Assembly (NCBI GenBank): GCA_958295915.1
Contig: OY282381.1
Location: 208,722-272,721, forward strand
Length of the DNA stretch: 64,000 bases
DNA from: an uncultured Caldilineaceae bacterium
GTDB lineage: Bacteria; Chloroflexota; Anaerolineae; Caldilineales; Caldilineaceae
Reading direction: 5' to 3'
The notes beneath the pieces are model-generated. The model was not told the DNA's origin and did no database searches. It worked only from the letters and a program-made list of their open reading frames with translations. Positions within the stretch are counted from its first letter, which is position 1. Every line of letters begins with the position of its first letter. This document shows positions 1 to 64,000 of this stretch, one piece after another. The position numbers and the translations under genes are program-made.

Positions 1-1
1 C

Positions 2-43
2 CGCGCGATACTGGGGTCCGCGGGCATGGAGGCGCTCCAATGA
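2..43 (+). CDS. C-terminal end of an unidentified upstream gene (partial)
   Basis: An open frame enters from the window edge and stops with TGA at 41-43, overlapping the ATG of the next gene (ATGA). Only 13 residues are visible, ending in MEALQ. FtsX-type permeases often end in a PVEAL-like motif, so this could be the tail of another permease subunit, but the evidence is only the overlap and this weak resemblance. Confidence 0.3.
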   Translation, partial: RAILGSAGMEALQ

Positions 44-2274
44 TATTCAGAAATCTGATGCGGCGTTCGGTGCGCAGCGGCTTGACCCTTCTTGGCATCG
101 CGATCGGCGTGGCTGCAGTGGTTGCATTGGGGGCGATCGCGGAAGGACTCAGCGCCAATTTCGCTACGGCCATTGGCGGAGGCAACAATGATCTGCTGAT
201 CACCCAAGCGGACGCAATCGATCCCGCGCTGAGCAGCCTGGACGACACCATCGGCGCCCATTTGCAGGCCGTTCCTGACGTGGAACGGGTGGAGCCGGGC
301 GTCTACACATGGGTTACGACGGAGGAACTGCCCTTCTTCCTCCTTTTCGGCTATGAGATCGGTAGTACGGCAATGGAGCACTACCGCATAGTCGAGGGCA
401 AACCGGTCAGTGGGCCCGGTCAGATCGTCATTGGTCGGCGGGCGACTGAATCGATCGCTGTGTCTATAGGAGACAATTTGCGTATCTACGGGACGCCCTA
501 TCGCGTCGTCGGCATCTATGAGACGGGCCAGGGGGTAGAGGAATCGGGTGGGGCGCTGGCGCTGGAGGATGCCCAGACTACCGCCCAGTTCGAGCGCAAA
601 GTCAGTCTCTATGAGATTGGTCTGCGGCGGGGCGCGGATGCGGATGCGGTGATCGAACGCATCGAATCTCTGGACTTGGATTTGAAGATCAGCAAAACCA
701 GTGAGAGGGAAAGCAACCAGCAATATGAACAGATGTTGCAGGGCTTCGCCTGGGGCATCGCCGCCATCGCCATATTCATCGGTGGGCTGGGCATGATGAA
801 CGCAATGGTAATGAGTGTGCTGGAACGCACCAGAGAGATCGGCACGCTGCGGGCACTGGGCTGGAGCCGTTGGCGAGTCCTGTGGATAATTTTGGGTGAA
901 TCTGTGACACTGAGTGTGGCCGGCGGGATCGTCGGCATTTTCCTGGGGATCGGTCTGGCCAAGCTGGCGGGCACAGTGCCCGGAATGGGTGTCCTGCTTG
1001 CCGGCGTGTTTACACCGACCATATTCATTCAGGGAATGCTGACAGCCATGGTTCTGGGTCTGGTGGGCGGCGTCTATCCGGCCTGGCGGGCCGCCGGCCT
1101 GCGGCCCGTGGAAGCGCTCTCCTACGAAGGGGGCGCGGCGTCGGATGCCAAAGGAGCTCTGAGCCGGATCGGCAGTCAGAGCTTCCGCAACCTGTGGCGG
1201 CGGCGTAACCGCACCCTTCTGGCCGCGGCCGGCATCGGTATTGGCGTGGGCACGCTTGTGATGCTGGGCGGTCTCACCGCTGGCATAATCGGACAGATGA
1301 ACAATCTGGCCGGCAGCGGCAGCCCTGGCAACATTACCGTCATGCAGCGAGACGTGCCAGATATGAGCCTCAGCAGTATCGATGAGCGGGTCGTGCGCCA
1401 GATTCAGGCCATGCCGCAAGTGGAAACGGTCAGCCCGATGGTGATGGGATTTGTGCTGACACCGGAGCTGCCGCTGTTCATCATTCAGGGGCTGGACCCC
1501 AACAGCGCGGCCATGGATCACTACAAACTGACAGCTGGACGGCGCGCGCAACGGCCCTCCGAGATCGTTATCGGCAGCAACGCGTCCGAATCTTACGATC
1601 TGAGTCTGGGCGACACCCTGACCCTGTACAACAACCGCTACAAAGTTGTCGGCATCTACGAGACCGGTGTCGCCTGGGAAGAAGGGGGCGGAATTCTGGT
1701 ATTGCGGGAATCCCAGCGGCTGCTGAATCGCCCGCGCACTGTCAGCTTTCTGTTTGTCAATGTGAAAGACCCCTCTCTGGCAGAGCCGGTCCAGGATGCG
1801 ATCAACCGCAGATTTCCGAAGGCGCGGGCCAGCATCAGCAGTGAGTTTGCTCAGAACACCGATGACATCGCCTCGATGCAGGCAACTGCCGGCGCCATCG
1901 GCATGCTGGCGCTGATCGTAGGCGGGATCGTCGTCGCCAACACGATGATCATGTCCATCTACGAACGCACCCGCGAGATCGGCGCCCTGCGGGCGTTGGG
2001 TTGGCCGGGCAAGCGCATTCTTGCGCAGATAATGCAGGAGAGTCTGCTGCTGTGTCTGCTGTCGGCTCTGCTGGGCTGCCTTGGCGGCGTTTTGCTTCTC
2101 AATGGCGTAGCCGCCATTCCTTTCGCGGGCGGCTTCATGCTGCGCCCCGCCTGGGAGCCGATCACGTTCGTTTCTGCGGTCGCGCTTACCCTCATTCTGG
2201 GGCTATTGGGCGGGTTTTACCCGGCCTGGCGGGCCAGTCGCCTGCAACCGGTGGAGGCGCTGCGGTATGAGTAG
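40..2274 (+). CDS. ABC transporter permease, fused double FtsX/MacB type
   Basis: Inner-membrane permease of a MacB/LolCE-like exporter, 744 residues. Two homologous halves of about 370 residues are fused. Each half has an N-terminal membrane segment (about residues 14-35 and 395-420), an extracytoplasmic MacB-type domain, and a C-terminal three-helix FtsX domain containing the motif ERTREIG (about residues 261 and 641) followed by LRALGW. Each half ends in a PAWRA...PVEAL motif. In most relatives one permease carries a single such unit and dimerises, so this protein probably provides both halves of the channel. The gene is followed at short spacing by an adaptor and an ATPase gene, giving a complete tripartite exporter. 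The substrate cannot be read from the sequence; a lipid, peptide or small drug is typical of the family. Confidence 0.9.
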   Translation: MIFRNLMRRSVRSGLTLLGIAIGVAAVVALGAIAEGLSANFATAIGGGNNDLLITQADAIDPALSSLDDTIGAHLQAVPDVERVEPGVYTWVTTEELPFFLLFGYEIGSTAMEHYRIVEGKPVSGPGQIVIGRRATESIAVSIGDNLRIYGTPYRVVGIYETGQGVEESGGALALEDAQTTAQFERKVSLYEIGLRRGADADAVIERIESLDLDLKISKTSERESNQQYEQMLQGFAWGIAAIAIFIGGLGMMNAMVMSVLERTREIGTLRALGWSRWRVLWIILGESVTLSVAGGIVGIFLGIGLAKLAGTVPGMGVLLAGVFTPTIFIQGMLTAMVLGLVGGVYPAWRAAGLRPVEALSYEGGAASDAKGALSRIGSQSFRNLWRRRNRTLLAAAGIGIGVGTLVMLGGLTAGIIGQMNNLAGSGSPGNITVMQRDVPDMSLSSIDERVVRQIQAMPQVETVSPMVMGFVLTPELPLFIIQGLDPNSAAMDHYKLTAGRRAQRPSEIVIGSNASESYDLSLGDTLTLYNNRYKVVGIYETGVAWEEGGGILVLRESQRLLNRPRTVSFLFVNVKDPSLAEPVQDAINRRFPKARASISSEFAQNTDDIASMQATAGAIGMLALIVGGIVVANTMIMSIYERTREIGALRALGWPGKRILAQIMQESLLLCLLSALLGCLGGVLLLNGVAAIPFAGGFMLRPAWEPITFVSAVALTLILGLLGGFYPAWRASRLQPVEALRYE

Positions 2275-2351
2275 AGTCAACGAGGAGAGAAAAGTGGGAG
2301 GGAGTTCTCTCTCCTCACTTCTATTCCTTACTTCCTGATGCAAGGTGAACT

Positions 2352-3710
2352 ATGAGACGAGTACTGATTGCCCTCGGCGTGGTCGTAGCTCTGGCCGCGG
2401 GCGGGTGGGCATATGTAACATTCGCAAACCCATCTTTACTGGCGCAGAATGCCGGATCGGGCCAGGGAGAGATGGCTGAGATCGCGGAGAGCGCGGTTGA
2501 TGATCTGGAGTCGGTGATTTGGGCATCCGGAAAGCTATTGCCCATAGACTGGGTCAATTTGGCGCCTCTGCAAGGGGGCGTTGTGCAGACTCTGCAGGTC
2601 AAAGAGGGTGATTGGGTCGAGACCGGCGCAGTTCTTGTGCAGCTCGATAACCCGACAGCCAATAGCGAGGCGGAAATTGCGGCCGCGGCCGTGGCTGAAG
2701 CCGAAGCGGCCCACGCCAAACTGCTCGCTGGCGCCAGCGAGGCGGAAATCGCAGCGGCAGAGGCCGGCGTGGCCACGGCCACGGCCCAGGTGTCTCTGGC
2801 TGAAGGCAGGCTGCTGGAGGCACAGAAGGCTATCGAACTCGCTGAAGTCAAAGTGATGATCGCGCAGGAGCAGTACAACGAACTGGCAAGCGGCCCCACT
2901 GCGGCCGAGCGGGCGGCCGCGGCCGCGCGCGTGGATGTGGCGCAGGCAGCCCTGGACTACACCCAAGCTGCCTACAACGCCGTGCGCGGCGACCCGAATA
3001 TTGGCAGCACCCGTTCCGAAGCCCTTTCCCTCCAGCAGGCCACAGAATCGCTGGAGGCGGCCCAGGCAGAGTTCGCGGTTGCCACTCAAGGAGCCTCCCC
3101 GCAGCGTTTGGCCGTAGCCCGGGCCCGCATTGCAGAAGCGCAAGCGCACGTAACTGTGGCTGAGAGTCAGATCCCGGCGGCGGAGGCCGGTGTTCAATCG
3201 GCGCAGGCTGCGCTGGCCAGCGCAGAAGCAAACTTGCGCAAATACAAGGCAGGCGCATTGGCAGAGGACATCGCCGTTTCTGAAGCCCGCATCCGCACGA
3301 CCAAGGCACAGCTTGCCAGCGCCCTGGCCCATGTAAGCCAGAGCCAGATCGTCGCGCCATTCCCCGGGCAGGTAGGATCCGTTCTGGTTCGCAGCGGCGA
3401 ACTGGTGTCGGCAGGACAGGTACTGGCGCTGCTGGGCGACACGCACACGATGCACGTGGAGACGACCGACTTACGCGAAACAGATGTGGTGCATCTGCAG
3501 AGCGGTCAGGAGGTGGAAGTTACCTTCGACTCCTTGCCGGATCGCATCTTCGACGGCATCATCACTCACATTGCGCCGGTCAGCACCTCCGACCAGGGCA
3601 GCACAAACTTTACTGTCCACGTGGACGTGCCGGAGTTGGACGAAAGCCTGCGCTGGGGCATGACGGCATTCATAAATATTCTGGTAACTGCAGTGGCTAG
3701 TGATCAGTGA
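2352..3710 (+). CDS. HlyD/MacA-family periplasmic adaptor (membrane fusion protein)
   Basis: Adaptor subunit of the exporter, 452 residues. Residues 4-22 form an N-terminal membrane anchor. A lipoyl-like half (GGVVQTLQVKEGDWV, about residues 75-90) is followed by a very long Ala/Glu-rich region of alpha-hairpin coiled coil (about 100-325). The second lipoyl half is IVAPFPGQVGSVLVRSGELV, followed by a beta-barrel domain to the end. This order is the family signature. It lies 77 bases after the permease and 75 bases before the ATPase start, so the three are probably one operon. The last codons (VASDQ and stop) fall inside a dispersed AGTGATCAGT-type repeat, so the native C-terminus has probably been altered by the repeat. 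Confidence 0.9.
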   Translation: MRRVLIALGVVVALAAGGWAYVTFANPSLLAQNAGSGQGEMAEIAESAVDDLESVIWASGKLLPIDWVNLAPLQGGVVQTLQVKEGDWVETGAVLVQLDNPTANSEAEIAAAAVAEAEAAHAKLLAGASEAEIAAAEAGVATATAQVSLAEGRLLEAQKAIELAEVKVMIAQEQYNELASGPTAAERAAAAARVDVAQAALDYTQAAYNAVRGDPNIGSTRSEALSLQQATESLEAAQAEFAVATQGASPQRLAVARARIAEAQAHVTVAESQIPAAEAGVQSAQAALASAEANLRKYKAGALAEDIAVSEARIRTTKAQLASALAHVSQSQIVAPFPGQVGSVLVRSGELVSAGQVLALLGDTHTMHVETTDLRETDVVHLQSGQEVEVTFDSLPDRIFDGIITHIAPVSTSDQGSTNFTVHVDVPELDESLRWGMTAFINILVTAVASDQ

Positions 3711-3728
3711 TCAGTGGTCAGTAACTGC
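3685..3728. repeat. Tandem decamer-type dispersed repeat (AGTGATCAGT family)
   Basis: The stretch consists of near-copies of a roughly 10-base unit resembling AGTGATCAGTG and AGTGGTCAGT, flanked by AACTGC. It covers the stop codon of the adaptor gene. Related sequence appears at 5726-5810, 20221-20245, 27692-27748, 56541-56583 and about 61017-61032. Confidence 0.6.
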
Positions 3729-3730
3729 TG

Positions 3731-3766
3731 GTAGGGGCGGGCCTTGTGGTTGCCTCTAGCGGCCAC
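3731..3766 (+). repeat. Dispersed repeat of the GTAGGGGC type, copy A
   Basis: It begins GTAGGGGC, continues with CCTTGTGGTTGCC, and ends TCTAGCGGCCA. The same layout recurs at 4640-4678, 5643-5692 (inverted) and 6479-6502. It lies directly upstream of the ABC ATPase start and creates a spurious upstream in-frame ATG at 3744. Confidence 0.65.
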
Positions 3767-3785
3767 GAACCACTGGAGTTCAGCG

Positions 3786-4643
3786 ATGAGCGAACCGATC
3801 ATTCGCGCGGAAAACCTGACGAAGATCTATGGCGGCGGCGAGACAGCTGTGTGCGCGCTCGATAGTCTTACAGTCGAAGTGCAGACCGGCGAATTTGTGG
3901 CTGTGATGGGTCCCAGCGGCTGCGGAAAGAGCACACTGCTCAATATGCTGGGCGCGCTGGATCAGCCGACCGAGGGACGGGTATGGGTGGCCGGGGAGGA
4001 CCTGTCTAAGCTGAAAGATGTGGATCGATTCCGCGCGCAAACTGTAGGATTCGTTTTCCAGTTGCACAATCTGCTGCCGACCCTGACGGCACAGGAAAAC
4101 GTGGAGGTCCCCTTACAGGGACAAAAGCATAGCCGCAAGGAACGCAAAGAACGGGTTTCTCATCTGTTGGAACTGGTGGGCTTGGGGGATCGGCGCGGTC
4201 ATCTGCCCGGTCAACTGTCCGGCGGGCAGCGGCAGCGGGTAGCGATTGCGCGTTCACTGGCCAATGAGCCTGCCTTGATTCTGGCGGATGAACCGAGCGG
4301 CGCGCTGGATAGTCAGAGCAGCGAGGAGGTTCTTGCGCTGCTCGCTGAACTGAACCGTAGCCAACAGACGTCGATCGTTGTCGTCACACACGACCGTCGA
4401 GTCGCCCAGGCGACGCGGCGTATCCTTCGCATGCAGGATGGAAACATCGTGACCGACCACCGCATCACCTCTCCGCTTGAAGAGGACCTGCGGATGTTCG
4501 CGCAGAGTCAGTTCGGGCAAACGCTGCTGGAAAACAACCGGCCACACGATTCGAAAGAGCGAGCGCTGAACGAATTGATCCGTTCGGAAGAGATGGCTGT
4601 GCTGCGACGCCTTCTGCAGACCTACAACACCAGTGGCCAGTAG
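3786..4643 (+). CDS. ABC transporter ATP-binding protein, LolD/MacB-like
   Basis: ATPase that powers the exporter, 285 residues from the chosen start. The Walker A motif GPSGCGKST lies at about 42-50, the Q-loop follows in [12 protein letters not shown], the ABC signature [15 protein letters not shown] is near 145-159, and Walker B/D-loop [13 protein letters not shown] near 165. The core matches the LolD/MacB class that pairs with FtsX permeases. About 55 residues extend past the usual C-terminus. An earlier in-frame ATG at 3744 adds 14 residues encoded by a dispersed repeat; the ATG at 3786 begins the conserved sequence [17 protein letters not shown] and is preferred. The stop codon lies inside repeat copy B. 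Confidence 0.92.
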
Positions 4644-4678
4644 GGGCAACCCTGGCGTCTGCCTCTATTGGCCATTGG
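4640..4678 (+). repeat. Dispersed repeat of the GTAGGGGC type, copy B
   Basis: GTAGGGGCAACCC, then a GTCTGCCTCTATTGGCCA-like tail closely matching copy A. It supplies the TAG stop of the plus-strand ATPase gene and, on the other strand, the last codons and stop (NGQ) of the dehydratase gene, so two convergent genes end inside one repeat. Confidence 0.65.
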
Positions 4679-5714
4679 TGTTCTCCAACACTGCCCGCAA
4701 CTGCTGCGGTGAAATATTGCCCCCGCTGAGGATGAGCGCCACTTTCTTGCCGGCCAGTTCATCCTGAACGCGCAGCAACGCAGCCAGTGGAGAGGCGCCA
4801 GCTGGCTCGGCCAGCGTTTTGGCCTTCTCCAAAAGCATACGCACGGCGGCGTACAACTCCCGATCGGAGACCATGAGAAAATCGTCCAACAGCTCCCAAA
4901 GGATCGACTGGGGCAGCATAAAGGGCGCGCCGGTGGCCAGGCCTTCGGCAGCCGAACGATTGGGGGCTTGCCGCCAGGCCTGGTCCCGCCAGGTAAGAAA
5001 GGCTGATGGAGAGGACTCGGCGCAGACGGCAATCATGCGGATTTGCGGGTTGATCGTTTTGGCGACGAGGGACGCGCCGGACGCGCCGCTGCCTCCGCCT
5101 ACTGGAACGATCACCGCATCGATGTCTGGCCGCTCCTGCAGCAGTTCCAATGTGTGGGTAGCGACACCGGCGACCAGCGCGGGTTCATCGCCGGAAGAGA
5201 TAAAGCGCAGCCCTTCTTCGGCGGCAATCCGATGGCCGTGCTGTTTGGCTTCCTCGAACTCGGCGCCCATCAATCGCACGTCGGCGCCGTTGGCCTGCAT
5301 TGCCTCCAACTTCACCGGATTGGCGTTCTCCGGCACGACGATCACCGCCTTCACGCCGAAGAGTCGTGCGGCGTAGGCCACCGATTGGCCGTGATTGCCG
5401 GTGGAGGCGGTCGCCACGCCCTGTTTGCGCTGCTCTGCCGGCAGTTGCGCCATGAAATTGATGCCGCCTCGCAGTTTGAACGCGCCGATAGGCAGGTAGT
5501 TCTCATGCTTCACCCAAACCTCCGCCCCTATGGCCGCGTCGAGTACTGGGTAGTTGTAGAGAGGGGTGGGCGCCAGATAACGCCGCAGCACTGTATGGGC
5601 TTGGAGTACGTCGGCAAAAACAGGTCGGCGCGGCAGATCACTAGGGTCGGCGCCTGGCGCCTGCCTTGGGCAACCACAAGGGTTGTCCCTACTTTCGGAT
5701 GAGGTGGGCTGCAT
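4665..5714 (-). CDS. PLP-dependent threonine/serine dehydratase-like enzyme
   Basis: Fold-type II pyridoxal-phosphate enzyme of the threonine ammonia-lyase/serine racemase family, 349 residues. The PLP-binding lysine lies in GAFKLRGG (about residue 83), the substrate loop in ATASTGNHGQS, and the phosphate-binding glycine loop in VPVGGGSGASG (near 205-215). No ACT regulatory domain follows, so this is a catabolic-type or EutB-like enzyme and the exact substrate is uncertain. The start at 5714 has an AAGGAA ribosome site. Residues from about 8 to 24 are encoded by an inverted copy of the GTAGGGGC repeat, giving an unusual Cys/Pro-rich N-terminus. The end is convergent with the efflux operon. 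Confidence 0.85.
   Translation of the reverse strand: MQPTSSESRDNPCGCPRQAPGADPSDLPRRPVFADVLQAHTVLRRYLAPTPLYNYPVLDAAIGAEVWVKHENYLPIGAFKLRGGINFMAQLPAEQRKQGVATASTGNHGQSVAYAARLFGVKAVIVVPENANPVKLEAMQANGADVRLMGAEFEEAKQHGHRIAAEEGLRFISSGDEPALVAGVATHTLELLQERPDIDAVIVPVGGGSGASGASLVAKTINPQIRMIAVCAESSPSAFLTWRDQAWRQAPNRSAAEGLATGAPFMLPQSILWELLDDFLMVSDRELYAAVRMLLEKAKTLAEPAGASPLAALLRVQDELAGKKVALILSGGNISPQQLRAVLENTNGQ
5643..5692 (-). repeat. Dispersed repeat of the GTAGGGGC type, copy C, inside a coding sequence
   Basis: Read on the minus strand it starts GTAGGGACAACCC, continues TTGTGGTTGCCC, and ends in GGCAGGCGCCAGGCGCCGA. It lies in frame in the N-terminal codons of the dehydratase gene. Confidence 0.65.
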
Positions 5715-5725
5715 GGGAGTTCCTT

Positions 5726-5810
5726 AACTGCAGTTCTTAGTTGTCAGTTTCTAGTAGTCGGTGAACTGCAGTTGCTCGAAACGAAGAACTAGAAATTAGA
5801 AATTAGAAAT
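5726..5810. repeat. Intergenic repeat cluster with AACTGCAGTT palindromes and AGAAATT units
   Basis: Two copies of the perfect palindrome AACTGCAGTT (5726-5735 and 5764-5773) flank TTAGTTGTCAGTTTCTAGT-like sequence. They are followed by a direct repeat of AGAAATT units (5791-5810). The AGAAATT part supplies the last residues (ISNF) and stop of the CoA transferase on the minus strand. Confidence 0.55.
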
Positions 5811-7355
5811 CGGAATCTCAGCCGGCACAATCGGCGCGAATTCCATCCGCTCCAGCACATCTGCCTGCAGATCGATACCGGGCGCCAGCTCCTGCAGACG
5901 CATTCCCGCCTCCGTCAAGGCAAAGACAGCTCGCTCGGTCACGCACAGGACTTGCTGGCCGCTGGCCAATGCCTGTTGGCCGCTGAACGTGATCTGATCG
6001 ACCGTCTGCACAAACTTACGCACTTGGCCGTAGCGCTCGATGGAAATGGTCTTGTCATCGATGGCGTAGGCCACGCCCTTGGCCTCAAATGTGCCGCAGA
6101 AGACGACTTTGCGGGCGTTTTGGGCGATGTCAATAAAGCCCCCTGGCCCAATGGTTGCGCCACCCAGCCGCGATACGTTGACATTGCCGGACGCATCCAT
6201 CTCCCCGAAGCCGAGGAAGGCGATGTCCAGCCCGCCCCCGCCGTAGAAGTCGAACTGGGAGGGCGAATCGATCATACAGCTGGCGTTGCGGGCAAAGCCG
6301 AACAACACGCCGTCCAGGAGGGCGCCGCCATATGTGCCATGCTCGATCGTCTGGTAGTAGCGGTCTGTCTCACCCTGGGCTGCCACCAATTTGGCCACGC
6401 CATCGGGGATGCCGAAGCCGAAGTTGATCACTGCGTTCTCGAAAAGCTCCTGCGCGGCCCTGTGGGCGATCAGCGCTCGTAGGGGCAACTCGTGTGGTTG
6501 CCGTGAGGCAGGGGGCGCGTTGGCAGGCGGGGAGAGATGTGGAGCGCCATCCTTCGGATCCAAGGCTCGCCGCTGACCAGAAATCGTCGGATCGTAATAG
6601 AAGGCATAGCATTGGGGCTGATCCGGCACGACAACGACCGCGTCCACCAGCGCGCCCGGTATACGCACGGCCCGAGCTGGAAGTTGGCCATGCTCCACGA
6701 GGGCGCGCGCCTGCACCATCACCAGACCGCCACTGTTGTGCGCGGCCAGAGCCATGGCGAAGGCTTCCAGATTGGCCGGCTCCTCTTCCAAACTGATGTT
6801 GCCATCTGGGTCCGCGTAGCTACCCCGCAGCACAGCCACGTGCACGGGGAACGGCTTATAGCGCAGGAGAGTGCGTCCGTCTATTTCGATCAGCTCCACC
6901 AATGTATCTTGAGCCGACCGGTTCATACGGCCGCCATCTTGGCGGGGGTCGACGAAGGTGCCCAACCCCACATGGGTGATCAGCCCGCTGCGGCCGGCCC
7001 CGATCTCCCGCATCAGTTGTGCGGTGACGCCGGCAGGCAGGACATAGGCTTCGATTTTTTCTTCTCTGGCCAAGGCCTGCATGCGCGGCGACCAGATCCA
7101 GTGGCCGCCGATGACTTTGCGCACCAGCCCCTCATAGGCCAACCGGTTCAGGCCACGTCGGTCCCGATCGCCGATACCCAAGGAGTGAATCACGCGCAAG
7201 CCGGTGGGGGCGCCTGTAGACAGAAAACGTTCTTCGATTGCGGCCAGCAAGGCGTCGGCCTCGACAAGACCGCCGCCGCCGCCGATCGTGCCCAGGGTTG
7301 CGCCATCCGGCACCAGCCGGGCCGCGTCCTGCGCGGATATGACTTTATTTCGCAT
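5796..7355 (-). CDS. Acyl-CoA:acetate / 3-ketoacid CoA transferase (YdiF-like, fused alpha-beta)
   Basis: Class I CoA transferase, 519 residues, with alpha and beta subunits fused as in YdiF and propionate CoA transferase. The N-terminal half has the glycine loop TIGGGGGLVEADAL and the SHGLG-equivalent SLGIGDRDRRGLN. The C-terminal half has NFGFGIPDGV and the motif EHGTYGG, whose glutamate is the expected catalytic residue that forms the glutamyl-CoA thioester. The reaction would move CoA between short-chain acids. The ATG at 7355 is preferred over an upstream TTG at 7370. Residues between about 270 and 300 (DGAPHLSPPANAPPASRQ region) lie between the two halves and contain a GTAGGGGC repeat; relatives have a shorter linker there. 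Confidence 0.88.
   Translation of the reverse strand: MRNKVISAQDAARLVPDGATLGTIGGGGGLVEADALLAAIEERFLSTGAPTGLRVIHSLGIGDRDRRGLNRLAYEGLVRKVIGGHWIWSPRMQALAREEKIEAYVLPAGVTAQLMREIGAGRSGLITHVGLGTFVDPRQDGGRMNRSAQDTLVELIEIDGRTLLRYKPFPVHVAVLRGSYADPDGNISLEEEPANLEAFAMALAAHNSGGLVMVQARALVEHGQLPARAVRIPGALVDAVVVVPDQPQCYAFYYDPTISGQRRALDPKDGAPHLSPPANAPPASRQPHELPLRALIAHRAAQELFENAVINFGFGIPDGVAKLVAAQGETDRYYQTIEHGTYGGALLDGVLFGFARNASCMIDSPSQFDFYGGGGLDIAFLGFGEMDASGNVNVSRLGGATIGPGGFIDIAQNARKVVFCGTFEAKGVAYAIDDKTISIERYGQVRKFVQTVDQITFSGQQALASGQQVLCVTERAVFALTEAGMRLQELAPGIDLQADVLERMEFAPIVPAEIPISNF
6479..6502 (+). repeat. Dispersed repeat of the GTAGGGGC type, copy D, inside a coding sequence
   Basis: GTAGGGGCAACTC followed by GTGTGGTTGCC matches copy C with few changes. 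It sits in frame in the linker between the two halves of the CoA transferase, antisense to the gene. Confidence 0.65.
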
Positions 7356-7446
7356 CGCTCCGTACTTCAAATCCGGATTATTGGATTCAAGGATTAAATG
7401 GATAGGATTTATCCTGATTCAATTCCTGTAGATCCTTACATCCGGA

Positions 7447-8382
7447 TCAATAATGGCTTTCCAGCCCTTTCACCGCGGCGACCAATGTCCTGTTGATCGG
7501 TATAGGGATGGCATGTTTTTGGCCCAGCGCGACGACCGCGCCGTTGATGACATCGATCTCCGACGGACGGCGGTTGAGAATGTCCACGCACAGACTGGAC
7601 TTGTTATCGCCGGTACCACCGGGGCCGGCGATCTGATCGATCACCTCGCGGGTCTCGGCCACATTCAGGTCCACGCCTTCGGCGCGTGCCACCAGCGCGG
7701 CTTCGTCCAGCGCGCCGAAAGCCGTCTCTTTCAATTCTGGGATAGCGAAGACTTCCTTAATCGTCAGGTTGGCGATAGCGGAGGTCGGGCTGATCGCGAT
7801 ATTCGCCAACAGTTTTTTCCAGATGTCGTGGCGGATATTCGACGTGGCTGTGGTACGCAGACCGGCGCCACTGAGCGCGGCGGCAATGCGTTGGGCCCTC
7901 TCACTGAGCTCCCCGGACATCTCTCCAATATAGGTGGGCAGATCGCCGAAGTTGCGTACAACGCCCGGCCCTTCGATCGCGGCGCCCTGGGCCGTCACTC
8001 CGCCAAGCACTCGCTCCATGCCGATGACTTCGCCAATGTTTTCTTCGTTGCCCAGTCCGTTCTGAAAGCTGATGGCAACGGTGTCCTTGCGCAAGAGATT
8101 CAGCGCCTGGCCGACGGCATCTTTCGTGTACGGAGCTTTACACTGAACGAATACAACATCCACTGCTTCCAGGGCGCTCGGATCGGTAGTAGCGCGGATG
8201 GGAATGTGGCGGTCGCCGCCGTAACCTGCAATTTTGAGGCCGACCCGGTTGATGCGTTCCACGTGCTCCTGCCACACATCGATCAGGGTCACGTCCAGCC
8301 CGCCTTCCGCCAGCAGCCCTCCGAACAGCCCGCCCATCGCGCCGGCGCCGATGACTGCGATCGTCGGTTTCCAATCCGCCAT
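7447..8382 (-). CDS. 2-dehydropantoate 2-reductase (ketopantoate reductase family)
   Basis: NADPH-dependent reductase of the PanE/ApbA family, 311 residues. The N-terminal Rossmann motif is IAVIGAGAMGGLFGGLLAEG (residues 9-28). The family motif VQCKAPYT occurs near 77, QNGLGNEE near 108, and the C-terminal helical domain carries the catalytic lysine in IWKKLLANIAISP (near 190). Similar proteins often act on other 2-keto acids, so the pantothenate role is by family only. An AAAGGAG ribosome site precedes the ATG at 8382. Confidence 0.85.
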   Translation of the reverse strand: MADWKPTIAVIGAGAMGGLFGGLLAEGGLDVTLIDVWQEHVERINRVGLKIAGYGGDRHIPIRATTDPSALEAVDVVFVQCKAPYTKDAVGQALNLLRKDTVAISFQNGLGNEENIGEVIGMERVLGGVTAQGAAIEGPGVVRNFGDLPTYIGEMSGELSERAQRIAAALSGAGLRTTATSNIRHDIWKKLLANIAISPTSAIANLTIKEVFAIPELKETAFGALDEAALVARAEGVDLNVAETREVIDQIAGPGGTGDNKSSLCVDILNRRPSEIDVINGAVVALGQKHAIPIPINRTLVAAVKGLESHY

Positions 8383-8565
8383 ATAAACTCCTTTATCACT
8401 GATCAGGATGTAAGAAGCGGGCGGGACGCCCGCGCGCCCTCAGCCGGTTGGTTTTGGTCAGAAAGGATTTGTCTGAACCAAAGGGGCGGACGGGGCAATC
8501 TCCCATCCTCGCCATCAGTATAGCCAATTTCATCAAGGGAGCAAACGCGGAGGCGTGCAAAGCGC

Positions 8566-8595
8566 TTGACTTGCATTGACACTCCCGCCTATAAT
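8566..8595 (+). promoter_or_regulatory. Sigma70-type promoter of the SixA-like gene
   Basis: A -35 box TTGACT (8566-8571) and a perfect -10 box TATAAT (8590-8595) are separated by 18 bases. They stand about 40 bases before the phosphatase start. An imperfect hairpin (TTTGGTCAGA paired with TCTGAACCAAA, about 8453-8484) lies just upstream. Confidence 0.7.
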
Positions 8596-8637
8596 GCCTG
8601 AAGCACAGGCCATCGAATTTAAGGGATGCCGAATCTT

Positions 8638-9147
8638 ATGCATACTCGATTTCTGACTATTTTGCGTCATGCCAAAGCCGCGCCGGGAAGCGACTCTGGC
8701 GGGGATATGAACCGCCCACTGGCGGCGAACGGGTATAAGCAGTTGCAGCGGGTGCGCAAGCCGCTGGCGGCGGTGAAAGAAACACCGGACTGGATCATCT
8801 CCTCGCCGGCCCTGCGGACCCGACAAACAGCGGAAAAGGTCGCTGAACTGATCGGCTATAAGCGGACAATCGGCTGGGATGAGCGTATTTACGCCGCGGC
8901 CCCGTTCACGCTGCTGTCGGTCCTGCAGGAGACGCACGACAGCGCTCGCCATGTGCTTCTCATCGGCCACAATCCGGGCGTAGCCCGCCTGGTATCGGGC
9001 CTCTGCGCCGGCGCGGATGGGCGTATGAATCTGCGCTTTCCCACCGCGGGGATGGCCCACTTTGAACTGGAGATCGTCCGTTGGCGCCAACTGCGCTGGG
9101 GCAGTACTGAGCTGCGTTTCCTCATCGCGCCGCGTTTTCTCAAGTAG
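8638..9147 (+). CDS. sixA: SixA-like phosphohistidine phosphatase
   Basis: Histidine phosphatase superfamily protein, 169 residues. The catalytic RHG-like motif is LRHAKAAPG at the N-terminus, and the second catalytic histidine is in LLIGHNPGVARL (about residue 102). Size and motifs match SixA, which removes phosphate from histidine phosphotransfer domains. An ATG 12 bases upstream (8626) lies against the only purine-rich stretch (AAGGG), so the start at 8638 is preferred. It is transcribed alone from the promoter at 8566-8595. Confidence 0.85.
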   Translation: MHTRFLTILRHAKAAPGSDSGGDMNRPLAANGYKQLQRVRKPLAAVKETPDWIISSPALRTRQTAEKVAELIGYKRTIGWDERIYAAAPFTLLSVLQETHDSARHVLLIGHNPGVARLVSGLCAGADGRMNLRFPTAGMAHFELEIVRWRQLRWGSTELRFLIAPRFLK

Positions 9148-9233
9148 TCGGGATCTATCCTCTGACCTGCTCACCCGGCGCTATCCGTTTGCAGAGATCA
9201 ACGCGGCGCGTGCATCGATCTCGCCTGAAAAGC

Positions 9234-10568
9234 TCACGCTGCAAAAATATAGCGGTCCAGATACCCGTTGCGGAACTTGCCCTGGGGATCGGCGGTCTGC
9301 AGCAGCGCCTGAAAGTCCGCCAGCCGTGGGAATTTTGCCTGCACCAGGGCCGGCGCGATCGCGAACAGCTTGCCCCAATGGGGCCGAACATTGAAGGGCG
9401 CCAGCGTCTCTTCAACTACTGGCAGCAGTTGCGCGACGGCTGGCCAATTCTTCTTCCAGGAAAAATGAATGCCGATGGTTGGCATCCCATAACTTTGGCT
9501 CATCCAGAGCCGGTCGGCGGCGACGGAGCGCACCTCCGAAATCCATAGGCGTGATGCGAACTGTTCCTTAAGCCGCTCCAGAGCCTGTAGCGCGGCGACT
9601 GCATGGCCGCGCGGCACGAAATATTCGGTCTGCAGCTCATCGCCGCTGGCCGGAGTATGATCGACTCGAAAGTGGGGCAGCCGTTCGTGCCACGGGCCGG
9701 GTATGCCCATCTGTGGGGTACAGGGGTCCGGCGAAAACCTGGTCACGGGATGTCTGTGGGTCGGCGCCAGCGTCGCGCCATAAAAGTCCGCTGCCACAGG
9801 CAATGCCGCTGCCTGGGACGACGCAGCGGCGCCCGCCTGCCCATCAAGACGACGCTTCAACCAGACCTGATTGACCCTTTCCTCCTGCCAGTCTGTAAAC
9901 AGACTGACGCTGTAGGCGCTGGACATGATTTCATCGAACTGGTCATACAGCTTAGCTACAGGCAGGTCTTCGTATACCTCCTGTTGCATGGCAAAGGCTG
10001 GTTCAGTCGCCAGTGTGATCTGTGTCGCCACACCCAAGCCACCCAGGCCGACGACCGCGCCCTGAAATGTCTCCCCGTCGCGTTCACGGGAAAGCGACCT
10101 CAGGTCTCCATCTGCGGTCACCATCTCCAGACCGACAACCGCAGTGGCCAGATTGCCGTTTCCATCGCCCGAACCGTGCGTGGCGGTAGCGCAGGCGCCG
10201 GCGACTGTGATGTGCGGTAAAGAGGCCATATTGTGCAGGGCAACCTTTTCTCGATGCAGGAGCGGGCAGAGTTCACCGTAGGTGATGCCCGCGCTACATG
10301 TTACTGTGCCGCGCGCATGATCGAACGTCACCGGGGCGTCGAGTCGATCCAAAGAGATATACGCCCAAGGCGACGGTTCCAGCGCCTGTTGTTGTGGCTC
10401 ATCGGCCTGCTCTGTGATAGCGGCAATATCATTGAACGAATGGCGCGCGCCGAGCGCCTTTACTTTGCGGCTTGCGCGCACCAGTTCCTGTAGTTCCTCT
10501 ACTGTCTGCGGCGTGTGGATCTGCGCAGAAGCGAATTCGATGTTCCCGGCCCAATTGTGTTTTTCCAT
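9234..10568 (-). CDS. FAD-linked alditol/xylitol oxidase-like protein
   Basis: Flavoprotein of the vanillyl-alcohol oxidase family, 444 residues. GARHSFND near residue 41 contains the histidine that carries covalent FAD in alditol oxidase. GACATATHGSG near 127 completes the FAD-binding domain. The C-terminal HWGKLF (about 405) is typical of aldonolactone and alditol oxidases. It is expected to oxidise polyols or lactones, passing electrons to oxygen. GGAG precedes the ATG at 10568. Residues of about 243-253 (GQAGAAASSQ) are encoded by a GC-rich repeat that also occurs in the UvrD gene of this window. Confidence 0.85.
   Translation of the reverse strand: MEKHNWAGNIEFASAQIHTPQTVEELQELVRASRKVKALGARHSFNDIAAITEQADEPQQQALEPSPWAYISLDRLDAPVTFDHARGTVTCSAGITYGELCPLLHREKVALHNMASLPHITVAGACATATHGSGDGNGNLATAVVGLEMVTADGDLRSLSRERDGETFQGAVVGLGGLGVATQITLATEPAFAMQQEVYEDLPVAKLYDQFDEIMSSAYSVSLFTDWQEERVNQVWLKRRLDGQAGAAASSQAAALPVAADFYGATLAPTHRHPVTRFSPDPCTPQMGIPGPWHERLPHFRVDHTPASGDELQTEYFVPRGHAVAALQALERLKEQFASRLWISEVRSVAADRLWMSQSYGMPTIGIHFSWKKNWPAVAQLLPVVEETLAPFNVRPHWGKLFAIAPALVQAKFPRLADFQALLQTADPQGKFRNGYLDRYIFAA
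9809..9842. repeat. GC-rich dispersed repeat inside the alditol oxidase gene
   Basis: The core GACGCAGCGGCGCCCGCC and flanking CTGCCTGGG/CTGCCC match 28738-28770 (inside the UvrD gene) at most positions of about 33. Both copies are in frame with the host gene and encode Ala/Gly/Ser-rich segments. Confidence 0.6.
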
Positions 10569-11057
10569 GAAATCTACTCCAACGATACCTTAACAGGAAT
10601 GGAATGCCCTCATGGCTCCAGTATACCGCAGGAGATTCTGGCGCGCATAGGCTTGCAGTCGAGAAAAGTCTGCCTCTCTTTCTTGGCGCCTAACCGATTC
10701 TGGCACAGGCGAAAGCGACGCTCCTTAACGCAAGCGCGCAAGGACGCTATGACGCCAAGGAATCAGTGTACATTGCGGCTCTGCGTCTTCGCGTCATGGC
10801 GTTGATTTCCTGCTTCGCGACGATATGCTGGGTTGCATCCAGGTATTCCCGTCAAAGCTCTGTTCAACGCTTAATTTCCCGCCTGACATATTGGCCATTG
10901 GCCTGATGACCGTTAAGATAAGGTCTGGGCTTGGCTTTTGCCCTCTGCGGCGCCAAGGACTTTCGTACCCAGGGCTATCGCATTGAGCCGGAAATCCTGG
11001 GGCCTGCTTCGAGCGAATATGCGCAGAGGGCATCGTCTACGGCGAGAGAAGAAAAGT
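10569..11057. other. Intergenic region with an imperfect inverted repeat
   Basis: There is no convincing gene in these 489 bases between the divergent oxidase and SDR genes. From about 10727 to 10806 there is an imperfect inverted repeat built of GACGC-type units (AACGC...GGACGC...GACGCC on the left, TCTGCGTCTTCGCGTCATGG on the right). It resembles the cgcaaagacgc-type intergenic repeats common in environmental bacterial genomes. The remainder shows no recognisable feature. Confidence 0.5.
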
Positions 11058-11984
11058 ATGGGAAATCAGTGGAATTCTGACAGCATCCCCGCCCAGTCCG
11101 GCCGCGTCGCCTTGGTGACCGGCGGAAACAGTGGACTGGGCTTTCACACCTCTCGGGGGCTGGCGGCCAAAGGGGCGCATGTGCTGTTGGCCAGCCGCTC
11201 CATCCAGAGAGGCGCCCAGGCTGCGGAGGCCATCCGTCGGCAACTGCCGCAGGCGAAACTGACGGTTGTAGAGCTGGATCTAGCCGATCTGGCTTCGGTG
11301 CAGCGCTGTGCCGAGACGGTCCACGACGGCTGGGAGCGGCTGGACATTCTGGTCAACAACGCCGGCGTTCTGGCGTTTACCCGCCAGGAGACCGCGCAAG
11401 GCTTTGAACAGCAGTTTGGCGTCAATCATCTGGGCCACTTCGCCTTAACCGGTCAGTTGCTGCCCTTACTGCTGCGCACGGCTGATAGCCGGGTTGTGAG
11501 CGTCAGCAGTCTCGCCCACCGGTCAGGCCGCCTGAACTTCAATGATCTGCAGGGAGAACGTAGCTTCTCCAGCTCCGGCGCCTACGCGCAGAGCAAGATG
11601 GCGAATCTGCTTTTCGCCTTCGAACTGCAGCGCAGGCTGTCGCGCATCGACGCGACAACGAGGAGTGTGGCTGCCCATCCCGGCCTGTCTGCCACCAATA
11701 TAGTCAGGAGCGGAGCGAAGGGAGGCTGGTCGACTGCGGCCGTCCTGATCTCGCGCGTTTTGGCTCAGAGCGCCGAACAGGGCGCGCTGCCACAACTCTT
11801 TGCGGCTACAGCGCCGGCGGTCAACGGCGGCGATTATATCGGGCCGGATGGTTGGCTGGGAATGCGGGGCTACCCGCAGAAAACACGCGCCCAGGCTAGC
11901 GCCTACGATGAGAAGATCGCTCGACAGTTGTGGCAGACGTCAGTGGCGTTGACCGGCGAGGCGTATAGACTGTTTGAAGAGTAA
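11058..11984 (+). CDS. Short-chain dehydrogenase/reductase, retinol-dehydrogenase-like
   Basis: NAD(P)-dependent oxidoreductase of the SDR family, 308 residues. The cofactor motif TGGNSGLGFHTS lies at about 20-31, NNAG near 100, the catalytic Ser in VVSVSSLAHRSG near 150, and YAQSKMANLLF supplies the YxxxK pair near 177. The length and the SNL-type motif after the lysine match WWOX/retinol-dehydrogenase-like SDRs; the substrate is unknown. The open frame extends 40 codons upstream, but the conserved domain and a GAGAGAAGAAAAG purine-rich site support ATG at 11058. Confidence 0.85.
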   Translation: MGNQWNSDSIPAQSGRVALVTGGNSGLGFHTSRGLAAKGAHVLLASRSIQRGAQAAEAIRRQLPQAKLTVVELDLADLASVQRCAETVHDGWERLDILVNNAGVLAFTRQETAQGFEQQFGVNHLGHFALTGQLLPLLLRTADSRVVSVSSLAHRSGRLNFNDLQGERSFSSSGAYAQSKMANLLFAFELQRRLSRIDATTRSVAAHPGLSATNIVRSGAKGGWSTAAVLISRVLAQSAEQGALPQLFAATAPAVNGGDYIGPDGWLGMRGYPQKTRAQASAYDEKIARQLWQTSVALTGEAYRLFEE

Positions 11985-12050
11985 TGCTGTTGGCGTCCGC
12001 CATATCAGCGCGCGAGCGTTCATTATCGAATCTCTGAAGAGGCAGCGAAC

Positions 12051-12548
12051 ATGTCGACGAGTATCTCTCCGAGCTGGCGACTTTTCATCGAGCAGCATCC
12101 CCAGTTTATGAAGGTATTGCGCCAATTGAGCAATACGGACTGGTACGCCGCCGGCGGCTGGGCGGCGTTTATCGGTCACTATCATGGGGGCATCTATATG
12201 CAGGTTGCCAAATGCAACTGGTATAATTATGGACTGGATGGCATTCATTTCGAGATGGGGCTGACGGAGGAGGCGCTGGCCGCCAAGGTGATGGAGATCG
12301 GTCTGCACATCGGACACAGAAACCTATTCGACCGGGAACGATTTAACGGACTGACCGTCGAACGGATCGCGGAGGTTGTGGGCGGATGGGATGTAGAGGG
12401 GCTGCGCTTCTCGCGCACGAACCTGTCCGACCGCTTGAGTCTGCCGGCGCGCTTTACAAAGGCCGGCTTCGGCAAGCAGATAACCGCGGCCCTTACGCAA
12501 CTGAGCGAACTTGCCCCAATTCTTGATGACGGATTGGCTCAACTTTAG
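12051..12548 (+). CDS. Conserved hypothetical protein (165 aa)
   Basis: No family is recognised. It is a soluble-looking 165-residue protein with no signal peptide. The N-terminal part is rich in aromatic residues (WYAAGGWAAFIGHYHGGIYM), and two regions contain histidines (IGLHIGHRN). The C-terminal part contains basic residues. It ends 20 bases before the HIT gene, and the pair may be cotranscribed. Codon use resembles the neighbours, so it is probably a real gene. Confidence 0.6.
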   Translation: MSTSISPSWRLFIEQHPQFMKVLRQLSNTDWYAAGGWAAFIGHYHGGIYMQVAKCNWYNYGLDGIHFEMGLTEEALAAKVMEIGLHIGHRNLFDRERFNGLTVERIAEVVGGWDVEGLRFSRTNLSDRLSLPARFTKAGFGKQITAALTQLSELAPILDDGLAQL

Positions 12549-12567
12549 ATATCCTATCACTGCCACT

Positions 12568-13047
12568 ATGCACAACCACGCGCCAGCGAACTACCTCTGT
12601 CCGTTCTGCGCCAGCGCCGCCGGGCAGGAAGTCGAATACAACTACACAACCGCTGATGACATTGTGCTGCGCACCGATCAGGTGACCGGCTTCATTTCGT
12701 CCCATTGGTGGCCGCGCAATCAGGGGCATGTGATTCTGATCCCGAACGCGCACTATGAGAACATCTACGATCTGCCGGACGATCTCGGCGCTGCGCTATT
12801 CCAGGCCAGTCGCTGGGTCTCACTGGCTCTGAAATCCGCCTATGGCTGCGATGGGATATCAACGCGGCAGCACAACGAGCCGGGCGGAATGCAGGATGTC
12901 TGGCACTTTCACCTGCACGTGTTCCCTCGCTACTTCAATGATGGTCTATACGTGCGCACGCCCGAAAGATTCATGACAACCATCTCCCAGCGCCGTCCCT
13001 ATGCAGAGAAGGCGCGGCGGGCGCTACAACGTCTGTTTAACAAATAG
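12568..13047 (+). CDS. HIT-family nucleotide hydrolase/transferase
   Basis: Histidine-triad protein, 159 residues. The catalytic triad motif HFHLHVFPR (H-phi-H-phi-H) occurs near residue 112, and the N-terminal CPFC pair suggests the usual HIT zinc site. Such proteins hydrolyse AMP-linked or dinucleoside polyphosphate substrates. The ATG at 12568 is chosen because the longer frame would overlap the preceding gene by 38 bases and adds no conserved sequence. Confidence 0.85.
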   Translation: MHNHAPANYLCPFCASAAGQEVEYNYTTADDIVLRTDQVTGFISSHWWPRNQGHVILIPNAHYENIYDLPDDLGAALFQASRWVSLALKSAYGCDGISTRQHNEPGGMQDVWHFHLHVFPRYFNDGLYVRTPERFMTTISQRRPYAEKARRALQRLFNK

Positions 13048-13060
13048 GGGCGCATACCTA

Positions 13061-14221
13061 ATGTCTCTTTCTCTACCTCTCCCGCATTTGGCTGAGCAGT
13101 ATCTGCTCGATCCGGACATCGTCTTTCTCAATCATGGCAGCTTTGGCGCTGTACCCCGCCCCGTATTCGAGAGCTATCAGCACTGGCAGCGGGAGTTGGA
13201 ATCCAATCCGGTCATCTTCTTGGGGCGGCGAGCGCCGGATCTGTTAGCTGAGGCCAGAGAAAAGTTGGGCGCGTTCATCAATGCCTCCGGCAACGATCTG
13301 GCATTTGTGCCTAACGCCACCTACGGGCTCAATATTGTCGCCCGTTCCCTCAAATTTGAGGAGGGCGATGAAGTTCTGAGCACCGATCACGAGTACGGCG
13401 CCATCGACCGCGCCTGGCGCTTCAACTGCGAAAAAGCGGGCGCACGGCTGGTGAACCGACCGATTGCCGTACCGGTTGCCGACCCCGCTGATGTCGTCGA
13501 ACAGATCTGGGCCGGCGTCAACGAGCGCACAAAGGTTATCGCTCTCAGCCACATCACCTCGCCGACCGCGTTGATACTCCCGGTTGCGGAGATCTGCCGG
13601 CGAGCAAGAGCAGCCGGCATACACACAGTTGTGGACGGCGCGCATGCGCCCGGCCAGTTAGATCTGGATATGCAGAAGATCGGCGCCGACTTCTACTGTG
13701 GCAACTGCCACAAATGGCTCAGTAGCGCGCGCGGATCCGGTTTTCTCTACGCCCGCCCCGCGTGTCAACATCTGCTGGAGCCGCTCATTGTCAGCCATGG
13801 TTGGCAGAGCAATACCCCAGGCCCGTCTCCCTTTCTGGACTATTTCACATGGGTCGGGACTGTCGATCCCGCAGCCTATCTGAGTGTGCCAGCAGCCATC
13901 GAGTTCGTTCAGCAGAACGACTGGCCTGCGGTGCGATTGGCCTGCCATCAGTTGCTAAAGGAGAGCGAAGAACGAATTCTGGCGCTTTCCGGTCTGCCGC
14001 CCATCAGCCCGGAATCGATGTGGGCGCAGATGCGGACAACGCTACTGCCCGGCGGCATCGCGTCCTATCAGCGGCTATGGGAGGATCATCGTATCGTCGT
14101 GCCGGTCAATCAGCAGGGCGGACAGGCCGGTGTGCGTATCTCGGTGCAGGCCTACAACAGTCCGGCCCATCTGGACAAACTGATCAAGGCATTGCAGGCT
14201 GCCGCGAGTCGCTCCGTCTGA
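13061..14221 (+). CDS. Class V aminotransferase, isopenicillin-N-epimerase/cysteine-desulfurase-like
   Basis: PLP fold-type I enzyme, 386 residues. It starts with the family sequence FLNHGSFGAVPRPVFE. The PLP aspartate and histidine are in VVDGAHAPGQLDLD (near 190-203), and the Schiff-base lysine in FYCGNCHKWLSS (near 219). It most resembles the isopenicillin N epimerase-like subgroup, whose true substrates are usually unknown. It begins 13 bases after the HIT gene stop, so the two are probably cotranscribed. Confidence 0.85.
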   Translation: MSLSLPLPHLAEQYLLDPDIVFLNHGSFGAVPRPVFESYQHWQRELESNPVIFLGRRAPDLLAEAREKLGAFINASGNDLAFVPNATYGLNIVARSLKFEEGDEVLSTDHEYGAIDRAWRFNCEKAGARLVNRPIAVPVADPADVVEQIWAGVNERTKVIALSHITSPTALILPVAEICRRARAAGIHTVVDGAHAPGQLDLDMQKIGADFYCGNCHKWLSSARGSGFLYARPACQHLLEPLIVSHGWQSNTPGPSPFLDYFTWVGTVDPAAYLSVPAAIEFVQQNDWPAVRLACHQLLKESEERILALSGLPPISPESMWAQMRTTLLPGGIASYQRLWEDHRIVVPVNQQGGQAGVRISVQAYNSPAHLDKLIKALQAAASRSV

Positions 14222-14232
14222 GGGCTTGCCAC

Positions 14233-16086
14233 ATGAGCGGTACTGGTGAGTACGTCACAGCTCTACGCCAGTTTCAGGATGCGCGCCGCCGGGCGGATTT
14301 GCAACGTCTATGGGCGCGTGTGACAGGCCGATCAGCAGATCTGCTTCCCTTTGACGAGGTGCGCAAACGCCTCGGCTCCACCTTGTCCGGGAGACATGTA
14401 CGCAAGGAGATTCCGCTGAGTGCCATTGTCGGCAGCATGGGCCGCTATCGAGATTTCACACGCACATTTCTGCCCCTACGGGATTCGGACAGCAACCGCT
14501 GGGCAAGGGTAAAGGTGGCGGCAGATGGTCTCGCCGGGCTGCCCCCTATCGATGTCTACCAGTTGGGCGACGTCTACTTCGTTCTCGATGGCAACCACCG
14601 CGTCTCTGTAGCCCGGGAGGCCGAAGCCAGCTTCATCGAAGCCAACGTCATTCAGGTGGAAACCCGCGTGCCCCTCTCGCCAGATGACGATATCGACGAC
14701 CTGCTCCTGAAGTCTGAGCTGGTTCAGTTTCTGGACTACACAAATATAGACCGCCTGTGTCCGGATCATCAGTTGCGGGTAACCGCGCCTGGCCAGTATT
14801 TGAAACTAATGGAGTTGATCGATATCCACCACTACTACATGTCGCGAGCAGCCGGACAGAAGATACCGTTCGAGGAGGCGGTCCTGGATTGGCACGAGCA
14901 TGTCTATCTGCCGACCGTGCGCTTCATCCGAGAGCGGGGCATGCTGCGCGGGTTCCCTAAACGGACGGAGACAGACCTGTTTGTGTGGATCTCGAAACAC
15001 CGCAGGGAACTCTCCCTGTCCCTAGGCTGGACGATAGACACTGAACGCGCGGCCCTGGACTTGGCGGAACGTCAAGACGCGCGCCCAGCCCGGGTGGCCA
15101 AACGCCTGGCAGAGCGGATATTCGACTCCTTTACGCCGGCGGCGCTCGAGAGCGGGCCGCCCATTGGCTTCTGGCGCAGAGAACGCAGGGCAGATGGGGC
15201 ATACCACCCTTCGGATGTGGCGTACCACCTTTCAGGTCGTGCGCCTGAGCAGTCGCTCTTCCAGGAAGTGCTGGTCGGCTGCAACGGGCAAAAAAGCGGC
15301 TTGCAGGCGTTGGAGCAGGCGACCATCATCGCTGAACGAGAAAATAGAGCGGCCGGACCGCAGTCTTCAGGTCGATCTGAGACTGCAACCCAGCCACTGT
15401 ACAGCCGGGTGCATGGCCTGTATATCGTCGAAAAAGCCGAGGAACGCTATAGTGACAGGGTACGTGCGCTGCGCGCTACCTGCCACAGACGCCTGGCTAC
15501 ACGCGACGTCGATGGTGAACTTGTGGTGCAGACGAAACCGACTGGCGATGCTTCCCTGGCCAGCCTGCTTGTGGCGCGCAGCAGCTGGACAGACCTGCTT
15601 GTCGTCGGTCTGGAACATCCACCGGATGCCAGCCCTCTCAAACGGCTGGGATCCGGCATGGCCCAGTTGCTGCGACGCTGTCCGCGTCCGGTCATGACCG
15701 TGCCGGATGTGGCGACACCTTTGGCTCACGGGCTATTGGCTTTTGATGGCAGCCCAAAGGCCCAAGAAGCGCTGTTCGTTGCCTTTTATCTGGCAGGGCG
15801 CTGGGAGATCGATCTGACAGTTGTCGCTGTACGCGAGAAGGGCCGGGTGGATTCTCAGGTCAGGGAAGATATATTGGCCTATAGCAGGCAGCGAGGTATA
15901 GCAGCGGAAGCCATTTTGGCAGACGGGCCGGTCTTGTCAGCTCTTCTCTCCACCGCAGAAGATCGTTCCTGCGATTTCTTCATTGTCGGCGGCTACGGGC
16001 ACACACCGGTTGTGGAGGTCGTCCTCGGCAGCACGGTCGATGAACTCCTGCGCACAACAAAGCTACCGACGTTGGTGTGCCGTTAA
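14233..16086 (+). CDS. ParB-like domain fused to universal stress protein domains
   Basis: 617-residue fusion. The N-terminal part (about 30-160) contains IPLSAIVGSMGRYRDFTRTF and VYFVLDGNHRVSVAR; the DGNHR motif is that of ParB/sulfiredoxin-like nucleotide-binding domains. The middle (170-390) is helical and resembles DUF4032-type proteins. Two Usp-like regions follow. The last (about 495-617) has LLAFDGSPKAQEAL and the ATP-binding pattern GGYGHTPVVEVVLGST, matching GxxG-x9-GS/T. The start ATG at 14233 lies 11 bases after the aminotransferase stop; the longer open frame upstream overlaps that gene and is rejected. The function is unknown; a nucleotide-sensing stress role is inferred from the domains. 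Confidence 0.75.
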   Translation: MSGTGEYVTALRQFQDARRRADLQRLWARVTGRSADLLPFDEVRKRLGSTLSGRHVRKEIPLSAIVGSMGRYRDFTRTFLPLRDSDSNRWARVKVAADGLAGLPPIDVYQLGDVYFVLDGNHRVSVAREAEASFIEANVIQVETRVPLSPDDDIDDLLLKSELVQFLDYTNIDRLCPDHQLRVTAPGQYLKLMELIDIHHYYMSRAAGQKIPFEEAVLDWHEHVYLPTVRFIRERGMLRGFPKRTETDLFVWISKHRRELSLSLGWTIDTERAALDLAERQDARPARVAKRLAERIFDSFTPAALESGPPIGFWRRERRADGAYHPSDVAYHLSGRAPEQSLFQEVLVGCNGQKSGLQALEQATIIAERENRAAGPQSSGRSETATQPLYSRVHGLYIVEKAEERYSDRVRALRATCHRRLATRDVDGELVVQTKPTGDASLASLLVARSSWTDLLVVGLEHPPDASPLKRLGSGMAQLLRRCPRPVMTVPDVATPLAHGLLAFDGSPKAQEALFVAFYLAGRWEIDLTVVAVREKGRVDSQVREDILAYSRQRGIAAEAILADGPVLSALLSTAEDRSCDFFIVGGYGHTPVVEVVLGSTVDELLRTTKLPTLVCR

Positions 16087-16101
16087 AGGTTTTCAGGCGC
16101 C

Positions 16102-16154
16102 AGTTTTTCATTTTCAGCAACTGCGCTGTTACTCGAGACTGAAAACGAAAAACT
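16102..16154. terminator. A/T-rich inverted repeat between convergent genes
   Basis: Arms AGTTTTTCATTTTCAG (16102-16117) and CTGAAAACGAAAAACT (16139-16154) pair at 15 of 16 positions around a 21-base loop. It lies between the Usp fusion and the ABC permease, which converge. It is probably a bidirectional terminator, although the stem is A/T-rich. Confidence 0.5.
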
Positions 16155-16161
16155 ATTTGCC

Positions 16162-17388
16162 TCACGCATGTCTCAACAAGCGCACAATCTCCACTATCCC
16201 AGGGCGTTTGCCGTACATCAGCATGCCCAGACGGAAGATCTTTGCTCCCAACCAGACAACCAGCGGGACCGTGGCCAACAACACGAGAATACTCACGACT
16301 ATATCGATCCTCGGCACTTCGGTAAGTGGCAGCCGCAGCATCATGGTCGTCGGCGCGGTGAGGGGAAACCAAGAAATAGCCCGCGCCAGCCCCCCATTGG
16401 GGTTGGAGAAGATCACCCCCATCAGCATCATGGGTAGGGCAGCGATGAGGGAGAAGATGCCAGAAATCTGCTGGCTCTCCTGGAAATTCGTGCCCAGTGT
16501 GCCAATGGCTCCCATGAGCACTGCGTAGACGGTGAAACCCAGGATATAATAGGCGATCGCCAATAAGAAGATATCCGTACGGGCGAAGAGAGGGACGGCG
16601 ATCCCCACCAGAATGGCAAGGCCACCGCTCAGGCCAAAAGCTGAGGCGATCCAGACGAAAACTTGCGTCAATCCCAGCGCGCCCAGGCCGAGAACCTTGC
16701 CAGCGAGGAGTTGTTGGGGTGTTACGGAAGACAAAACGATTTCGATAACCCGGCTCGATTTCTCTTCGGCGACGCTGCGCAGGAGATAGCCGGACGAAAC
16801 AAAAACGGTGATGATCAACAGCATGCTGAACAAAAAGGGAACGACAAAATTCAGCGCCTGCTCAGCTATCCCGCCGGAAGATCGACTTTCTTCATTGATA
16901 TTCTCGACCTGCGCGTCGTATGGATCCGCCAGGCGCGCCCGCAGCACGTCATCGTCGATGTCCTGAACGAGATGAGTGATGAAGAAGGAGCGCAGATCGC
17001 CTGTTCCCGATTCAGAAAACCTACTTCCAGCAGTCACCACCACCACATCTTCGCTCTGCGGATAGGTGGGCGGCACAACGATGATCCGCCGCACCATCTC
17101 GTTTTCCAGGGCGGTGCGGGCTACCGTCTCATCGCTGTATGGGATGTATTCCTCCTGAAACTGCGGCAGAATCGGCGTAAACCTACCGGAGTGATCGACC
17201 AGGGCCGAGAGACCTGGATCGATGTCGAAGATCTGTACCAACGCGCTGCCGGCCTGACCACCGAAAAAAGCGCCGATGATCAGAGCGATGAGACCCAGCA
17301 GAGGAACCAGCAGTGTCATAATAATGAAATCGGGACGCCGGAGGTTCACCCAATATTCGTGACGAGCGATAATCAGAATTTTCTTCAT
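16162..17388 (-). CDS. ABC-2 type transporter permease (NatB-like)
   Basis: Membrane subunit of an ABC exporter, 408 residues. It starts with the family-typical IARHEYWVNLRRPDF and an N-terminal membrane helix (about 22-42). A long extracytoplasmic domain follows, then five or six helices from about 175 to 385, including SGYLLRSVAEEKSSRVIEIVLSS motif segments typical of ABC-2/NatB permeases. The ATPase gene upstream overlaps by four bases (ATGA), so translation is coupled. NatAB exports sodium in Bacillus, but many homologues have unknown substrates. Confidence 0.88.
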   Translation of the reverse strand: MKKILIIARHEYWVNLRRPDFIIMTLLVPLLGLIALIIGAFFGGQAGSALVQIFDIDPGLSALVDHSGRFTPILPQFQEEYIPYSDETVARTALENEMVRRIIVVPPTYPQSEDVVVVTAGSRFSESGTGDLRSFFITHLVQDIDDDVLRARLADPYDAQVENINEESRSSGGIAEQALNFVVPFLFSMLLIITVFVSSGYLLRSVAEEKSSRVIEIVLSSVTPQQLLAGKVLGLGALGLTQVFVWIASAFGLSGGLAILVGIAVPLFARTDIFLLAIAYYILGFTVYAVLMGAIGTLGTNFQESQQISGIFSLIAALPMMLMGVIFSNPNGGLARAISWFPLTAPTTMMLRLPLTEVPRIDIVVSILVLLATVPLVVWLGAKIFRLGMLMYGKRPGIVEIVRLLRHA

Positions 17389-18272
17389 TGCACCACCGCC
17401 ACGAAAATATCGTTCAGAGGGACACTGGCGACTTCGAAACTCTCGACCTCTACATTGCGTTCCACCAACGCGGCCAGGAAGGCCTGTGCCCCAATTCCGT
17501 CGAGGGTGAGTAGAGCGATGTCACCGTTGCGCTCGCTGCCCACAACGCCGGGCAGGTCCGATGGCAGATTCTTGGCCCGCACGCGCACGGAATTGGGCGC
17601 GTAGTCGCGTTGAATCTGCTGCAACGGGCCGTAAAGCACCGCTCGCCCTCTGTGGATCAGCAAGATCCGGTCGCACAACTCCTCGACCAGATTCATCTGG
17701 TGCGCGCTCAATACAATCGACTTGCCGTCGCCGACCAGCTCCCGAATCAGCCCTTTCAATAGCTCTACGTTAACCGGATCCAGCCCCTGAAATGGCTCGT
17801 CGAGGATCAACAGGTCTGGGTCGTGGATGAGGCTGGCGACGAATTGAACTTTCTGCTGCATGCCGCGGCTCAGCTCTTTGACCCGCTTGGTGGCCCAATC
17901 CTGCAGCTCGACCCGCTCCAGCCATTGCTCTGCTCTGCGCCGGGCTATAGCGGGGTCGGCGCCTTTGAGCCGAGCCAGATAGACGAGGACTTCCAGCACT
18001 CTCTGGTCCCGGTATAGTCCCCGCTCCTCTGGCAGATAACCAACTCTTTCCCTGCTGCGCCCTGGCGGGCTGCCCAGCATTTCGATTTCGCCGGCGTCCG
18101 CTTTGAAGATGTCCATGAGTATGCGGATGGTGCTGGTTTTGCCGGCGCCGTTGGGGCCGAGAAGCCCGAAGATTTCTCCGGAAAACACTTCAAAGGTCAG
18201 ATCATCGACGGCGATGAAATCACCGTACTGTTTACGCAGATTGCGGACCGAGAGGACAGGGGGAGTCATCAT
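17385..18272 (-). CDS. ABC transporter ATP-binding protein (NatA-like)
   Basis: ATPase partner of the ABC-2 permease, 295 residues. Walker A GPNGAGKTST lies at about 38-47, YLPEERGLY near 87 holds the Q-loop variant of NatA-type ATPases, the signature LSRGMQQKVQF near 135, and Walker B LLILDEPFQGLDPVN near 157-171. The C-terminal domain of about 70 residues is typical of DUF4162-containing exporters. It is the first gene of a two-gene operon with the permease. Confidence 0.92.
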   Translation of the reverse strand: MMTPPVLSVRNLRKQYGDFIAVDDLTFEVFSGEIFGLLGPNGAGKTSTIRILMDIFKADAGEIEMLGSPPGRSRERVGYLPEERGLYRDQRVLEVLVYLARLKGADPAIARRRAEQWLERVELQDWATKRVKELSRGMQQKVQFVASLIHDPDLLILDEPFQGLDPVNVELLKGLIRELVGDGKSIVLSAHQMNLVEELCDRILLIHRGRAVLYGPLQQIQRDYAPNSVRVRAKNLPSDLPGVVGSERNGDIALLTLDGIGAQAFLAALVERNVEVESFEVASVPLNDIFVAVVQ

Positions 18273-18430
18273 CGATAGTATAGGAGCTACTCAGCAGAAC
18301 ATGAGTGACGAATCGCAATAGCAGAACTTGACCCGAAAGGATTGGGATTTTCGCCCGGAGGCGCGTATGAACAATCCCATCGATTCCTGTCAAAGCATAT
18401 ATACCATTACGTCTTCAGCCGCGGAAAGTT

Positions 18431-19387
18431 TCAACAGTCCAGATTCAACAGCTTGGCGATCTGTGTGCGTAGAGATGGCGGGTCGTACCCCAGTTCGTAG
18501 GCGCGGCTGCTGTCCAGGGCGACATTCGCCGAACGGGCCGCCAGAAAAGACCTGTCGTTCTGGCCGGGAGGGGCATCTGACAGGCTGATGGGAATCGCGA
18601 GCCTATCGTCCAGACCCAGCAGTTGGAGAATCAACAGCCCCAGCTCGTAGAGGCTAATCACATCGCGTCCGCCGAGGTGAAGCAGCCCAACTACCCGCTC
18701 GATTTCAGCGACATTCACATCATCCTCGAAACCGCTGCCGACCACCTGCAACAGTCCTTGGGCCGCGACCGCTCCACTGACCGGTGTGCGAATGCCATCG
18801 CCGAAAAGGGTGATCTCTTGTCCGGCCCGAAAGGCTGTAATCATCTTCTGGAAGAAGGTCTCTCGCCCCAGGCCGGCATAGCCGATCAGTAACGGCAGCC
18901 GGCAGATAACGGCGTCAGCATTGTCGGCCAGAATCCCCTCCTCTGCCAGGGCTTTGTGCTCGCCGTACACATTGATAGGCGTGACCGGATCCGCCTCGCC
19001 ATAGGGCGCTTTGGCGCCGTCGAACACAAGATCTGTGGATGTGAACACAAACGGGATGTCCCTGTCTCCACACAGGCCGGCCAGATGGACTGCCGACTTC
19101 AAGTTGATGGCTAGGGACTCGTGCGGGTACTGCTCGCAGTAGTCGAGATCGGTAATGGCCGCGGTATGGATGACGGCGGCCGGCCGCACCGCGGCCATCA
19201 TCGCTTTGGTCTCGCTGAAGTCGCCCAAATCGATGCGTCCGTTGTCGATCTCACCGAAGAAGCGTTGGGCCCTCCTGCGGCTGGCGCGGTGATAGGCGCC
19301 GACCACATGCCAATGCGTTTGCGCTGCTTGCAAAATATGGAAGCCCAAAAAGCCGGTAGCGCCGGTTATCAGCAGCTTTGGAAGCAT
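18431..19387 (-). CDS. NAD-dependent sugar epimerase/dTDP-4-dehydrorhamnose reductase-like
   Basis: Extended SDR of the RmlD type, 318 residues. LLITGATGFLGFHIL near the N-terminus binds NAD(P); VIHTAAITDLDYCE (about 75), STDLVFDGAKAPYGE and VNVYGEHKALAE (YxxxK, near 135) match RmlD. It would reduce a keto-deoxy sugar nucleotide or a similar substrate; no rhamnose operon is nearby, so the role is open. The ATG at 19387 is preferred because an upstream in-frame extension to 19471 overlaps the next gene and lacks homology. Confidence 0.85.
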   Translation of the reverse strand: MLPKLLITGATGFLGFHILQAAQTHWHVVGAYHRASRRRAQRFFGEIDNGRIDLGDFSETKAMMAAVRPAAVIHTAAITDLDYCEQYPHESLAINLKSAVHLAGLCGDRDIPFVFTSTDLVFDGAKAPYGEADPVTPINVYGEHKALAEEGILADNADAVICRLPLLIGYAGLGRETFFQKMITAFRAGQEITLFGDGIRTPVSGAVAAQGLLQVVGSGFEDDVNVAEIERVVGLLHLGGRDVISLYELGLLILQLLGLDDRLAIPISLSDAPPGQNDRSFLAARSANVALDSSRAYELGYDPPSLRTQIAKLLNLDC

Positions 19388-19388
19388 C

Positions 19389-20201
19389 TTACCACGGCCA
19401 AATCTGATTCCAGGCGGCCATCCAGTCATCGCCCGTGCTGTGAACCCGGTACGGCGGTTCCAGGCGAACACCGGGCCGACCTTTGAATGCGTCCAGATGT
19501 TCGGGGCTGCCCACGTCGAAGGTGATGGTTGTGGGCTTGCTCAGCTGATAGGGCGGTACTGCGCTGCGATCTTGCAAGGCCTTGCGGGCGCTGTCTTCGA
19601 TCATCTGGCGGGCGCGCAGCGGCGGGATCTGCCTGGCAGCGTAGCGGGACAGCCCCTTCTTGACAGCTACGGTCGTCAACCCATCGCCCAGCAGCTCTCT
19701 GGACTCCCGGCAGACCGCCTCGTCGCCTGTGACCAGCAGAATCGGGGCGCCAAAATAGCCGCAAAGCGCCGCGTTGACGCCCACCTCTCCGACGGCCTGA
19801 TCGTTGAACCACAGATGCCGCCAACGAACCGTTGATATCGTATGGCTGAGCACGCCGTCCGCAGTGCCGGCCTGGGCGTGCATCCCTACCAGCAGCACGG
19901 CGTCACAGCCGGCTTCCAGGGTGTCCAGATAGCGGCTCCAGGTGTGGTGGGCCACCCATTCGCAGCGGGGATCCAGCAGTTCGGGGACGAGCGAGTTGAA
20001 GCTCCAGGGACCGCCGGCGCCGTGACAGTCCACCACGACGATTTCGGTTGCGCCGGCGGCGTCTGCTCCGCGAACAGCGGCGTTGATCTCCTCCGTGTAC
20101 AGACGTCGGCCCTCTTCATACATCGCCTCGCCACCGTTCACCTGCTCCCAGGCCACGATCCCACTCACGCCTTCCATATCAGACATTATCTGCACGCGCA
20201 T
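19389..20201 (-). CDS. M55-family D-aminopeptidase (DppA-like)
   Basis: Zinc peptidase of family M55, 270 residues. It begins MRVQIMSDMEGVSGI, matching the DppA start whose Asp and Glu bind zinc. Further ligands are likely in VVDCHGAG (about 57), VGMHA (about 104) and the SHTISTV segment. The family cleaves D-amino-acid dipeptides such as D-Ala-D-Ala. The start at 20201 is preceded by GGAG at good spacing; an ATG at 20213 would place that site inside the gene. Confidence 0.87.
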   Translation of the reverse strand: MRVQIMSDMEGVSGIVAWEQVNGGEAMYEEGRRLYTEEINAAVRGADAAGATEIVVVDCHGAGGPWSFNSLVPELLDPRCEWVAHHTWSRYLDTLEAGCDAVLLVGMHAQAGTADGVLSHTISTVRWRHLWFNDQAVGEVGVNAALCGYFGAPILLVTGDEAVCRESRELLGDGLTTVAVKKGLSRYAARQIPPLRARQMIEDSARKALQDRSAVPPYQLSKPTTITFDVGSPEHLDAFKGRPGVRLEPPYRVHSTGDDWMAAWNQIWPW

Positions 20202-20221
20202 AGGTAGCTCCATTGCCGCGG

Positions 20222-20764
20222 TTAGTAACTGCAGTGACCACTGGGGTTTGGGGTTTCTTCCACTGCCTGCCGCGCCAGGAGCGCCCGCTTGAGCGCGGCG
20301 TCAATACTCTGTTCGGTCTGCTCACATTCCTGCTCAAGTGCCAGGGCCACTTCGGTAATCAGCAGCGTACGCGCCTCTGCCAGCGCTTCCTTATCAGCTT
20401 CTGTCAGGTACTTTGCCGTTCTTCGCCAGGTCAAATCTCGCACTGCCGCGGCGATCTGGTTTGGGTAGCCCGAGTGGATTTGCTTGTCTACAACAGCACG
20501 GCGCAAGCGAAACTCATCCGGCAGATCGATGGGGAGCGTTTCTAATGTTTCCACCACGCCAGAAATGCGCCCGGCTGACATGATTGGACGCACGCCGATG
20601 TCTTCAACGCGACGCACGGGCACATGCACGGTCAGACGATTGCGCGCAAATTCGATGACATAATAGCGTTGAAAACCCTTGACCAACTCCTCTTCTTGAA
20701 TACCGACGACCTTACCTGCACCATGAGCCGGGTGGATGACTTTCTGCCCGATCATGAATCCCAT
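20222..20764 (-). CDS. CarD/CdnL-type RNA polymerase-binding regulator
   Basis: 180-residue protein whose first 65 residues form the CarD_CdnL_TRCF domain: MIGQKVIHPAHGAGKVVGI followed by YYVIEFARNRLTVHVPV. The helical C-terminal part is the usual DNA-binding half of CarD regulators, which bind the RNA polymerase beta subunit and stabilise promoter opening. The ATG at 20764 has a GAGGAGAGAGG ribosome site. A good promoter stands upstream at 21015-21043. Its stop lies in sequence of the AGTGACCACT repeat family. Confidence 0.9.
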   Translation of the reverse strand: MGFMIGQKVIHPAHGAGKVVGIQEEELVKGFQRYYVIEFARNRLTVHVPVRRVEDIGVRPIMSAGRISGVVETLETLPIDLPDEFRLRRAVVDKQIHSGYPNQIAAAVRDLTWRRTAKYLTEADKEALAEARTLLITEVALALEQECEQTEQSIDAALKRALLARQAVEETPNPSGHCSY

Positions 20765-21069
20765 CTGCCTCTCTCCTCGATAAATGTCCGACTCGGCAGT
20801 AGGTATGCCAACTGCCGCTTCTTACGCCACCAGGCCACAGGCCCAGCTGTGATGCTGCCGCCGCGCATATCGGTTGTGGGGTTTGTGCGCCGCGCCGCAT
20901 CAGGATTTACGGGATTCCACGCCCCGTCAGTCGCATAGCTATTCGGCATTCCCGCCAGCTCGGAATTCCGAATTGAACAATTCTTACTTGTCCAAGGGTG
21001 GCTAAGAGAGGAAAATTCTACCACAGTTTGGGTCATTTCGCAATTCAATTGTTTGAAAAGGGTATAGTC
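20765..21069. other. Leader region of carD, no gene seen
   Basis: These 305 bases lie between the end of the large modification enzyme gene and carD, both on the minus strand. Apart from the promoter at 21015-21043, no feature is recognised. The predicted transcript would have a long leader of about 240 bases. Confidence 0.5.
21015..21043 (-). promoter_or_regulatory. Predicted promoter of the CarD gene
   Basis: Read on the minus strand: -35 TTGCGA (21043-21038), a 17-base spacer, and -10 TAGAAT (21020-21015). Confidence 0.55.
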
Positions 21070-24000
21070 TCATTTGGTCACCCCTTCCACCGCGGCGATC
21101 TCCTCCGCGGTCAGCCCGTAGAGCGCATACACCAGCCGGTCTATCTCAGCTTCCAACTCGCCGGTATCCGCGTCCGGGTCGACGTCTTTGGCGGACAGGA
21201 TACGCTCCACCAGGCGGATGAACGGACGCTGTTCTGCGGCGGTGATTCTGGGAATGGGCAGACTCTTTGCATCGTTGGGATAAAAATTCAAGCTATCGCT
21301 TAAAAAATTAAGGAAATACCAGTTCGTGAATTGAGAATTGAGAATCGCCAGCAGAAATTTGTAGTCAAACCGACTGGCTATTGCGGTGTCGGCGTTTCTT
21401 ACTGCACGAACCGCTGATGTATGCGTTGATCCGGAAAGCAAATCTAGTCGCACGCAGTTTATGACGGTGTGGCTGTTGTAAAAGCCTTCATCATCATAAG
21501 CGAACCGCAGCCTATCTTTCACAATACGGATCGACATCAGCTTTTCGTTTTCAAATAGCTGCGGGCACATCGGGTTGTAATGCTCATCCGGAGTGTAGGT
21601 CAGCCAGCCATCCTGCAAGAACGAGTAACGCGCGATGTTGCGTCCTTCGCAAAACTTTTTGCCGCCAGCGACCAGCGACGGACTTAGGTAGCGCGATTTG
21701 CCAATCTTGGCGGAGCGATGGTTGAGCCTGGCGCCGTAGGCAACCAAGCAGATCCGATCAAAGCGCATCGCGTTGCGCCATATCTTTTCTTTTATCTTGA
21801 TGGCGTCCGCCATGGCTGGATTCGTGTCCAAGCGGCAATCTTTGAGCGAGGTAAAGAAGGTCTGGTCGACCAGAAACTCGGTTCCACTGCGGTTCTCAAA
21901 ATCAGCGTTGCTGTGATGCAGGCGTATTCTCGTGGGTACGTTTTTTCTTTCCTTCGCAACCGTCAGAACAGCGTTGCGCACGACCGCATTCTCAAAAATC
22001 CGGTAGCTGCTGGCGTCCACCAATGCCTGAAGCGTGTGCTTTTGCACGAGCTTTTGGCGCATTTTCGTTGCATACCGCTGCTTGGTGAACGCGGCGGGGA
22101 TGATAAAGCATACCATTCCTCTGCCGTTGAGGACGGAAAGGGATTTTTCGAGAAAAGCGATGTAAATGTCCGTTCGTCTTTCGCAGGTTTGATACCTATT
22201 GAGCAGGTAACTTCGCATCTCGGCCGAAAGATTTTCGACATTCACATAGGGCGGGTTGCCGATGACCACATCGAAGCCGTCAGCGACGCCGAACATATAC
22301 TCGGCATCGAACCAGTCGGCGCTGGCGTTCTGGTCGTAGGGGTCCCAGCGGGCGATTCTTTGCGCGTCATCGGCGGGCATGCCGATATTCTGTAATTCCG
22401 CTGCCAAGCCCTCGCGCAACGCTTTGTCTTTTTTCCTGCACGCAAGTTTGCGGTGGCGCGTGATTGCATGAAAATACCGCTCGCGATTTTTAACCAACTC
22501 ATGCTCCAGATCCTGCGCTTTCTCGCTCGTCAGCATCCGTTCGCCTTTAAGACTGATGAGCGTATTGGCGGCGACGAAGCGGGTTTCGAGGTTGGGCAGG
22601 GGCTTGATGCCGAAGTTGGCGGCGTTGCGGTCGGGCTCCTGCTCGATGGCCAGGGAGATGAAGAAGCGCAATTTGGCGATCTGGGTGGCGATGGTCTGAA
22701 TGTCCACGCCGTAGACGCTGTTCTGGATCAGATAGAGCTTGCGCCCGAAGTCGGAGTCGCGGTAACGCTCGAAGGTATCGCTGATTTCGGCCAGTTCGGC
22801 ATCGCGCTCCCGCTGATCGCGCCTGTCAAAGGCCGAGGCCGCGCGGCGCCTGGCCAGGTCTTTCTGCAACTGCTCCCAGCGTCGGTTGTCGGGGTCGAGG
22901 CGGCGCAGGGCCAGGGTCAGCTTGTGTAGCGCGCCCATGGGGAAAGCGCCGGAGCCGACCGCGGGGTCGAGGATTTTCAATCCGGCGATGGCGCGCACAA
23001 GGCTCTCTTTTTCGCTCTCGGCAAAGAGTTCGTGGGCGTCGTTGAACGCGTCCTCGTAATCCAGCAGATAGCGCAGACGCTCGTGCCAGAAGTCGGCGTC
23101 GCCAGCGGCCGGCGGACATTTTTCCGCCAGGGCCGCGACCAGTGCCTCGTCCACCATGTAGTCCACCACCGGGCGCGGCGTGTAGTAGGAGCCGGTCTGC
23201 TTGCGCGCGCTCGCGCGCGTTTCGGGGTTGTAGGCGGCCAGCAGGTTCTCGAAGACCTTGCCCAGCAGCTCCGGGTCCAGGGCCACCTCCCGCTCGGCGG
23301 GCGTGTTCTCCTCGACCGTGAACTTGTAGCGGTTGAAGAGGGGGATCAGCCCGTCAGGGCCGAAGAACAGACGGTTGGGGATGGAGTAGTCCCGGCGCTG
23401 GTTGGCGTTGTCGCTGAAGCAGTCGATGCGACAGCCGCCCTGTTTGGGCGCTTCCTCGCTGTCCAGACAGTCGAACAGGCCGCCGTTGATGAAGGGCGTC
23501 TGCGCGAACAGCGCCAGCAGCGCGTCGGGGTCGGCGATCTCCTCCTTGTAGCGATAGAGGGAAAAGTTGCGGTGGTCGGCGTTCGTTTTCCTGGCGAATC
23601 GTCGCTGGTCGATGTCGGTGTTCAGCGTGGCGAAGAACAGGTTTTGCAGCACCGCGCGATAGTAGGAATCGCCCGAGTCACGGTCGTAGTCTTGCAGCAG
23701 CTTTTCGACTCGCGCCTCGATGAACAGGTCTTCGGCGATCAGCCCCTTATTGAACGGTGCAACGATGCCCAAAGGCTGGGAGGTTGCACCGTCCAACTCC
23801 CTGATGAACCAGACGAACAGCAGGCGCGTGATCAGGCGGATGACGTGCTCTTCGGCCGGCAGGGTCCTGGCTTCGTTGGCGGGAAAGGTAGCCTCCCTGA
23901 GCGCGCGGGTGAACCAGGCGAACAGGTCTTTGTAGAAGCGCCGGTTCAGTTCCTCGGTGTCCAGCGCGTCCAGCCAGGCGGCCAGCAGACCATCGAAGTT

Positions 24001-24618
24001 GTGCCGCGCGCCGCGCGCGTCCATCCAGCGCAGACGGTCTGCCAGGGCCAGTTCGGCCAGGATATCCAGATGGGCGCGCTGGGGGCTGGCGGGGTCGATC
24101 TCGCGTATCAGCGAGACGCTGCCCAGCACGGCGCGGTCGGGGGCGCGCCGGTTGGGGCGGCGGTGCACGAAAGCCAGGGTGAGCAGGTCCGCGGCGCTCC
24201 TGAAGAGGATGACAGTGGGCTGGCGCAGACGCTTGTTTATCTCGCGGGTGAATGCGGCATACTGGCCGCGCGCATACGACTGGCCGTTGAGTTCGACGGC
24301 GGCAAAAACAAAGCTCTTATTGTCGCCTGTGTCAAAGGCGCCGGCTGCGAAGTTTTGCGGATGCGCCGGGGAGATTTCGGAATCGGTTAGCTGGAACAGA
24401 ATCCGCGCTGCGGCGACGTTCTGGCGGAAGCGCTCCTCCGACTGCGTGCCGGGGTTCGCGGCGGGGAAATTGCCTATGAAATCGCCAACGTCGCCCGTCT
24501 GGCCGGGCAGCGTGCGCTCGCTGCGGTAGCCGAGGGCGGCCAGCAGGTCTGTCGCCGCGTCCGCTACGTCTCCTGCCGGCAGAGCAGCCAGCGCGGATTG
24601 GATTTCGTTCAGGCGCAT
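21070..24618 (-). CDS. Large Eco57I/type IIG-like restriction-modification enzyme
   Basis: 1182-residue DNA N6-adenine methyltransferase with long N- and C-terminal regions. The SAM-binding motif I is LDPAVGSGAFPMGAL (about residue 558) and catalytic motif IV is GNPPYVNV (about 786), as in Eco57I-type enzymes. The last 250 residues contain FLLAILNSQFTNWYF and IPRITAAEQRPFI, typical of a TaqI-like target-recognition domain. The N-terminal 500 residues probably contain the nuclease part, but no unambiguous PD-(D/E)XK set was confirmed. No separate methylase, specificity or BREX gene is near, so it probably acts alone. The 5' end is unusual: it emerges from a broken amidohydrolase gene. An in-frame GTG at 24642 would add VDCHVHLQ, which belongs to the amidohydrolase; ATG at 24618 is therefore preferred. 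Confidence 0.85.
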   Translation of the reverse strand: MRLNEIQSALAALPAGDVADAATDLLAALGYRSERTLPGQTGDVGDFIGNFPAANPGTQSEERFRQNVAAARILFQLTDSEISPAHPQNFAAGAFDTGDNKSFVFAAVELNGQSYARGQYAAFTREINKRLRQPTVILFRSAADLLTLAFVHRRPNRRAPDRAVLGSVSLIREIDPASPQRAHLDILAELALADRLRWMDARGARHNFDGLLAAWLDALDTEELNRRFYKDLFAWFTRALREATFPANEARTLPAEEHVIRLITRLLFVWFIRELDGATSQPLGIVAPFNKGLIAEDLFIEARVEKLLQDYDRDSGDSYYRAVLQNLFFATLNTDIDQRRFARKTNADHRNFSLYRYKEEIADPDALLALFAQTPFINGGLFDCLDSEEAPKQGGCRIDCFSDNANQRRDYSIPNRLFFGPDGLIPLFNRYKFTVEENTPAEREVALDPELLGKVFENLLAAYNPETRASARKQTGSYYTPRPVVDYMVDEALVAALAEKCPPAAGDADFWHERLRYLLDYEDAFNDAHELFAESEKESLVRAIAGLKILDPAVGSGAFPMGALHKLTLALRRLDPDNRRWEQLQKDLARRRAASAFDRRDQRERDAELAEISDTFERYRDSDFGRKLYLIQNSVYGVDIQTIATQIAKLRFFISLAIEQEPDRNAANFGIKPLPNLETRFVAANTLISLKGERMLTSEKAQDLEHELVKNRERYFHAITRHRKLACRKKDKALREGLAAELQNIGMPADDAQRIARWDPYDQNASADWFDAEYMFGVADGFDVVIGNPPYVNVENLSAEMRSYLLNRYQTCERRTDIYIAFLEKSLSVLNGRGMVCFIIPAAFTKQRYATKMRQKLVQKHTLQALVDASSYRIFENAVVRNAVLTVAKERKNVPTRIRLHHSNADFENRSGTEFLVDQTFFTSLKDCRLDTNPAMADAIKIKEKIWRNAMRFDRICLVAYGARLNHRSAKIGKSRYLSPSLVAGGKKFCEGRNIARYSFLQDGWLTYTPDEHYNPMCPQLFENEKLMSIRIVKDRLRFAYDDEGFYNSHTVINCVRLDLLSGSTHTSAVRAVRNADTAIASRFDYKFLLAILNSQFTNWYFLNFLSDSLNFYPNDAKSLPIPRITAAEQRPFIRLVERILSAKDVDPDADTGELEAEIDRLVYALYGLTAEEIAAVEGVTK

Positions 24619-24800
24619 TTGCAGATGGACATGACAGTCCACCCGCCGGGGCGCGCGTGGCAGCCAGCGGCGTCGATCTCGGCAGCGCCGTTCAACTCCT
24701 TGCCGCTGGCGGCGACCCGTTCACCATCGATGGCCAACTCGGCAGCAATCAGACCGGAAGGAGTGAGGAGATGCCCGTTCCTGATGATCAGATCAGGCAT
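24609..24800 (-). pseudogene. N-terminal remnant of an amidohydrolase (dihydroorotase/allantoinase-like)
   Basis: The open frame reads MPDLIIRNGHLLTPSG...AIDGERVAASG, the standard N-terminus of cyclic amidohydrolases, up to ARPGG. The expected continuation GGVDCHVHLQ, with the metal-binding HxH pair, is present but in another frame, so one base is missing at about 24642-24643. Right after HVHLQ the sequence becomes the start of the large modification enzyme, and the rest of the amidohydrolase is absent. The ATG overlaps the TGA of the nitroreductase gene (ATGCCTGA), so it was once coupled to that gene. The 63-residue remnant peptide, if made, ends just past the ATG of the modification gene and could couple its translation. 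Confidence 0.75.
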
Positions 24801-25410
24801 AATCTGGATGCGTTTCCCCCCACATGCCGCTGAAAACCAGTTCGGCCAGAGGATGGCGGGTGCGAAGAGCCAGCTCCCGTTCTTGTATCTCCTCCGGTAG
24901 CGTGGATGGCTCTGCCAGATAGCCGATGGCCGCGGAGACGACCGGCTCGAAGTCACCGGGGATCGCAAGAGCTTCCCGGGCCCGTTCCCTGCGGAAACCG
25001 CCCATCTGGTGAATATACAGACCGACAGACATGGCCTGAATCGACAGATGGGCCATAGCCTGGCCGAGGTCATAGCGGGCGTAGACGTTGGCGCGATCCG
25101 TGTGATCCAATGTCGGTTTTATCACAGCGATGAGCAGAACAGAGGCGCGCTGCGCCCAGAGCTGATTCCCTTCCATAAGTGTGCCCAGAATACGGGCAAA
25201 TCCATCCACATTGCTATGCCGTTCGGCGATGACAAACCGCCACGGCTGCTGATTGCGGGAAGAGGGCGACCAGCGGGCCGCTTCCAGCAGGCTGCCGAGG
25301 ATCTCTGGCGGAATCGCCCGATCGGCAAATGCTCTGGGACTCCAGCGTTCAGACAGGAGATCGTGGATGGGGAAGGTCGTGTCAGCTCGCTTTTCGATGG
25401 GATAGGGCAC
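24793..25410 (-). CDS. Nitroreductase-family flavoprotein
   Basis: FMN-dependent NAD(P)H oxidoreductase, 205 residues. LLSERWSPRAF at the N-terminus and ARWSPSSRNQQPWRFVI (about 43-59) form the FMN site; VGLYIHQMGGF near 142 and the C-terminal segment complete the nitroreductase fold. The start is a GTG at 25410 preceded by AAGGAG; the longer frame to 25488 is encoded by a dispersed repeat and lacks a ribosome site. The stop overlaps the start of the broken amidohydrolase gene. Confidence 0.85.
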   Translation of the reverse strand: MPYPIEKRADTTFPIHDLLSERWSPRAFADRAIPPEILGSLLEAARWSPSSRNQQPWRFVIAERHSNVDGFARILGTLMEGNQLWAQRASVLLIAVIKPTLDHTDRANVYARYDLGQAMAHLSIQAMSVGLYIHQMGGFRRERAREALAIPGDFEPVVSAAIGYLAEPSTLPEEIQERELALRTRHPLAELVFSGMWGETHPDYA

Positions 25411-25440
25411 GGCAGTTCTCCTTGGGATGCGGGCAGGCAA

Positions 25441-25462
25441 TTCGGGCTTCGCACGCTGCGCA
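25441..25462. repeat. Short dispersed repeat, second copy in the UvrD gene
   Basis: TTCGGGCTTCGCACG followed by two variable bases and GCGCA; 20 of 22 bases match 28697-28718. It lies just upstream of the nitroreductase start. Confidence 0.5.
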
Positions 25463-25500
25463 CAATCTGCGGCGCGCTCAGCCCTCACAAGACGCCGACC

Positions 25501-26508
25501 CTACAGAATACGCAACAGCACACAATCGGTCTCGGCCCGGACTTCGAACGCTCCCAGCGCTGCGGGCAAAAGCAGCCAGGAGATGCCCCGCATCTCTACG
25601 GGCGCCTCGGCCCAGTGGATGGACGCCCCACCGGAGAGCGCAGCCCAGATCTGATAGTTTTCACCGTTACAGTGGTCGGCCCAAACAGCGCCGGGCTGGC
25701 CGGTCAGGCGTTCGACCTGGAAATAGGGGCAACGGGCCAATTCCTCCCGCGCCCATCCATCCGGCGCCGACAGGATGCGCGGCCGGACGAGACTCGGTTC
25801 CACCATCTGCCAGTCGATAACTTCCAAGGCCCGCTGGATGTGCAGAGGGCGGGGTTTGCCGTCTGCGCCGGTTCGGTCCCAGTCATAAAGACGGTAGGTT
25901 GTGTCGCTGTTCTGCTGGATCTCCGCCACAATCATGCCGGGACCGAGCGCGTGGACTGTCCCCGCGGGCACAAAGACCACATCTCCGGCCTGCACGGGAA
26001 CTCGGTGGAGCGTCCGCGCGATGGCGCCGGTACGCGTGGCATGCGCAAACCGCTCCTGGTCCACGCCCGCCTTCAGCCCGTATATAAGCTCCGCGCCCGG
26101 CTCTGCGTGGAGGATGATCCACAGTTCAGTCTTGCCCAACTCGCCGGCGTGCGCCCGGGCGTAGGCGTCATCCGGATGTACCTGAACGGACAGCCAACGG
26201 TTGGCGTCCAGAAGTTTGATTAACAGTGGGAAGCCTACAGCATCATCATCTGAACCGAGCAGTCGCTCACCCAGATGCGCCTGTAGCGCGCCGAGAGTAT
26301 GGCCTGCCAACGGGCCGGCGGTGACTTTGGTCTGTCCGTTGGGATGCGCGGCGATCTCCCAGCTTTCCGCCACGATGCCAGCGGGGATCTCCCGCCCCAA
26401 CTTCGTCTCCAGATTGCGCCCACCCCAGATATAATCCTTACAGATCGGCTCGAATGAGAGAGGATAAATTCTATTGCGTATTGCGTATTGCGTATCTGTG
26501 TCTGTCAT
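25501..26508 (-). CDS. manA: Mannose-6-phosphate isomerase, class I (short bacterial type)
   Basis: Zinc-dependent isomerase interconverting fructose 6-phosphate and mannose 6-phosphate, 335 residues. YIWGGRNLETKLG and ESWEIAAHPNG near the N-terminus, the metal-site segment SVQVHPDDAYARAH (about 110) and KTELWIIL (about 128) follow the Bacillus ManA pattern; VPAGTVHALGPG (near 185) closes the cupin site. The ATG at 26508 gives MTDTDTQYAIRNRIYPL, where the residues before YPL are encoded by a 7-base tandem repeat. An upstream ATG at 26541 overlaps the end of the preceding gene. It lies 22 bases after the AI-2E-type permease gene. Confidence 0.9.
   Translation of the reverse strand: MTDTDTQYAIRNRIYPLSFEPICKDYIWGGRNLETKLGREIPAGIVAESWEIAAHPNGQTKVTAGPLAGHTLGALQAHLGERLLGSDDDAVGFPLLIKLLDANRWLSVQVHPDDAYARAHAGELGKTELWIILHAEPGAELIYGLKAGVDQERFAHATRTGAIARTLHRVPVQAGDVVFVPAGTVHALGPGMIVAEIQQNSDTTYRLYDWDRTGADGKPRPLHIQRALEVIDWQMVEPSLVRPRILSAPDGWAREELARCPYFQVERLTGQPGAVWADHCNGENYQIWAALSGGASIHWAEAPVEMRGISWLLLPAALGAFEVRAETDCVLLRIL
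26472..26492. repeat. Three tandem copies of a 7-base unit at the start of manA
   Basis: The unit TATTGCG (plus strand) is repeated three times without interruption. It lies within the first codons of manA, between the likely start and the conserved domain. Confidence 0.7.
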
Positions 26509-26530
26509 CGTCCCGTCTTCCAGACTGACT

Positions 26531-27685
26531 TTAGTGTTCATCCGCAAAGGGTGGCAGATCCAGCATCTTGCGCCAGGCATAGCCGCTCAGGATACGCAAG
26601 GAGGCTACTACCGGCGCGGCCAGAACGGCCCCGAGCAGCCCGGCCAGGGATGCGCCCATAATGACACTGACCAACACAAGCAGCGGGTGCATGTTGAGGG
26701 CATTGCCGACGATGCGGGGAACGAGCAGAGCGTTCTCGATCTGCTGAATCAGAATCATGGCGACCGCCACGGCTATGGCAAATTGCAGCGGTGTCATGCC
26801 GAAAGTCTGACTGTTCTGAAAGAAGGCCACCAGAATCGCCGCGCCCGCGCCCACCAATGGCCCGATAAGCGGCAGAAATTCCATCGCGCCGGAGAGCAGG
26901 CCCAGACCCAGGGCATTGTCCACACCGAGCGCGCCCAGGACAATGCTCACAAGCGCGAAAATCACCAGAGCGAGGATCACCTGCCCCCGCAGATAGGCCG
27001 CCCACACCTGACTGATCTGGGATATCAGGCGTTCGGCGTCCTGGCGATAGCCGGGCTGCTGGGCCAGGTTGCCGATCATGCCGCTATAGCGGGGGATATC
27101 ATTGGCAATGTAAATAGAGATAATGAAAATCAGCACCATCTGACCGAGGACGCCGACCGTCGCCGTGACAACGCTGGCGGCCAGACTGCCGCCTCGGCTG
27201 AAGATCGGCTGAATGAAGCTGAAAACCTGGCGGAATACCTCTTCCCATCCAGGCAGTTGGGGCAAGATCCTATTGAGAGGGATCAGCAGCGGGCCGAGGC
27301 TGAGTGTCTCCGGCGCCTGTTCCCCCACAGACTGAAGCAGGACGACTGCGTCGTTAAACCAGCCGGGCAGGCGGCTGGAGAGATCGAGCGCCTGCTGAAA
27401 CGTGGTGACACCCACCAACGAGAGGGTCGCCAGCACAAGCAGGGCCAGGGTCAGATAGACGAGCAGGACGATGGTGACCCGATTGAGGAGCGTGCGCCGG
27501 TCGATGAACGAAATCAGCGGATGTAGAAGATACGCCAGCAACGCAGCCAACACCAATTGCTGGAGCAAACCACGAAAAACCCATGTCAGCAGGGATAACA
27601 GCGCCAGCGCTGACACGGCAACGATCGCTTTGGTGGTTGCGTTCCAGGGCGGGCTGTGATTTATATGATGGGGATGATGAGTCAT
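26531..27685 (-). CDS. AI-2E family transporter (PerM-like membrane protein)
   Basis: Multi-pass membrane protein of the AI-2E exporter superfamily, 384 residues. It has the family arrangement: two N-terminal helices (about 20-60), a third helix near 70-95, a large extracytoplasmic domain (about 100-210), then a block of five helices (about 215-375). [17 protein letters not shown] near 270 is a conserved family segment. Members include quorum-signal exporters and sodium/proton antiporters, and the substrate cannot be told from sequence. It is upstream of manA on the same strand. Confidence 0.88.
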
Positions 27686-27691
27686 CTTAAA

Positions 27692-27748
27692 CCAGTGGTC
27701 AGTGATCGGTGGCCAGTGGTCGGTACTGGGAACTGGCCACCGCAGTTA
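27692..27748. repeat. Tandem decamer-type repeat (AGTGGTCAGT family)
   Basis: It contains AGTGGTCAGTGATCGGTGG and CCAGTGGTCGGTACTGG, ending in CCGCAGTTACAG. This is the same unit as at 3685-3728 and covers the stop region of the UvrD gene. Confidence 0.6.
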
Positions 27749-30175
27749 CAGTATTTTCAAATTCGCCAGTGACGCCATAAATTTCTTCACCCCTACACCG
27801 GGAAAGGCGACAGCCACCTCTTCTTCCCCGCCAATGGCTATACTATCGATGACTGTGCCAACACCGAATTGAGGATGCTCCACGCTCTGGCGACGTCTGA
27901 ATTTCGTCTCCTGTAAATCCTGGTCAGATTGGCGCTGACGGCGGCGATTTCGCCCCTTCATCCTGCTCATCATCTCATCCTGATTCGCATCGCCTGTCCA
28001 GCTGGTGGCCCGCTGATAGGCGGCCTCCTGGCGTCGATAGCGGTTGACCATTCCCTGTAGCAGATCCGGCGGTATGTCACCCAGGAAACGGCTGGCCTCT
28101 TGCAGTTCGCTGTTGCCCCACAGTGCCCGTCGGTAGGCGTGAACCAGATACAGGCGGCGTTTGGCCCGGGTGATGCCGACGTAGGCCAATCGGCGCTCCT
28201 CGGTCATATCCTCTTTATCCTCGCTTTGGATGCTACGGGCATGGGGCAGCAGTCCCTCCTCCATCCCAACCATAAAGACGACGGGAAACTCCAGCCCTTT
28301 GGCTGTATGCAAAGTCATCAACGTCACTGCGTCCTCGGTCTCGTCCACTTCGTCCTGATCGCTGACAAGGCTGACCTCCTGCAAGAAAAGGCCGAGCGCG
28401 TCCTGGCCCGGCTCCAAATCGACTTGGCCGGGCTGGTATTGAGCGGCGACAGCGCGCAACTCCTTGATGTTCTCGAAGCGATCCTCACCCTCGGCGCTGC
28501 CATCGCGCAGGCGGTCGAGATAGCCGCTGTCCAGCAAGATGTGATCCAGCAGCGTGGCCACGTTTTCATACTGATTGCCAGCGGCCATCCGCACCCACGA
28601 CTCCAGCATTCCGGCAAAGTTGATCAGCGCATCGCCTGCGCGGCGGCCAAAGGGATAGGGCAGGGTTAGCCGGCGCGCGGCCCGGCTGTCCCTGGCTTCG
28701 GGCTTCGCACGAGGCGCAAAGGTTGAATTGCGCGCCACTGCAGGGCGCGACGCCGCGGCGCCCGCTGCCCGCACGCCGTGATGCAACACCTGCAAGGCCT
28801 CCCATTCGCTAACAGAGGCAGAGGCGGCCCATTCCTTCAGAGTTGCATAGGTTTTGACACCGATGCCGCGAGGGGGCACATTGATAATCCGATCAAGCGC
28901 CATCGAAGCCGCCGGGTTGTGCGCCAGCCGCAGATAGGCCAACGCGTCTTTGATCTCGCGACGCTCGTAGAAGCGAGTGGCCCCCACCAGGCGGTAGCGC
29001 ACCTGACGGCGCACGCATGCTTCTTCCAGTGCCCGACTCTGGGTGTTTGTGCGATACATCACCACAACGCTGCCCAACCCGAAACCGCCTTGAGCCGTCA
29101 GACGCGCCGCTTCGTCGAGCACGTAATCGGCCTCTTCGATTTCATTGTAGGCTTCGTGAACCGCAACTTTCAGTCCTTCGCCGTTATCAGTATACAACTG
29201 CTTGGCCGTGCGGTTCGGATTTTTGACGATAACCGCATTGGCAACATCCAGAATGCTTTGCGTGCTGCGATAGTTCTGCTCCAGCAGCACCACTTTGGCA
29301 GCCGGGTAGTCTCTGCGGAAGCGCAGGACGTTGCGGTAATCCGCGCCGCGGAAGCGGTAGATCGACTGGTCCTCGTCACCGACGGCAAAGACGTTCTCCC
29401 TACCCTCCGGCGCGCCGCCGAGCAGCCGCGCCAGCTCGTACTGGGCCGTGTTTGTATCCTGAAATTCATCCACCAGCACATACTGCCATTTGCCCTGATA
29501 GGTGCGCCGTATTTCTTCGTTCTGGCGAAAGAGGAGGACTGCGCGCATCAGCAGGTCGTCGAAATCCATGGCGTTGTTGAGGAGTAAAACCTGCTGGTAC
29601 CGACCATAGACCCGGTCACAGATCTCCTGCATGTAGCCCTCTGTCTGCACCCGCTCCGGCACGATCAGTTCGTTCTTCCAGCTACCGATTTGCGCCCGGA
29701 TGGCCTGGGGGCTGAACTGCTTTTCGTCCAATTTCATTTCCTGCAAAATCTCACGGACCAGAGCCAATTGATCTGCGCTGTCATAGATGACCCAATTGCG
29801 CTCGAAGCCGATCGCCTCCACCTCGACGCGCAGCACGCGCGCGCACAGCGCATGAAATGTGCCGATCGTCAACCCACCGAGCCGTTGGCGCTGGCCCGGT
29901 AGCGGTGGCGGAAAGCTGTGCCCGATCAGGTCAACCACCCGATCGGTCATTTCTCTGGCCGCCTTGTTCGTAAAGGTCACAGCCAGGATATTCCACGGCG
30001 CAATCTCGTTCTCGTCGATCAGATAGGCGATGCGCCGGGTGAGCACCCGGGTCTTGCCAGAGCCGGGACCTGCCAGCACCAGAACCGGCCCCTCGGTCGC
30101 CTCGACCGCTATCTTCTGTTGGGGGTTTAAGTCGTCAAGTATATGTGACATAGACAGGGAAATACGACTCACCAT
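27746..30175 (-). CDS. UvrD/PcrA-type ATP-dependent DNA helicase
   Basis: Superfamily 1A 3'-5' helicase, 809 residues, acting in repair or replication restart. It begins with the Q-motif region [20 protein letters not shown], then Walker A AGPGSGKT (35-42), Walker [11 protein letters not shown] (about 235), QNYRSTQSI (about 298), [14 protein letters not shown] (about 620) and [13 protein letters not shown] (about 666). The C-terminus [16 protein letters not shown] matches the PcrA tail. Residues from about 468 to 510 ([11 protein letters not shown] to [10 protein letters not shown]) form an insertion in domain 2B encoded by dispersed repeats. The ATG at 30175 overlaps the stop of rsgA; a later ATG at 30151 ([12 protein letters not shown]) is also possible. 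Confidence 0.9.
28697..28770. repeat. Repeat-derived insertion inside the UvrD gene
   Basis: 28697-28718 matches 25441-25462, and 28738-28770 matches 9809-9842. The two repeats are adjacent and keep the reading frame open, encoding an Ala/Arg/Pro-rich segment absent from typical PcrA proteins. Confidence 0.6.
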
Positions 30176-31323
30176 TCATCCAACTGCAAGTTGTCTCCGG
30201 TCAGAATGCGCAAATAACTATCGTAACGCTCTGGCGAGATTTTGCCATCTCCGACCGCTTGACGCACTGCGCAATTTGGCTCGTGGTTGTGGGTACAGTT
30301 GGGATAGTGGCAATCGTTGACAAAGGGTTTCATGTCGATAAAATAGAATCCAAGGCTGCCTGGTTCGATCTCATAGAGACCCAGCTCGCGGATACCGGGC
30401 GTATCGGCCACGAACGTCTCCGCGCCCACAGGCAGGCGGAAGAGTTGCGCGTTGCGGGTCGTGTGCTTGCCCTTGCCCTCATATCGGCGCGGTTCGCCGA
30501 CCCGCAGATTCAGATGCGGATGAATGGCGTTGATCAGCGCGCTTTTGCCCACGCCGCTCGGGCCGGTCACGACTGTCAGTTTGTCGATCAGCAGCTGACG
30601 CAGTTGCCCGAGATCCGCTATAGCCTCAGAACAGCGCTCGGGACCTGCCGCCATGCGCTCTTTGGCGCTTGTATACAGGAGAGGATAGCCCAACTCCTCG
30701 TAGAGGTGAAACTTGCTGCGGGCTGCCTCCAGGCCGGTCAGATCGATCTTGTTGACGACGATGACAGCCGGCAGTTCATTGGCTTCGGCAATCACCAGAA
30801 ATCGGTCCAGCATCCGCAGGTGGGGCTCTGGGTTCTTCACCGCGAAGACAACCAACACTTGATCCGGATTGGCCACGATTACGTCTTCGGCCGGGCGTGT
30901 GACGCCCGGGACCTGGCGGCTCAACGTCGATTCCCGCTCTTCAATAGAATCGATCAGACCGGATCGTTTGCTCTCCAGCGCCACCTGCACACGGTCGCCG
31001 ACGGCAACGAGTGTCAACTCTTTGGTTCGCTCCTGAAGAAGTCGCCCCCGTACGCGGCAGGTGATCAGATCGCCGTTTGTCGTCGCGATATCAAAATGAT
31101 GCCCCCTGGCCCGCGCCACAACGCCAGAAACCGTTCGCTCCCGCTTTTTCTTCGGCTTCGGTTTGCTCTTGGCAGGCGCATCGAAATAGTCATCTTCGAA
31201 GGCCTCATCCCAACCTTCATAGGCCTCGGTATTCCTGGGCACAGGCAGCTCCTGTCTCGCAGTGGCGGTTTGCGTCTCTACTCCGAGTGTATCAACCAGC
31301 TGGGCGGCTGTCAATCTGGGCAT
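30169..31323 (-). CDS. rsgA: Ribosome small-subunit-dependent GTPase RsgA (YjeQ)
   Basis: Circularly permuted GTPase that checks 30S subunit maturation, 384 residues. The motifs occur in permuted order: G4 NKIDL (about 191), then G1 [12 protein letters not shown] (about 249), then G3 DTPG (about 305). An OB fold precedes them (about 65-130). The C-terminal zinc knuckle [14 protein letters not shown] (about 337-350) is typical. The first 60 residues form an acidic then Lys-rich extension ([10 protein letters not shown]) beyond most relatives. The stop overlaps the likely uvrD start by 7 bases. Confidence 0.93.
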
Positions 31324-31606
31324 CGATCTCCTGACGACAGAGAAATCCGGTCAGGGTGGCAGCCCCATCACCCCGGCGGGACATCCATGCGCTTTTCTCT
31401 CCACTGGCCTGAACTGCTGACGCCAGCGTAATTCTAAGAGGCAGCGCATGGTTTACAAAATCTTGCTGGTCGCCGTTCGGCAATGTATTATTGAGCGATT
31501 AGCGGAATTCATTCCCGTTTCCGCTGTCACCTCCCACTGCTTCGTTATTGGGGCGTATACCTAATGGCAAGACACAATACTTACTCACACGGTCAGGAGT
31601 CAGTCT

Positions 31607-32647
31607 ATGACGGATCGTCAGCCCAACGGGGCGTCGCCCCGTGTTCGAATGGCCTTCATTGGATGCGGTGGGATGGCCCGCGGCCACGCCAAGCGCATCC
31701 TCCAACAGCAGGACACCACCGAAGTACGCGTTGTCAGCGATCCGTCTGCGGAAGCCTACGCAGCGTTCTGTAGCCCCTTCAAAGAGGTGGGCGCATCTCC
31801 CCCTCCCAATGAACCGGAACTTGAGAACCTGTTGCAGGAGCGGGCGGCAGAACTTGACGCTGTATTTATCATTACCCCGCACGCCCTGCATTTTCCCCAG
31901 GCCAAGGCCTGCCTGGAAGCCGATCTGGATGTGTTGCTGGAAAAGCCAATGGTGCTGAACGAAGAGGAAGCCCTCGCACTCATCGCCGCCCAGGAGCGTA
32001 GCGGCCGCCTGCTGTCTGTGGCCTTCAACGGCAGCATGTCGCCACAGGTGCGAACCGCAGCAAGAATCCTTCGGGAGGGGAAGTTAGGCAAGATTTTGAA
32101 TATCAGTGCGGTCGCCTGGCAGAACTGGCTGCTCGGCGCCAGCGGCACATGGCGTCAGGATCCGGACATTGCCGGGGGCGGCTTTTTATTTGACACTGGC
32201 GCGCATATGCTCAATACTATTTCAGACTTGGCCGGCGAGGATTTTGTGGAGGTAGCGGCCTGGATGGACAACCAGGGCGCCCGCGTCGACATATTGGCAG
32301 CGGTCATCGCCAGGCTGGCATCCGGCACGCTGGTGACAATGAACGCGGCCGGCAATATTAACTGCAAGATCGGCTCGGACGTGCGGGTGTTCTGTGAGAA
32401 GGGGATACTGCAGACTGGGATCTGGGGAGAGCGGCTCCTGATTCAGAAGACTGAAGATACAGAGCCCGTTCCGGTAGCATTGCCCGAATCTCTCGGCGTC
32501 TGGCAGCAGTTCATAAAGGTACGAGCCGGCGATATGGAGAACCCCTGCCCACCGGAGATCGGTCTGCGCATGGCCCGCCTGTGGGACGCGATCCGAGCGT
32601 CAGCAGCCCAAGGAGGGAAGCTGGTAGAGGTGGGCAAGAAGCAATAA
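31607..32647 (+). CDS. Gfo/Idh/MocA-family oxidoreductase
   Basis: NAD(P)-dependent sugar or cyclitol dehydrogenase, 346 residues. The Rossmann motif RMAFIGCGGMARGHAKR starts near residue 13; LLEKPMVLNEEEAL (about 108) contains the conserved EKP lysine; the C-terminal alpha/beta domain follows, with the substrate-side histidine in GGFLFDTGAHMLNT (about 190-203). AGGAG precedes the ATG. It lies 87 bases before a ThuA-like gene, a pairing common in carbohydrate catabolic loci. Confidence 0.88.
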   Translation: MTDRQPNGASPRVRMAFIGCGGMARGHAKRILQQQDTTEVRVVSDPSAEAYAAFCSPFKEVGASPPPNEPELENLLQERAAELDAVFIITPHALHFPQAKACLEADLDVLLEKPMVLNEEEALALIAAQERSGRLLSVAFNGSMSPQVRTAARILREGKLGKILNISAVAWQNWLLGASGTWRQDPDIAGGGFLFDTGAHMLNTISDLAGEDFVEVAAWMDNQGARVDILAAVIARLASGTLVTMNAAGNINCKIGSDVRVFCEKGILQTGIWGERLLIQKTEDTEPVPVALPESLGVWQQFIKVRAGDMENPCPPEIGLRMARLWDAIRASAAQGGKLVEVGKKQ

Positions 32648-32734
32648 CCAATACAGGGGATGAACCAGATGGCTGAGTGCCATGCATGATATATCCCTCG
32701 CTCCACACAGTTCAATTTCACGGAAGGACTCAAG

Positions 32735-33523
32735 ATGGGTGATATTCGCGTAACCGTTTGGAATGAGTATCAACACGAAAGAGTGAATGACTTCGTCGCG
32801 GGGTTATATCCTGACGGCATTCACGGGGCCATTGTCGAGGGACTGCAACAGCACGGGTTTACACAGGTGCGCACGGCCACTTTGGACGAGCCGGAGCACG
32901 GACTGACGGAAGATGTATTGTCCCAAACGGACGTGCTGACCTGGTGGGGGCATCGGGCCCACGCGGCGGTATCTGATGAGGTCGTCGACCGGGTGCAGAA
33001 TCGGGTGCTGGAAGGAATGGGATTGATCGTTCTGCACTCGGGCCACTACTCGAAGATTTTTCGCAGGTTGATGGGCACTTCGTGCAGCCTGCGCTGGCGT
33101 GAAGCCGATGAGAAGGAGCGTATTTGGGTCGTCAAACCGTCCCATCCCATCGCTCAGGGGCTGCCGCCCTACTTCATCAATGAAGAATGCGAGATGTACG
33201 GTGAACTGTTCGACATCCCCATACCCGATGACCTGGTATTCATAAGCTGGTTTGAGGGTGGCAATGTCTTCCGCAGTGGGGCGTGCTTCCACCGGGGCAA
33301 CGGCAAGATTTTCTACTTCCGCCCCGGTCACGAGACCTATCCAATCTTCCACCAACCGATAATTCGCCAAGTGATCGCCAATGGTGTGCGCTGGGCCTCC
33401 CCGTCCGCTGGGCCGACGTTTCCGTATACTGCGCCTGGCACGACCCGCCACGTGGCGATCAATGAAAAGGCGCCGCAGGAGCCAATTGCAGACAAAGGCT
33501 CAGCGCGCGCTCGGGTTGGCTAG
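32735..33523 (+). CDS. ThuA-like domain protein (trehalose utilisation family)
   Basis: 262-residue protein of the glutamine-amidotransferase-like ThuA fold. Recognisable parts are [10 protein letters not shown] at the N-terminus, [19 protein letters not shown] (about 68-86), [19 protein letters not shown] (about 98-116) and [14 protein letters not shown] (about 193). ThuA acts in conversion of disaccharides to 3-keto derivatives in rhizobia. Its pairing with the Gfo/Idh gene suggests a shared sugar pathway. The exact substrate is unknown. Confidence 0.85.
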
Positions 33524-33642
33524 AGGTCAGCGAGCCGTAGCAGGCTGCAGGCGTATTTAGGGCACGCTGGCAGTGTCGAATGAGCACAGGTTGATTCCCG
33601 CGGAGTAACCTGACTAGAGAAGTTGGAGAGGTTCGGCAGAGG

Positions 33643-33715
33643 CGCCCCCTGTAGGAGTCGAACCTACGACCGACGGATTAGAAGTCCGTTGCTCTATCCT
33701 CTGAGCTAAGGGGGC
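33643..33715 (-). tRNA. tRNA-Arg (anticodon TCT)
   Basis: Read on the minus strand, a 7-bp acceptor stem GCCCCCT/AGGGGGC, D stem GCTC/GAGC, anticodon stem ACGGA/TCCGT with loop CTTCTAA, and T arm GTAGG-TTCGACT-CCTAC fold into a complete cloverleaf. The anticodon TCT reads AGA. The discriminator is G. The 3' CCA is not encoded. Confidence 0.97.
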
Positions 33716-33873
33716 GTATACAGGTTAGTCCATGCCGCCATTGAGGGCGACAATCTTCACGCGCTAGGGGGCAGTGGACGCAATTCTATTGTACAAGATT
33801 CCTCGGCGCCGAAAAAATCAAGGCCTGGGGCGTCGCAGGGCAGGAAATTGCCCCCGCATGCCCCTGAACTTCC

Positions 33874-34866
33874 TTACTCCCCGCTGCCTTCCTCATTCTC
33901 TCCCGGTTCAGCCGTGCCTGAGAATGACATATTGGCAGGCATTTGCAGTAGGTTGCCCATACGCACTCTGGCGATGACAGCCAGCTGGGGATTGCTATCC
34001 GCTGCCAGTTTGAAAGTCTCTTCGAAGAGATCGATGGCGGTGATGGTATCGCCCTCTGCTTCGGCCACGCTGGCAAGCAGGAAGTAGCCCTGGGGATCAT
34101 CGGGATCCAGGGCCAGCGCTTCATTGCCAGCGACACGAGCTTTCGCCAAATCTCCGACAGACAGGCGGATGGAGCCGAGGGTCCACCAGTAAGCGACCTG
34201 CTGACTGGCCGGCGTCAGCGCTTTGGCCTCGGCCAGCGCCTCCTGGGCGCGGCGATTTTGCCCGATCTTTTCGAGGATGACCGCCTCCCAGATCAGCAGT
34301 TCGGGGTCTGGCTTCGTAAGCTTAGCTTTGGCCCCGTCGATGACCGCCAGCGCCTCCTCCCAGCGGCCTTCAAAGGCCAGCTGCTGCAGACTGGATATCG
34401 CCTCGGAAGCGGCCACTGTGTCGGGATCCGGCGGGAACACATAGGTAAGCAGCGCCCAGACGATCGCCAGCAGAGAGATGATGATACCGGTAGTTGTGCC
34501 CAGCCGACGAATAAGATGACGGCGGTTGGCGGCAACAACTGCGTCCAGATGCCACCACAGACCTGCCGCCGGTGAATTGGCTTTGCGTAGCTTCTCCAGG
34601 CCGCCGGCCACATCCACAACGCGCATGACTCGGCCGGCTTCCCTCTGAAGTTTGCCGTGAAGACTGCCCCAGCGCGTCTGCTCAGGCCGCAGGTCCAGAC
34701 CGCTGGCTTCCAAGAGCGCAAATCGATCTTCGATGCTGTCCAGCAGTTGCAGAAACGACTCAACATTGTCCCGCCGCAACTGCACGATAACCCTCTCCGC
34801 CTGGGAAAGCTCCTCTCGCAGGCTATTGGCCAGGCTTTGTCGCTCCTCCCGCACTGAATAGGCCAT
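33874..34866 (-). CDS. Membrane-anchored TPR-repeat protein
   Basis: 330 residues. The N-terminal 130 residues are cytoplasmic and helical, with coiled-coil character (RQSLANSLREELSQAERVIV). A single membrane helix lies at about 122-143 (TTTGIIISLLAIVWALLTYV). The rest is made of TPR-like helix pairs, for example EGRWEEALAVIDGAKAKL, ALAEAKALTPASQQVAYWW and AGNEALALDPDDPQGYFLLA. It probably scaffolds protein interactions outside the membrane. Its ATG directly follows the stop of the metallo-beta-lactamase-fold gene. A decayed copy of its 3' end is found at 36330-36440. Confidence 0.75.
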   Translation of the reverse strand: MAYSVREERQSLANSLREELSQAERVIVQLRRDNVESFLQLLDSIEDRFALLEASGLDLRPEQTRWGSLHGKLQREAGRVMRVVDVAGGLEKLRKANSPAAGLWWHLDAVVAANRRHLIRRLGTTTGIIISLLAIVWALLTYVFPPDPDTVAASEAISSLQQLAFEGRWEEALAVIDGAKAKLTKPDPELLIWEAVILEKIGQNRRAQEALAEAKALTPASQQVAYWWTLGSIRLSVGDLAKARVAGNEALALDPDDPQGYFLLASVAEAEGDTITAIDLFEETFKLAADSNPQLAVIARVRMGNLLQMPANMSFSGTAEPGENEEGSGE

Positions 34867-35835
34867 TTATGCAGGCTCCAACTGTGCTTCCTGGACGAGG
34901 AGGGCGTCTCCCATTGTCCCATCGACTGTGGCCAACTCTTCCTCGCGCTGAATCTCTCGATAGACCCGATTGATGCCGGATTTAATCTGGCTCTCAATTT
35001 TGGACTTGCGTTCCAGCGGCACAGGGAACCGTTCCAGCATCTCGCCCACCAGGCCGCTTTTGGCCTCGTTCTTGGTCTTGCCCTCGTGGTAATAGTCTCG
35101 TACACGCTGGCGCATGAAGAGAATATACTCCGCCACACGCATGGTATCATCCGGGTCACAGACCGGCCCATGGCCCGGAACCAATTTCTCTGCCCCGAGT
35201 TCGCGAATTCGGCGTAAGGCTTCAATCCATTCCAGAGAGTTGGCCTGAGCCATATACGGGTGTTGGTCCACCCACAGCATGTCCCCGACGAACGCGATTT
35301 TTTCCTCCGGCAGCCAGGCGATGCTGGTGGCCGGCGTATGGCCGCCCGTATAGATCAATTGCACCTCACGCCCTCCATACAGCAACCGCGCGCCATCCGT
35401 GAAGGTAATATCTGGGAGGATGATCTCAATGTTCGTCAGTTGTTGCTGGATCTCCGGCTCCCGTTTGTAGCTGTTGTACACCCGCTCCTTAAAATTTTCG
35501 GTGTAACCGGACATCTCCTTGTAGGCGCGCTCGTGGGCAATGACCGTCGTCGGCAGGAAATACTGATTGCCCAGCGCGTGGCCGCGGTGGTGGTCTGTAT
35601 TGAACACATACAGGATCGGCAGGCCCGGCACTTCCATTTCGATCTGTTGGCGCCAATCCAATGCCTGTTTCGGGATCAGCGGCGTATCAATCAGAATCAG
35701 GCCCTCGTCTGTGATCACAAATCCCGGTGTACAGCCTCGATAGACAGTATTGATAAAAACGCCCGGCGCGATCTCCTGGCGCTCACCCAAGCCTGTCACC
35801 CCTAATTTGACAGATGTTCTACGTCTCGCTGCCAT
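34867..35835 (-). CDS. Metallo-beta-lactamase-fold hydrolase with altered metal motif
   Basis: 322 residues. The fold is clear: VFINTVYRGCTPGFVITDEGLILIDTP strands at the start, FNTDHHRGHALG at the metal-motif position (about 90), IYTGGHTPATSIAWLPEEK near 168, FVGDMLWVDQHPYM near 188 and LVPGHGPVCDP near 223. The canonical motif is THxHxDH; here it reads TDHHRGH, so the first His is Asp and the catalytic Asp is Gly. The activity is therefore uncertain. The second ATG (35835) has the better spacing to AAAGGAG than the one at 35838. A promoter is seen at 35879-35908. Confidence 0.8.
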   Translation of the reverse strand: MAARRRTSVKLGVTGLGERQEIAPGVFINTVYRGCTPGFVITDEGLILIDTPLIPKQALDWRQQIEMEVPGLPILYVFNTDHHRGHALGNQYFLPTTVIAHERAYKEMSGYTENFKERVYNSYKREPEIQQQLTNIEIILPDITFTDGARLLYGGREVQLIYTGGHTPATSIAWLPEEKIAFVGDMLWVDQHPYMAQANSLEWIEALRRIRELGAEKLVPGHGPVCDPDDTMRVAEYILFMRQRVRDYYHEGKTKNEAKSGLVGEMLERFPVPLERKSKIESQIKSGINRVYREIQREEELATVDGTMGDALLVQEAQLEPA

Positions 35836-35878
35836 CATGACTCCTTTGACTAAACCACAATCCCAATTGAGTAGGGAA

Positions 35879-35908
35879 AGTGTACATAGGAACGCGGTAT
35901 TCTGTCAA
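35879..35908 (-). promoter_or_regulatory. Predicted promoter of the MBL-fold/TPR operon
   Basis: Read on the minus strand: -35 TTGACA (35908-35903), an 18-base spacer, and -10 TACACT (35884-35879), about 45 bases before the start codon. Confidence 0.6.
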
Positions 35909-36712
35909 AGAACGTCAGGTTATGTAAACCCTGAACGCCTTTGGCTGGCTTTTTCCGTTTCAGTTTGGTTTGAAAGCAACAGACAGAATGCGCCAAAGCG
36001 CCACAGCATGATATAATAGGGACTTACATCTTTGACTGCACGGGGGGATGCATCCCAGATAGGGGGTGCGTTTCTACTATCGCGGTTCTCCCTCTCTTGT
36101 TGCCCCGGAATTGAGGAGAAAAGCCAGTGCAAAGTCGGCGACGACGCGGTTGAGGCGGCGCGTGTCTGAAATAGGCAGAAAATGTCCGGAATGTCCGCTA
36201 AAAGGTTTTTTTCGGCATCTGGGTCAGGAGTAAGAGATTGCCAGGATGATCGATTAGGAGGGCCGGGACCGGTGTAGCTGCCCACAGGTAGCCAGAACTC
36301 ATCCCCATCTTGGGACACACCCGCCAACCTCTTCTATCGCATTGAAGGTCAGACAAAAAGCTGGTAGAATGTCAGGCGGCGCTGCGCGATACTGTAATCG
36401 CCAGGGTGCATATGGGCAACCTACTGCAAATGCCTGCCAACTGTAAAGGCGGGGACCGTCAACATCCGATCTGAGATGGCTCCCTCTCTGTTTACGATCT
36501 TCTTCGCCAGAGCTGGATGGGAATGGCGCAGATATTTCAGGGCATCTGACTTTCCCTTGCCCCAGACACGGAATCGCCGGCAAAGGCAGACAAAACCCTT
36601 CTCATAATCGTTAGACACAGAGACCGAGACAGCAATCGACTCTGTTTTTCTCTGGTCGAAACTTCCGAGGAATTCTGCTGGGATTGCCCAGCCCAAAGGA
36701 TAGAAAATCGCA
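35909..36712. other. Long non-coding stretch with a gene remnant
   Basis: No intact gene is seen in about 800 bases between the MBL-fold operon and the phosphofructokinase gene. The only recognised feature is the decayed TPR copy at 36330-36440. A TATAAT at about 36012 has no matching -35 box. Short frames here have no family resemblance. The region just before 36713 carries an AAAGGATAG ribosome site for the kinase. Confidence 0.5.
36330..36440 (+). pseudogene. Decayed inverted copy of the TPR gene 3' end
   Basis: The plus strand here reads VIARVHMGNLLQMPAN, which differs by one residue from VIARVRMGNLLQMPAN near the C-terminus of the TPR protein encoded at 33874-34866. The best match is 36393-36438 against the reverse complement of about 33942-33990; upstream the similarity fades (CTCTTC, then AGAC...AGCTGGTAG) with gaps and a stop codon. 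The copy has opposite orientation and is about 2.4 kb away. Confidence 0.7.
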
Positions 36713-38995
36713 ATGACAGTTCGTCTTGGCATCCTCACCAGCGGAGGTGATGCGCAGGGTATGAATGCGGCTGTGCGTTCCGCGGTGCGCGCCGCGCTGG
36801 ACCGGGGCGCAGAGGTCTATGGAATCTATGAAGGATTTCAGGGAATGATTGAGGGTGGTAGCCTGATCCGCCCACTCAACTGGGACTCGGTTGGCGGCGT
36901 GCTTCAGCAAGGCGGGACGATCCTGGGCACAGCCCGCAGCCCTGCCTTTCTCTGTAGGGAAGGCCGCAAGGCCGCGGTGCGCAACCTGCTTCTTCAGCGC
37001 ATAAACCGACTCGTGGTCATTGGCGGCGACGGCAGTCTCACCGGCGCGCACATTCTGCGCCAAGAGTGGGCCTCCCTGATGGACGAATTGGTGGCCGACG
37101 GCAAGTTGGAGCCCTCAGTGGCCACTGAATACAACTTCCTGGCCATTGCCGGCCTGGTCGGTTCCATCGACAACGATATGTGCGGCACGGACATAACGAT
37201 TGGCGCCGACTCCGCACTGCACCGGATTACAGAGGCGCTCGATGCCATCACCAGCACGGCAGCCAGCCACCAGCGCGCCTTTGTAGTGGAGGTGATGGGC
37301 CACCACTGCGGCTATTTGGCGTTAATGGGTGCGTTGGCATCGGGCGCGGATTTTACGCTGATCCCCGAAAGTCCGCCCAATTTGGATGAGTGGGAAGAGA
37401 AGATGTGTTCGATCCTGCGCACTGGCCGAGCGGTCGGCCGGCGTGATAGTATCGTGGTGATGGCGGAAGGCGCGCAGGATCGTCACGGCAATTCGATCAC
37501 CAGCGCATATGTGAAACAGGTACTGACCCAATATCTGGAGGAAGATGTACGGGTGACCGTGCTAGGCCACGTTCAGCGCGGCGGTTCTCCCAGCGCCTAC
37601 GATCGCGTGCTGGCGACGCTGCTCGGAGCTGCCGCCGCCGAAGCAGTCCTCAGTGCCAAGCCTGAGGACGAAGCGGTACTGATCGGCATCCAAAACAACA
37701 AAATCGTCCATCAACCCCTGATAGAGTGCGTTGAGCAGACCCACAGAGTCAACACATGCATCCGCGAATGCGATTTCGAAGAGGCGTTGCAATTCCGTGG
37801 CAAGGCGTTTCGGGATTCCTTTCGCATTTTGCGCACGCTCATACGCGCCAATCCCCACCCACCCACCCCGAGCAAGAGACGCTTGCGGGTTGCTATCATG
37901 ACAGGGGGAGCGCCGGCCCCTGGCATGAATGCTACGGTCCGTGCTGCGGTGCGCTTGCTTGTGGACAACGGCCACATTCCGCTAGGTGTCAAACGGGGCT
38001 TACGAGGGCTGATCAATGATGATATCCACGAGCTGAACTGGATGAGCGTCAACGGCTGGGCGCCTACCGGCGGCTCCGAATTGGGGAGCAGCCGCAAACA
38101 CCCACAAGGCACGGAACTGTACACGGCCGCGCGGGTGCTGGAAAAACATCAGGTGGATGCCATTGTTATGATCGGTGGCTGGGCCGGCTATCAAGCCATC
38201 CACAGACTATACGAAGAACGGCATAGCTTTCCAGCGTTCAATATCCCCCTACTCTGTATCCCGGCCAGCATTAACAACAATCTGCCCGGTTCTGAATTGA
38301 GCATCGGGGCCGACACAGCTCTCAACAGCATTATGGAGGTGGTGGATAAGATCAAACAGTCTGCTGTAGCCTTTAATCGCTGTTTTATTGTCGAAGTGAT
38401 GGGTCGCTACTGTGGATACCTGGCATTGATGAGCGCCATTGCCACGGGCGCCGAACGTGTATACCTACACGAAGAAGGGGTTACGCTGAAAGATCTTGAA
38501 TGGGACATCGATCTGTTGAAAAAGGGTTTTCAGCAGGGAAAACGTTTAGGGCTGATGATCCGCAACGAAGCCGCGAACTCCTTCTATACAACGCCATTTA
38601 TCGCCGCCCTGTTCGACGAAGAGGGCGGCGATCTGTTCGAAGTGCGCCAGTCAATTCTGGGGCACCTGCAGCAGGGAGGCAATCCGACCCCATTCGATCG
38701 CATTCTGGCTGCGCGGCTTGCTTGGGAAGCGGTACGCAGGATTGAAGAAATGGCGCTCCGACGCCAGGCAAAAAGCTATGCGGAAGTGGACGCTGTCTGT
38801 CTGGGCATCCAGGAAGGCGATGTAAAGGCCACGCCTCTGTATATGATCCCCCGCTTGATGAACGTCGAACTCCAGCGACCCCACGAGCAATGGTGGATGG
38901 AGTTGCGGCCGGTGGCCCGGATGCTGGCCCAACCCGGCCCTGGTTACTTCCGACAAACGGAAAGCGGCGGCGCAGGGGTGGCCCAAACTGCTTGA
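36713..38995 (+). CDS. Tandem double 6-phosphofructokinase, eukaryotic-like architecture
   Basis: 760 residues made of two fused PFKA domains (about 1-385 and 390-760). The N-terminal half has all catalytic features: LTSGGDAQGMNAAVR, VIGGDGSLTGA (about 103) and GSIDNDMCGTD (about 150, catalytic Asp present). The C-terminal half has TGGAPAPGMNATVR (about 393) but reads SINNNLPGSELSIGADTALN (about 518), so the catalytic Asp is replaced by Asn. Loss of activity in the C-terminal half, which becomes a regulatory module, is the known pattern of eukaryotic PFK, and phrases such as LTSGGDAQGMNAAVR, GGDGSLTGA and EVMGHHCGYLALM are close to animal and fungal PFK. It would phosphorylate fructose 6-phosphate with ATP, probably with allosteric control. 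Confidence 0.9.
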   Translation: MTVRLGILTSGGDAQGMNAAVRSAVRAALDRGAEVYGIYEGFQGMIEGGSLIRPLNWDSVGGVLQQGGTILGTARSPAFLCREGRKAAVRNLLLQRINRLVVIGGDGSLTGAHILRQEWASLMDELVADGKLEPSVATEYNFLAIAGLVGSIDNDMCGTDITIGADSALHRITEALDAITSTAASHQRAFVVEVMGHHCGYLALMGALASGADFTLIPESPPNLDEWEEKMCSILRTGRAVGRRDSIVVMAEGAQDRHGNSITSAYVKQVLTQYLEEDVRVTVLGHVQRGGSPSAYDRVLATLLGAAAAEAVLSAKPEDEAVLIGIQNNKIVHQPLIECVEQTHRVNTCIRECDFEEALQFRGKAFRDSFRILRTLIRANPHPPTPSKRRLRVAIMTGGAPAPGMNATVRAAVRLLVDNGHIPLGVKRGLRGLINDDIHELNWMSVNGWAPTGGSELGSSRKHPQGTELYTAARVLEKHQVDAIVMIGGWAGYQAIHRLYEERHSFPAFNIPLLCIPASINNNLPGSELSIGADTALNSIMEVVDKIKQSAVAFNRCFIVEVMGRYCGYLALMSAIATGAERVYLHEEGVTLKDLEWDIDLLKKGFQQGKRLGLMIRNEAANSFYTTPFIAALFDEEGGDLFEVRQSILGHLQQGGNPTPFDRILAARLAWEAVRRIEEMALRRQAKSYAEVDAVCLGIQEGDVKATPLYMIPRLMNVELQRPHEQWWMELRPVARMLAQPGPGYFRQTESGGAGVAQTA

Positions 38996-39009
38996 AATGA
39001 ACCTATGCT

Positions 39010-39225
39010 GTGGTCAGCTACTTTGTCAATTATGAACCGAAGCGCGTTTATGCCTTCTACACAGATGACGAGATGCGGGCGATCATGGAACGTTTTTTCG
39101 AAATCCTTTCCTTCGATATGATCCCGCTGGCAGAAGAGCGCTTCGAGCATTTTCAGGCGATGACATTGCGGAAAGATGAGGAAGACACGCGCGATGGATA
39201 CGGAAACGGGAACATAGTATGCTGA
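39010..39225 (+). pseudogene. C-terminal remnant of a SAM-dependent methyltransferase
   Basis: A GTG-started frame of 71 residues contains YAFYTDDEMRAIMERFFEIL and a following DMIPLAEERFEHFQAMTLRK, which resembles the last 50 residues of class I methyltransferases (the YYT-x-EE-L helix and final strands). No SAM-binding region precedes it; the upstream DNA is the phosphofructokinase gene, only 14 bases away. It is probably a gene fragment, though a small expressed protein cannot be excluded. Confidence 0.45.
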
Positions 39226-39270
39226 CCGTTCGTCAGAAAAGCGCGCATCTCGGCAGAAACTTGTCTGCTA

Positions 39271-40251
39271 TCAGCGGACCCTGAGAACGATCTTGCCAAT
39301 GTTCTCGTAGGCGCGCATGGCTTCGTGCGCGGCGTGCGCTTCGGCAACGGGGAGGACACGATCGATGACCGGGCGGATCGCGCCCTCTTTAATCTGCGCC
39401 CAGAACTGCTTACGAAAGCGATGGATAATCTCAGCCTTTTCTTCGACAGGCCGGGCGCGTAACACTGAGCCGATCAGCCGCGCGCGCTTGCCCATGAGTT
39501 GCCCGATGTTCAACTCTGCCAGCGCGCCGCCGAGGGTGGCGATGAATACAAGGCGTCCCTTCACTTTGAGCAGGCTGATGTTGCGCTCCAGGTAGTCTGC
39601 GCCCACCATGTCGAGAATTACATCGACCCCAGCGCCTTGGGTAAACGCTCGCGTGCAGGCGACAAACTCCTCAACTCGATAGTTGATCGCCAGGTCCGCG
39701 CCCAAGGCGCGGCAGGTTTCCACCTTATCTGGCCGGCCGGCAGTGGTGATGACGCGCCCGCCGGCAGCCTTTACCAGCTGGATGGCCGCAGTGCCAACGC
39801 CACTTGCTCCCCCATGGATGAGGATCGTCTCGCCAGGCTGAAATCCAGCTTCCATAAAGATGTTGACGTAGGCTGTCAGATAGACTTCCGGCAGACAGGC
39901 TGCCTCTTCGAAACCCCAGCCTGAGGGAATAGGGATAAGTAGTCGCTGATCCACGGCCACGCGTTCCGCGTATCCACCCCCAGCCAAGAGCGCGCAAACC
40001 CGGTCGCCGACGCGCCAGCCCAGCACCTGCGCGCCGACAGCAGTGATCTCGCCTGCCATATCCAATCCCAGGATTTCTGGCGCTCCAGGTGGCGGTGGAT
40101 AGTTGCCGGCGGCTTGGGAGAGATCCGCTCGATTGAGGGTTGTGGCATGGATAGAAACCAGCGCCTCTCCCGACTGCAAGACCGGCTCATCCACCTCTCG
40201 CCAGACAAGCTGGGGACCGGCTTGCGTCTGTTCGACCTCAATTGCATGCAT
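39271..40251 (-). CDS. NADPH:quinone oxidoreductase, zinc-independent MDR family
   Basis: Medium-chain reductase of the quinone oxidoreductase/PIG3 type, 326 residues. TTLNRADLSQAAGNYPPPPG near 33 and GLDMAGEITAVG near 61 are the PIG3-like N-terminal signatures; the NADPH loop is IHGGASGVGTAAIQLVKAAG (about 144-163), followed by TTAGRPDKVE. The catalytic-zinc cysteine is absent, as usual for the group. It lies 72 bases beyond the coiled-coil gene on the same strand. Confidence 0.9.
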   Translation of the reverse strand: MHAIEVEQTQAGPQLVWREVDEPVLQSGEALVSIHATTLNRADLSQAAGNYPPPPGAPEILGLDMAGEITAVGAQVLGWRVGDRVCALLAGGGYAERVAVDQRLLIPIPSGWGFEEAACLPEVYLTAYVNIFMEAGFQPGETILIHGGASGVGTAAIQLVKAAGGRVITTAGRPDKVETCRALGADLAINYRVEEFVACTRAFTQGAGVDVILDMVGADYLERNISLLKVKGRLVFIATLGGALAELNIGQLMGKRARLIGSVLRARPVEEKAEIIHRFRKQFWAQIKEGAIRPVIDRVLPVAEAHAAHEAMRAYENIGKIVLRVR

Positions 40252-40322
40252 AATGCCTATCCTGTTCGCTTAGATTAGAGATACGCTTGGCTGTATTTCG
40301 GCAGAATATCCACCGAGAATAA

Positions 40323-41321
40323 TCACTCCACTCCCAGTTGCTCCGGCTCGAGTTGATGCCAGAACACTTCACCAGATTCGATGCTGTCCTGAATTCGCTC
40401 GTCTCGATACAGGCCGGCTACTGCCGCATAAGAGCGTTTCCCGGTGAACCGCGTCAAGAACCCAGCGTTGCGGATGGCCCTGGTGGTATCTCTTCCATTG
40501 GCGGTGAATGAGATTTCCACGGCGATGTAGCAGATTTCCCGGTCTTGGCCCGTGGTTTCCATAATCAGATCGGCCCGGCGGAAGCTCCTTAGCTCGTTGG
40601 TGGGAATGTTCGCCGTGTCGGCCGAATCGGTCAGATCCCAAATATCTTCCCGGGTGAGGGTCTTCGTTCGCCAGAGGCCCATATCTCTGGCGATGGCGAT
40701 GGCGTCCTCAAGCGCGGCATTTCTGGCATGAGCGCCCTTTAGCGGCGTCAGGTCGTCGCGGATTTTCTGAATGGTGACATCGATCTTATCGAATCTGGCA
40801 TCGTGCCCATCTAACCGAGCGTCGATCCCATCTAACCGAGCGTCGATCTTATCGAATCTGGCATCGTGCCCATCTAACCGAGTGTCGATCCCATCTAACC
40901 GAGTGTCGATCCCATCTAACCGAGCGTCGATCCCATCTAACCGAGTGTCGATCTTATCGAATCTGGCATCGTGCCCATCTAACCGAGCGTCGATCCCATC
41001 TAACCGAGTGTCGATCTTATCGAATCTGGCATCGTGCCCATCTAACCGAGTGTCGATCCCATCTAACCGAGTGTCGATCTTATCGAATCTGGCATCGTGC
41101 CCATCTAACCGAGCGTCGATATTGTCCAGGCGCTTATTCGTGGCTGTCACAAACCTGTTCATCTCTGCCCTGAACTTGTTCATCTCTTCGACGAACCTGG
41201 CGAAGTTTTGAGGCAGCTCCAACAACTCGCGCGTCAGCAGCCGCGCGCGCAGAGCTTCGACCCACTCAGGGCGCTCGTCCAGAATCCGAATCAGATCTTC
41301 CATCGTATTGATAGTGATCAT
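40323..41321 (-). CDS. Heptad-repeat coiled-coil protein with nuclease-like C-terminus
   Basis: 332 residues. The first 60 form a helical region (EDLIRILDERPEWVEALRAR, then NKFRAEMNRF). Residues 64-182 consist of 17 uninterrupted heptads of the form RLDGIDA, RLDGHDA and RFDKIDT, which would make one long coiled coil. The C-terminal 130 residues contain RRADLIMETTGQDREICYI, VEISFTANGRD and TRAIRNAGFLTRF; the D...E-x-S spacing suggests a PD-(D/E)XK-like fold with the lysine replaced by serine. The start at 41321 has GGAGAGGTG upstream. It lies 193 bases after the helicase gene on the same strand and could belong to that cassette. Alternatively it is one of the many free-standing coiled-coil nuclease-like proteins of such genomes. 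Confidence 0.65.
   Translation of the reverse strand: MITINTMEDLIRILDERPEWVEALRARLLTRELLELPQNFARFVEEMNKFRAEMNRFVTATNKRLDNIDARLDGHDARFDKIDTRLDGIDTRLDGHDARFDKIDTRLDGIDARLDGHDARFDKIDTRLDGIDARLDGIDTRLDGIDTRLDGHDARFDKIDARLDGIDARLDGHDARFDKIDVTIQKIRDDLTPLKGAHARNAALEDAIAIARDMGLWRTKTLTREDIWDLTDSADTANIPTNELRSFRRADLIMETTGQDREICYIAVEISFTANGRDTTRAIRNAGFLTRFTGKRSYAAVAGLYRDERIQDSIESGEVFWHQLEPEQLGVE
40776..41132 (-). repeat. Tandem 21-base repeat encoding coiled-coil heptads
   Basis: Seventeen in-frame 21-base units of three main types are arranged in a higher-order pattern of 63 bases. Adjacent units are nearly identical, so the array has probably expanded and contracted by slippage or recombination. Confidence 0.9.
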
Positions 41322-41514
41322 AATCACCTCTCCTGCCCAATTATCTGTAAAAGGGCCCGCAGTCAACGCTAAAGGCGTCGGCTCTCTCATCTTCTGGCGC
41401 ACAAGCGTTCTTGTGTCCAGTTGAACAATGCAACGATGCCCGGCAACTGGGAAATCATCCCAATCATACCCCAATCCGCCGCGAAGAACAAAGGATTTTC
41501 AGCAGGGAAATGGA

Positions 41515-44500
41515 TCATCCTATTGTTTGCCGCAAAAACTCGGCCGCCAGTCCGCGTGACAGCACGTGGTGAAACGGCTGGTTGCGAAAGTGCCAGAGGC
41601 ATTGGTGACATGCCGTTTCTTCCCCACATTCACAGCCATCTATGTGCTCATAAGCCATACGAAAAACATCGGGCAGCGCTTCATTCACACGTCGCATATG
41701 GCCAGCCCCACCGGGCACATCATCGTACAGAACCAAGGCCGGTGTCTGGCCAGGCGTGTAGTGGTAGATCGTCCCATTTACGTCATCACGGCGAATACCA
41801 AGCGACTGACTGGCCCCTTCAATGAAAGCGTACAGCAGCGAATACCAGATGTTTTTCTCGCCATGGTCCGGTTGGCTGTTGTAGTGCATGGGAAGCGAGC
41901 CAGTCAGTTGAATTTCCAGCACATCGGTGATGAAGCTATGTCCCAAGCGGCGCTGTATCGGGTTTTCGCCGGGGCAGTCCCGGCCATTTCGAGGATCCTT
42001 ATGCTTGATATTCTGCTTTGATCTCCTTCGTCTGCGGTTACGCCCGCGCCCGCCGGCACCCGATTCATTCGTTTGCATCGTTGATGCTGGAATGGATTGC
42101 GCATAACCGCACAGCGAGCAAATGTGAAAGCCATACCCATTGGGGCCATGATTGACAAGGACAAGCTGCCCATAACGGGAATAACGGGTGCTGATGACGA
42201 TATCAGTCTTGGTCAATTGTGGATGGCGCACAACCGTTTCCTGATGATCTTGCTCAGGTATATCTCCATTTTGCGGTCGAGCATAATCGCTGAAGTATAC
42301 TCGCGACGTATACTGGCGTGGCGGGCGCGCTTCGCCCGATTCAGCCAGGCTTCGGTCCGCCAGAAAGCCAAATTCTGGCCGGATCATTACCCCGCTCCTA
42401 AACGGTCTATGTGCCGGCAGATTATGGCCACACTGACATTGTGGGATAGGCTGATCGCCTTGTTGCAAATTGAACCGCTGACATTGCGGGCAAATGGCGA
42501 AAGCCTCCGGCTCCCACCCCTTGTCCGGCAATTTATAGATACCACCTCCTGTCCATATTTTCTTGGCAGCCACCAGCTTGGACCCTGGCGCGAACTCCGA
42601 AATGGCGACGCGCAGATCACGTTGTAGCTCAACACGCTGCGCCACATCGTTGTCTTCTACATAGTCGGTGATGAATTCCACCACATCTACGGGAAAACCA
42701 TATTTGGGCAACACGTTGTGCTGGCCGAAGAAGTTGAGCAAGTCACGGTTGGTTATCGTGTTGCGAATCTTCTGCAACGCGCCAGCACGCGGGTACTTCT
42801 TGTCGTCAACAGCCTGTTGGATCTGCTCCTCATAGTAGTTCAGTTGCTCTTGCACCTTTTGCGTGGCCAAGTCAAAGACTTTACGAAGCTCGTTCAGCCA
42901 ACCCCAGTCAGCCACTCCCAATTCGGCCTGAAGATGGGAAGGCACAAGGCGAGTCAGAGCCTGACGCACATCGTCCGGTCGTTGTGCCAGATATTGGCGA
43001 AACAACTCACTACCCGGAATCAGGTCGCTTTCTGGATCAAAAAAAGGGCCGACTCGCATTTCCCGGCGCTCACGGAAACGGTCGTGTTCGTCTACGCACC
43101 AACGCAAAAAGGCGGCAATTAGCACCGAATGCATATGTCGTTGGACGATTTTAGGATTGTGTACAGCCACGACCGGCGTGGGCACACGGCCGGCTACGAT
43201 TTTCTTGGGCTCCCGGTAATGGGCCAAATCATGGGAGCGACGTTGGGCAAAGGTGAGGGCGAACGCGGCCGCGGCCGCGCGGCGACCAGCGCGACCGGCG
43301 CGTTGCACGTAATTCGCCGTGGCCGGGGGAACGTTGCGCATCAGCACGGCCTGCAGTTCGCCAACATCCACGCCCAATTCAAAGGTGGTCGAACAGGAGA
43401 GGACGTTCACATCGCCGCGCACAAACTGATTCTGCACCTTACGCGCTTCTTCGGCTGTCCATTGGGCCGTATGTTCTTCCACCTTGATCGCTGTCGGTAA
43501 GAAAGTCTCCTGATACAGGTCGCGGTAATGGTTCTCCAGACGGCTCAGATCATCTGGCGTAATGGCTTCTAATTGCCCTTGACAGCCGTAGGTCGTGCAT
43601 ATGCCGCGTAGGGAATCGTAAGCCAGATTGCGACACTGGTTGCACTGCCAAAGTTGTGAGTCTGTCTGTATCGGCGCCCATTCCCAGAAGGCGTAATCCA
43701 ATTGATAGCCAACGCCGCGCCGTCGGGGCAACTGAGAAGCGACCAGATAGCCATGTTTTCGCCAAAGACTATCAGGCGGACTCAGGTGATTTTCCCAGAG
43801 GGCCTGTAGGGCTTCTTTGGCAATGGATCTCCGTCCCGATGCCGACAGATCGGGCGCGGCTTTCGCCAGCATTTTCTCCAAGATGTCGAGTCGGGCGTTG
43901 GAAGCCCGTGCTGGCAACCAGCGCAAAATGGTACGCGGCAGTTTTTCGCCAGTGTGCGGCTGGCCAGTGACAAAATACTTTCGATTGCGCGGGGCGAAAG
44001 CTTCATTTTCAGGATCGACCTGGCCAGGAAAGCGGAAGACCATGTTACGTCGCAAGGTATCCAGCAACAGCCGCACCAAGACCTTTGCTTCGGTCGCGCT
44101 CAGATTCCAGGGCGACGCTAGCAAGGGCGCAGGCGCCTGCCAACCTGGCGGCCAGCGCAGGCGCAGATGCAACAGCCCCAATCCCTCCAGGCTCTGGTTT
44201 CGGTCGTAGGGACTCAATTCCTGCATGAGCCAGGTGCGCATCGCCCGCATTTTCTGGGTGCGGCTTTCTCGAACATCAAAGATGCCGGCTTTCTCAGTCT
44301 GTTCTCGCAAATATTCGGCCAGATCCTCCAGAGTTAACTCCCCTCTGCGCGCGGCTGCGTCCTGTTGCAAAGAGTTGTAGATCAGACGACGGCGCAGGAT
44401 ATTGTTGTATGTGCGCTCCAGGTACGGGGCAAAGAACGCTGCATCCTGGCGGCTATCGGCGAAGATGAGAAGTTTACGCCCCTCTCCCGGTTTTTCTATC

Positions 44501-46476
44501 ATCTCTTCGTCGGGGTCGGTAGGCAGTTCGGTGTACAGGGCAGTGGCCAGCACACTCACCGGCGCATCCTGGCCGGTCAGGAAACGGTAGACCCCGCCGC
44601 CGCGAGAGCGGGTAGCGCATTGGGGGCAGTACATGCGTTCTTGCTCTGTGCCATCAAAGGGAGCTTTGTGTACCGGGCGCGGCGTCTGGCAAGAGCATGT
44701 CAACGATTCGTTCCTGTCAACAAGCTGTCCGCAACGCAGGCAGAGGGTGTGTACCTGCCAGTCATCGCCATCGGGTGACTCTTCTACCTGTTCGTCTTCA
44801 TTCGTTTCTGGCAAATCATCGCTGAGAATGAAGTAGCGCAGCGGCCGTTCTTCGGCCCCATATCCCCCTTTGGGAATGCGCAAATACGCGGCGCGTTGGC
44901 CGTGGCGCGTCTCAATTTTTTCCTCAGCCACAATGTAGGCAATGCCACAACGGGCGCATGTGGCAATCTCAAAGACCTGCTCCTCACACTCAGGGCAGCT
45001 TTCGTGACGACCGAGGAACAGATGGAGTTGGCGGTCGGCATGTCCATCTCTGTGAAAGCAGGCAAAGGCTCCTTCCAGGGCGCGGGCAAAGACATGATAA
45101 CGGGCCGGAATTAACGGCAAGCTGTCACCATCCGCTCGCGCCCGCACCGCCAGATTTATCAACTGGATTGCGGCCTCTTGGGCGGCCTCTGCCCCCAGTT
45201 CGGGAAACAAAGTGTGGGCGATATTAGTCAAGAAATCCGGCTCACGTTGCAGATCGCGTTGTAGACTGTGCAGTCGCTGATCGCCGCGCAAAACCTCATA
45301 GAGTGCCCAGTTGGCGTCCGCGGCCTTTTGTACGGCCGTTACGACTGCATCGGGCAAACGATGATGCTGGCAGGCGGTGGAAATGGCTGCGGGTGTCGGG
45401 GTATCCTGTCGATTGTCAAAAAGCTGACTTAACTCGGCGTACAACTCGGCCGCGCCCGCGCCCCAGGGTGCGCCCAATTCGCTTACATCCTTCCGTTCTG
45501 CCCCAAAGACATCCTTGGCGCTGAAAAATTCGCCAAAAAGCTGTTTAGCAAATTCGGCCGCTTTGGGGAAATCCTCGCGCCCTTCTCCTAACGTCGCTGA
45601 GGTAGCGATACAGGTGAGGCGTCTTGGTTCACTCTGCGCAATTCGATCTTTCAAGCGACGCAGCAGCATCGCCACCTCAATGCCGCTGGCGCCGTCGTAG
45701 ACATGCGCCTCATCCACTACAATAAAGCGCCAGTGTTGGTCGGTGGGACCATCAAACAGCACTGTGTCTTGGGGGCGGAGGAGCAGGTATTCCAGCATGG
45801 CGTAGTTGGTGAGAAGGATATGAGGCGGGCTCTCCTGCATCTCCTCACGCGCGAGCAGTTCGTTGGGCAATGGTTCGGTGCCCCACTCTTCGCGGAACTG
45901 TTGTAAGGCGTTCACACGGGTGTAACGGGTTTCGCCAATATACCGCCCGAATGTGATAGCCTGATAGTTCTCGAGCAATGTGCGCAGGCGCTTGAGTTGA
46001 TCATTCGCCAATGCATTCATAGGATAGAGGAGTAAGGCGCGCACACCGGGCTGTCCTAGTGTACCGGCTTCTTCCTCGCGCAAGAGATGATCGAGGATAG
46101 GGATGAGGAAACTCTCTGTCTTCCCCGAACCTGTCCCAGTTGCCACAATCAGGTTGTGCCCGCGTTCTACGACATTCCGTACCGCTCTTTCCTGGTGGAC
46201 GTATAATGGCCGATCATAGGGCAGCGTATCCGGTCGGCAGAGGTTGTCGAAACCGGGATGCAGTATATTTTCGTTCACCAGATCGTTGATGGATCGTTCA
46301 GTTTTGAACGGCGGAGAGGCTTCCAGAAAAGGACCCTTAACCAAACGTGCCGGTTCGTCCAATTTTTGCCAAAAGGCGCGGCGCAGCTCTTCGGTGCGGA
46401 ACGGATAGATGGTCTTCAGGTATCGTTTGTAGGCATTGGCGATTTTCTGCGTAGTCTTGATGGGGTGCAGGCTCAT
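41515..46476 (-). CDS. Very large DEAH-box helicase with DUF1998-type C-terminus
   Basis: 1653-residue superfamily 2 helicase of the COG1205 (YprA/MrfA-like) group. Motifs: Walker A VATGTGSGKTESF (about 109-121), LLYPMNALANDQ, LLTNYAMLEYLL, DEAH box VVDEAHVYDG (about 250), CIATSATLGEG (about 287), FADSRQDAAFF in the second helicase lobe, ELGVDVGELQAVL and QRAGRAGRR (about 1055). Four cysteine pairs or clusters lie between the lobes (CPECEEQ, CLRCGQL, MYCPQCATR, WQCNQCRNL). The C-terminal DUF1998 region ends with VLYDDVPGGAGHM and a metal-binding CECGEETACHQCLWH. Helicases of this class are central to Druantia and DISARM phage defence. The ATG overlaps the stop of the partner gene by four bases. 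Confidence 0.88.
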   Translation of the reverse strand: MSLHPIKTTQKIANAYKRYLKTIYPFRTEELRRAFWQKLDEPARLVKGPFLEASPPFKTERSINDLVNENILHPGFDNLCRPDTLPYDRPLYVHQERAVRNVVERGHNLIVATGTGSGKTESFLIPILDHLLREEEAGTLGQPGVRALLLYPMNALANDQLKRLRTLLENYQAITFGRYIGETRYTRVNALQQFREEWGTEPLPNELLAREEMQESPPHILLTNYAMLEYLLLRPQDTVLFDGPTDQHWRFIVVDEAHVYDGASGIEVAMLLRRLKDRIAQSEPRRLTCIATSATLGEGREDFPKAAEFAKQLFGEFFSAKDVFGAERKDVSELGAPWGAGAAELYAELSQLFDNRQDTPTPAAISTACQHHRLPDAVVTAVQKAADANWALYEVLRGDQRLHSLQRDLQREPDFLTNIAHTLFPELGAEAAQEAAIQLINLAVRARADGDSLPLIPARYHVFARALEGAFACFHRDGHADRQLHLFLGRHESCPECEEQVFEIATCARCGIAYIVAEEKIETRHGQRAAYLRIPKGGYGAEERPLRYFILSDDLPETNEDEQVEESPDGDDWQVHTLCLRCGQLVDRNESLTCSCQTPRPVHKAPFDGTEQERMYCPQCATRSRGGGVYRFLTGQDAPVSVLATALYTELPTDPDEEMIEKPGEGRKLLIFADSRQDAAFFAPYLERTYNNILRRRLIYNSLQQDAAARRGELTLEDLAEYLREQTEKAGIFDVRESRTQKMRAMRTWLMQELSPYDRNQSLEGLGLLHLRLRWPPGWQAPAPLLASPWNLSATEAKVLVRLLLDTLRRNMVFRFPGQVDPENEAFAPRNRKYFVTGQPHTGEKLPRTILRWLPARASNARLDILEKMLAKAAPDLSASGRRSIAKEALQALWENHLSPPDSLWRKHGYLVASQLPRRRGVGYQLDYAFWEWAPIQTDSQLWQCNQCRNLAYDSLRGICTTYGCQGQLEAITPDDLSRLENHYRDLYQETFLPTAIKVEEHTAQWTAEEARKVQNQFVRGDVNVLSCSTTFELGVDVGELQAVLMRNVPPATANYVQRAGRAGRRAAAAAFALTFAQRRSHDLAHYREPKKIVAGRVPTPVVAVHNPKIVQRHMHSVLIAAFLRWCVDEHDRFRERREMRVGPFFDPESDLIPGSELFRQYLAQRPDDVRQALTRLVPSHLQAELGVADWGWLNELRKVFDLATQKVQEQLNYYEEQIQQAVDDKKYPRAGALQKIRNTITNRDLLNFFGQHNVLPKYGFPVDVVEFITDYVEDNDVAQRVELQRDLRVAISEFAPGSKLVAAKKIWTGGGIYKLPDKGWEPEAFAICPQCQRFNLQQGDQPIPQCQCGHNLPAHRPFRSGVMIRPEFGFLADRSLAESGEARPPRQYTSRVYFSDYARPQNGDIPEQDHQETVVRHPQLTKTDIVISTRYSRYGQLVLVNHGPNGYGFHICSLCGYAQSIPASTMQTNESGAGGRGRNRRRRRSKQNIKHKDPRNGRDCPGENPIQRRLGHSFITDVLEIQLTGSLPMHYNSQPDHGEKNIWYSLLYAFIEGASQSLGIRRDDVNGTIYHYTPGQTPALVLYDDVPGGAGHMRRVNEALPDVFRMAYEHIDGCECGEETACHQCLWHFRNQPFHHVLSRGLAAEFLRQTIG

Positions 46477-49400
46477 AGGCGCTCCTCTTCTCGTTCATCA
46501 TCCAACTGCGGGCGAATCCACTCTAGCTTTTCGTTCTGTTTCAGTCGGCTTCGAGCCTGGGATTGTCCGGCGTGCATGGACTCATGGTGCTGTACATAAC
46601 CAGATATGTCGCTAAACAACTGCTGACAGCACTGACACTGATACGGATTGTGGGTGTTAAAATGCAGTAAACAGTTATATAAATCCAGACGCACGGATAC
46701 GGTAAAGGGCGACAACTGAAGGCTCCCATCAGCATAACAGTCACCTGAAAGCGGGGCGCAATACCGGGCCTGGCCGGTATGTCGATCACGCAAGCTATGG
46801 ATAATGATCGGCCCGACGCTGGTATCCAGAGTTATTTGCGGCCAAATCCAGCTTACTGCCAGGTGAGCTTGACGGGTTAATTCTCGCAGTAGTTCAGCGG
46901 CGTCCTGGCTGCCCTGAACCGCCAAATACTCAGCGGCGTCTTGATGATTGTTTTTAAGTAGGGTAACAGCCTCACTGAGCAACAATGAGGCATCATCCAC
47001 CTCTTCCAATAGAGTAGCCATGACTGTGTGAAAGGCAGCTTTATCCAATGACAGGCTACACAGTAACTCCAGGCAACGTTTTCGCGGCGCAGCGCGTAGC
47101 CCGCTCTGCAATACCCACAAATGCAACCTTTCCAAAGGTTTGTCAACCCGCAAATGTTGGAAGTATCGCTCTAATTTATCGTCCGGAAAATCGCTTTGTG
47201 CCAATCGATCAACGACCAGCTGATCAAACATCCGGATTCGTGTCAGATTGTAAGCTGTACTATCCAGTTTACGAGTTGTTTCAGCCCAGCGCACCAGCCA
47301 AGCTAGGGAGAGAGACTCTCGCTGGTCCGCCAGAGTCTTGTTAGTGTTGTGAAATTCAACCTGTTGGCCGTTGTAGAACTGATGGACGAACAGAGCCAGC
47401 AGTTGTTCGGCGTCAGCCTCACCCTGATCACGCAGCCGGGCTATCTCGCTATAGTGTTGCGCCACCCCTGGTGACTCGATCAGGGTAGTATTCGGCTGCG
47501 CAGGGTCAGGCCGCTGGGGTTGCTGACTGGCCCAAGGGTTATAGGTCGCAATTTCTCCCAGATAGGCCCCGGCCGGCAAATTACTCTTGGGAAGTTGCCA
47601 TTCAGCCAGCGTTATATCCGTATCCGGCATACGGAGTGTGATTGGCGTATCTACCCAGGGTCGGTCCCGCGACCAGAGACGTAACTCCTTGTGTCTCGGT
47701 TGGGAATTCGCCCAGAAGAGGGTTAGCTGTACCTTCTCGGCAGTCTCCTGCCATTCATACAGGACTTCGCCCAAATTCAGTTCGGGCAACAGATAGAGCG
47801 CGTCCACTGTAACCGGTTCATCCTGGCCCTCAACAAGAATCTCTAACTGCCAGCGTAGGGGCTCCTGTTGTTCCCGCCAGAGGCCCAATACTTCAGACAT
47901 CGGAAACGTCACCAAGCGCTGTAACAATTTCCGATCCGGGGGCACTTCTCGCAAGATTTGTCCATCATCGTCCAACAAGCGCCAGCCAATGTGTAATTCC
48001 GGGCCTCCGGCAAAAAGGGGCAGTATCACGTGCAATTCAGCATTCGCTCCGAGGCCACTTGGGAATAGAGAGAGCGGTTGTGTCTGCCACTTCCTTTCAT
48101 TATCTGTTGTCAGCCCGGCATGGAGTGACCAGCGCAAGCGCTGAATGGGAATGGACAATGGGATGGCGATGCCGATTTCATGCCTCAGTTGGAGCGTTAC
48201 TTGCGGAATGGGCGCCTCAACAGTGAGGATGTATTCTCGTCGGTTCTCACTCAACCAAAGTTCTCTCAGAACTACTCCCGCCTGCGGTGGATTGGGGCGA
48301 ATCGTTGTCGCCACGTCACAGGTGATGCGAAGATGCGCTGGTTCATCTGGTGGCGCCAAGTAGAGCGTATCATGCCCTTCAATGGTGATTGGAGGCACCC
48401 CGCGCAGGCCCAGTGTGTAATTGTGACCTAACAGACCGCGTACCGTGATCTCGAATTTACCGATAGGCTGGCACCCCAGCAATCGCGAATCGGCCAAATC
48501 CAGGTGAACGCTGTCATCCTGTTCCTGTCGTTGAAAAGAAAGGCTCGATAGAGGAAAACTGCGATACCCGGCCGGTTGCGCATTTCCGTCCGCACGCACC
48601 GATACACGCCAGCGCTGTGGCTGGGTCGTATGAATCACCAGGGCAGGGGGGTGGCCACAGTAGAGAGGGAAATCGTTATGCGTCAGGCCAGGCAGCGGTC
48701 GTTCGCCGCCATCAAGATACGGTTGTTTGCGGCGTCTTTCGTGGATAATGGAAAAATGATGCGCGGGTTGGTCATTGCCATCCAATAGCGTCAGTTTTCC
48801 AGGGGTCAGTTGCCACACGTTCAGACAATACCCACGCCAGGCCTCAGTTAGTTGAGGCAACTGGCGTATACGACGGCTCTCCCCACTCGCCTGCAGAGAA
48901 AATGTGTCAGGATAAAGCAGCCAACGTTCCCCCGATCTATGCCGTTCCTGCTCGTCCAATGCATCTGCTTCGTAATCGTCAAAGGGATCGAAGACCATCA
49001 GGGGCAACGTACCCAATCCCGGCAAGACCCACTCCTGCAAAGGTTCTTCATCCGCAACCAATTCCACCAGGTATTCCTCTGTAGGAGGAACTGAACACAA
49101 CTCCGTAGTGGCGGTGTAACGGTAGCTGTTCTCAATCCGCTGTCGGTTTGTGTGGATCATTTGGGTGTGACTCCCGGCGGTTACGCGCCATGACATTTCT
49201 CTCGGCGCATCCCGACTGGGTATTTGCTGTGGAGGCAAATAGAGCGTCACACCCTCGGTGTAAGGCGCGACAGTGAGCACTGGCCGTTGCAAGCGGATTG
49301 GGGAGCGCAACGGCCGTGAATGGATCTCACCGGTTTGCTGCTCTTGCCATGTGCGGTAGGCGCTCTGGACTCGCTCTGGTAGACCCAATGCATCGATTTC

Positions 49401-50063
49401 TGACTCTGTGGTGACACGAAACAGATCCAGGCAACGCGCGACAAAATCCTCAGCCACAAGGCCACCATACCGTAAAAAGCGAGACACTGGCTTAGGCAGA
49501 CCTGCCAGATCATCCACTTGCTGTCGCCATGTTGCCACCAATGTCTGCGCGTCTATGACAATGCGATGAGGCTGCACTTCATATCGATACAGAAAGTCAA
49601 AAAACTCCTCTAAGAATCTATTGGGGATTCCACCATGTAACAGAATGGGTGTTACATATCGGAGTCCACTGCTTTGCTCGAAGGTAGGCAGGTTGTATTG
49701 CGCGAGAATATTAAGGAAAAGCTGCCCACAAGGGGTCGTGTGATTACCGCCTATCTTCAGTCGTTTTTTGGGACCGTGCCAGTATAACCCTGCAGCGCCA
49801 TAGTGATGAACACCTTCAAGCACTAAATAGAGAACAAAGGTTAAGGGCCATTCGGTGAACACTTGGCGAAGTTTGACGTCAATCGATGCTCCCTGCTGCA
49901 AACGATAAAAAATCGTTCCATACAGCAGGTCGCCAATCTCCCCTAAATGCTGTTGCGTATATCCCAACTCACCAATAGTTAAGTCACCTTCACCCACATC
50001 TTGGCGGAGGCGACTTTCCCATTGATCCAGCTTTTTTCGGTTGGAAGCCATATCCCAGAACAT
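46473..50063 (-). CDS. Unknown 1196-residue partner protein with C-terminal C2H2 zinc finger
   Basis: No known family is recognised. The N-terminal 300 residues are mainly helical, including FTEWPLTFVLYLVLEGVHHY and a possible winged-helix-like start. The middle (about 300-870) is predicted mostly beta, rich in short strands (for example FEITVRGLLGHNYTLGLRG), like stacked Ig-like domains. About 900-1120 is helical. The end carries CQCCQQLF, SDISGYVQ and HHESMH, which fits C-x2-C-x3-F-x5-(Y)-x2-H-x4-H exactly, at about 1141-1163. It is translated just before the helicase with a four-base overlap, so the two proteins very likely act together. By position it matches the large accessory protein of helicase-based defence systems such as Druantia type III (DruH), but homology was not established. 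Confidence 0.75.
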   Translation of the reverse strand: MFWDMASNRKKLDQWESRLRQDVGEGDLTIGELGYTQQHLGEIGDLLYGTIFYRLQQGASIDVKLRQVFTEWPLTFVLYLVLEGVHHYGAAGLYWHGPKKRLKIGGNHTTPCGQLFLNILAQYNLPTFEQSSGLRYVTPILLHGGIPNRFLEEFFDFLYRYEVQPHRIVIDAQTLVATWRQQVDDLAGLPKPVSRFLRYGGLVAEDFVARCLDLFRVTTESEIDALGLPERVQSAYRTWQEQQTGEIHSRPLRSPIRLQRPVLTVAPYTEGVTLYLPPQQIPSRDAPREMSWRVTAGSHTQMIHTNRQRIENSYRYTATTELCSVPPTEEYLVELVADEEPLQEWVLPGLGTLPLMVFDPFDDYEADALDEQERHRSGERWLLYPDTFSLQASGESRRIRQLPQLTEAWRGYCLNVWQLTPGKLTLLDGNDQPAHHFSIIHERRRKQPYLDGGERPLPGLTHNDFPLYCGHPPALVIHTTQPQRWRVSVRADGNAQPAGYRSFPLSSLSFQRQEQDDSVHLDLADSRLLGCQPIGKFEITVRGLLGHNYTLGLRGVPPITIEGHDTLYLAPPDEPAHLRITCDVATTIRPNPPQAGVVLRELWLSENRREYILTVEAPIPQVTLQLRHEIGIAIPLSIPIQRLRWSLHAGLTTDNERKWQTQPLSLFPSGLGANAELHVILPLFAGGPELHIGWRLLDDDGQILREVPPDRKLLQRLVTFPMSEVLGLWREQQEPLRWQLEILVEGQDEPVTVDALYLLPELNLGEVLYEWQETAEKVQLTLFWANSQPRHKELRLWSRDRPWVDTPITLRMPDTDITLAEWQLPKSNLPAGAYLGEIATYNPWASQQPQRPDPAQPNTTLIESPGVAQHYSEIARLRDQGEADAEQLLALFVHQFYNGQQVEFHNTNKTLADQRESLSLAWLVRWAETTRKLDSTAYNLTRIRMFDQLVVDRLAQSDFPDDKLERYFQHLRVDKPLERLHLWVLQSGLRAAPRKRCLELLCSLSLDKAAFHTVMATLLEEVDDASLLLSEAVTLLKNNHQDAAEYLAVQGSQDAAELLRELTRQAHLAVSWIWPQITLDTSVGPIIIHSLRDRHTGQARYCAPLSGDCYADGSLQLSPFTVSVRLDLYNCLLHFNTHNPYQCQCCQQLFSDISGYVQHHESMHAGQSQARSRLKQNEKLEWIRPQLDDEREEERL

Positions 50064-50121
50064 GTTGGATCCCTAATCTCACCAAAAGGATACAATAAGA
50101 GCGATCTGCGCCGGAGACAGA

Positions 50122-51261
50122 TCACTGATACGCCAACGAGCTGTCCGGCCGCAGAAGGAACGGTCGGCGCCATGAGCGCCCCGGATACGCGTCCAGGGCT
50201 TCCAGATTCAGGTCGATGCCCAGCCCTGGGCGCTGTGGCAGTTCCAGATACCCGTCTACCAGCTTCATTGGCTCATCAACGATCTCGGCCCGCTGGTCTT
50301 CGTCGACCTTGTATTCCAGAATCAGGAAGTTCGCTGTGCTGGCGGCGAAATGAACATTGACCGCGGTCGCTATCGGCCCGCACGGGTTATGCGGCGCGAC
50401 GCTGGCATAGTGGACTTCGGCCATGGCCGCTATCTTTTTCATCTCCCACAGGCCGCCGGTCAGACAGATGTCCGGCTGAATGATGTCCACGGCGTGATGG
50501 CCCAGCAGTTCCCGAAATTCGTGGCGGCTATAGAGCATTTCACCGGTGGCAATGGGCACGTTCACCTTTTGGCTGAGCTTTGCCAGCGCCTCATAGTTCT
50601 CGGGACGCAGGGGCTCCTCCACAAAAAGCGGACGAAACGGGGCCACCACTTCACACAGTTGCGCGGCCCGACCGATCTCAAATAGCCGCGCGTGGGCATC
50701 GAGACCGATGTCAACGTCCGGCCCGACCGCTTCGCGCACGGCAGCTACCCGACGCTCCGTCTCGCGCAGAGCCTGATTCCAGGGCATCGCTTGCCAGTCT
50801 GGCGGCAGAGGTCCCATCTTTAAGGCGGTGAATGCATAAGTTTGGATGAGCTGCTCGGCATTGTCTGCCGCCTCCTCCGGTGTACTGCCGTCCACGCTCT
50901 GGTAGACGCGGATGCGTTCGCGAGCTTTGCCCCCAACCAGCCGGTAGACTGGCAGGCCAGCGGCTTTGCCGGCGATGTCCCACAGGGCGTGTTCGATACC
51001 GCTGATGGCAGCGTTGACGACGGAGCCGCCGGGAAAGCGGCTGCCCGCGTACATCAGATGATACAACCCTTCTATATCCCTGGGATCCCGGCCAATCAGC
51101 CACTCTTCGAAGTCATGGATGGCAGCGACCGTCGCTCGATCCGGCCCGCAAGAGAAGGCTTCGCCGACGCCGTAGATCGCCTCGTCCGTATACACGACAA
51201 CGAACGGGATTGAGCGATGACCCAGCTCGGTCAGGCGTGTTTCAATGTGTGTGATTTTCAT
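50122..51261 (-). CDS. Enolase-superfamily sugar-acid dehydratase (galactonate-dehydratase-like)
   Basis: Mandelate racemase/muconate lactonising enzyme family member, 379 residues. The barrel carries ALKMGPLPPDW (about 152), the metal ligands in GLDAHARL (Asp, about 197), FVEEPLRPEN (Glu, about 223) and ATGEMLYSRHEF (Glu, about 249), and VAPHNPCGPIATA (His, about 300), an order seen in D-galactonate dehydratases. The predicted reaction is dehydration of an aldonic acid to a 2-keto-3-deoxy acid. A strong promoter is at 51291-51319. The gene is divergent from the phosphatase and inositol genes. Confidence 0.85.
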   Translation of the reverse strand: MKITHIETRLTELGHRSIPFVVVYTDEAIYGVGEAFSCGPDRATVAAIHDFEEWLIGRDPRDIEGLYHLMYAGSRFPGGSVVNAAISGIEHALWDIAGKAAGLPVYRLVGGKARERIRVYQSVDGSTPEEAADNAEQLIQTYAFTALKMGPLPPDWQAMPWNQALRETERRVAAVREAVGPDVDIGLDAHARLFEIGRAAQLCEVVAPFRPLFVEEPLRPENYEALAKLSQKVNVPIATGEMLYSRHEFRELLGHHAVDIIQPDICLTGGLWEMKKIAAMAEVHYASVAPHNPCGPIATAVNVHFAASTANFLILEYKVDEDQRAEIVDEPMKLVDGYLELPQRPGLGIDLNLEALDAYPGRSWRRPFLLRPDSSLAYQ

Positions 51262-51290
51262 GGGAATGGCTCCAGTACTGTGTTGCAGAA

Positions 51291-51319
51291 ATTATCGAGG
51301 ATAGCGCGCTCTGTGTCAA
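51291..51319 (-). promoter_or_regulatory. Sigma70-type promoter of the dehydratase gene
   Basis: Read on the minus strand: perfect -35 TTGACA (51319-51314), a 17-base spacer, and -10 GATAAT (51296-51291), about 30 bases before the start codon. Confidence 0.75.
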
Positions 51320-51422
51320 GTGTGTTGCATCCCTCCTTCAGGCTACATGCGCATCCCATTCCTGCCGCCCGGAAATCACGACTCGCCATTGGTCCATGAT
51401 CATCGACCCTTATCAACGTTGA

Positions 51423-51452
51423 TTGACAAATCGCTGCTGCTGTGATTAGATC
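51423..51452 (+). promoter_or_regulatory. Predicted promoter of the phosphatase/mini-kinase pair
   Basis: -35 TTGACA (51423-51428), an 18-base spacer, and -10 TAGATC (51447-51452). The leader to the ATG at 51571 is about 110 bases. Confidence 0.5.
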
Positions 51453-51570
51453 GCAAAGAAAGGTGGCATTATGCGCCACTGTTGGGCGCGACAGTGTCCC
51501 ACAGCGCGCATTCTTTGGCTGATATGTCTACCCTTCCCGGCTCTTTCTCTCACCCGGTTTCTGCCGCCCG

Positions 51571-52284
51571 ATGAACCGACTGGAAATTCAAATCGCCGTT
51601 GCCAAAGTCGCCAAATACGCGGTCAGCGAAAGCGGGGACACAGTAGAGGTGGTAGAGCGACCCCACGGCGGTATCAGTATCGTCGTTTCGGACGGCCAGC
51701 GCAGCGGACGCAGCGCCAAGACGATCAGCAATTTGGTGGCCCGCAAGGCGATGAGCCTACTGGCTGAAGGCGTGAGGGACGGGGCTGTGGCTCGGGCTAC
51801 CCACGATTATTTGCGTACCCACCGAGGAGGGAAGGTTAGCGCCGAACTCATCATCGCCAGCATAGACCTGGTAACTGAAACCCTTGTGCTCAGCCGAAAT
51901 AGCCGTTGCCCGGTGTTGGTGCAGAGGAATGGCGAGATCGAATGGCTGGACGAACGATGTGACGCTATCGGCATTTACCGCAATACGAAGCCCAATATTG
52001 TCGAACTGCCGCTTATACAAGGACTGACCGCTGTTGTTTTCACCGACGGCATCTGGAGCGCGGGACACCGCAGTGGCGGCTCGATGGATATCGTTGGCGT
52101 GTTAGCCCAGGTGTACGCGTCGGACAGTAACAGCGCCCGGACGATCGCCGACCGGGTTTTGGAGGCGGCCCTGGCGCTGGACCAGGGACGGCCTGGCGAT
52201 GATGCCGCTGTTCTCGTCGTTAAAGTGGGAACCCATCATCAGGAACAGAAAATCCGCCGCATGGAGCTTTTTCTACCAATATAG
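51571..52284 (+). CDS. SpoIIE/RsbX-like PPM serine phosphatase, single domain
   Basis: 237 residues forming a stand-alone PP2C-like (PPM) domain. Metal-binding aspartates are in VVSDGQRSG (about 36), [11 protein letters not shown] (about 158) and [10 protein letters not shown] (about 217), the order expected for SpoIIE/RsbU/RsbX phosphatases. No sensor or membrane domain is present, so it resembles RsbX. There is no obvious ribosome site before the ATG. It is followed three bases later by a small P-loop protein. The partner anti-sigma components are not in the window. Confidence 0.82.
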
Positions 52285-52287
52285 CTT

Positions 52288-52716
52288 TTGGAAACGCACA
52301 CAGCCCTTGTCAAAATTGTAGGGATCAGCGCTGCCGGCAAATCAACCCTTGTATCCGGTCTGCGTCAACTCGGCTATGATGCCCGACCTGTGGTCCAGGA
52401 GCATAGCGAAGTGCCGGATATGTGGCAACGCATCCGCCCACCGAACTGGCTCATCTTTCTGGACGCAGATCTGCCAACCCAGCAGGCGCGCCGTCCAGAC
52501 GTTAGCTGGAATGAACCCTGGCGGCGGACCGAGTTGCAACGATTGGAGCACGCGCGCAGCCATGCCGATCTGCTCATCGACACCAGTTCCCTGACTCCCG
52601 AGAGCGTTTTGCAACGAGTTGTCAGATTTCTGCGTGTTCACGGCGTCCAGCCAGCTCTCGATCCGCTTACGGAACTCCCCAGGACGGGCAGTGTCTGGCA
52701 TCGACACTGCACTTGA
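52288..52716 (+). CDS. Small P-loop kinase-like protein
   Basis: 142 residues from a TTG start placed three bases after the phosphatase stop. The P-loop is VGISAAGKSTLVSGL (about 10-24), and LIFLDADLPTQQARR (about 55-69) fits the second conserved region of small nucleotide or shikimate-type kinases, with a possible LID region RRPDVSWNEPWRR. HADLLIDTSSLTPESV near 95 is the usual final strand. It is shorter than typical nucleoside kinases, and the substrate is unknown. The tight spacing to the phosphatase suggests a common role. Confidence 0.65.
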   Translation: METHTALVKIVGISAAGKSTLVSGLRQLGYDARPVVQEHSEVPDMWQRIRPPNWLIFLDADLPTQQARRPDVSWNEPWRRTELQRLEHARSHADLLIDTSSLTPESVLQRVVRFLRVHGVQPALDPLTELPRTGSVWHRHCT

Positions 52717-52718
52717 GG

Positions 52719-52747
52719 TTGACACCTACGCTTTTGCGTGCTACAAA
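52719..52747 (+). promoter_or_regulatory. Predicted promoter of the inositol operon
   Basis: -35 TTGACA (52719-52724), a 17-base spacer, and -10 TACAAA (52742-52747), beginning right after the stop of the mini-kinase gene. A small hairpin (AGTGTC/GACACT, 52690-52708) sits before it. The leader to iolB is about 200 bases, with no recognised operator. Confidence 0.5.
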
Positions 52748-52959
52748 GACATTGTGTGGGATGTTGCTGGTATCACCAGACAACGGTTACGCGCGCCAAG
52801 GCCGGGCCCACGTGGGCAATGAAAGGCGCGGTTCGTCACCTCTGTTCAAATGTTGGGTGACATGCCTCGTCCCCCGCTCACTACTCACCAATCAGTTGTC
52901 TTGAAAGGGGCCACTCAGCATCGGTCAGGTTCTATCGAGTACGAGGAAAGAAGGCACGC

Positions 52960-53847
52960 ATGCGTTATACGTCAGATAGCGTATTAATCAAACCGCAGAC
53001 CTACCGCGACGACCCAAGTCTGATTCTTGCGGTTACGCCGCAGAGCGCTGGCTGGGACTATATTTCCTTTCAAGCCCGGCGACTGGGCCCGGGCGCCAGC
53101 TGGTCCTTTGATACGGGTGAAAACGAGTTTGCGCTTGTCAATCTGAGCGGGCGCTACCGGGTCGAAAGCAACCGCGGCGCCTGGGCTGGAATAGGCGGAC
53201 GGACAGATGTTTTCAGCGGCGCGGCCCATGCGCTGTATCTGCCCCGGCGCACACAATTGACCGTCACCGCTGAGCAGGCCGGCGAGTTTGCCGTCACCTG
53301 GGCGCCAACATCCGAGGATCACGACCCGTGGCTGATCAAACCGGAGGATGTGGCGATAAGCGTGCGCGGCGGCGATAACGTAAGCCGACAGATCAACGAC
53401 CTGCTGCCGCCCGGCTCACCAGTGCACCGGCTTGTGCTGGTAGAAGTGTATACCCCTAGCGGCAATTGGAGCAGCTATCCGCCCCACAAGCACGACGTCC
53501 ACATCGAAGACGAGGCCGGCGAGTTGATCGAAGCCGATTTGGAAGAGGTCTACTTCTATCATATCGATCGCCCCGAGGGATTCGCCTACCAACGGGTGTA
53601 TACCGACGAAAACTCCCCCATTCACGCCGCGGGCAATCCTATCGACGCGCTGGTGCGGGTAGGCCACAGTCAGGCGGTGCTGGTGCCGGAAGGCTACCAT
53701 CCGGTGGTGAGCATGCCCGGCTATACCACATACTATCTGAACGTCCTCGCGGGCAGCGCCCAGAGCCTGGCCAATCAGGAGGACCCGCGCTATGCCTGGG
53801 TAAAAGACGGCTATACGCGTGTGGATGAACGGCTGCCGCTGTACTGA
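52960..53847 (+). CDS. iolB: 5-deoxy-glucuronate isomerase
   Basis: Cupin-type isomerase of the KduI/IolB family, 295 residues, converting 5-deoxy-D-glucuronate to 2-deoxy-5-keto-D-gluconate. The metal-binding segment SSYPPHKHDVH (about 170-180), EEVYFYHIDRPEGFAYQRVY (about 196-215) and the final VSMPGYTTYYLNVLAGS are IolB hallmarks. GAGGAAAGAAGG precedes the ATG. It is the first gene of the iol cluster and lies 35 bases before iolC. Confidence 0.93.
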   Translation: MRYTSDSVLIKPQTYRDDPSLILAVTPQSAGWDYISFQARRLGPGASWSFDTGENEFALVNLSGRYRVESNRGAWAGIGGRTDVFSGAAHALYLPRRTQLTVTAEQAGEFAVTWAPTSEDHDPWLIKPEDVAISVRGGDNVSRQINDLLPPGSPVHRLVLVEVYTPSGNWSSYPPHKHDVHIEDEAGELIEADLEEVYFYHIDRPEGFAYQRVYTDENSPIHAAGNPIDALVRVGHSQAVLVPEGYHPVVSMPGYTTYYLNVLAGSAQSLANQEDPRYAWVKDGYTRVDERLPLY

Positions 53848-53882
53848 GGGCAGACAAGCGCGGAAATCAGGAATACTCGATT

Positions 53883-54908
53883 ATGTCTTCTACGAATCTA
53901 CGGAGAACCTACGATTCTCTCCATATGGGACGCTCGTCCATTGACCTGTACAGCAATGATGTGGGAGCGCCGTTTGCGGAGATCGGCAGTTTTGCCGCCT
54001 ATGTAGGCGGATCACCAACCAACATCAGCGTGGGTGGCGCCCGATTGGGCCTGAAGACGGCGCTTGTCACCGGGCTGGGCGAGGACCCAGTGGGGGACTT
54101 TATCGCCGCTTTTCTACAGAAAGAAGGTGTCGATTTCAGCTTCAGTCCCTACAAGCCGGGACATCGCACCAGCGCTGTCGTTCTCGGCATCGAGCCGCCG
54201 GACCGCTTCCCGTTGGTCTACTATCGAGAAAACTGCGCCGATATCGAACTGACCATCGACGACGTGCTGGCAGCGCCGGTGTCCGATTCCAAGGTATTCC
54301 AGTTTGCCGGCACCAATCTGAGCAAAGAGCCGAGCCGCAGCGCCACCATGTTCGGCGCGGAGCTGGCCCAGCAGGTGGATACGACTGTACTCTTCGATCT
54401 GGACTTTCGCCCGGATCAGTGGCACGATCCCAGGGCGTTCGGTGTCGTCGCGCGGTCGATATTGCCCAACGTGGATGTGGTGATCGGCACGGAGGATGAG
54501 ATCAACGCAGCTGTGCTCAGCGATGCCAGCCAGATGTCTCTGACCCACTCACAGGTATCGGATACAAAAGTCGAAGGCGACGTCAAAGCGGCCATCGGCA
54601 CACTTCTGGATCTGGGCCCGCAGGCGGTCGTTGAAAAGGTAGGAGCGCTCGGATCCCGGGTGCATCTGGCCACTGGCGAACTCCTCGAAGCGCCCGGCTT
54701 TCCGGTAGAGATCTACAACATTCTCGGGGCCGGGGACGCGTTCGGCGCCGGGTTCATCTATGGGTTCGTGAACGACTGGGGCTGGCAGCGTTCCGCCCGT
54801 CTGGGCAATGCCTGCGGAGCCATCGTCGTCTTGGCCCACGGCTGCGCCAATTTTATGCCCACATACGACGAGGTGATGGCATTTGTGGACGAGCGGGGCG
54901 GTCTGTAG
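53883..54908 (+). CDS. iolC: 5-dehydro-2-deoxygluconokinase
   Basis: PfkB-family sugar kinase, 341 residues, phosphorylating 2-deoxy-5-keto-D-gluconate. The N-terminal motif YVGGSPTNISVGGARLGL (about 40-57) binds the sugar, and NILGAGDAFGAGFIYGF (about 279-295) contains the catalytic Asp and anion hole. FQFAGTNLSKEPSR and LDFRPDQWHD are typical of IolC. The neighbours iolB and iolE confirm the pathway. The usual DUF2090 aldolase-like extension is absent. Confidence 0.92.
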   Translation: MSSTNLRRTYDSLHMGRSSIDLYSNDVGAPFAEIGSFAAYVGGSPTNISVGGARLGLKTALVTGLGEDPVGDFIAAFLQKEGVDFSFSPYKPGHRTSAVVLGIEPPDRFPLVYYRENCADIELTIDDVLAAPVSDSKVFQFAGTNLSKEPSRSATMFGAELAQQVDTTVLFDLDFRPDQWHDPRAFGVVARSILPNVDVVIGTEDEINAAVLSDASQMSLTHSQVSDTKVEGDVKAAIGTLLDLGPQAVVEKVGALGSRVHLATGELLEAPGFPVEIYNILGAGDAFGAGFIYGFVNDWGWQRSARLGNACGAIVVLAHGCANFMPTYDEVMAFVDERGGL

Positions 54909-54994
54909 CCTGTTAGCAGGCTTGCAGCTGGCTTTAGCCGTCAATGCGAGATGCGAACATCGAGAGTCGTGGATGCGAATCGGGGAGAGACCTT

Positions 54995-55384
54995 ATGAGT
55001 ACGGTCTCTGTTTCAAAGATAACCGCTCACAACTACAAGAATATCCGATTAGGGAATGGAATCGACTTCGGACCACTCAATATATTTATTGGACCGAACG
55101 GTTCGGGAAAAAGCAATGTAATATCACTTCTCCAGTTTCTCCAGGAAAGCAAAAAAACGCAGATAATCGTAAGTACTCATAGCCCGGATCTTCTGGATCA
55201 TTTCACCGACCAGCTCGATGAATGTAGTTTCATTTATATTTTCGAACATGATAAAGATAGCCAGAATCACTTCACTCCCAAACGACTAGACCGGCATGAA
55301 ATTGCTGGTTGGCTTGGAGATGGATGGCAATTAGGCGATTTATACAGGGTTGGCAATCCCGCAGTTGGGGGGTGGCCATGGTAG
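54995..55384 (+). pseudogene. Internally deleted AAA ATPase (OLD/RecF-like)
   Basis: 129 residues. The start SKITAHNYKNIRLG and Walker A FIGPNGSGKSNVISLLQFLQ are those of an SMC/OLD-like ATPase of about 350-400 residues. Directly after Walker A the sequence jumps to TQIIVSTHSPDLLDHF, the D-loop/H-loop region found near the end of such proteins, then RLDRHEIAGWLGDGWQLGDLY, the usual C-terminus. Signature and Walker B are missing, so about 230-280 residues have been deleted in frame. The ATG has GGGGAGAG upstream. It overlaps the next fragment, as such ATPases do with their partner genes. It lies between iolC and iolE. Confidence 0.75.
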
Positions 55385-55536
55385 TTTGGGTATTCGCCGG
55401 TGGCGGAGAATCAGAAATACGAGGGCTGATACCATTAAGATTTCTCAAGAAAATTTCGCCAGAGGTCGTGCGTCAGAGATGTCCACTTTTTCGTGAACTC
55501 CACATCCAATTATCTCCAGAGACAGTAGGTAGGTAA
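55378..55536 (+). pseudogene. Truncated partner gene of the AAA ATPase remnant
   Basis: 52 residues starting MVVWVFAGGGESEIRGLIPL, overlapping the ATPase stop (ATGGTAG). The first 20 residues resemble the start of DUF4276/TOPRIM-like proteins encoded next to such ATPases, which are usually about 200 residues. The remainder is short and ends four bases before iolE, so the gene appears truncated. The family call is tentative. Confidence 0.45.
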
Positions 55537-55539
55537 ATC

Positions 55540-56439
55540 ATGCGCGTGCGAATCGCTACGGCCCCAGCCTCCTGGGGCGTTCTCATGAAAGATACGCCCA
55601 ACGTCCCGCCCTACGATCAGGTGCTGGATGAGATCCGGGAGGCCGGTTATTCGGGCACGGAGTTGGGCCCATACGGCTATCTGCCCTTCGACATCCCGAA
55701 ACTTCGTGATGAACTGGATAGCCGCGGGTTAAAGCTGATCTCGGCTTTTACCATTTTTAACTTTCTGGCAGGAGAACAGGACGAGTCGGTCTATCGGGAG
55801 GCGCTGGAGACGATTCAGGTGCTCTCGGCGATGGGCTGCGAGTACGTTGTGCTATCCGATGCGCTCTTTGTGATCGAGAATCGCGCCCGGCGCGCTGGAC
55901 GCGTGCGCAAGGAAGACTCGTTGAGCAGCGCAGAATGGGATCAGGCGGCAAAACATGTCGATGCCTTGGCCAGGATGGTACATGAAGAGTACGGTATGAA
56001 ATGCGCGGCTCACCCCCATGTGGGCGGCTACCTGGAAGCCAATTTCGAGATCGACGCCCTGCTGGAGCGCACCGATCCTGAACTGGTCGGGCTCTGCTTC
56101 GACATGGCGCACATTGCCTATGGCGGCGGCGACCCCGTTGCAGTGCTGGACAGATGGAGAGATCGCGCCTGGTACATGCACATCAAAGAGTGCAATACCC
56201 ACGTCCGTCAGCAGGTTATCGAACGCGGCGGGGATTACTATGACGGGGTGAAGGCGGGTGTTTTCCCTGCATTAGGCGAAGGCACGATCGACTGGCAGGC
56301 TATCAGTCAGATCCTGCACGAGATGAAGTATGACGGCTGGGGCACTGTGGAGCAGGATATTCTGCCCAGCATGGGCATCGACGCCTTGGAAAGCGCCAAG
56401 CGCAACCGGGCGTTCTTGCGGAATGAGTTGGGTTGGTAA
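55540..56439 (+). CDS. iolE: Inosose dehydratase-like TIM-barrel protein
   Basis: 299 residues of the AP-endonuclease-family-2/xylose isomerase-like barrel. It starts VRIATAPASWGVLMKD, characteristic of IolE, and contains SGTELGPYGYLP (about 39), AHPHVGGYLE (about 151), LCFDMAHIAYGGGDP (about 185, metal Asp and His), WYMHIKECN (about 210) and GTVEQDI (Glu, about 269). It would dehydrate 2-keto-myo-inositol to 3D-(3,5/4)-trihydroxycyclohexane-1,2-dione. The start is three bases after the ATPase-partner fragment; GGTAGGTAA serves as ribosome site. Confidence 0.88.
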   Translation: MRVRIATAPASWGVLMKDTPNVPPYDQVLDEIREAGYSGTELGPYGYLPFDIPKLRDELDSRGLKLISAFTIFNFLAGEQDESVYREALETIQVLSAMGCEYVVLSDALFVIENRARRAGRVRKEDSLSSAEWDQAAKHVDALARMVHEEYGMKCAAHPHVGGYLEANFEIDALLERTDPELVGLCFDMAHIAYGGGDPVAVLDRWRDRAWYMHIKECNTHVRQQVIERGGDYYDGVKAGVFPALGEGTIDWQAISQILHEMKYDGWGTVEQDILPSMGIDALESAKRNRAFLRNELGW

Positions 56440-56540
56440 CAACTGATGTTGCCGAAGCACAATGTTCATCTCTAATGTTCATCTCTACCGAGTGCGCCAT
56501 CTGGCTGCATATCCGATCAACAAAATCCTGGTGGTCAGGC

Positions 56541-56583
56541 GTCACTGCCGTTTCTGATCACTAACCACTGGTCACTGCAGTTA
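56541..56583. repeat. AGTGGTCAGT-family repeat before the SDR gene
   Basis: GTCACTGCCGTTTCTGATCA then CTAACCACTGGTCACTGCAG, the inverted form of the unit found at 3685-3728. It ends at the ATG of the SDR gene and leaves no normal ribosome site. Confidence 0.55.
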
Positions 56584-57428
56584 TGCCAACAGATCCTGGT
56601 TCTTTGAAAGGTAAATACGCTATTATCAGCGGCAGTACCCAGGGGCTTGGTGAAGCCACAGCCCGCCTCTTTGCTGAACGGGACGCGGCGGGGATCATCG
56701 TCACCGGGCGCAATGCAGCCCGCGGCAATGCAGTAACGGCAGACCTGCGCGCGGGCGGCTGCCAAGCGCATTTCGTTCAAGCCGACCTGGCCGATGTCGA
56801 TGCCTGCCGCGCCATCGGGGCCGCAGCCGACGAACATTTCGGCGCGCTGCACGCGCTCGTGAATTGCGGCGCGCTCACCGTACGCGGCAACATCTGGGAT
56901 ACGACGCCCGAACTCTTCGACAAGATGATAGCAGTCAACACCCGCGCCCCTTTGCTCCTCATGCAGGATGCCTGCAAGTTGATGCGGCGCGAAGGCAATC
57001 GCGGCTCCATCGTCAACATTTCCAGCGTGGCCTCGTATGGCAGCGAACAGTTCCTGCTTCCCTATACTGCCTCCAAGAGCGCCTTGAACGTAATGACCAA
57101 GAATATCGCCCATGCTGTCATGCGCTATGGAATCCGTGTGAACGCTCTGGCCATCGGCTGGATGGACTCGCCAAACGAAGATATCATTCAGCGCACGTTC
57201 CATGCTGGCGGGGATGACTGGTTGGCAAAGGCGGAGAGGGAGCAGCCCTTTGGCCGTCTGCTCAAGCCCAATGAGGTCGCCCGCGCCATCGCCTTTCTGG
57301 CGTCCGACGATTCAGGGATGATGACAGGAAGCGTCATTGACTTTGATCAATCTGTGCTGGGCGCCGGTCCGGCCTCCAAACCACCGCCCCTGGACGACCC
57401 CTATTGGCGCGTGGGAGCCCAAGATTAG
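56583..57428 (+). CDS. Short-chain dehydrogenase/reductase of the inositol cluster
   Basis: Classical SDR, 281 residues. The cofactor loop is [18 protein letters not shown] (about 14-31), [10 protein letters not shown] replaces NNAG (about 92), and the active site is [13 protein letters not shown] (Ser about 145) with [11 protein letters not shown] (Tyr/Lys about 160). The C-terminal extension ends [12 protein letters not shown]. Its place between iolE and iolG suggests a cyclitol or inosose dehydrogenase, but this is inference from context. Confidence 0.85.
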
Positions 57429-57445
57429 AAAGCCCAGGATCGGAA

Positions 57446-58468
57446 ATGATGAACCTTACAGTCAACATCGGCGTGATCGGTACAGGCGGCATGGGAGGCC
57501 GACATGCCCGCAATCTGACGGATGCGGTCGCCGCGGCCAACATCGTAGCGATAATGGATGTGGATCCAGTGCGTGCGCAACAGGTAGCGGACCGGTGTGG
57601 CGGCGCCACACTCTACACCGATGCCGATCACTTAATCGCTGACCCGGATGTCGATGCGGTCCTGGTCGCCGCGCCGGACCGCTTTCATGCTGAGTTGACG
57701 CATGCCTGTATCGAAGCCGGCAAGCCCGTATTGTGCGAAAAGCCGCTCGCGGCCAGAGAACCGGAAGCCCGAAAGATCATCGACGCAGAAGTTGCCCTGG
57801 GCGAACGGCTTGTCCAAGTCGGCTTCATGCGCCAGTATGACCCGGCCCACATGGGCGCCAAGCAGATCAGCGACCGCGGTGATAACGGGAGAGCGCTTGT
57901 CTTCCGCAGCGTTCACATGAACCCAGCCAAAGATGAAATTCGCCCCATTGATGATGTCATCACAAATTCTGTCATTCACGACATTCACTCGGCACGCTGG
58001 ATCATGGGCGCTGAAATCGAGAGCGTCTATACATCCTATATTCCCTTTTCTCCGTTTCAGCCAAAGAGCGCGCGGTACGTTATGATTCAGTTGCAGTTTC
58101 GCAACGGCGCCCTTGGCGGGCTTGAGTGTAACGCTGAGGCAGGATATGGCTATGAAGTCGATGTGCGCATCACTGGGGAGACCGGTGTGGTGCAAACAAA
58201 TTCGCTACAAAGCCCAATTGTGCGCCACAACAACGTTCGCAGCCAGTGGATAGAAGAGGATTGGCTCCAGCGTTTTGAAGTGGCCTATATCAATGAAGCC
58301 CAGGCGTGGGTGCAGTCCATTATCGATGGGGAAGCCACAGGGCCAAGCGCGTGGGATGGATATATGTCGATTCTCGTGGCTGATGCCTGTATTCGATCGG
58401 CAAAGCGCGGACAACCCGTACACGTACATGCGCCGGAAAAACCAGCTCTTTATCGGAACAGCACCTAA
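57446..58468 (+). CDS. iolG: Inositol 2-dehydrogenase (Gfo/Idh/MocA family)
   Basis: 340 residues. [17 protein letters not shown] is the NAD-binding loop; [15 protein letters not shown] (about 94) carries the conserved lysine; [17 protein letters not shown] (about 126) and [15 protein letters not shown] (about 172-186, catalytic His/Asp pair) match IolG. It would oxidise myo-inositol to 2-keto-myo-inositol, the first step of the pathway. The ATG at 57446 is preferred to an upstream one at 57404 that overlaps the SDR gene. Confidence 0.88.
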
Positions 58469-58550
58469 AACCAGGTACAGGAACCGTTACATCCTGTGAA
58501 TTCTGATTGCAAACGAGCCACACCGTTGAACAGCCATCACGAGGATCATC

Positions 58551-60464
58551 ATGAACATTGAACGATTAACCATGGCTCAGGCGATTGTCCGCTTTCTCAG
58601 GAACCAATATAGCGAACGCGACGGCGTGGAACAGCGCTTCTTTGCCGGCTGTTTCGGTATCTTCGGTCACGGGAACGTGGCGGGTATGGGTCAGGCGCTG
58701 CAGCAGTATCCGGATTTTCGTTACTATCAGACACGCAACGAGCAGGCGATGGTGCATACGGCAGCTGCATTTGCAAAACACAGCAACCGACTGCGAACAT
58801 TGGCATGCACAAGCTCCATCGGCCCCGGCGCCACCAATATGGTCACCGGCGCAGCCACAGCGACGATCAACCGGCTGCCCGTGCTGCTATTGCCGGGGGA
58901 CATCTTCGCGCGGCGCAATGTCGCCCCAGTGCTTCAGCAACTCGAATCCGAGCACAGCCAGGACATCTCGGTCAACGACTGCTTCAAGGCCGTTAGCCGC
59001 TATTGGGACCGCATCAACCGGCCCGATCAGCTCATCACTTCTCTGATCGAGGCCATGCGCGTCCTCGCCAGCCCGGCAGACACAGGGGCCGTTACCTTGT
59101 CCATTCCACAGGACGTGCAGACCGAAGCCTACAACTACCCAGTAGAGCTTTTCGAGAAGCGCGTATGGCGCATCCCTCGCAGCCGGCCCGATCTGGCGGC
59201 ATTGCGCCGCGCAGCCGATGCCATTCGCAATGCGCACAAGCCACTGATTATCGCCGGCGGCGGCGTTCTCTACAGCGAGGCAAGCGACGCGCTGAAAGAA
59301 TTCGTTGAGCGATTCGGCATTCCTGTGGCGGAAACCACGGCGGGCAAAGGCAGTCTGCCCCACCATCACCCGCTGCAGCTGGGCGCCGCCGGCGCGACCG
59401 GGACATTCGCTGCGGAGCAGGTGGCGGACAGCGCCGATCTGGTGATCGGCATTGGTACCCGTTACAGCGATTTCACCACTGCCAGCAAGACGGCGTTCAA
59501 GCATCCGCGCGTGAAATTCGTGAATATCAATGTGGCTGAGTTCGACGCCTACAAACACTGCGCCATTCCCCTGGTGGGGGATGCGCGTGTGACCATGAAC
59601 GAGCTTTCCGAACTGCTGGCTGACTACCACAACAGCGACGAAAACATGGCCGAGGCGCAGCGCCTCCACGACGAATGGGAGGCGGAGGTCCAGCGTAACT
59701 ACGACAGCCACACGGCCGATAGCGGCCTGCCCTATCAGGGCGCTCTGATCGGCGCTGTCAATGACCACGGAGACCCGGATGCCGTGATGGTCTGCGCGGC
59801 AGGCAGCCTCCCGGGCGATATGCACAAGCTATGGCGCGCGCGGCATCCTAAGCAGTTTCATCTGGAGTACGGCTATTCCTGCATGGGGTACGAAATCGCC
59901 GGCGGCCTCGGTATCAAGATGGCGGAACCGGAGCGTGAAGTCTACGTGATGGTGGGCGACGGCAGCTATCTGATGATGAACACAGACCTGATTACATCGA
60001 TCCAAGAAGGCTACAAACTCACCCTCATCCTCATGGACAACAGCGGCTTCCGCTCGATTGGCTTCCTTAGCCGCTCACTGGGACAAAACGGTTTCGGCAC
60101 GCGCTATATCTTCCCCGATCAGGTAGAAGCGCCCCATCGCAACAACCAATCCTTTGATGGTCTGCCTACGGATGCGGTCGGCTATGATGTAAACGCGCTC
60201 CCGGTGGATCTCGCTGCCAACGCCGAAAGCCTGGGCTGTCATGTCATCCGCTGCCAGAGCGTGAGCGATGTAGTGCAAGCGCTGCAGGATGCCAGGTCCA
60301 TCGACAGGACTACGGTCATCTATGTGCCAAACGACCGCTACCTGGGCGTGCCTGGGTATAGCTGGTGGGATGTGCCTGTAGCCGAAGTGAGTGAACTGGA
60401 TTCGGTCAATGCGGCCCGTGAAGAGTGGGAAGAGATGCGGGCGCAGGAGAAATACTATTTGTGA
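58551..60464 (+). CDS. iolD: 3D-(3,5/4)-trihydroxycyclohexane-1,2-dione hydrolase
   Basis: ThDP-dependent hydrolase, 637 residues, opening the ring to 5-deoxy-D-glucuronate. FFAGCFGIFGHGNVAGMGQA (about 25-44) and NEQAMVHTAAAFAKHSNR (about 63, catalytic Glu) are specific to IolD; the ThDP/Mg motif is VMVGDGSYLMMNTDL (about 466-480), followed by DNSGFRSIGFLSR. GGAT precedes the ATG. The stop codon is the centre of a perfect inverted repeat. Confidence 0.95.
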   Translation: MNIERLTMAQAIVRFLRNQYSERDGVEQRFFAGCFGIFGHGNVAGMGQALQQYPDFRYYQTRNEQAMVHTAAAFAKHSNRLRTLACTSSIGPGATNMVTGAATATINRLPVLLLPGDIFARRNVAPVLQQLESEHSQDISVNDCFKAVSRYWDRINRPDQLITSLIEAMRVLASPADTGAVTLSIPQDVQTEAYNYPVELFEKRVWRIPRSRPDLAALRRAADAIRNAHKPLIIAGGGVLYSEASDALKEFVERFGIPVAETTAGKGSLPHHHPLQLGAAGATGTFAAEQVADSADLVIGIGTRYSDFTTASKTAFKHPRVKFVNINVAEFDAYKHCAIPLVGDARVTMNELSELLADYHNSDENMAEAQRLHDEWEAEVQRNYDSHTADSGLPYQGALIGAVNDHGDPDAVMVCAAGSLPGDMHKLWRARHPKQFHLEYGYSCMGYEIAGGLGIKMAEPEREVYVMVGDGSYLMMNTDLITSIQEGYKLTLILMDNSGFRSIGFLSRSLGQNGFGTRYIFPDQVEAPHRNNQSFDGLPTDAVGYDVNALPVDLAANAESLGCHVIRCQSVSDVVQALQDARSIDRTTVIYVPNDRYLGVPGYSWWDVPVAEVSELDSVNAAREEWEEMRAQEKYYL

Positions 60465-60476
60465 CAAATAGTATTT
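60450..60476. repeat. Perfect inverted repeat centred on the iolD stop codon
   Basis: AAATACTATTTG (60450-60461), the TGA stop, then CAAATAGTATTT (60465-60476): a 12-bp perfect stem with a 3-base loop. It could act as a transcription terminator or attenuator, or mark the insertion point of the following Uma2 gene. Confidence 0.7.
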
Positions 60477-60539
60477 GTGAGCGTGATTATCGCATCGTGC
60501 GGAGCCCGCAATGCATCGCAAAAGGAAGAGACAGAGACC

Positions 60540-61016
60540 ATGACGCTGGCGCCAGAACCATTCCTGGAGGCAGGGTACGAGCAGGAGCGAGGAAAACCCA
60601 TGCCGAGTTACAATCACGGAATCGTCCAGGCGAATCTGGTCTTTGTTCTCAAATCAGCGTACCGAGACCGATTTACGGTTGGAAGTGAAGTAACACTCGC
60701 CACAGAGCCGCCGATGACACCGGATATGGTAATCTACCGCGCGCGACAGCCGGATTGGTTGCGCGACGAGATACGCGTGGCAGAACCGCCGCTGACCGCT
60801 ATCGAAATCCTTGCGCCCACCCAGAGCGTCAACGATCTCATCCCCAAGATTGAGCGCTATTTTGAGCTCAGTGTACAGTCCGTGTGGCTGGTCCAGCCAC
60901 CCCTTCAGCAGGTAGCCATCTTCACACCCGCTATGAATCCGCAGGTCTTCAGCCACGGCGAGGTCGTAGATCCGACGCTAGAGGTACAGGTGGCGCTGGC
61001 AGAAATTTTCTCATAA
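60540..61016 (+). CDS. Uma2-family (DUF820) restriction-endonuclease-like protein
   Basis: 158 residues. Conserved parts are YNHGIVQANLVFVLKSA near the start, PDMVIYRARQPDW (Asp about 61), LTAIEILAPTQS (Glu about 83) and KIERYFELSVQSVWLVQP, the standard Uma2 order with a PD-(D/E)XK core. The biological function of this widespread family is unknown. The position between iolD and iolA has no link with inositol, so it is probably an insertion. The start at 60540 has AAAGGAAGAG upstream; a longer frame begins in the inverted repeat. Confidence 0.82.
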   Translation: MTLAPEPFLEAGYEQERGKPMPSYNHGIVQANLVFVLKSAYRDRFTVGSEVTLATEPPMTPDMVIYRARQPDWLRDEIRVAEPPLTAIEILAPTQSVNDLIPKIERYFELSVQSVWLVQPPLQQVAIFTPAMNPQVFSHGEVVDPTLEVQVALAEIFS

Positions 61017-61080
61017 AGCAGTGGTCAGCCGTTGAATTGGCGGGAATGCCGAATGCTCAGCCCTCAAGAGGAGCTACAGT

Positions 61081-62568
61081 ATGACACAGCAACAGGAACT
61101 ACTCAATTACGTCAACGGCCAATGGCAGCGCGGCAGCGCGACGGCAGCGCTCGATGTGCATAACCCGGCCACAGGCGCAGCGATTGCGACAGTAGCCCTG
61201 TCACCGGCAGCGGAGGTGGATGCGGCCGTGCGCGCCGGGCAAGATGCCTTTGCCGAGTGGCGGCGCATGCCGGTGGTGGACCGCATCCAGCCTCTCTTTC
61301 GCTTGAAGATGCTGCTCGAAGAGCATTTGGACGACATCGGGCGGGTCATCACCGAGGAATGCGGCAAGACCTATGCCGAAAGCGTGGGCGAAATGCGGCG
61401 CGGCATTGAGAATGTAGAGGTCGCCTGCGGCACCCCCTCTTTGATGCAGGGTTGGAACAACGAGGATATCGCCCGGGGCATCGACGAGCACATGTTGCGC
61501 CAACCGCTAGGCGTTGTGGCCGCGATCACGCCCTTCAACTTTCCGGGCATGATTCCTCTCTGGTTTCTCCCGTATGCCATCGCCACCGGCAACTGCTTCA
61601 TACTGAAGCCCAGCGAAAAGGTTCCGTTGACCACCCAAAGGCTGTTTGCGCTGATCGAAGAAGCTGGCTTCCCGCCAGGAGTGGCGCAACTCGTCAATGG
61701 CGGCGCGGATACGGTCGACGCGATTCTCGATCATCCGGACATTCGCGCCATTAGTTTCGTCGGCTCGACACCGGTGGCGAAGTATGTCTACAGCCGAGCC
61801 ACAGCGAACGGCAAACGCGCCCAATGTCAGGGCGGGGCCAAGAATCCAGTGGTTATTATGCCGGATGCGAACATAGAGACCACAACCCAGATCATGGGCG
61901 ATTCGGCTTTTGGCTGTGCGGGCCAGCGCTGTCTGGCGGTATCGGTTGCGATTACAGTGGGCCAGGCCAAAGAGCCATTCACCGAGGGCATCGCCGACCT
62001 GGCAGCCGGCCGCAAAGTTGGCTACGGACTGGACGAAACCACGGAGATGGGGCCTGTCATCACCAGAGAGAGCAAGGAGCGCATCGAAGGCCTGATCGAG
62101 GCCGGCGCGCAGGAGGGAGCGCGCGTACTGGTGGATGGACGCCAGAAGACAGTGGCTGGCTACGATGACGGTTATTGGGTCTTCCCCACAGTTCTGGATG
62201 CGGTCGACCCAAGCAGTCACCTTTCCCGTACGGAAATCTTTGGCCCGGTTCTCAGCCTGATGCACGCCGATACGATTGAGGATGCGATTGACTTGGTCAA
62301 CAACAAGGGATCGAATTCATACGGCAATATGGCCTGCCTCTTTACGAGCAGCGGCGCGGTGGCGCGTCAATTCCGCTACGATGTCGATGCCGGCAATATA
62401 GGCATCAACATCGGCGTGGCCGCGCCGATGGCCTTCTTCCCTTTCAGCGGCTGGAATGAGAGCTTTTTCGGTGATCTCCACGCCCAAAGCCGACACGGCA
62501 TCGAGTTCTACACACAGACTAAGGTTGTGGTGGAGCGCTGGCCGCAGGAATGGAGCCGCAAGTTTTAG
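61081..62568 (+). CDS. iolA: Methylmalonate/malonate-semialdehyde dehydrogenase (CoA-acylating)
   Basis: Aldehyde dehydrogenase family, 495 residues. [20 protein letters not shown] (about 152) and [10 protein letters not shown] (about 179) form the NAD site; the catalytic cysteine is in [12 protein letters not shown] (about 284), the sequence typical of MmsA/Iol[13 protein letters not shown] precedes it. It converts malonate semialdehyde to acetyl-CoA, the last step of inositol breakdown. AGGAG lies before the ATG. Confidence 0.93.
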
Positions 62569-62622
62569 GTTGCGCATCCATCACTCGTTTATCTCATTCT
62601 CTCTTCTGCAAACGAGGTAGGT

Positions 62623-63807
62623 ATGGCTCAGGAGATCGGCGTAGGCGTTATTGGCATGGGCTGGATGGGCGTCGTCCATAGCCGCTCGTATCGATTGGTG
62701 AATGACCGCTTCCACAACAGCGATGTCCACGCGCGGCTGGTGATCTGCGCCGACGATGTGGCGCATAGGGCGGAAGAGGCCAGACAATCTTTAGGGTTTG
62801 CCGAGTCCACGACCGACTGGCAGGAAGTTGTAGCCCACCCAGATGTGCAGATCGTCAATATCGCCGCGCCCAACTTTCTGCACAAGGAGATGGTGCAAGC
62901 TGTGACCGCCGCCGGCAAGCATGTCTTTTGCGAGAAACCTGTGGGCCGCAGCCCCCAGGAGACGGCGGCCATCGAGCGCATGGCTCGAGAGGCCGACGTG
63001 ATGAGCTTTGTCGGCTTCAACTATCGGTGGGCGCCAATGGTGCAACAGTGCAAGAAGCTGATCGACGCTGGGAAATTCGGTGCGCTCACCCATTACCGGG
63101 GCCGCTTTTTCACGATGTACGGCAGCAACCCCTACGGCATGCTTACCTGGCGCTTCAGAAAGGCCCAGGCTGGCCTGGGGGTGTTAGGTGATATTATGTC
63201 CCATGTCGTTGATATGGCCCACATGCTCGCCGGCCCCATCAAACGTCTCGTGAGCAATCGGCATATCTTTATCCGGGAGCGTCCTCTGCCGGTCCCAGGC
63301 CAGGGCACCCACTTTTCCGTGGGGAAACCGGAGGATCCGACCGGCCTGGTTGAAAACGAGGATTATGTGGGCGCGCTTGTAGAGTTCGAGAACGGCGCGC
63401 AAGGCAGTTTCGAGACCTGCCGGGCGATCTTCGGGCCGAAATGCGAGCTATCCTTTGAAGTCAACGGCGCCGGCGGCGGGGCCAAATGGAACTTCGAACG
63501 CATGAACGAGCTGGAACTCTATCTGCCGGACGCCGACGGGCTGCACGACGGCTACACCACGCTTCTCGGCGGCCCCAACTATCCTTTCCACGCGCACTTC
63601 AATCCTGGGGATGGGATCGGACTGGGATACGAGGAGTTGAAGGTCCTCGAAGCGCACAATTTTCTGATGTCCATAGCCGAAGGCGTGCAGCGCTCGCCCA
63701 GCTTTGTCGATGCCCTGCGGCTGGCTGAAGTGCAGGAGGCGATGATCCGCTCCTGGCAGAGCTCCGCATGGGAGGATGTGCGGCCTTTGCGAGAAGAGAG
63801 AGAATAG
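62623..63807 (+). CDS. Gfo/Idh/MocA-family oxidoreductase
   Basis: 394 residues, with VGVIGMGWMGVVHSRSYR (about 5-22) as NAD loop, VFCEKPVGRSPQET (about 101) and GVLGDIMSHVVDMAHMLAGP (about 187-206) including the conserved histidine. GFNYRWAPMVQQCKKLI is the usual interdomain segment. It probably oxidises another cyclitol or sugar taken up with inositol, such as scyllo- or chiro-inositol; this is inferred from the cluster. Confidence 0.87.
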   Translation: MAQEIGVGVIGMGWMGVVHSRSYRLVNDRFHNSDVHARLVICADDVAHRAEEARQSLGFAESTTDWQEVVAHPDVQIVNIAAPNFLHKEMVQAVTAAGKHVFCEKPVGRSPQETAAIERMAREADVMSFVGFNYRWAPMVQQCKKLIDAGKFGALTHYRGRFFTMYGSNPYGMLTWRFRKAQAGLGVLGDIMSHVVDMAHMLAGPIKRLVSNRHIFIRERPLPVPGQGTHFSVGKPEDPTGLVENEDYVGALVEFENGAQGSFETCRAIFGPKCELSFEVNGAGGGAKWNFERMNELELYLPDADGLHDGYTTLLGGPNYPFHAHFNPGDGIGLGYEELKVLEAHNFLMSIAEGVQRSPSFVDALRLAEVQEAMIRSWQSSAWEDVRPLREERE

Positions 63808-63809
63808 AC

Positions 63810-64000
63810 ATGTCAAATCACATACGTGTAGGAGTCGTAAGCACAAGCTGGTGGGCGGATGCGATGTATCTGCCGGCATTGGTCGCCCATCCACACGCAA
63901 AAGTCGTCGCTGTCTGTGGACGCAACCGGCAACGAACGGAGGCATTTGCCGAGAAGTGGCAGATTCCACAGGTGTATACCGCTGCCGATAGGTTGATCCA
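63810..64000 (+). CDS. Gfo/Idh/MocA-family oxidoreductase (5' part only)
   Basis: The ATG lies two bases after the stop of the previous gene, and the frame runs off the window end. The visible 63 residues, including IRVGVVSTSWWADAMYLPAL and VVAVCGRNRQRTEAFAEKW, show the N-terminal Rossmann fold of the family. The glycine motif is degenerate (STSWWAD in place of GxGxxG). Confidence 0.8.
   Translation, partial: MSNHIRVGVVSTSWWADAMYLPALVAHPHAKVVAVCGRNRQRTEAFAEKWQIPQVYTAADRLI

What the first reader, a model, noticed from the sequence alone, without database searches (positions are those of the whole stretch)
41515..50063. Candidate helicase-based defence system: C2H2-tailed giant protein plus DUF1998 helicase
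Seen: two genes of 3.6 and 5.0 kb overlap by four bases. The helicase has all SF2 motifs, several cysteine clusters between its lobes and a DUF1998-type C-terminal cluster; the partner has no recognised family. Known: DUF1998 helicases are core parts of DISARM (DrmA/DrmB) and Druantia (DruE). Druantia type III also pairs one large unknown protein with a large helicase. Inference: a two-gene antiviral system, either a divergent Druantia III relative or a new type. A broken AAA ATPase pair and a restriction enzyme elsewhere in the window show that this genome region gains such genes.
Basis: partly seen in the sequence, partly recalled or inferred. Interest (0 to 1): 0.75.

Follow-up and report, generated by a model that had tools for sequence, protein, structure and literature searches.

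The report
Divergent Druantia III antiphage gene pair
This is a two-gene bacterial antivirus system, a distant nuclease-less relative of the known Druantia type III, whose sensor-like protein ends in a zinc finger that some related bacteria have exchanged for a whole transcription (sigma) factor.

Summary
Two intact genes (1196 and 1653 aa) overlap by four bases (ATGA). The helicase is DruE (PADLOC DruE profiles, up to 734 bits). The partner has no Pfam, NCBIfam or PADLOC match, but its family profile aligns with E. coli DruH over 620 columns (hhalign 95.4%, E 1.7e-8; shuffled and reversed controls at most 0.1%). Its predicted architecture also fits DruH. The helicase ends right after its DUF1998/MZB domain, without nuclease, and falls in a clade with nuclease-less actinobacterial DruE. 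This points to the published 'Druantia III-B' branch; a mycobacterial Druantia III lacking a nuclease domain blocks phages experimentally. The pair co-occurs in 41 of 47 related DruE loci, and in 7 of 7 genomes found through the partner. It is patchy (9 of 301 Chloroflexota). Sixteen same-genus genomes lack it at this site; one of them carries it elsewhere. New here: the partner's C-terminus is a swappable module. Most Chloroflexota have a conserved C2H2 finger, as in the window; several Chloroflexia have a sigma-70 factor there; Actinomycetota have neither. Verdict: new variant of a known defence kind. The mechanism is inferred from tested relatives.

The parts
46473..50063 (-). druH-like gene (1196 aa), probable infection sensor
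   Evidence: ORF; hhalign of its family to E. coli DruH, Prob 95.4, E 1.7e-8, 620 columns, controls at most 0.1%; no PADLOC DruH profile hit
49335..50063 (-). DruH N-terminal helical domain (residues 1-243), with the 'HGGIP' motif at 143-147 that matches 'EGGLP' of E. coli DruH
   Evidence: AF2 model, mean pLDDT 82.6; alignment
47475..49295 (-). array of Ig-like beta-sandwich domains (residues about 257-863)
   Evidence: AF2 secondary structure; Foldseek PDB hits are mostly tandem Ig-like arrays; viral hits include tail-tip J, minor tail and tail-fibre proteins
46869..47465 (-). C-terminal helical repeat region (residues 867-1065)
   Evidence: AF2 models; no significant PDB match
46572..46637 (-). 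C2H2 zinc finger, residues 1143-1164
   Evidence: invariant residues; in several Chloroflexia this place holds a sigma-70 factor
46473..46476 (-). four-base overlap ATGA of druH stop and druE start (translational coupling likely)
41515..46476 (-). druE gene (1653 aa), YprA-family SF2 helicase without nuclease domain
   Evidence: PADLOC DruE1 733.5 bits, DruE3 661 bits; best PDB match is E. coli DruE 9tu7, E 4e-128
45577..46197 (-). DruE RecA-like lobe 1 (DEAD, residues 94-300)
   Evidence: PF00270, E 1.1e-22
44617..44997 (-). inter-lobe zinc-binding module (residues 494-620, five CxxC/CxC pairs)
   Evidence: cysteine positions, cysteines invariant in A2
43279..43509 (-). DruE RecA-like lobe 2 (Helicase_C, residues 990-1066)
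   Evidence: PF00271, E 8.9e-12
41596..41832 (-). DUF1998/MZB zinc-binding domain (residues 1549-1627), 26 residues before the C-terminus
   Evidence: PF09369, E 3.2e-16; no HKD motif, no domain after it
41315..50106 (.). extent of the insertion relative to same-genus genomes: essentially the two genes alone
   Evidence: blastn homology to syntenic loci ends near 41314 and resumes at 50107-50126

Best explanation
The pair is a horizontally acquired, minimal Druantia type III system of the nuclease-less (III-B) branch. The 1196-aa protein is a divergent DruH, the infection sensor. Its N-terminal helical domain and Ig-like array probably bind a late phage structural protein (tail or baseplate). 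Its C-terminal helical/beta/C2H2 part probably touches DNA. Once triggered, it licenses the 1653-aa DruE, a YprA-family helicase that loads on 3' single-stranded tails of replicating or uncircularised phage DNA, and so stops phage DNA circularisation and replication. DruE has no nuclease of its own, so cutting, if any, must come from DruH or host nucleases. Shown here: gene structure, DruE family, remote DruH homology, co-occurrence and co-divergence, mobility, absence of a nuclease domain, conserved C2H2. Inferred from tested relatives: phage sensing, helicase substrate preference, replication block, abortive outcome. Inferred here only: DNA contact by the C2H2 module.
For: DruE: PADLOC DruE1/E3 profiles score 733/661 bits against 86 for DpdJ and 59 for DrmA; a profile search of the PDB puts E. 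coli DruE 9tu7 first (E 4e-128). DruH: profile-profile 95.4%, E 1.7e-8, collinear over residues 32-729 against 33-714; the actinobacterial subset alone gives 95.2% and the Chloroflexota subset 93.9%; controls at most 0.1%. The predicted domain order (helical 1-243, Ig-like about 257-863, helical and beta C-terminus) follows the published E. coli DruH (Ig-like domains from 257; PMC13192584). Mycolicibacter carries a 1132-aa homologue directly upstream of a 1651-aa DruE; the M. smegmatis system shown to block phages has DruH of 1132 aa and DruE of 1667 aa (PMC13316683), neither with a canonical nuclease domain. Linkage 41/47 and 7/7. DruE and DruH distances correlate, r=0.935, Mantel p 0.0005, DruH always the faster (23% vs 46% mean identity), as published for E. 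coli. Sites without the pair and patchy distribution. GC 53-56% against about 61% in the flanking genes.
Against: DruH homology is remote (13% identity); plain HMMER searches between the two DruH families find nothing and no PADLOC DruH profile hits. Foldseek against the PDB did not list DruH 9tud among the top 50, though that library may not contain it. Part of the hhalign signal comes from Ig-like repeats, which look alike in unrelated proteins, and the Chloroflexota subset alone aligned only from about 323 to 736. The M. smegmatis sequences could not be fetched, so the link to the tested system goes through Mycolicibacter and matching lengths. No phage assay exists for any Chloroflexota pair that I found.
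Confidence: 0.78

Rival explanations
1. A separate two-gene YprA-helicase defence system whose large partner resembles DruH only by convergence (Ig arrays), so not Druantia III in the strict sense.
For: No PADLOC DruH hit, HMMER negative both ways, distinct C-terminal modules, the best-scoring DruE profile is type I.
Against: hhalign 95% with a collinear alignment that includes the helical N-terminus and the GG(I/L)P motif; the actinobacterial subset alone aligns from profile position 25; controls are flat; gene order is identical.
Confidence: 0.15
2. Housekeeping DNA-repair helicase of the YprA/MrfA type with an accessory protein.
For: DUF1998/MZB helicases include MrfA/YprA repair helicases (PMC12458937).
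Against: Patchy: 9 of 301 Chloroflexota genomes; absent from the syntenic site in 16 same-genus genomes and at another place in G015; no MrfB-like neighbour; the partner diverges fast.
Confidence: 0.02
3. A decayed TALON or other Chloroflexota YprA system that lost its nuclease genes.
For: NERD-UvrD genes follow DruE in L023, L024 and L025; TALON is Chloroflexota-centred and carries a NERD nuclease (PMC12458937).
Against: No TPR-CSD, TBP or NERD gene beside the pair in the window; the DruH-like partner is the constant neighbour, the downstream genes are variable.
Confidence: 0.03

Closest known systems
Druantia type III-B branch (PMC12458937; tested example probably M. smegmatis MSMEG_1253-1254, PMC13316683)
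   Same: Two genes, druH then druE, overlapping; DruE about 1650 aa with DEAD, Helicase_C and DUF1998 and no nuclease; homologous large partner (Mycolicibacter relative, E 5e-29).
   Different: Partner only about 16% identical to the Mycolicibacter one over aligned columns; C2H2 finger absent from the main actinobacterial proteins; host phylum Chloroflexota. That the M. smegmatis pair is of the III-B branch is my inference from its size and lack of nuclease.
Druantia type III-A of E. coli (PMC13192584; PDB 9tud, 9tu7)
   Same: DruE helicase core; DruH remote homology over about 680 residues; DruH diverges faster than DruE.
   Different: E. coli DruE is 2104-2108 aa with two PLD domains, the window DruE stops after MZB; DruH C-terminal parts do not align; PADLOC DruH3 profiles miss the window protein.
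ARMADA, TALON, BRIGADE (PMC12458937)
   Same: YprA-family helicase with inter-lobe zinc modules.
   Different: No BrxHII, PglX, NERD, TBP or deazaguanine genes beside the pair; ARMADA-like helicases fall outside the DruE clade.
DISARM DrmA/DrmB
   Same: SF2 helicase with a DUF1998 module.
   Different: In DISARM the DUF1998 part is a separate gene; here it is fused; DrmA profile score 59 bits against 733 for DruE.

Membership tests
Druantia type III | DruE: YprA-family helicase with fused DUF1998/MZB and inter-lobe zinc modules | tested here: met
Druantia type III | DruH homologue directly upstream in the same operon | tested here: met
   Only at profile-profile level: Prob 95.4, E 1.7e-8, controls flat; gene order and overlap
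Druantia type III | DruH recognised by PADLOC DruH3 profiles (operational detection, not a biological definition) | tested here: not met
   0 hits at E up to 10 for the window protein and 5 homologues; the Mycolicibacter homologue is also missed, so the profiles do not cover this branch
Druantia type III | Only two genes, without DruA-D (type I) or type II genes | tested here: met
   Neighbours are an enolase-superfamily-like gene and a resident coiled-coil gene unrelated to Druantia
Druantia type III-A | C-terminal PLD nuclease domains in DruE | tested here: not met
   Protein ends 26 residues after MZB, no HKD motif
Druantia type III-B | DruE in the separate, mostly nuclease-less clade | tested here: inconclusive
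   FastTree places it in a 43-44-row clade of Chloroflexota and Actinomycetota DruE (support 86 and 99) outside III-A and a cyanobacterial DruE, and it lacks a nuclease; but reference GIH50614.1 itself was not available
Druantia type III | Antiphage activity requiring both genes | not testable with these tools
   No wet-lab data for the Chloroflexota pair
Druantia type III | DruH fold as in PDB 9tud | tested here: inconclusive
   AF2 model has the same order of parts, but 9tud was not among the hits listed and may not be in the library
TALON | NERD nuclease, TPR-CSD and TBP genes; RNase H fold at the helicase C-terminus | tested here: not met
ARMADA | BrxHII-like and PglX-like genes in the operon; Vsr domain | tested here: not met
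   helicase outside the ARMADA-like group in the tree
DISARM | Helicase and DUF1998 protein encoded separately, methylase in the operon | tested here: not met

The most novel reading that the evidence does not exclude
DruH is a modular sensor whose C-terminal output part is exchangeable. Chloroflexota proteins carry a conserved C2H2 finger; several Chloroflexia carry a complete, RpoD-like sigma-70 factor in the same place (regions 1.2 to 4). This would mean that DruH acts on promoters or RNA polymerase, by watching phage takeover of transcription or by switching on defence genes, rather than only as a nuclease-type partner of DruE.
Probability: 0.3. Interest if true: 0.75.

Novelty: new variant of a known kind. 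Interest (0 to 1): 0.5.

Why it matters
It extends Druantia III to a branch that the PADLOC profile set cannot recognise as complete, because its DruH profiles miss these partners. The minimal form has no nuclease in the helicase, which sharpens the open question of what DruH and DruE do to phage DNA. The exchange of a zinc finger for a sigma-70 factor at the same end of DruH is a concrete, testable clue to what the DruH C-terminus contacts, a part whose role is still poorly defined in the published systems.

Tried and rejected
A single-sequence scan of genome contigs with the partner found nothing; a helicase-family alignment was needed. A scan of viral contigs found no relative of the partner and only distant helicases. 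The downstream coiled-coil gene 40323-41474 was considered as a third component and rejected: three close paralogues elsewhere in the genome, and orthologues at the same site without Druantia in five same-genus genomes. Foldseek and VIA-align on the whole DruH model return generic Ig arrays with low TM-scores, so they show the domain type only; DruH 9tud did not appear in the rows shown. The C-terminal region folded alone has no significant PDB match. The M. smegmatis DruH could not be obtained; fixed-position comparison of its published mutated residues with the Mycolicibacter proteins does not match position by position, and loose offsets of a few residues are too weak to cite as proof. The rotated-alignment control gave 70.8%, but the shift shows that it recovers the same region, not a false match. 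No flanking repeats were found at the insertion ends.

Full report
What is there. Two intact genes lie on the minus strand: 46473-50063 (1196 aa) and 41515-46476 (1653 aa), overlapping as ATGA. The genome is one 5.06 Mb contig, and its nearest relatives carrying the pair are Caldilineaceae (Chloroflexota). The helicase has the SF2 motifs, zinc clusters between the lobes and a DUF1998/MZB domain that ends 26 residues before the C-terminus, with no PLD, Vsr or RNase H domain after it. The window holds the only close copy in the genome.

The helicase is DruE. PADLOC DruE profiles score 734 to 448 bits, against 86 for DpdJ and 59 for DrmA. A profile of six homologues finds E. coli DruE (9tu7) as the best solved structure. 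In a FastTree of 58 helicases the window sits with Chloroflexota and Actinomycetota DruE, outside E. coli-type III-A and outside a cyanobacterial DruE whose preceding genes suggest type II. Bell et al. (PMC12458937) describe such a branch as Druantia III-like or III-B, most often without a nuclease. Their reference protein was not available here, so the branch assignment is an inference.

The partner is a remote DruH. Single-profile searches find nothing. With 37 homologues (15-65% identical to the window protein; A3) against seven III-A DruH proteins (A4), hhalign gives Prob 95.4, E 1.7e-8 over 620 collinear columns, residues 32-729 against 33-714 of E. coli DruH. This includes 'RYVTPILLHGGIPNRFLE' against 'GYLHTLACEGGLPIRMIE'. 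Reversed and 15 column-shuffled controls stay at or below 0.1%. Actinobacterial and Chloroflexota subsets reach 95.2% and 93.9% separately. The AF2 model (pLDDT 82.6) has a helical domain to residue 243, Ig-like sandwiches to about 863, a helical repeat to 1065, then a beta domain and the C2H2 finger. Published E. coli DruH has helical N- and C-terminal regions, Ig-like domains starting at residue 257 and a beta-rich part beside the C-terminal domain (PMC13192584). The homology remains remote: HMMER alone does not see it.

The pair is a unit and moves as one. A DruE-based scan gave 79 loci; of 47 with a DruE of this group, 41 have the partner directly upstream. Of the other six, L045, L047 and L054 have little or no upstream sequence, and in L043 the partner appears to follow DruE, as in locus L190, which holds a DruE and a partner of the same lengths. 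Searching with the partner instead, all 7 further genomes have an adjacent DruE. Pairwise identities of DruE and DruH correlate at r=0.935 over 32 loci (Mantel p 0.0005) and DruH is always the more divergent. The system is patchy (9 of 301 Chloroflexota). In 16 same-genus genomes the enolase-like gene right of the pair is present without the pair beside it; in nearly all, the quinone-oxidoreductase-like gene left of it is found close by, with either a short gap or a coiled-coil gene between them, and only the window has the extra ~8.8 kb. G015 carries the pair at 0.45 Mb while those flanks are at 2.73 Mb. GC is 53.0-56.1% against about 61% in the flanking genes.

What it does. Two tested relatives frame the mechanism. 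In M. smegmatis a two-gene Druantia III (DruH 1132 aa, DruE 1667 aa, no canonical nuclease domain) stops phage DNA circularisation and replication, needs both proteins, and is triggered by a minor tail protein (PMC13316683). A Mycolicibacter partner in my set (1132 aa, beside a 1651-aa DruE) matches the window family at E 5e-29. In E. coli, DruE prefers 3'-tailed DNA, and DruH is a likely sensor with a J-like, Ig-rich front and a dimerisation-dependent nuclease activity (PMC13192584). I therefore infer: DruH senses a late phage structural protein, then DruE engages phage DNA. The absence of a nuclease domain in DruE is shown here; which protein, if any, cuts DNA is open.

What is new. The C-terminal end of this DruH family differs between groups. 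Most Chloroflexota members, the window included, end in a C2H2 finger with invariant C1143, H1159 and H1164. Six Chloroflexota loci (L027, L028, L029, L030, L039 and L184) carry instead a sigma-70 factor in the same protein (Pfam regions 1.2, 2, 3 and 4 with E down to 6e-24). In L028 the listed frame does not keep the end of the sigma part, and for L184 only the region 2 motif was checked. The main actinobacterial group has neither. No paper in the library holds both 'Druantia' and 'sigma factor'. Genes after DruE vary: NERD-UvrD in L023-L025, PglZ in L041 and L050, HARE-HTH in L028, a second DUF1998 helicase in L031.

Verdict. The locus is a new variant of Druantia III (III-B-like), with antiphage function likely but untested for this phylum.

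Noticed in passing
L027:3936-7973, L029:310-4380, L030:4569-7982, L039:3739-7773, L184:7360-11433 (-): DruH homologues fused at the C-terminus to a sigma-70 factor in one open frame (regions 1.2-4 by Pfam in the first four; L184 by the region 2 motif only). L028 has the same fusion with an apparent frame break. The PADLOC 'MzaA' hits of L027 and L030 overlap this sigma part.
   Followed up: partly
L023:13102-15210, L024:12984-14663, L025:12870-14555: NERD nuclease-UvrD-like proteins directly downstream of DruE, a possible nuclease supplied by a separate gene; NERD is also the nuclease of TALON systems.
   Followed up: partly
L041:6999-8978, L050:5416-7404: PglZ-domain proteins overlapping the end of DruE by four bases, as if BREX parts were added to Druantia.
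   Followed up: no
L031:6427-10743: A second DEAD-MZB helicase (1438 aa) directly follows DruE.
   Followed up: no
L190:269-7542: Reversed gene order: DruE first, DruH-like protein (855 aa) second, overlapping by four bases.
   Followed up: partly
window 40323-41474 (-): Coiled-coil protein with a degenerate repeat (LDGIDARLDGHDARFDK) and a possible nuclease-like C-terminus; three close paralogues in the genome and orthologues at this site in five same-genus genomes, so a resident and not part of the system.
   Followed up: yes
window 54944-55384 (+): Short AAA ATPase ORF that matches the start and the end of HEC-01A-type proteins, so probably an internally deleted remnant.
   Followed up: partly
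window 21070-24642 (-): Type IIG restriction-methylation enzyme (Eco57I and TaqI_C domains).
   Followed up: partly
L100 (NZ_CP127005.1): An E. coli plasmid carries Zorya II, Druantia III-A and SNF2/methyltransferase genes that look like ARMADA side by side.
   Followed up: no
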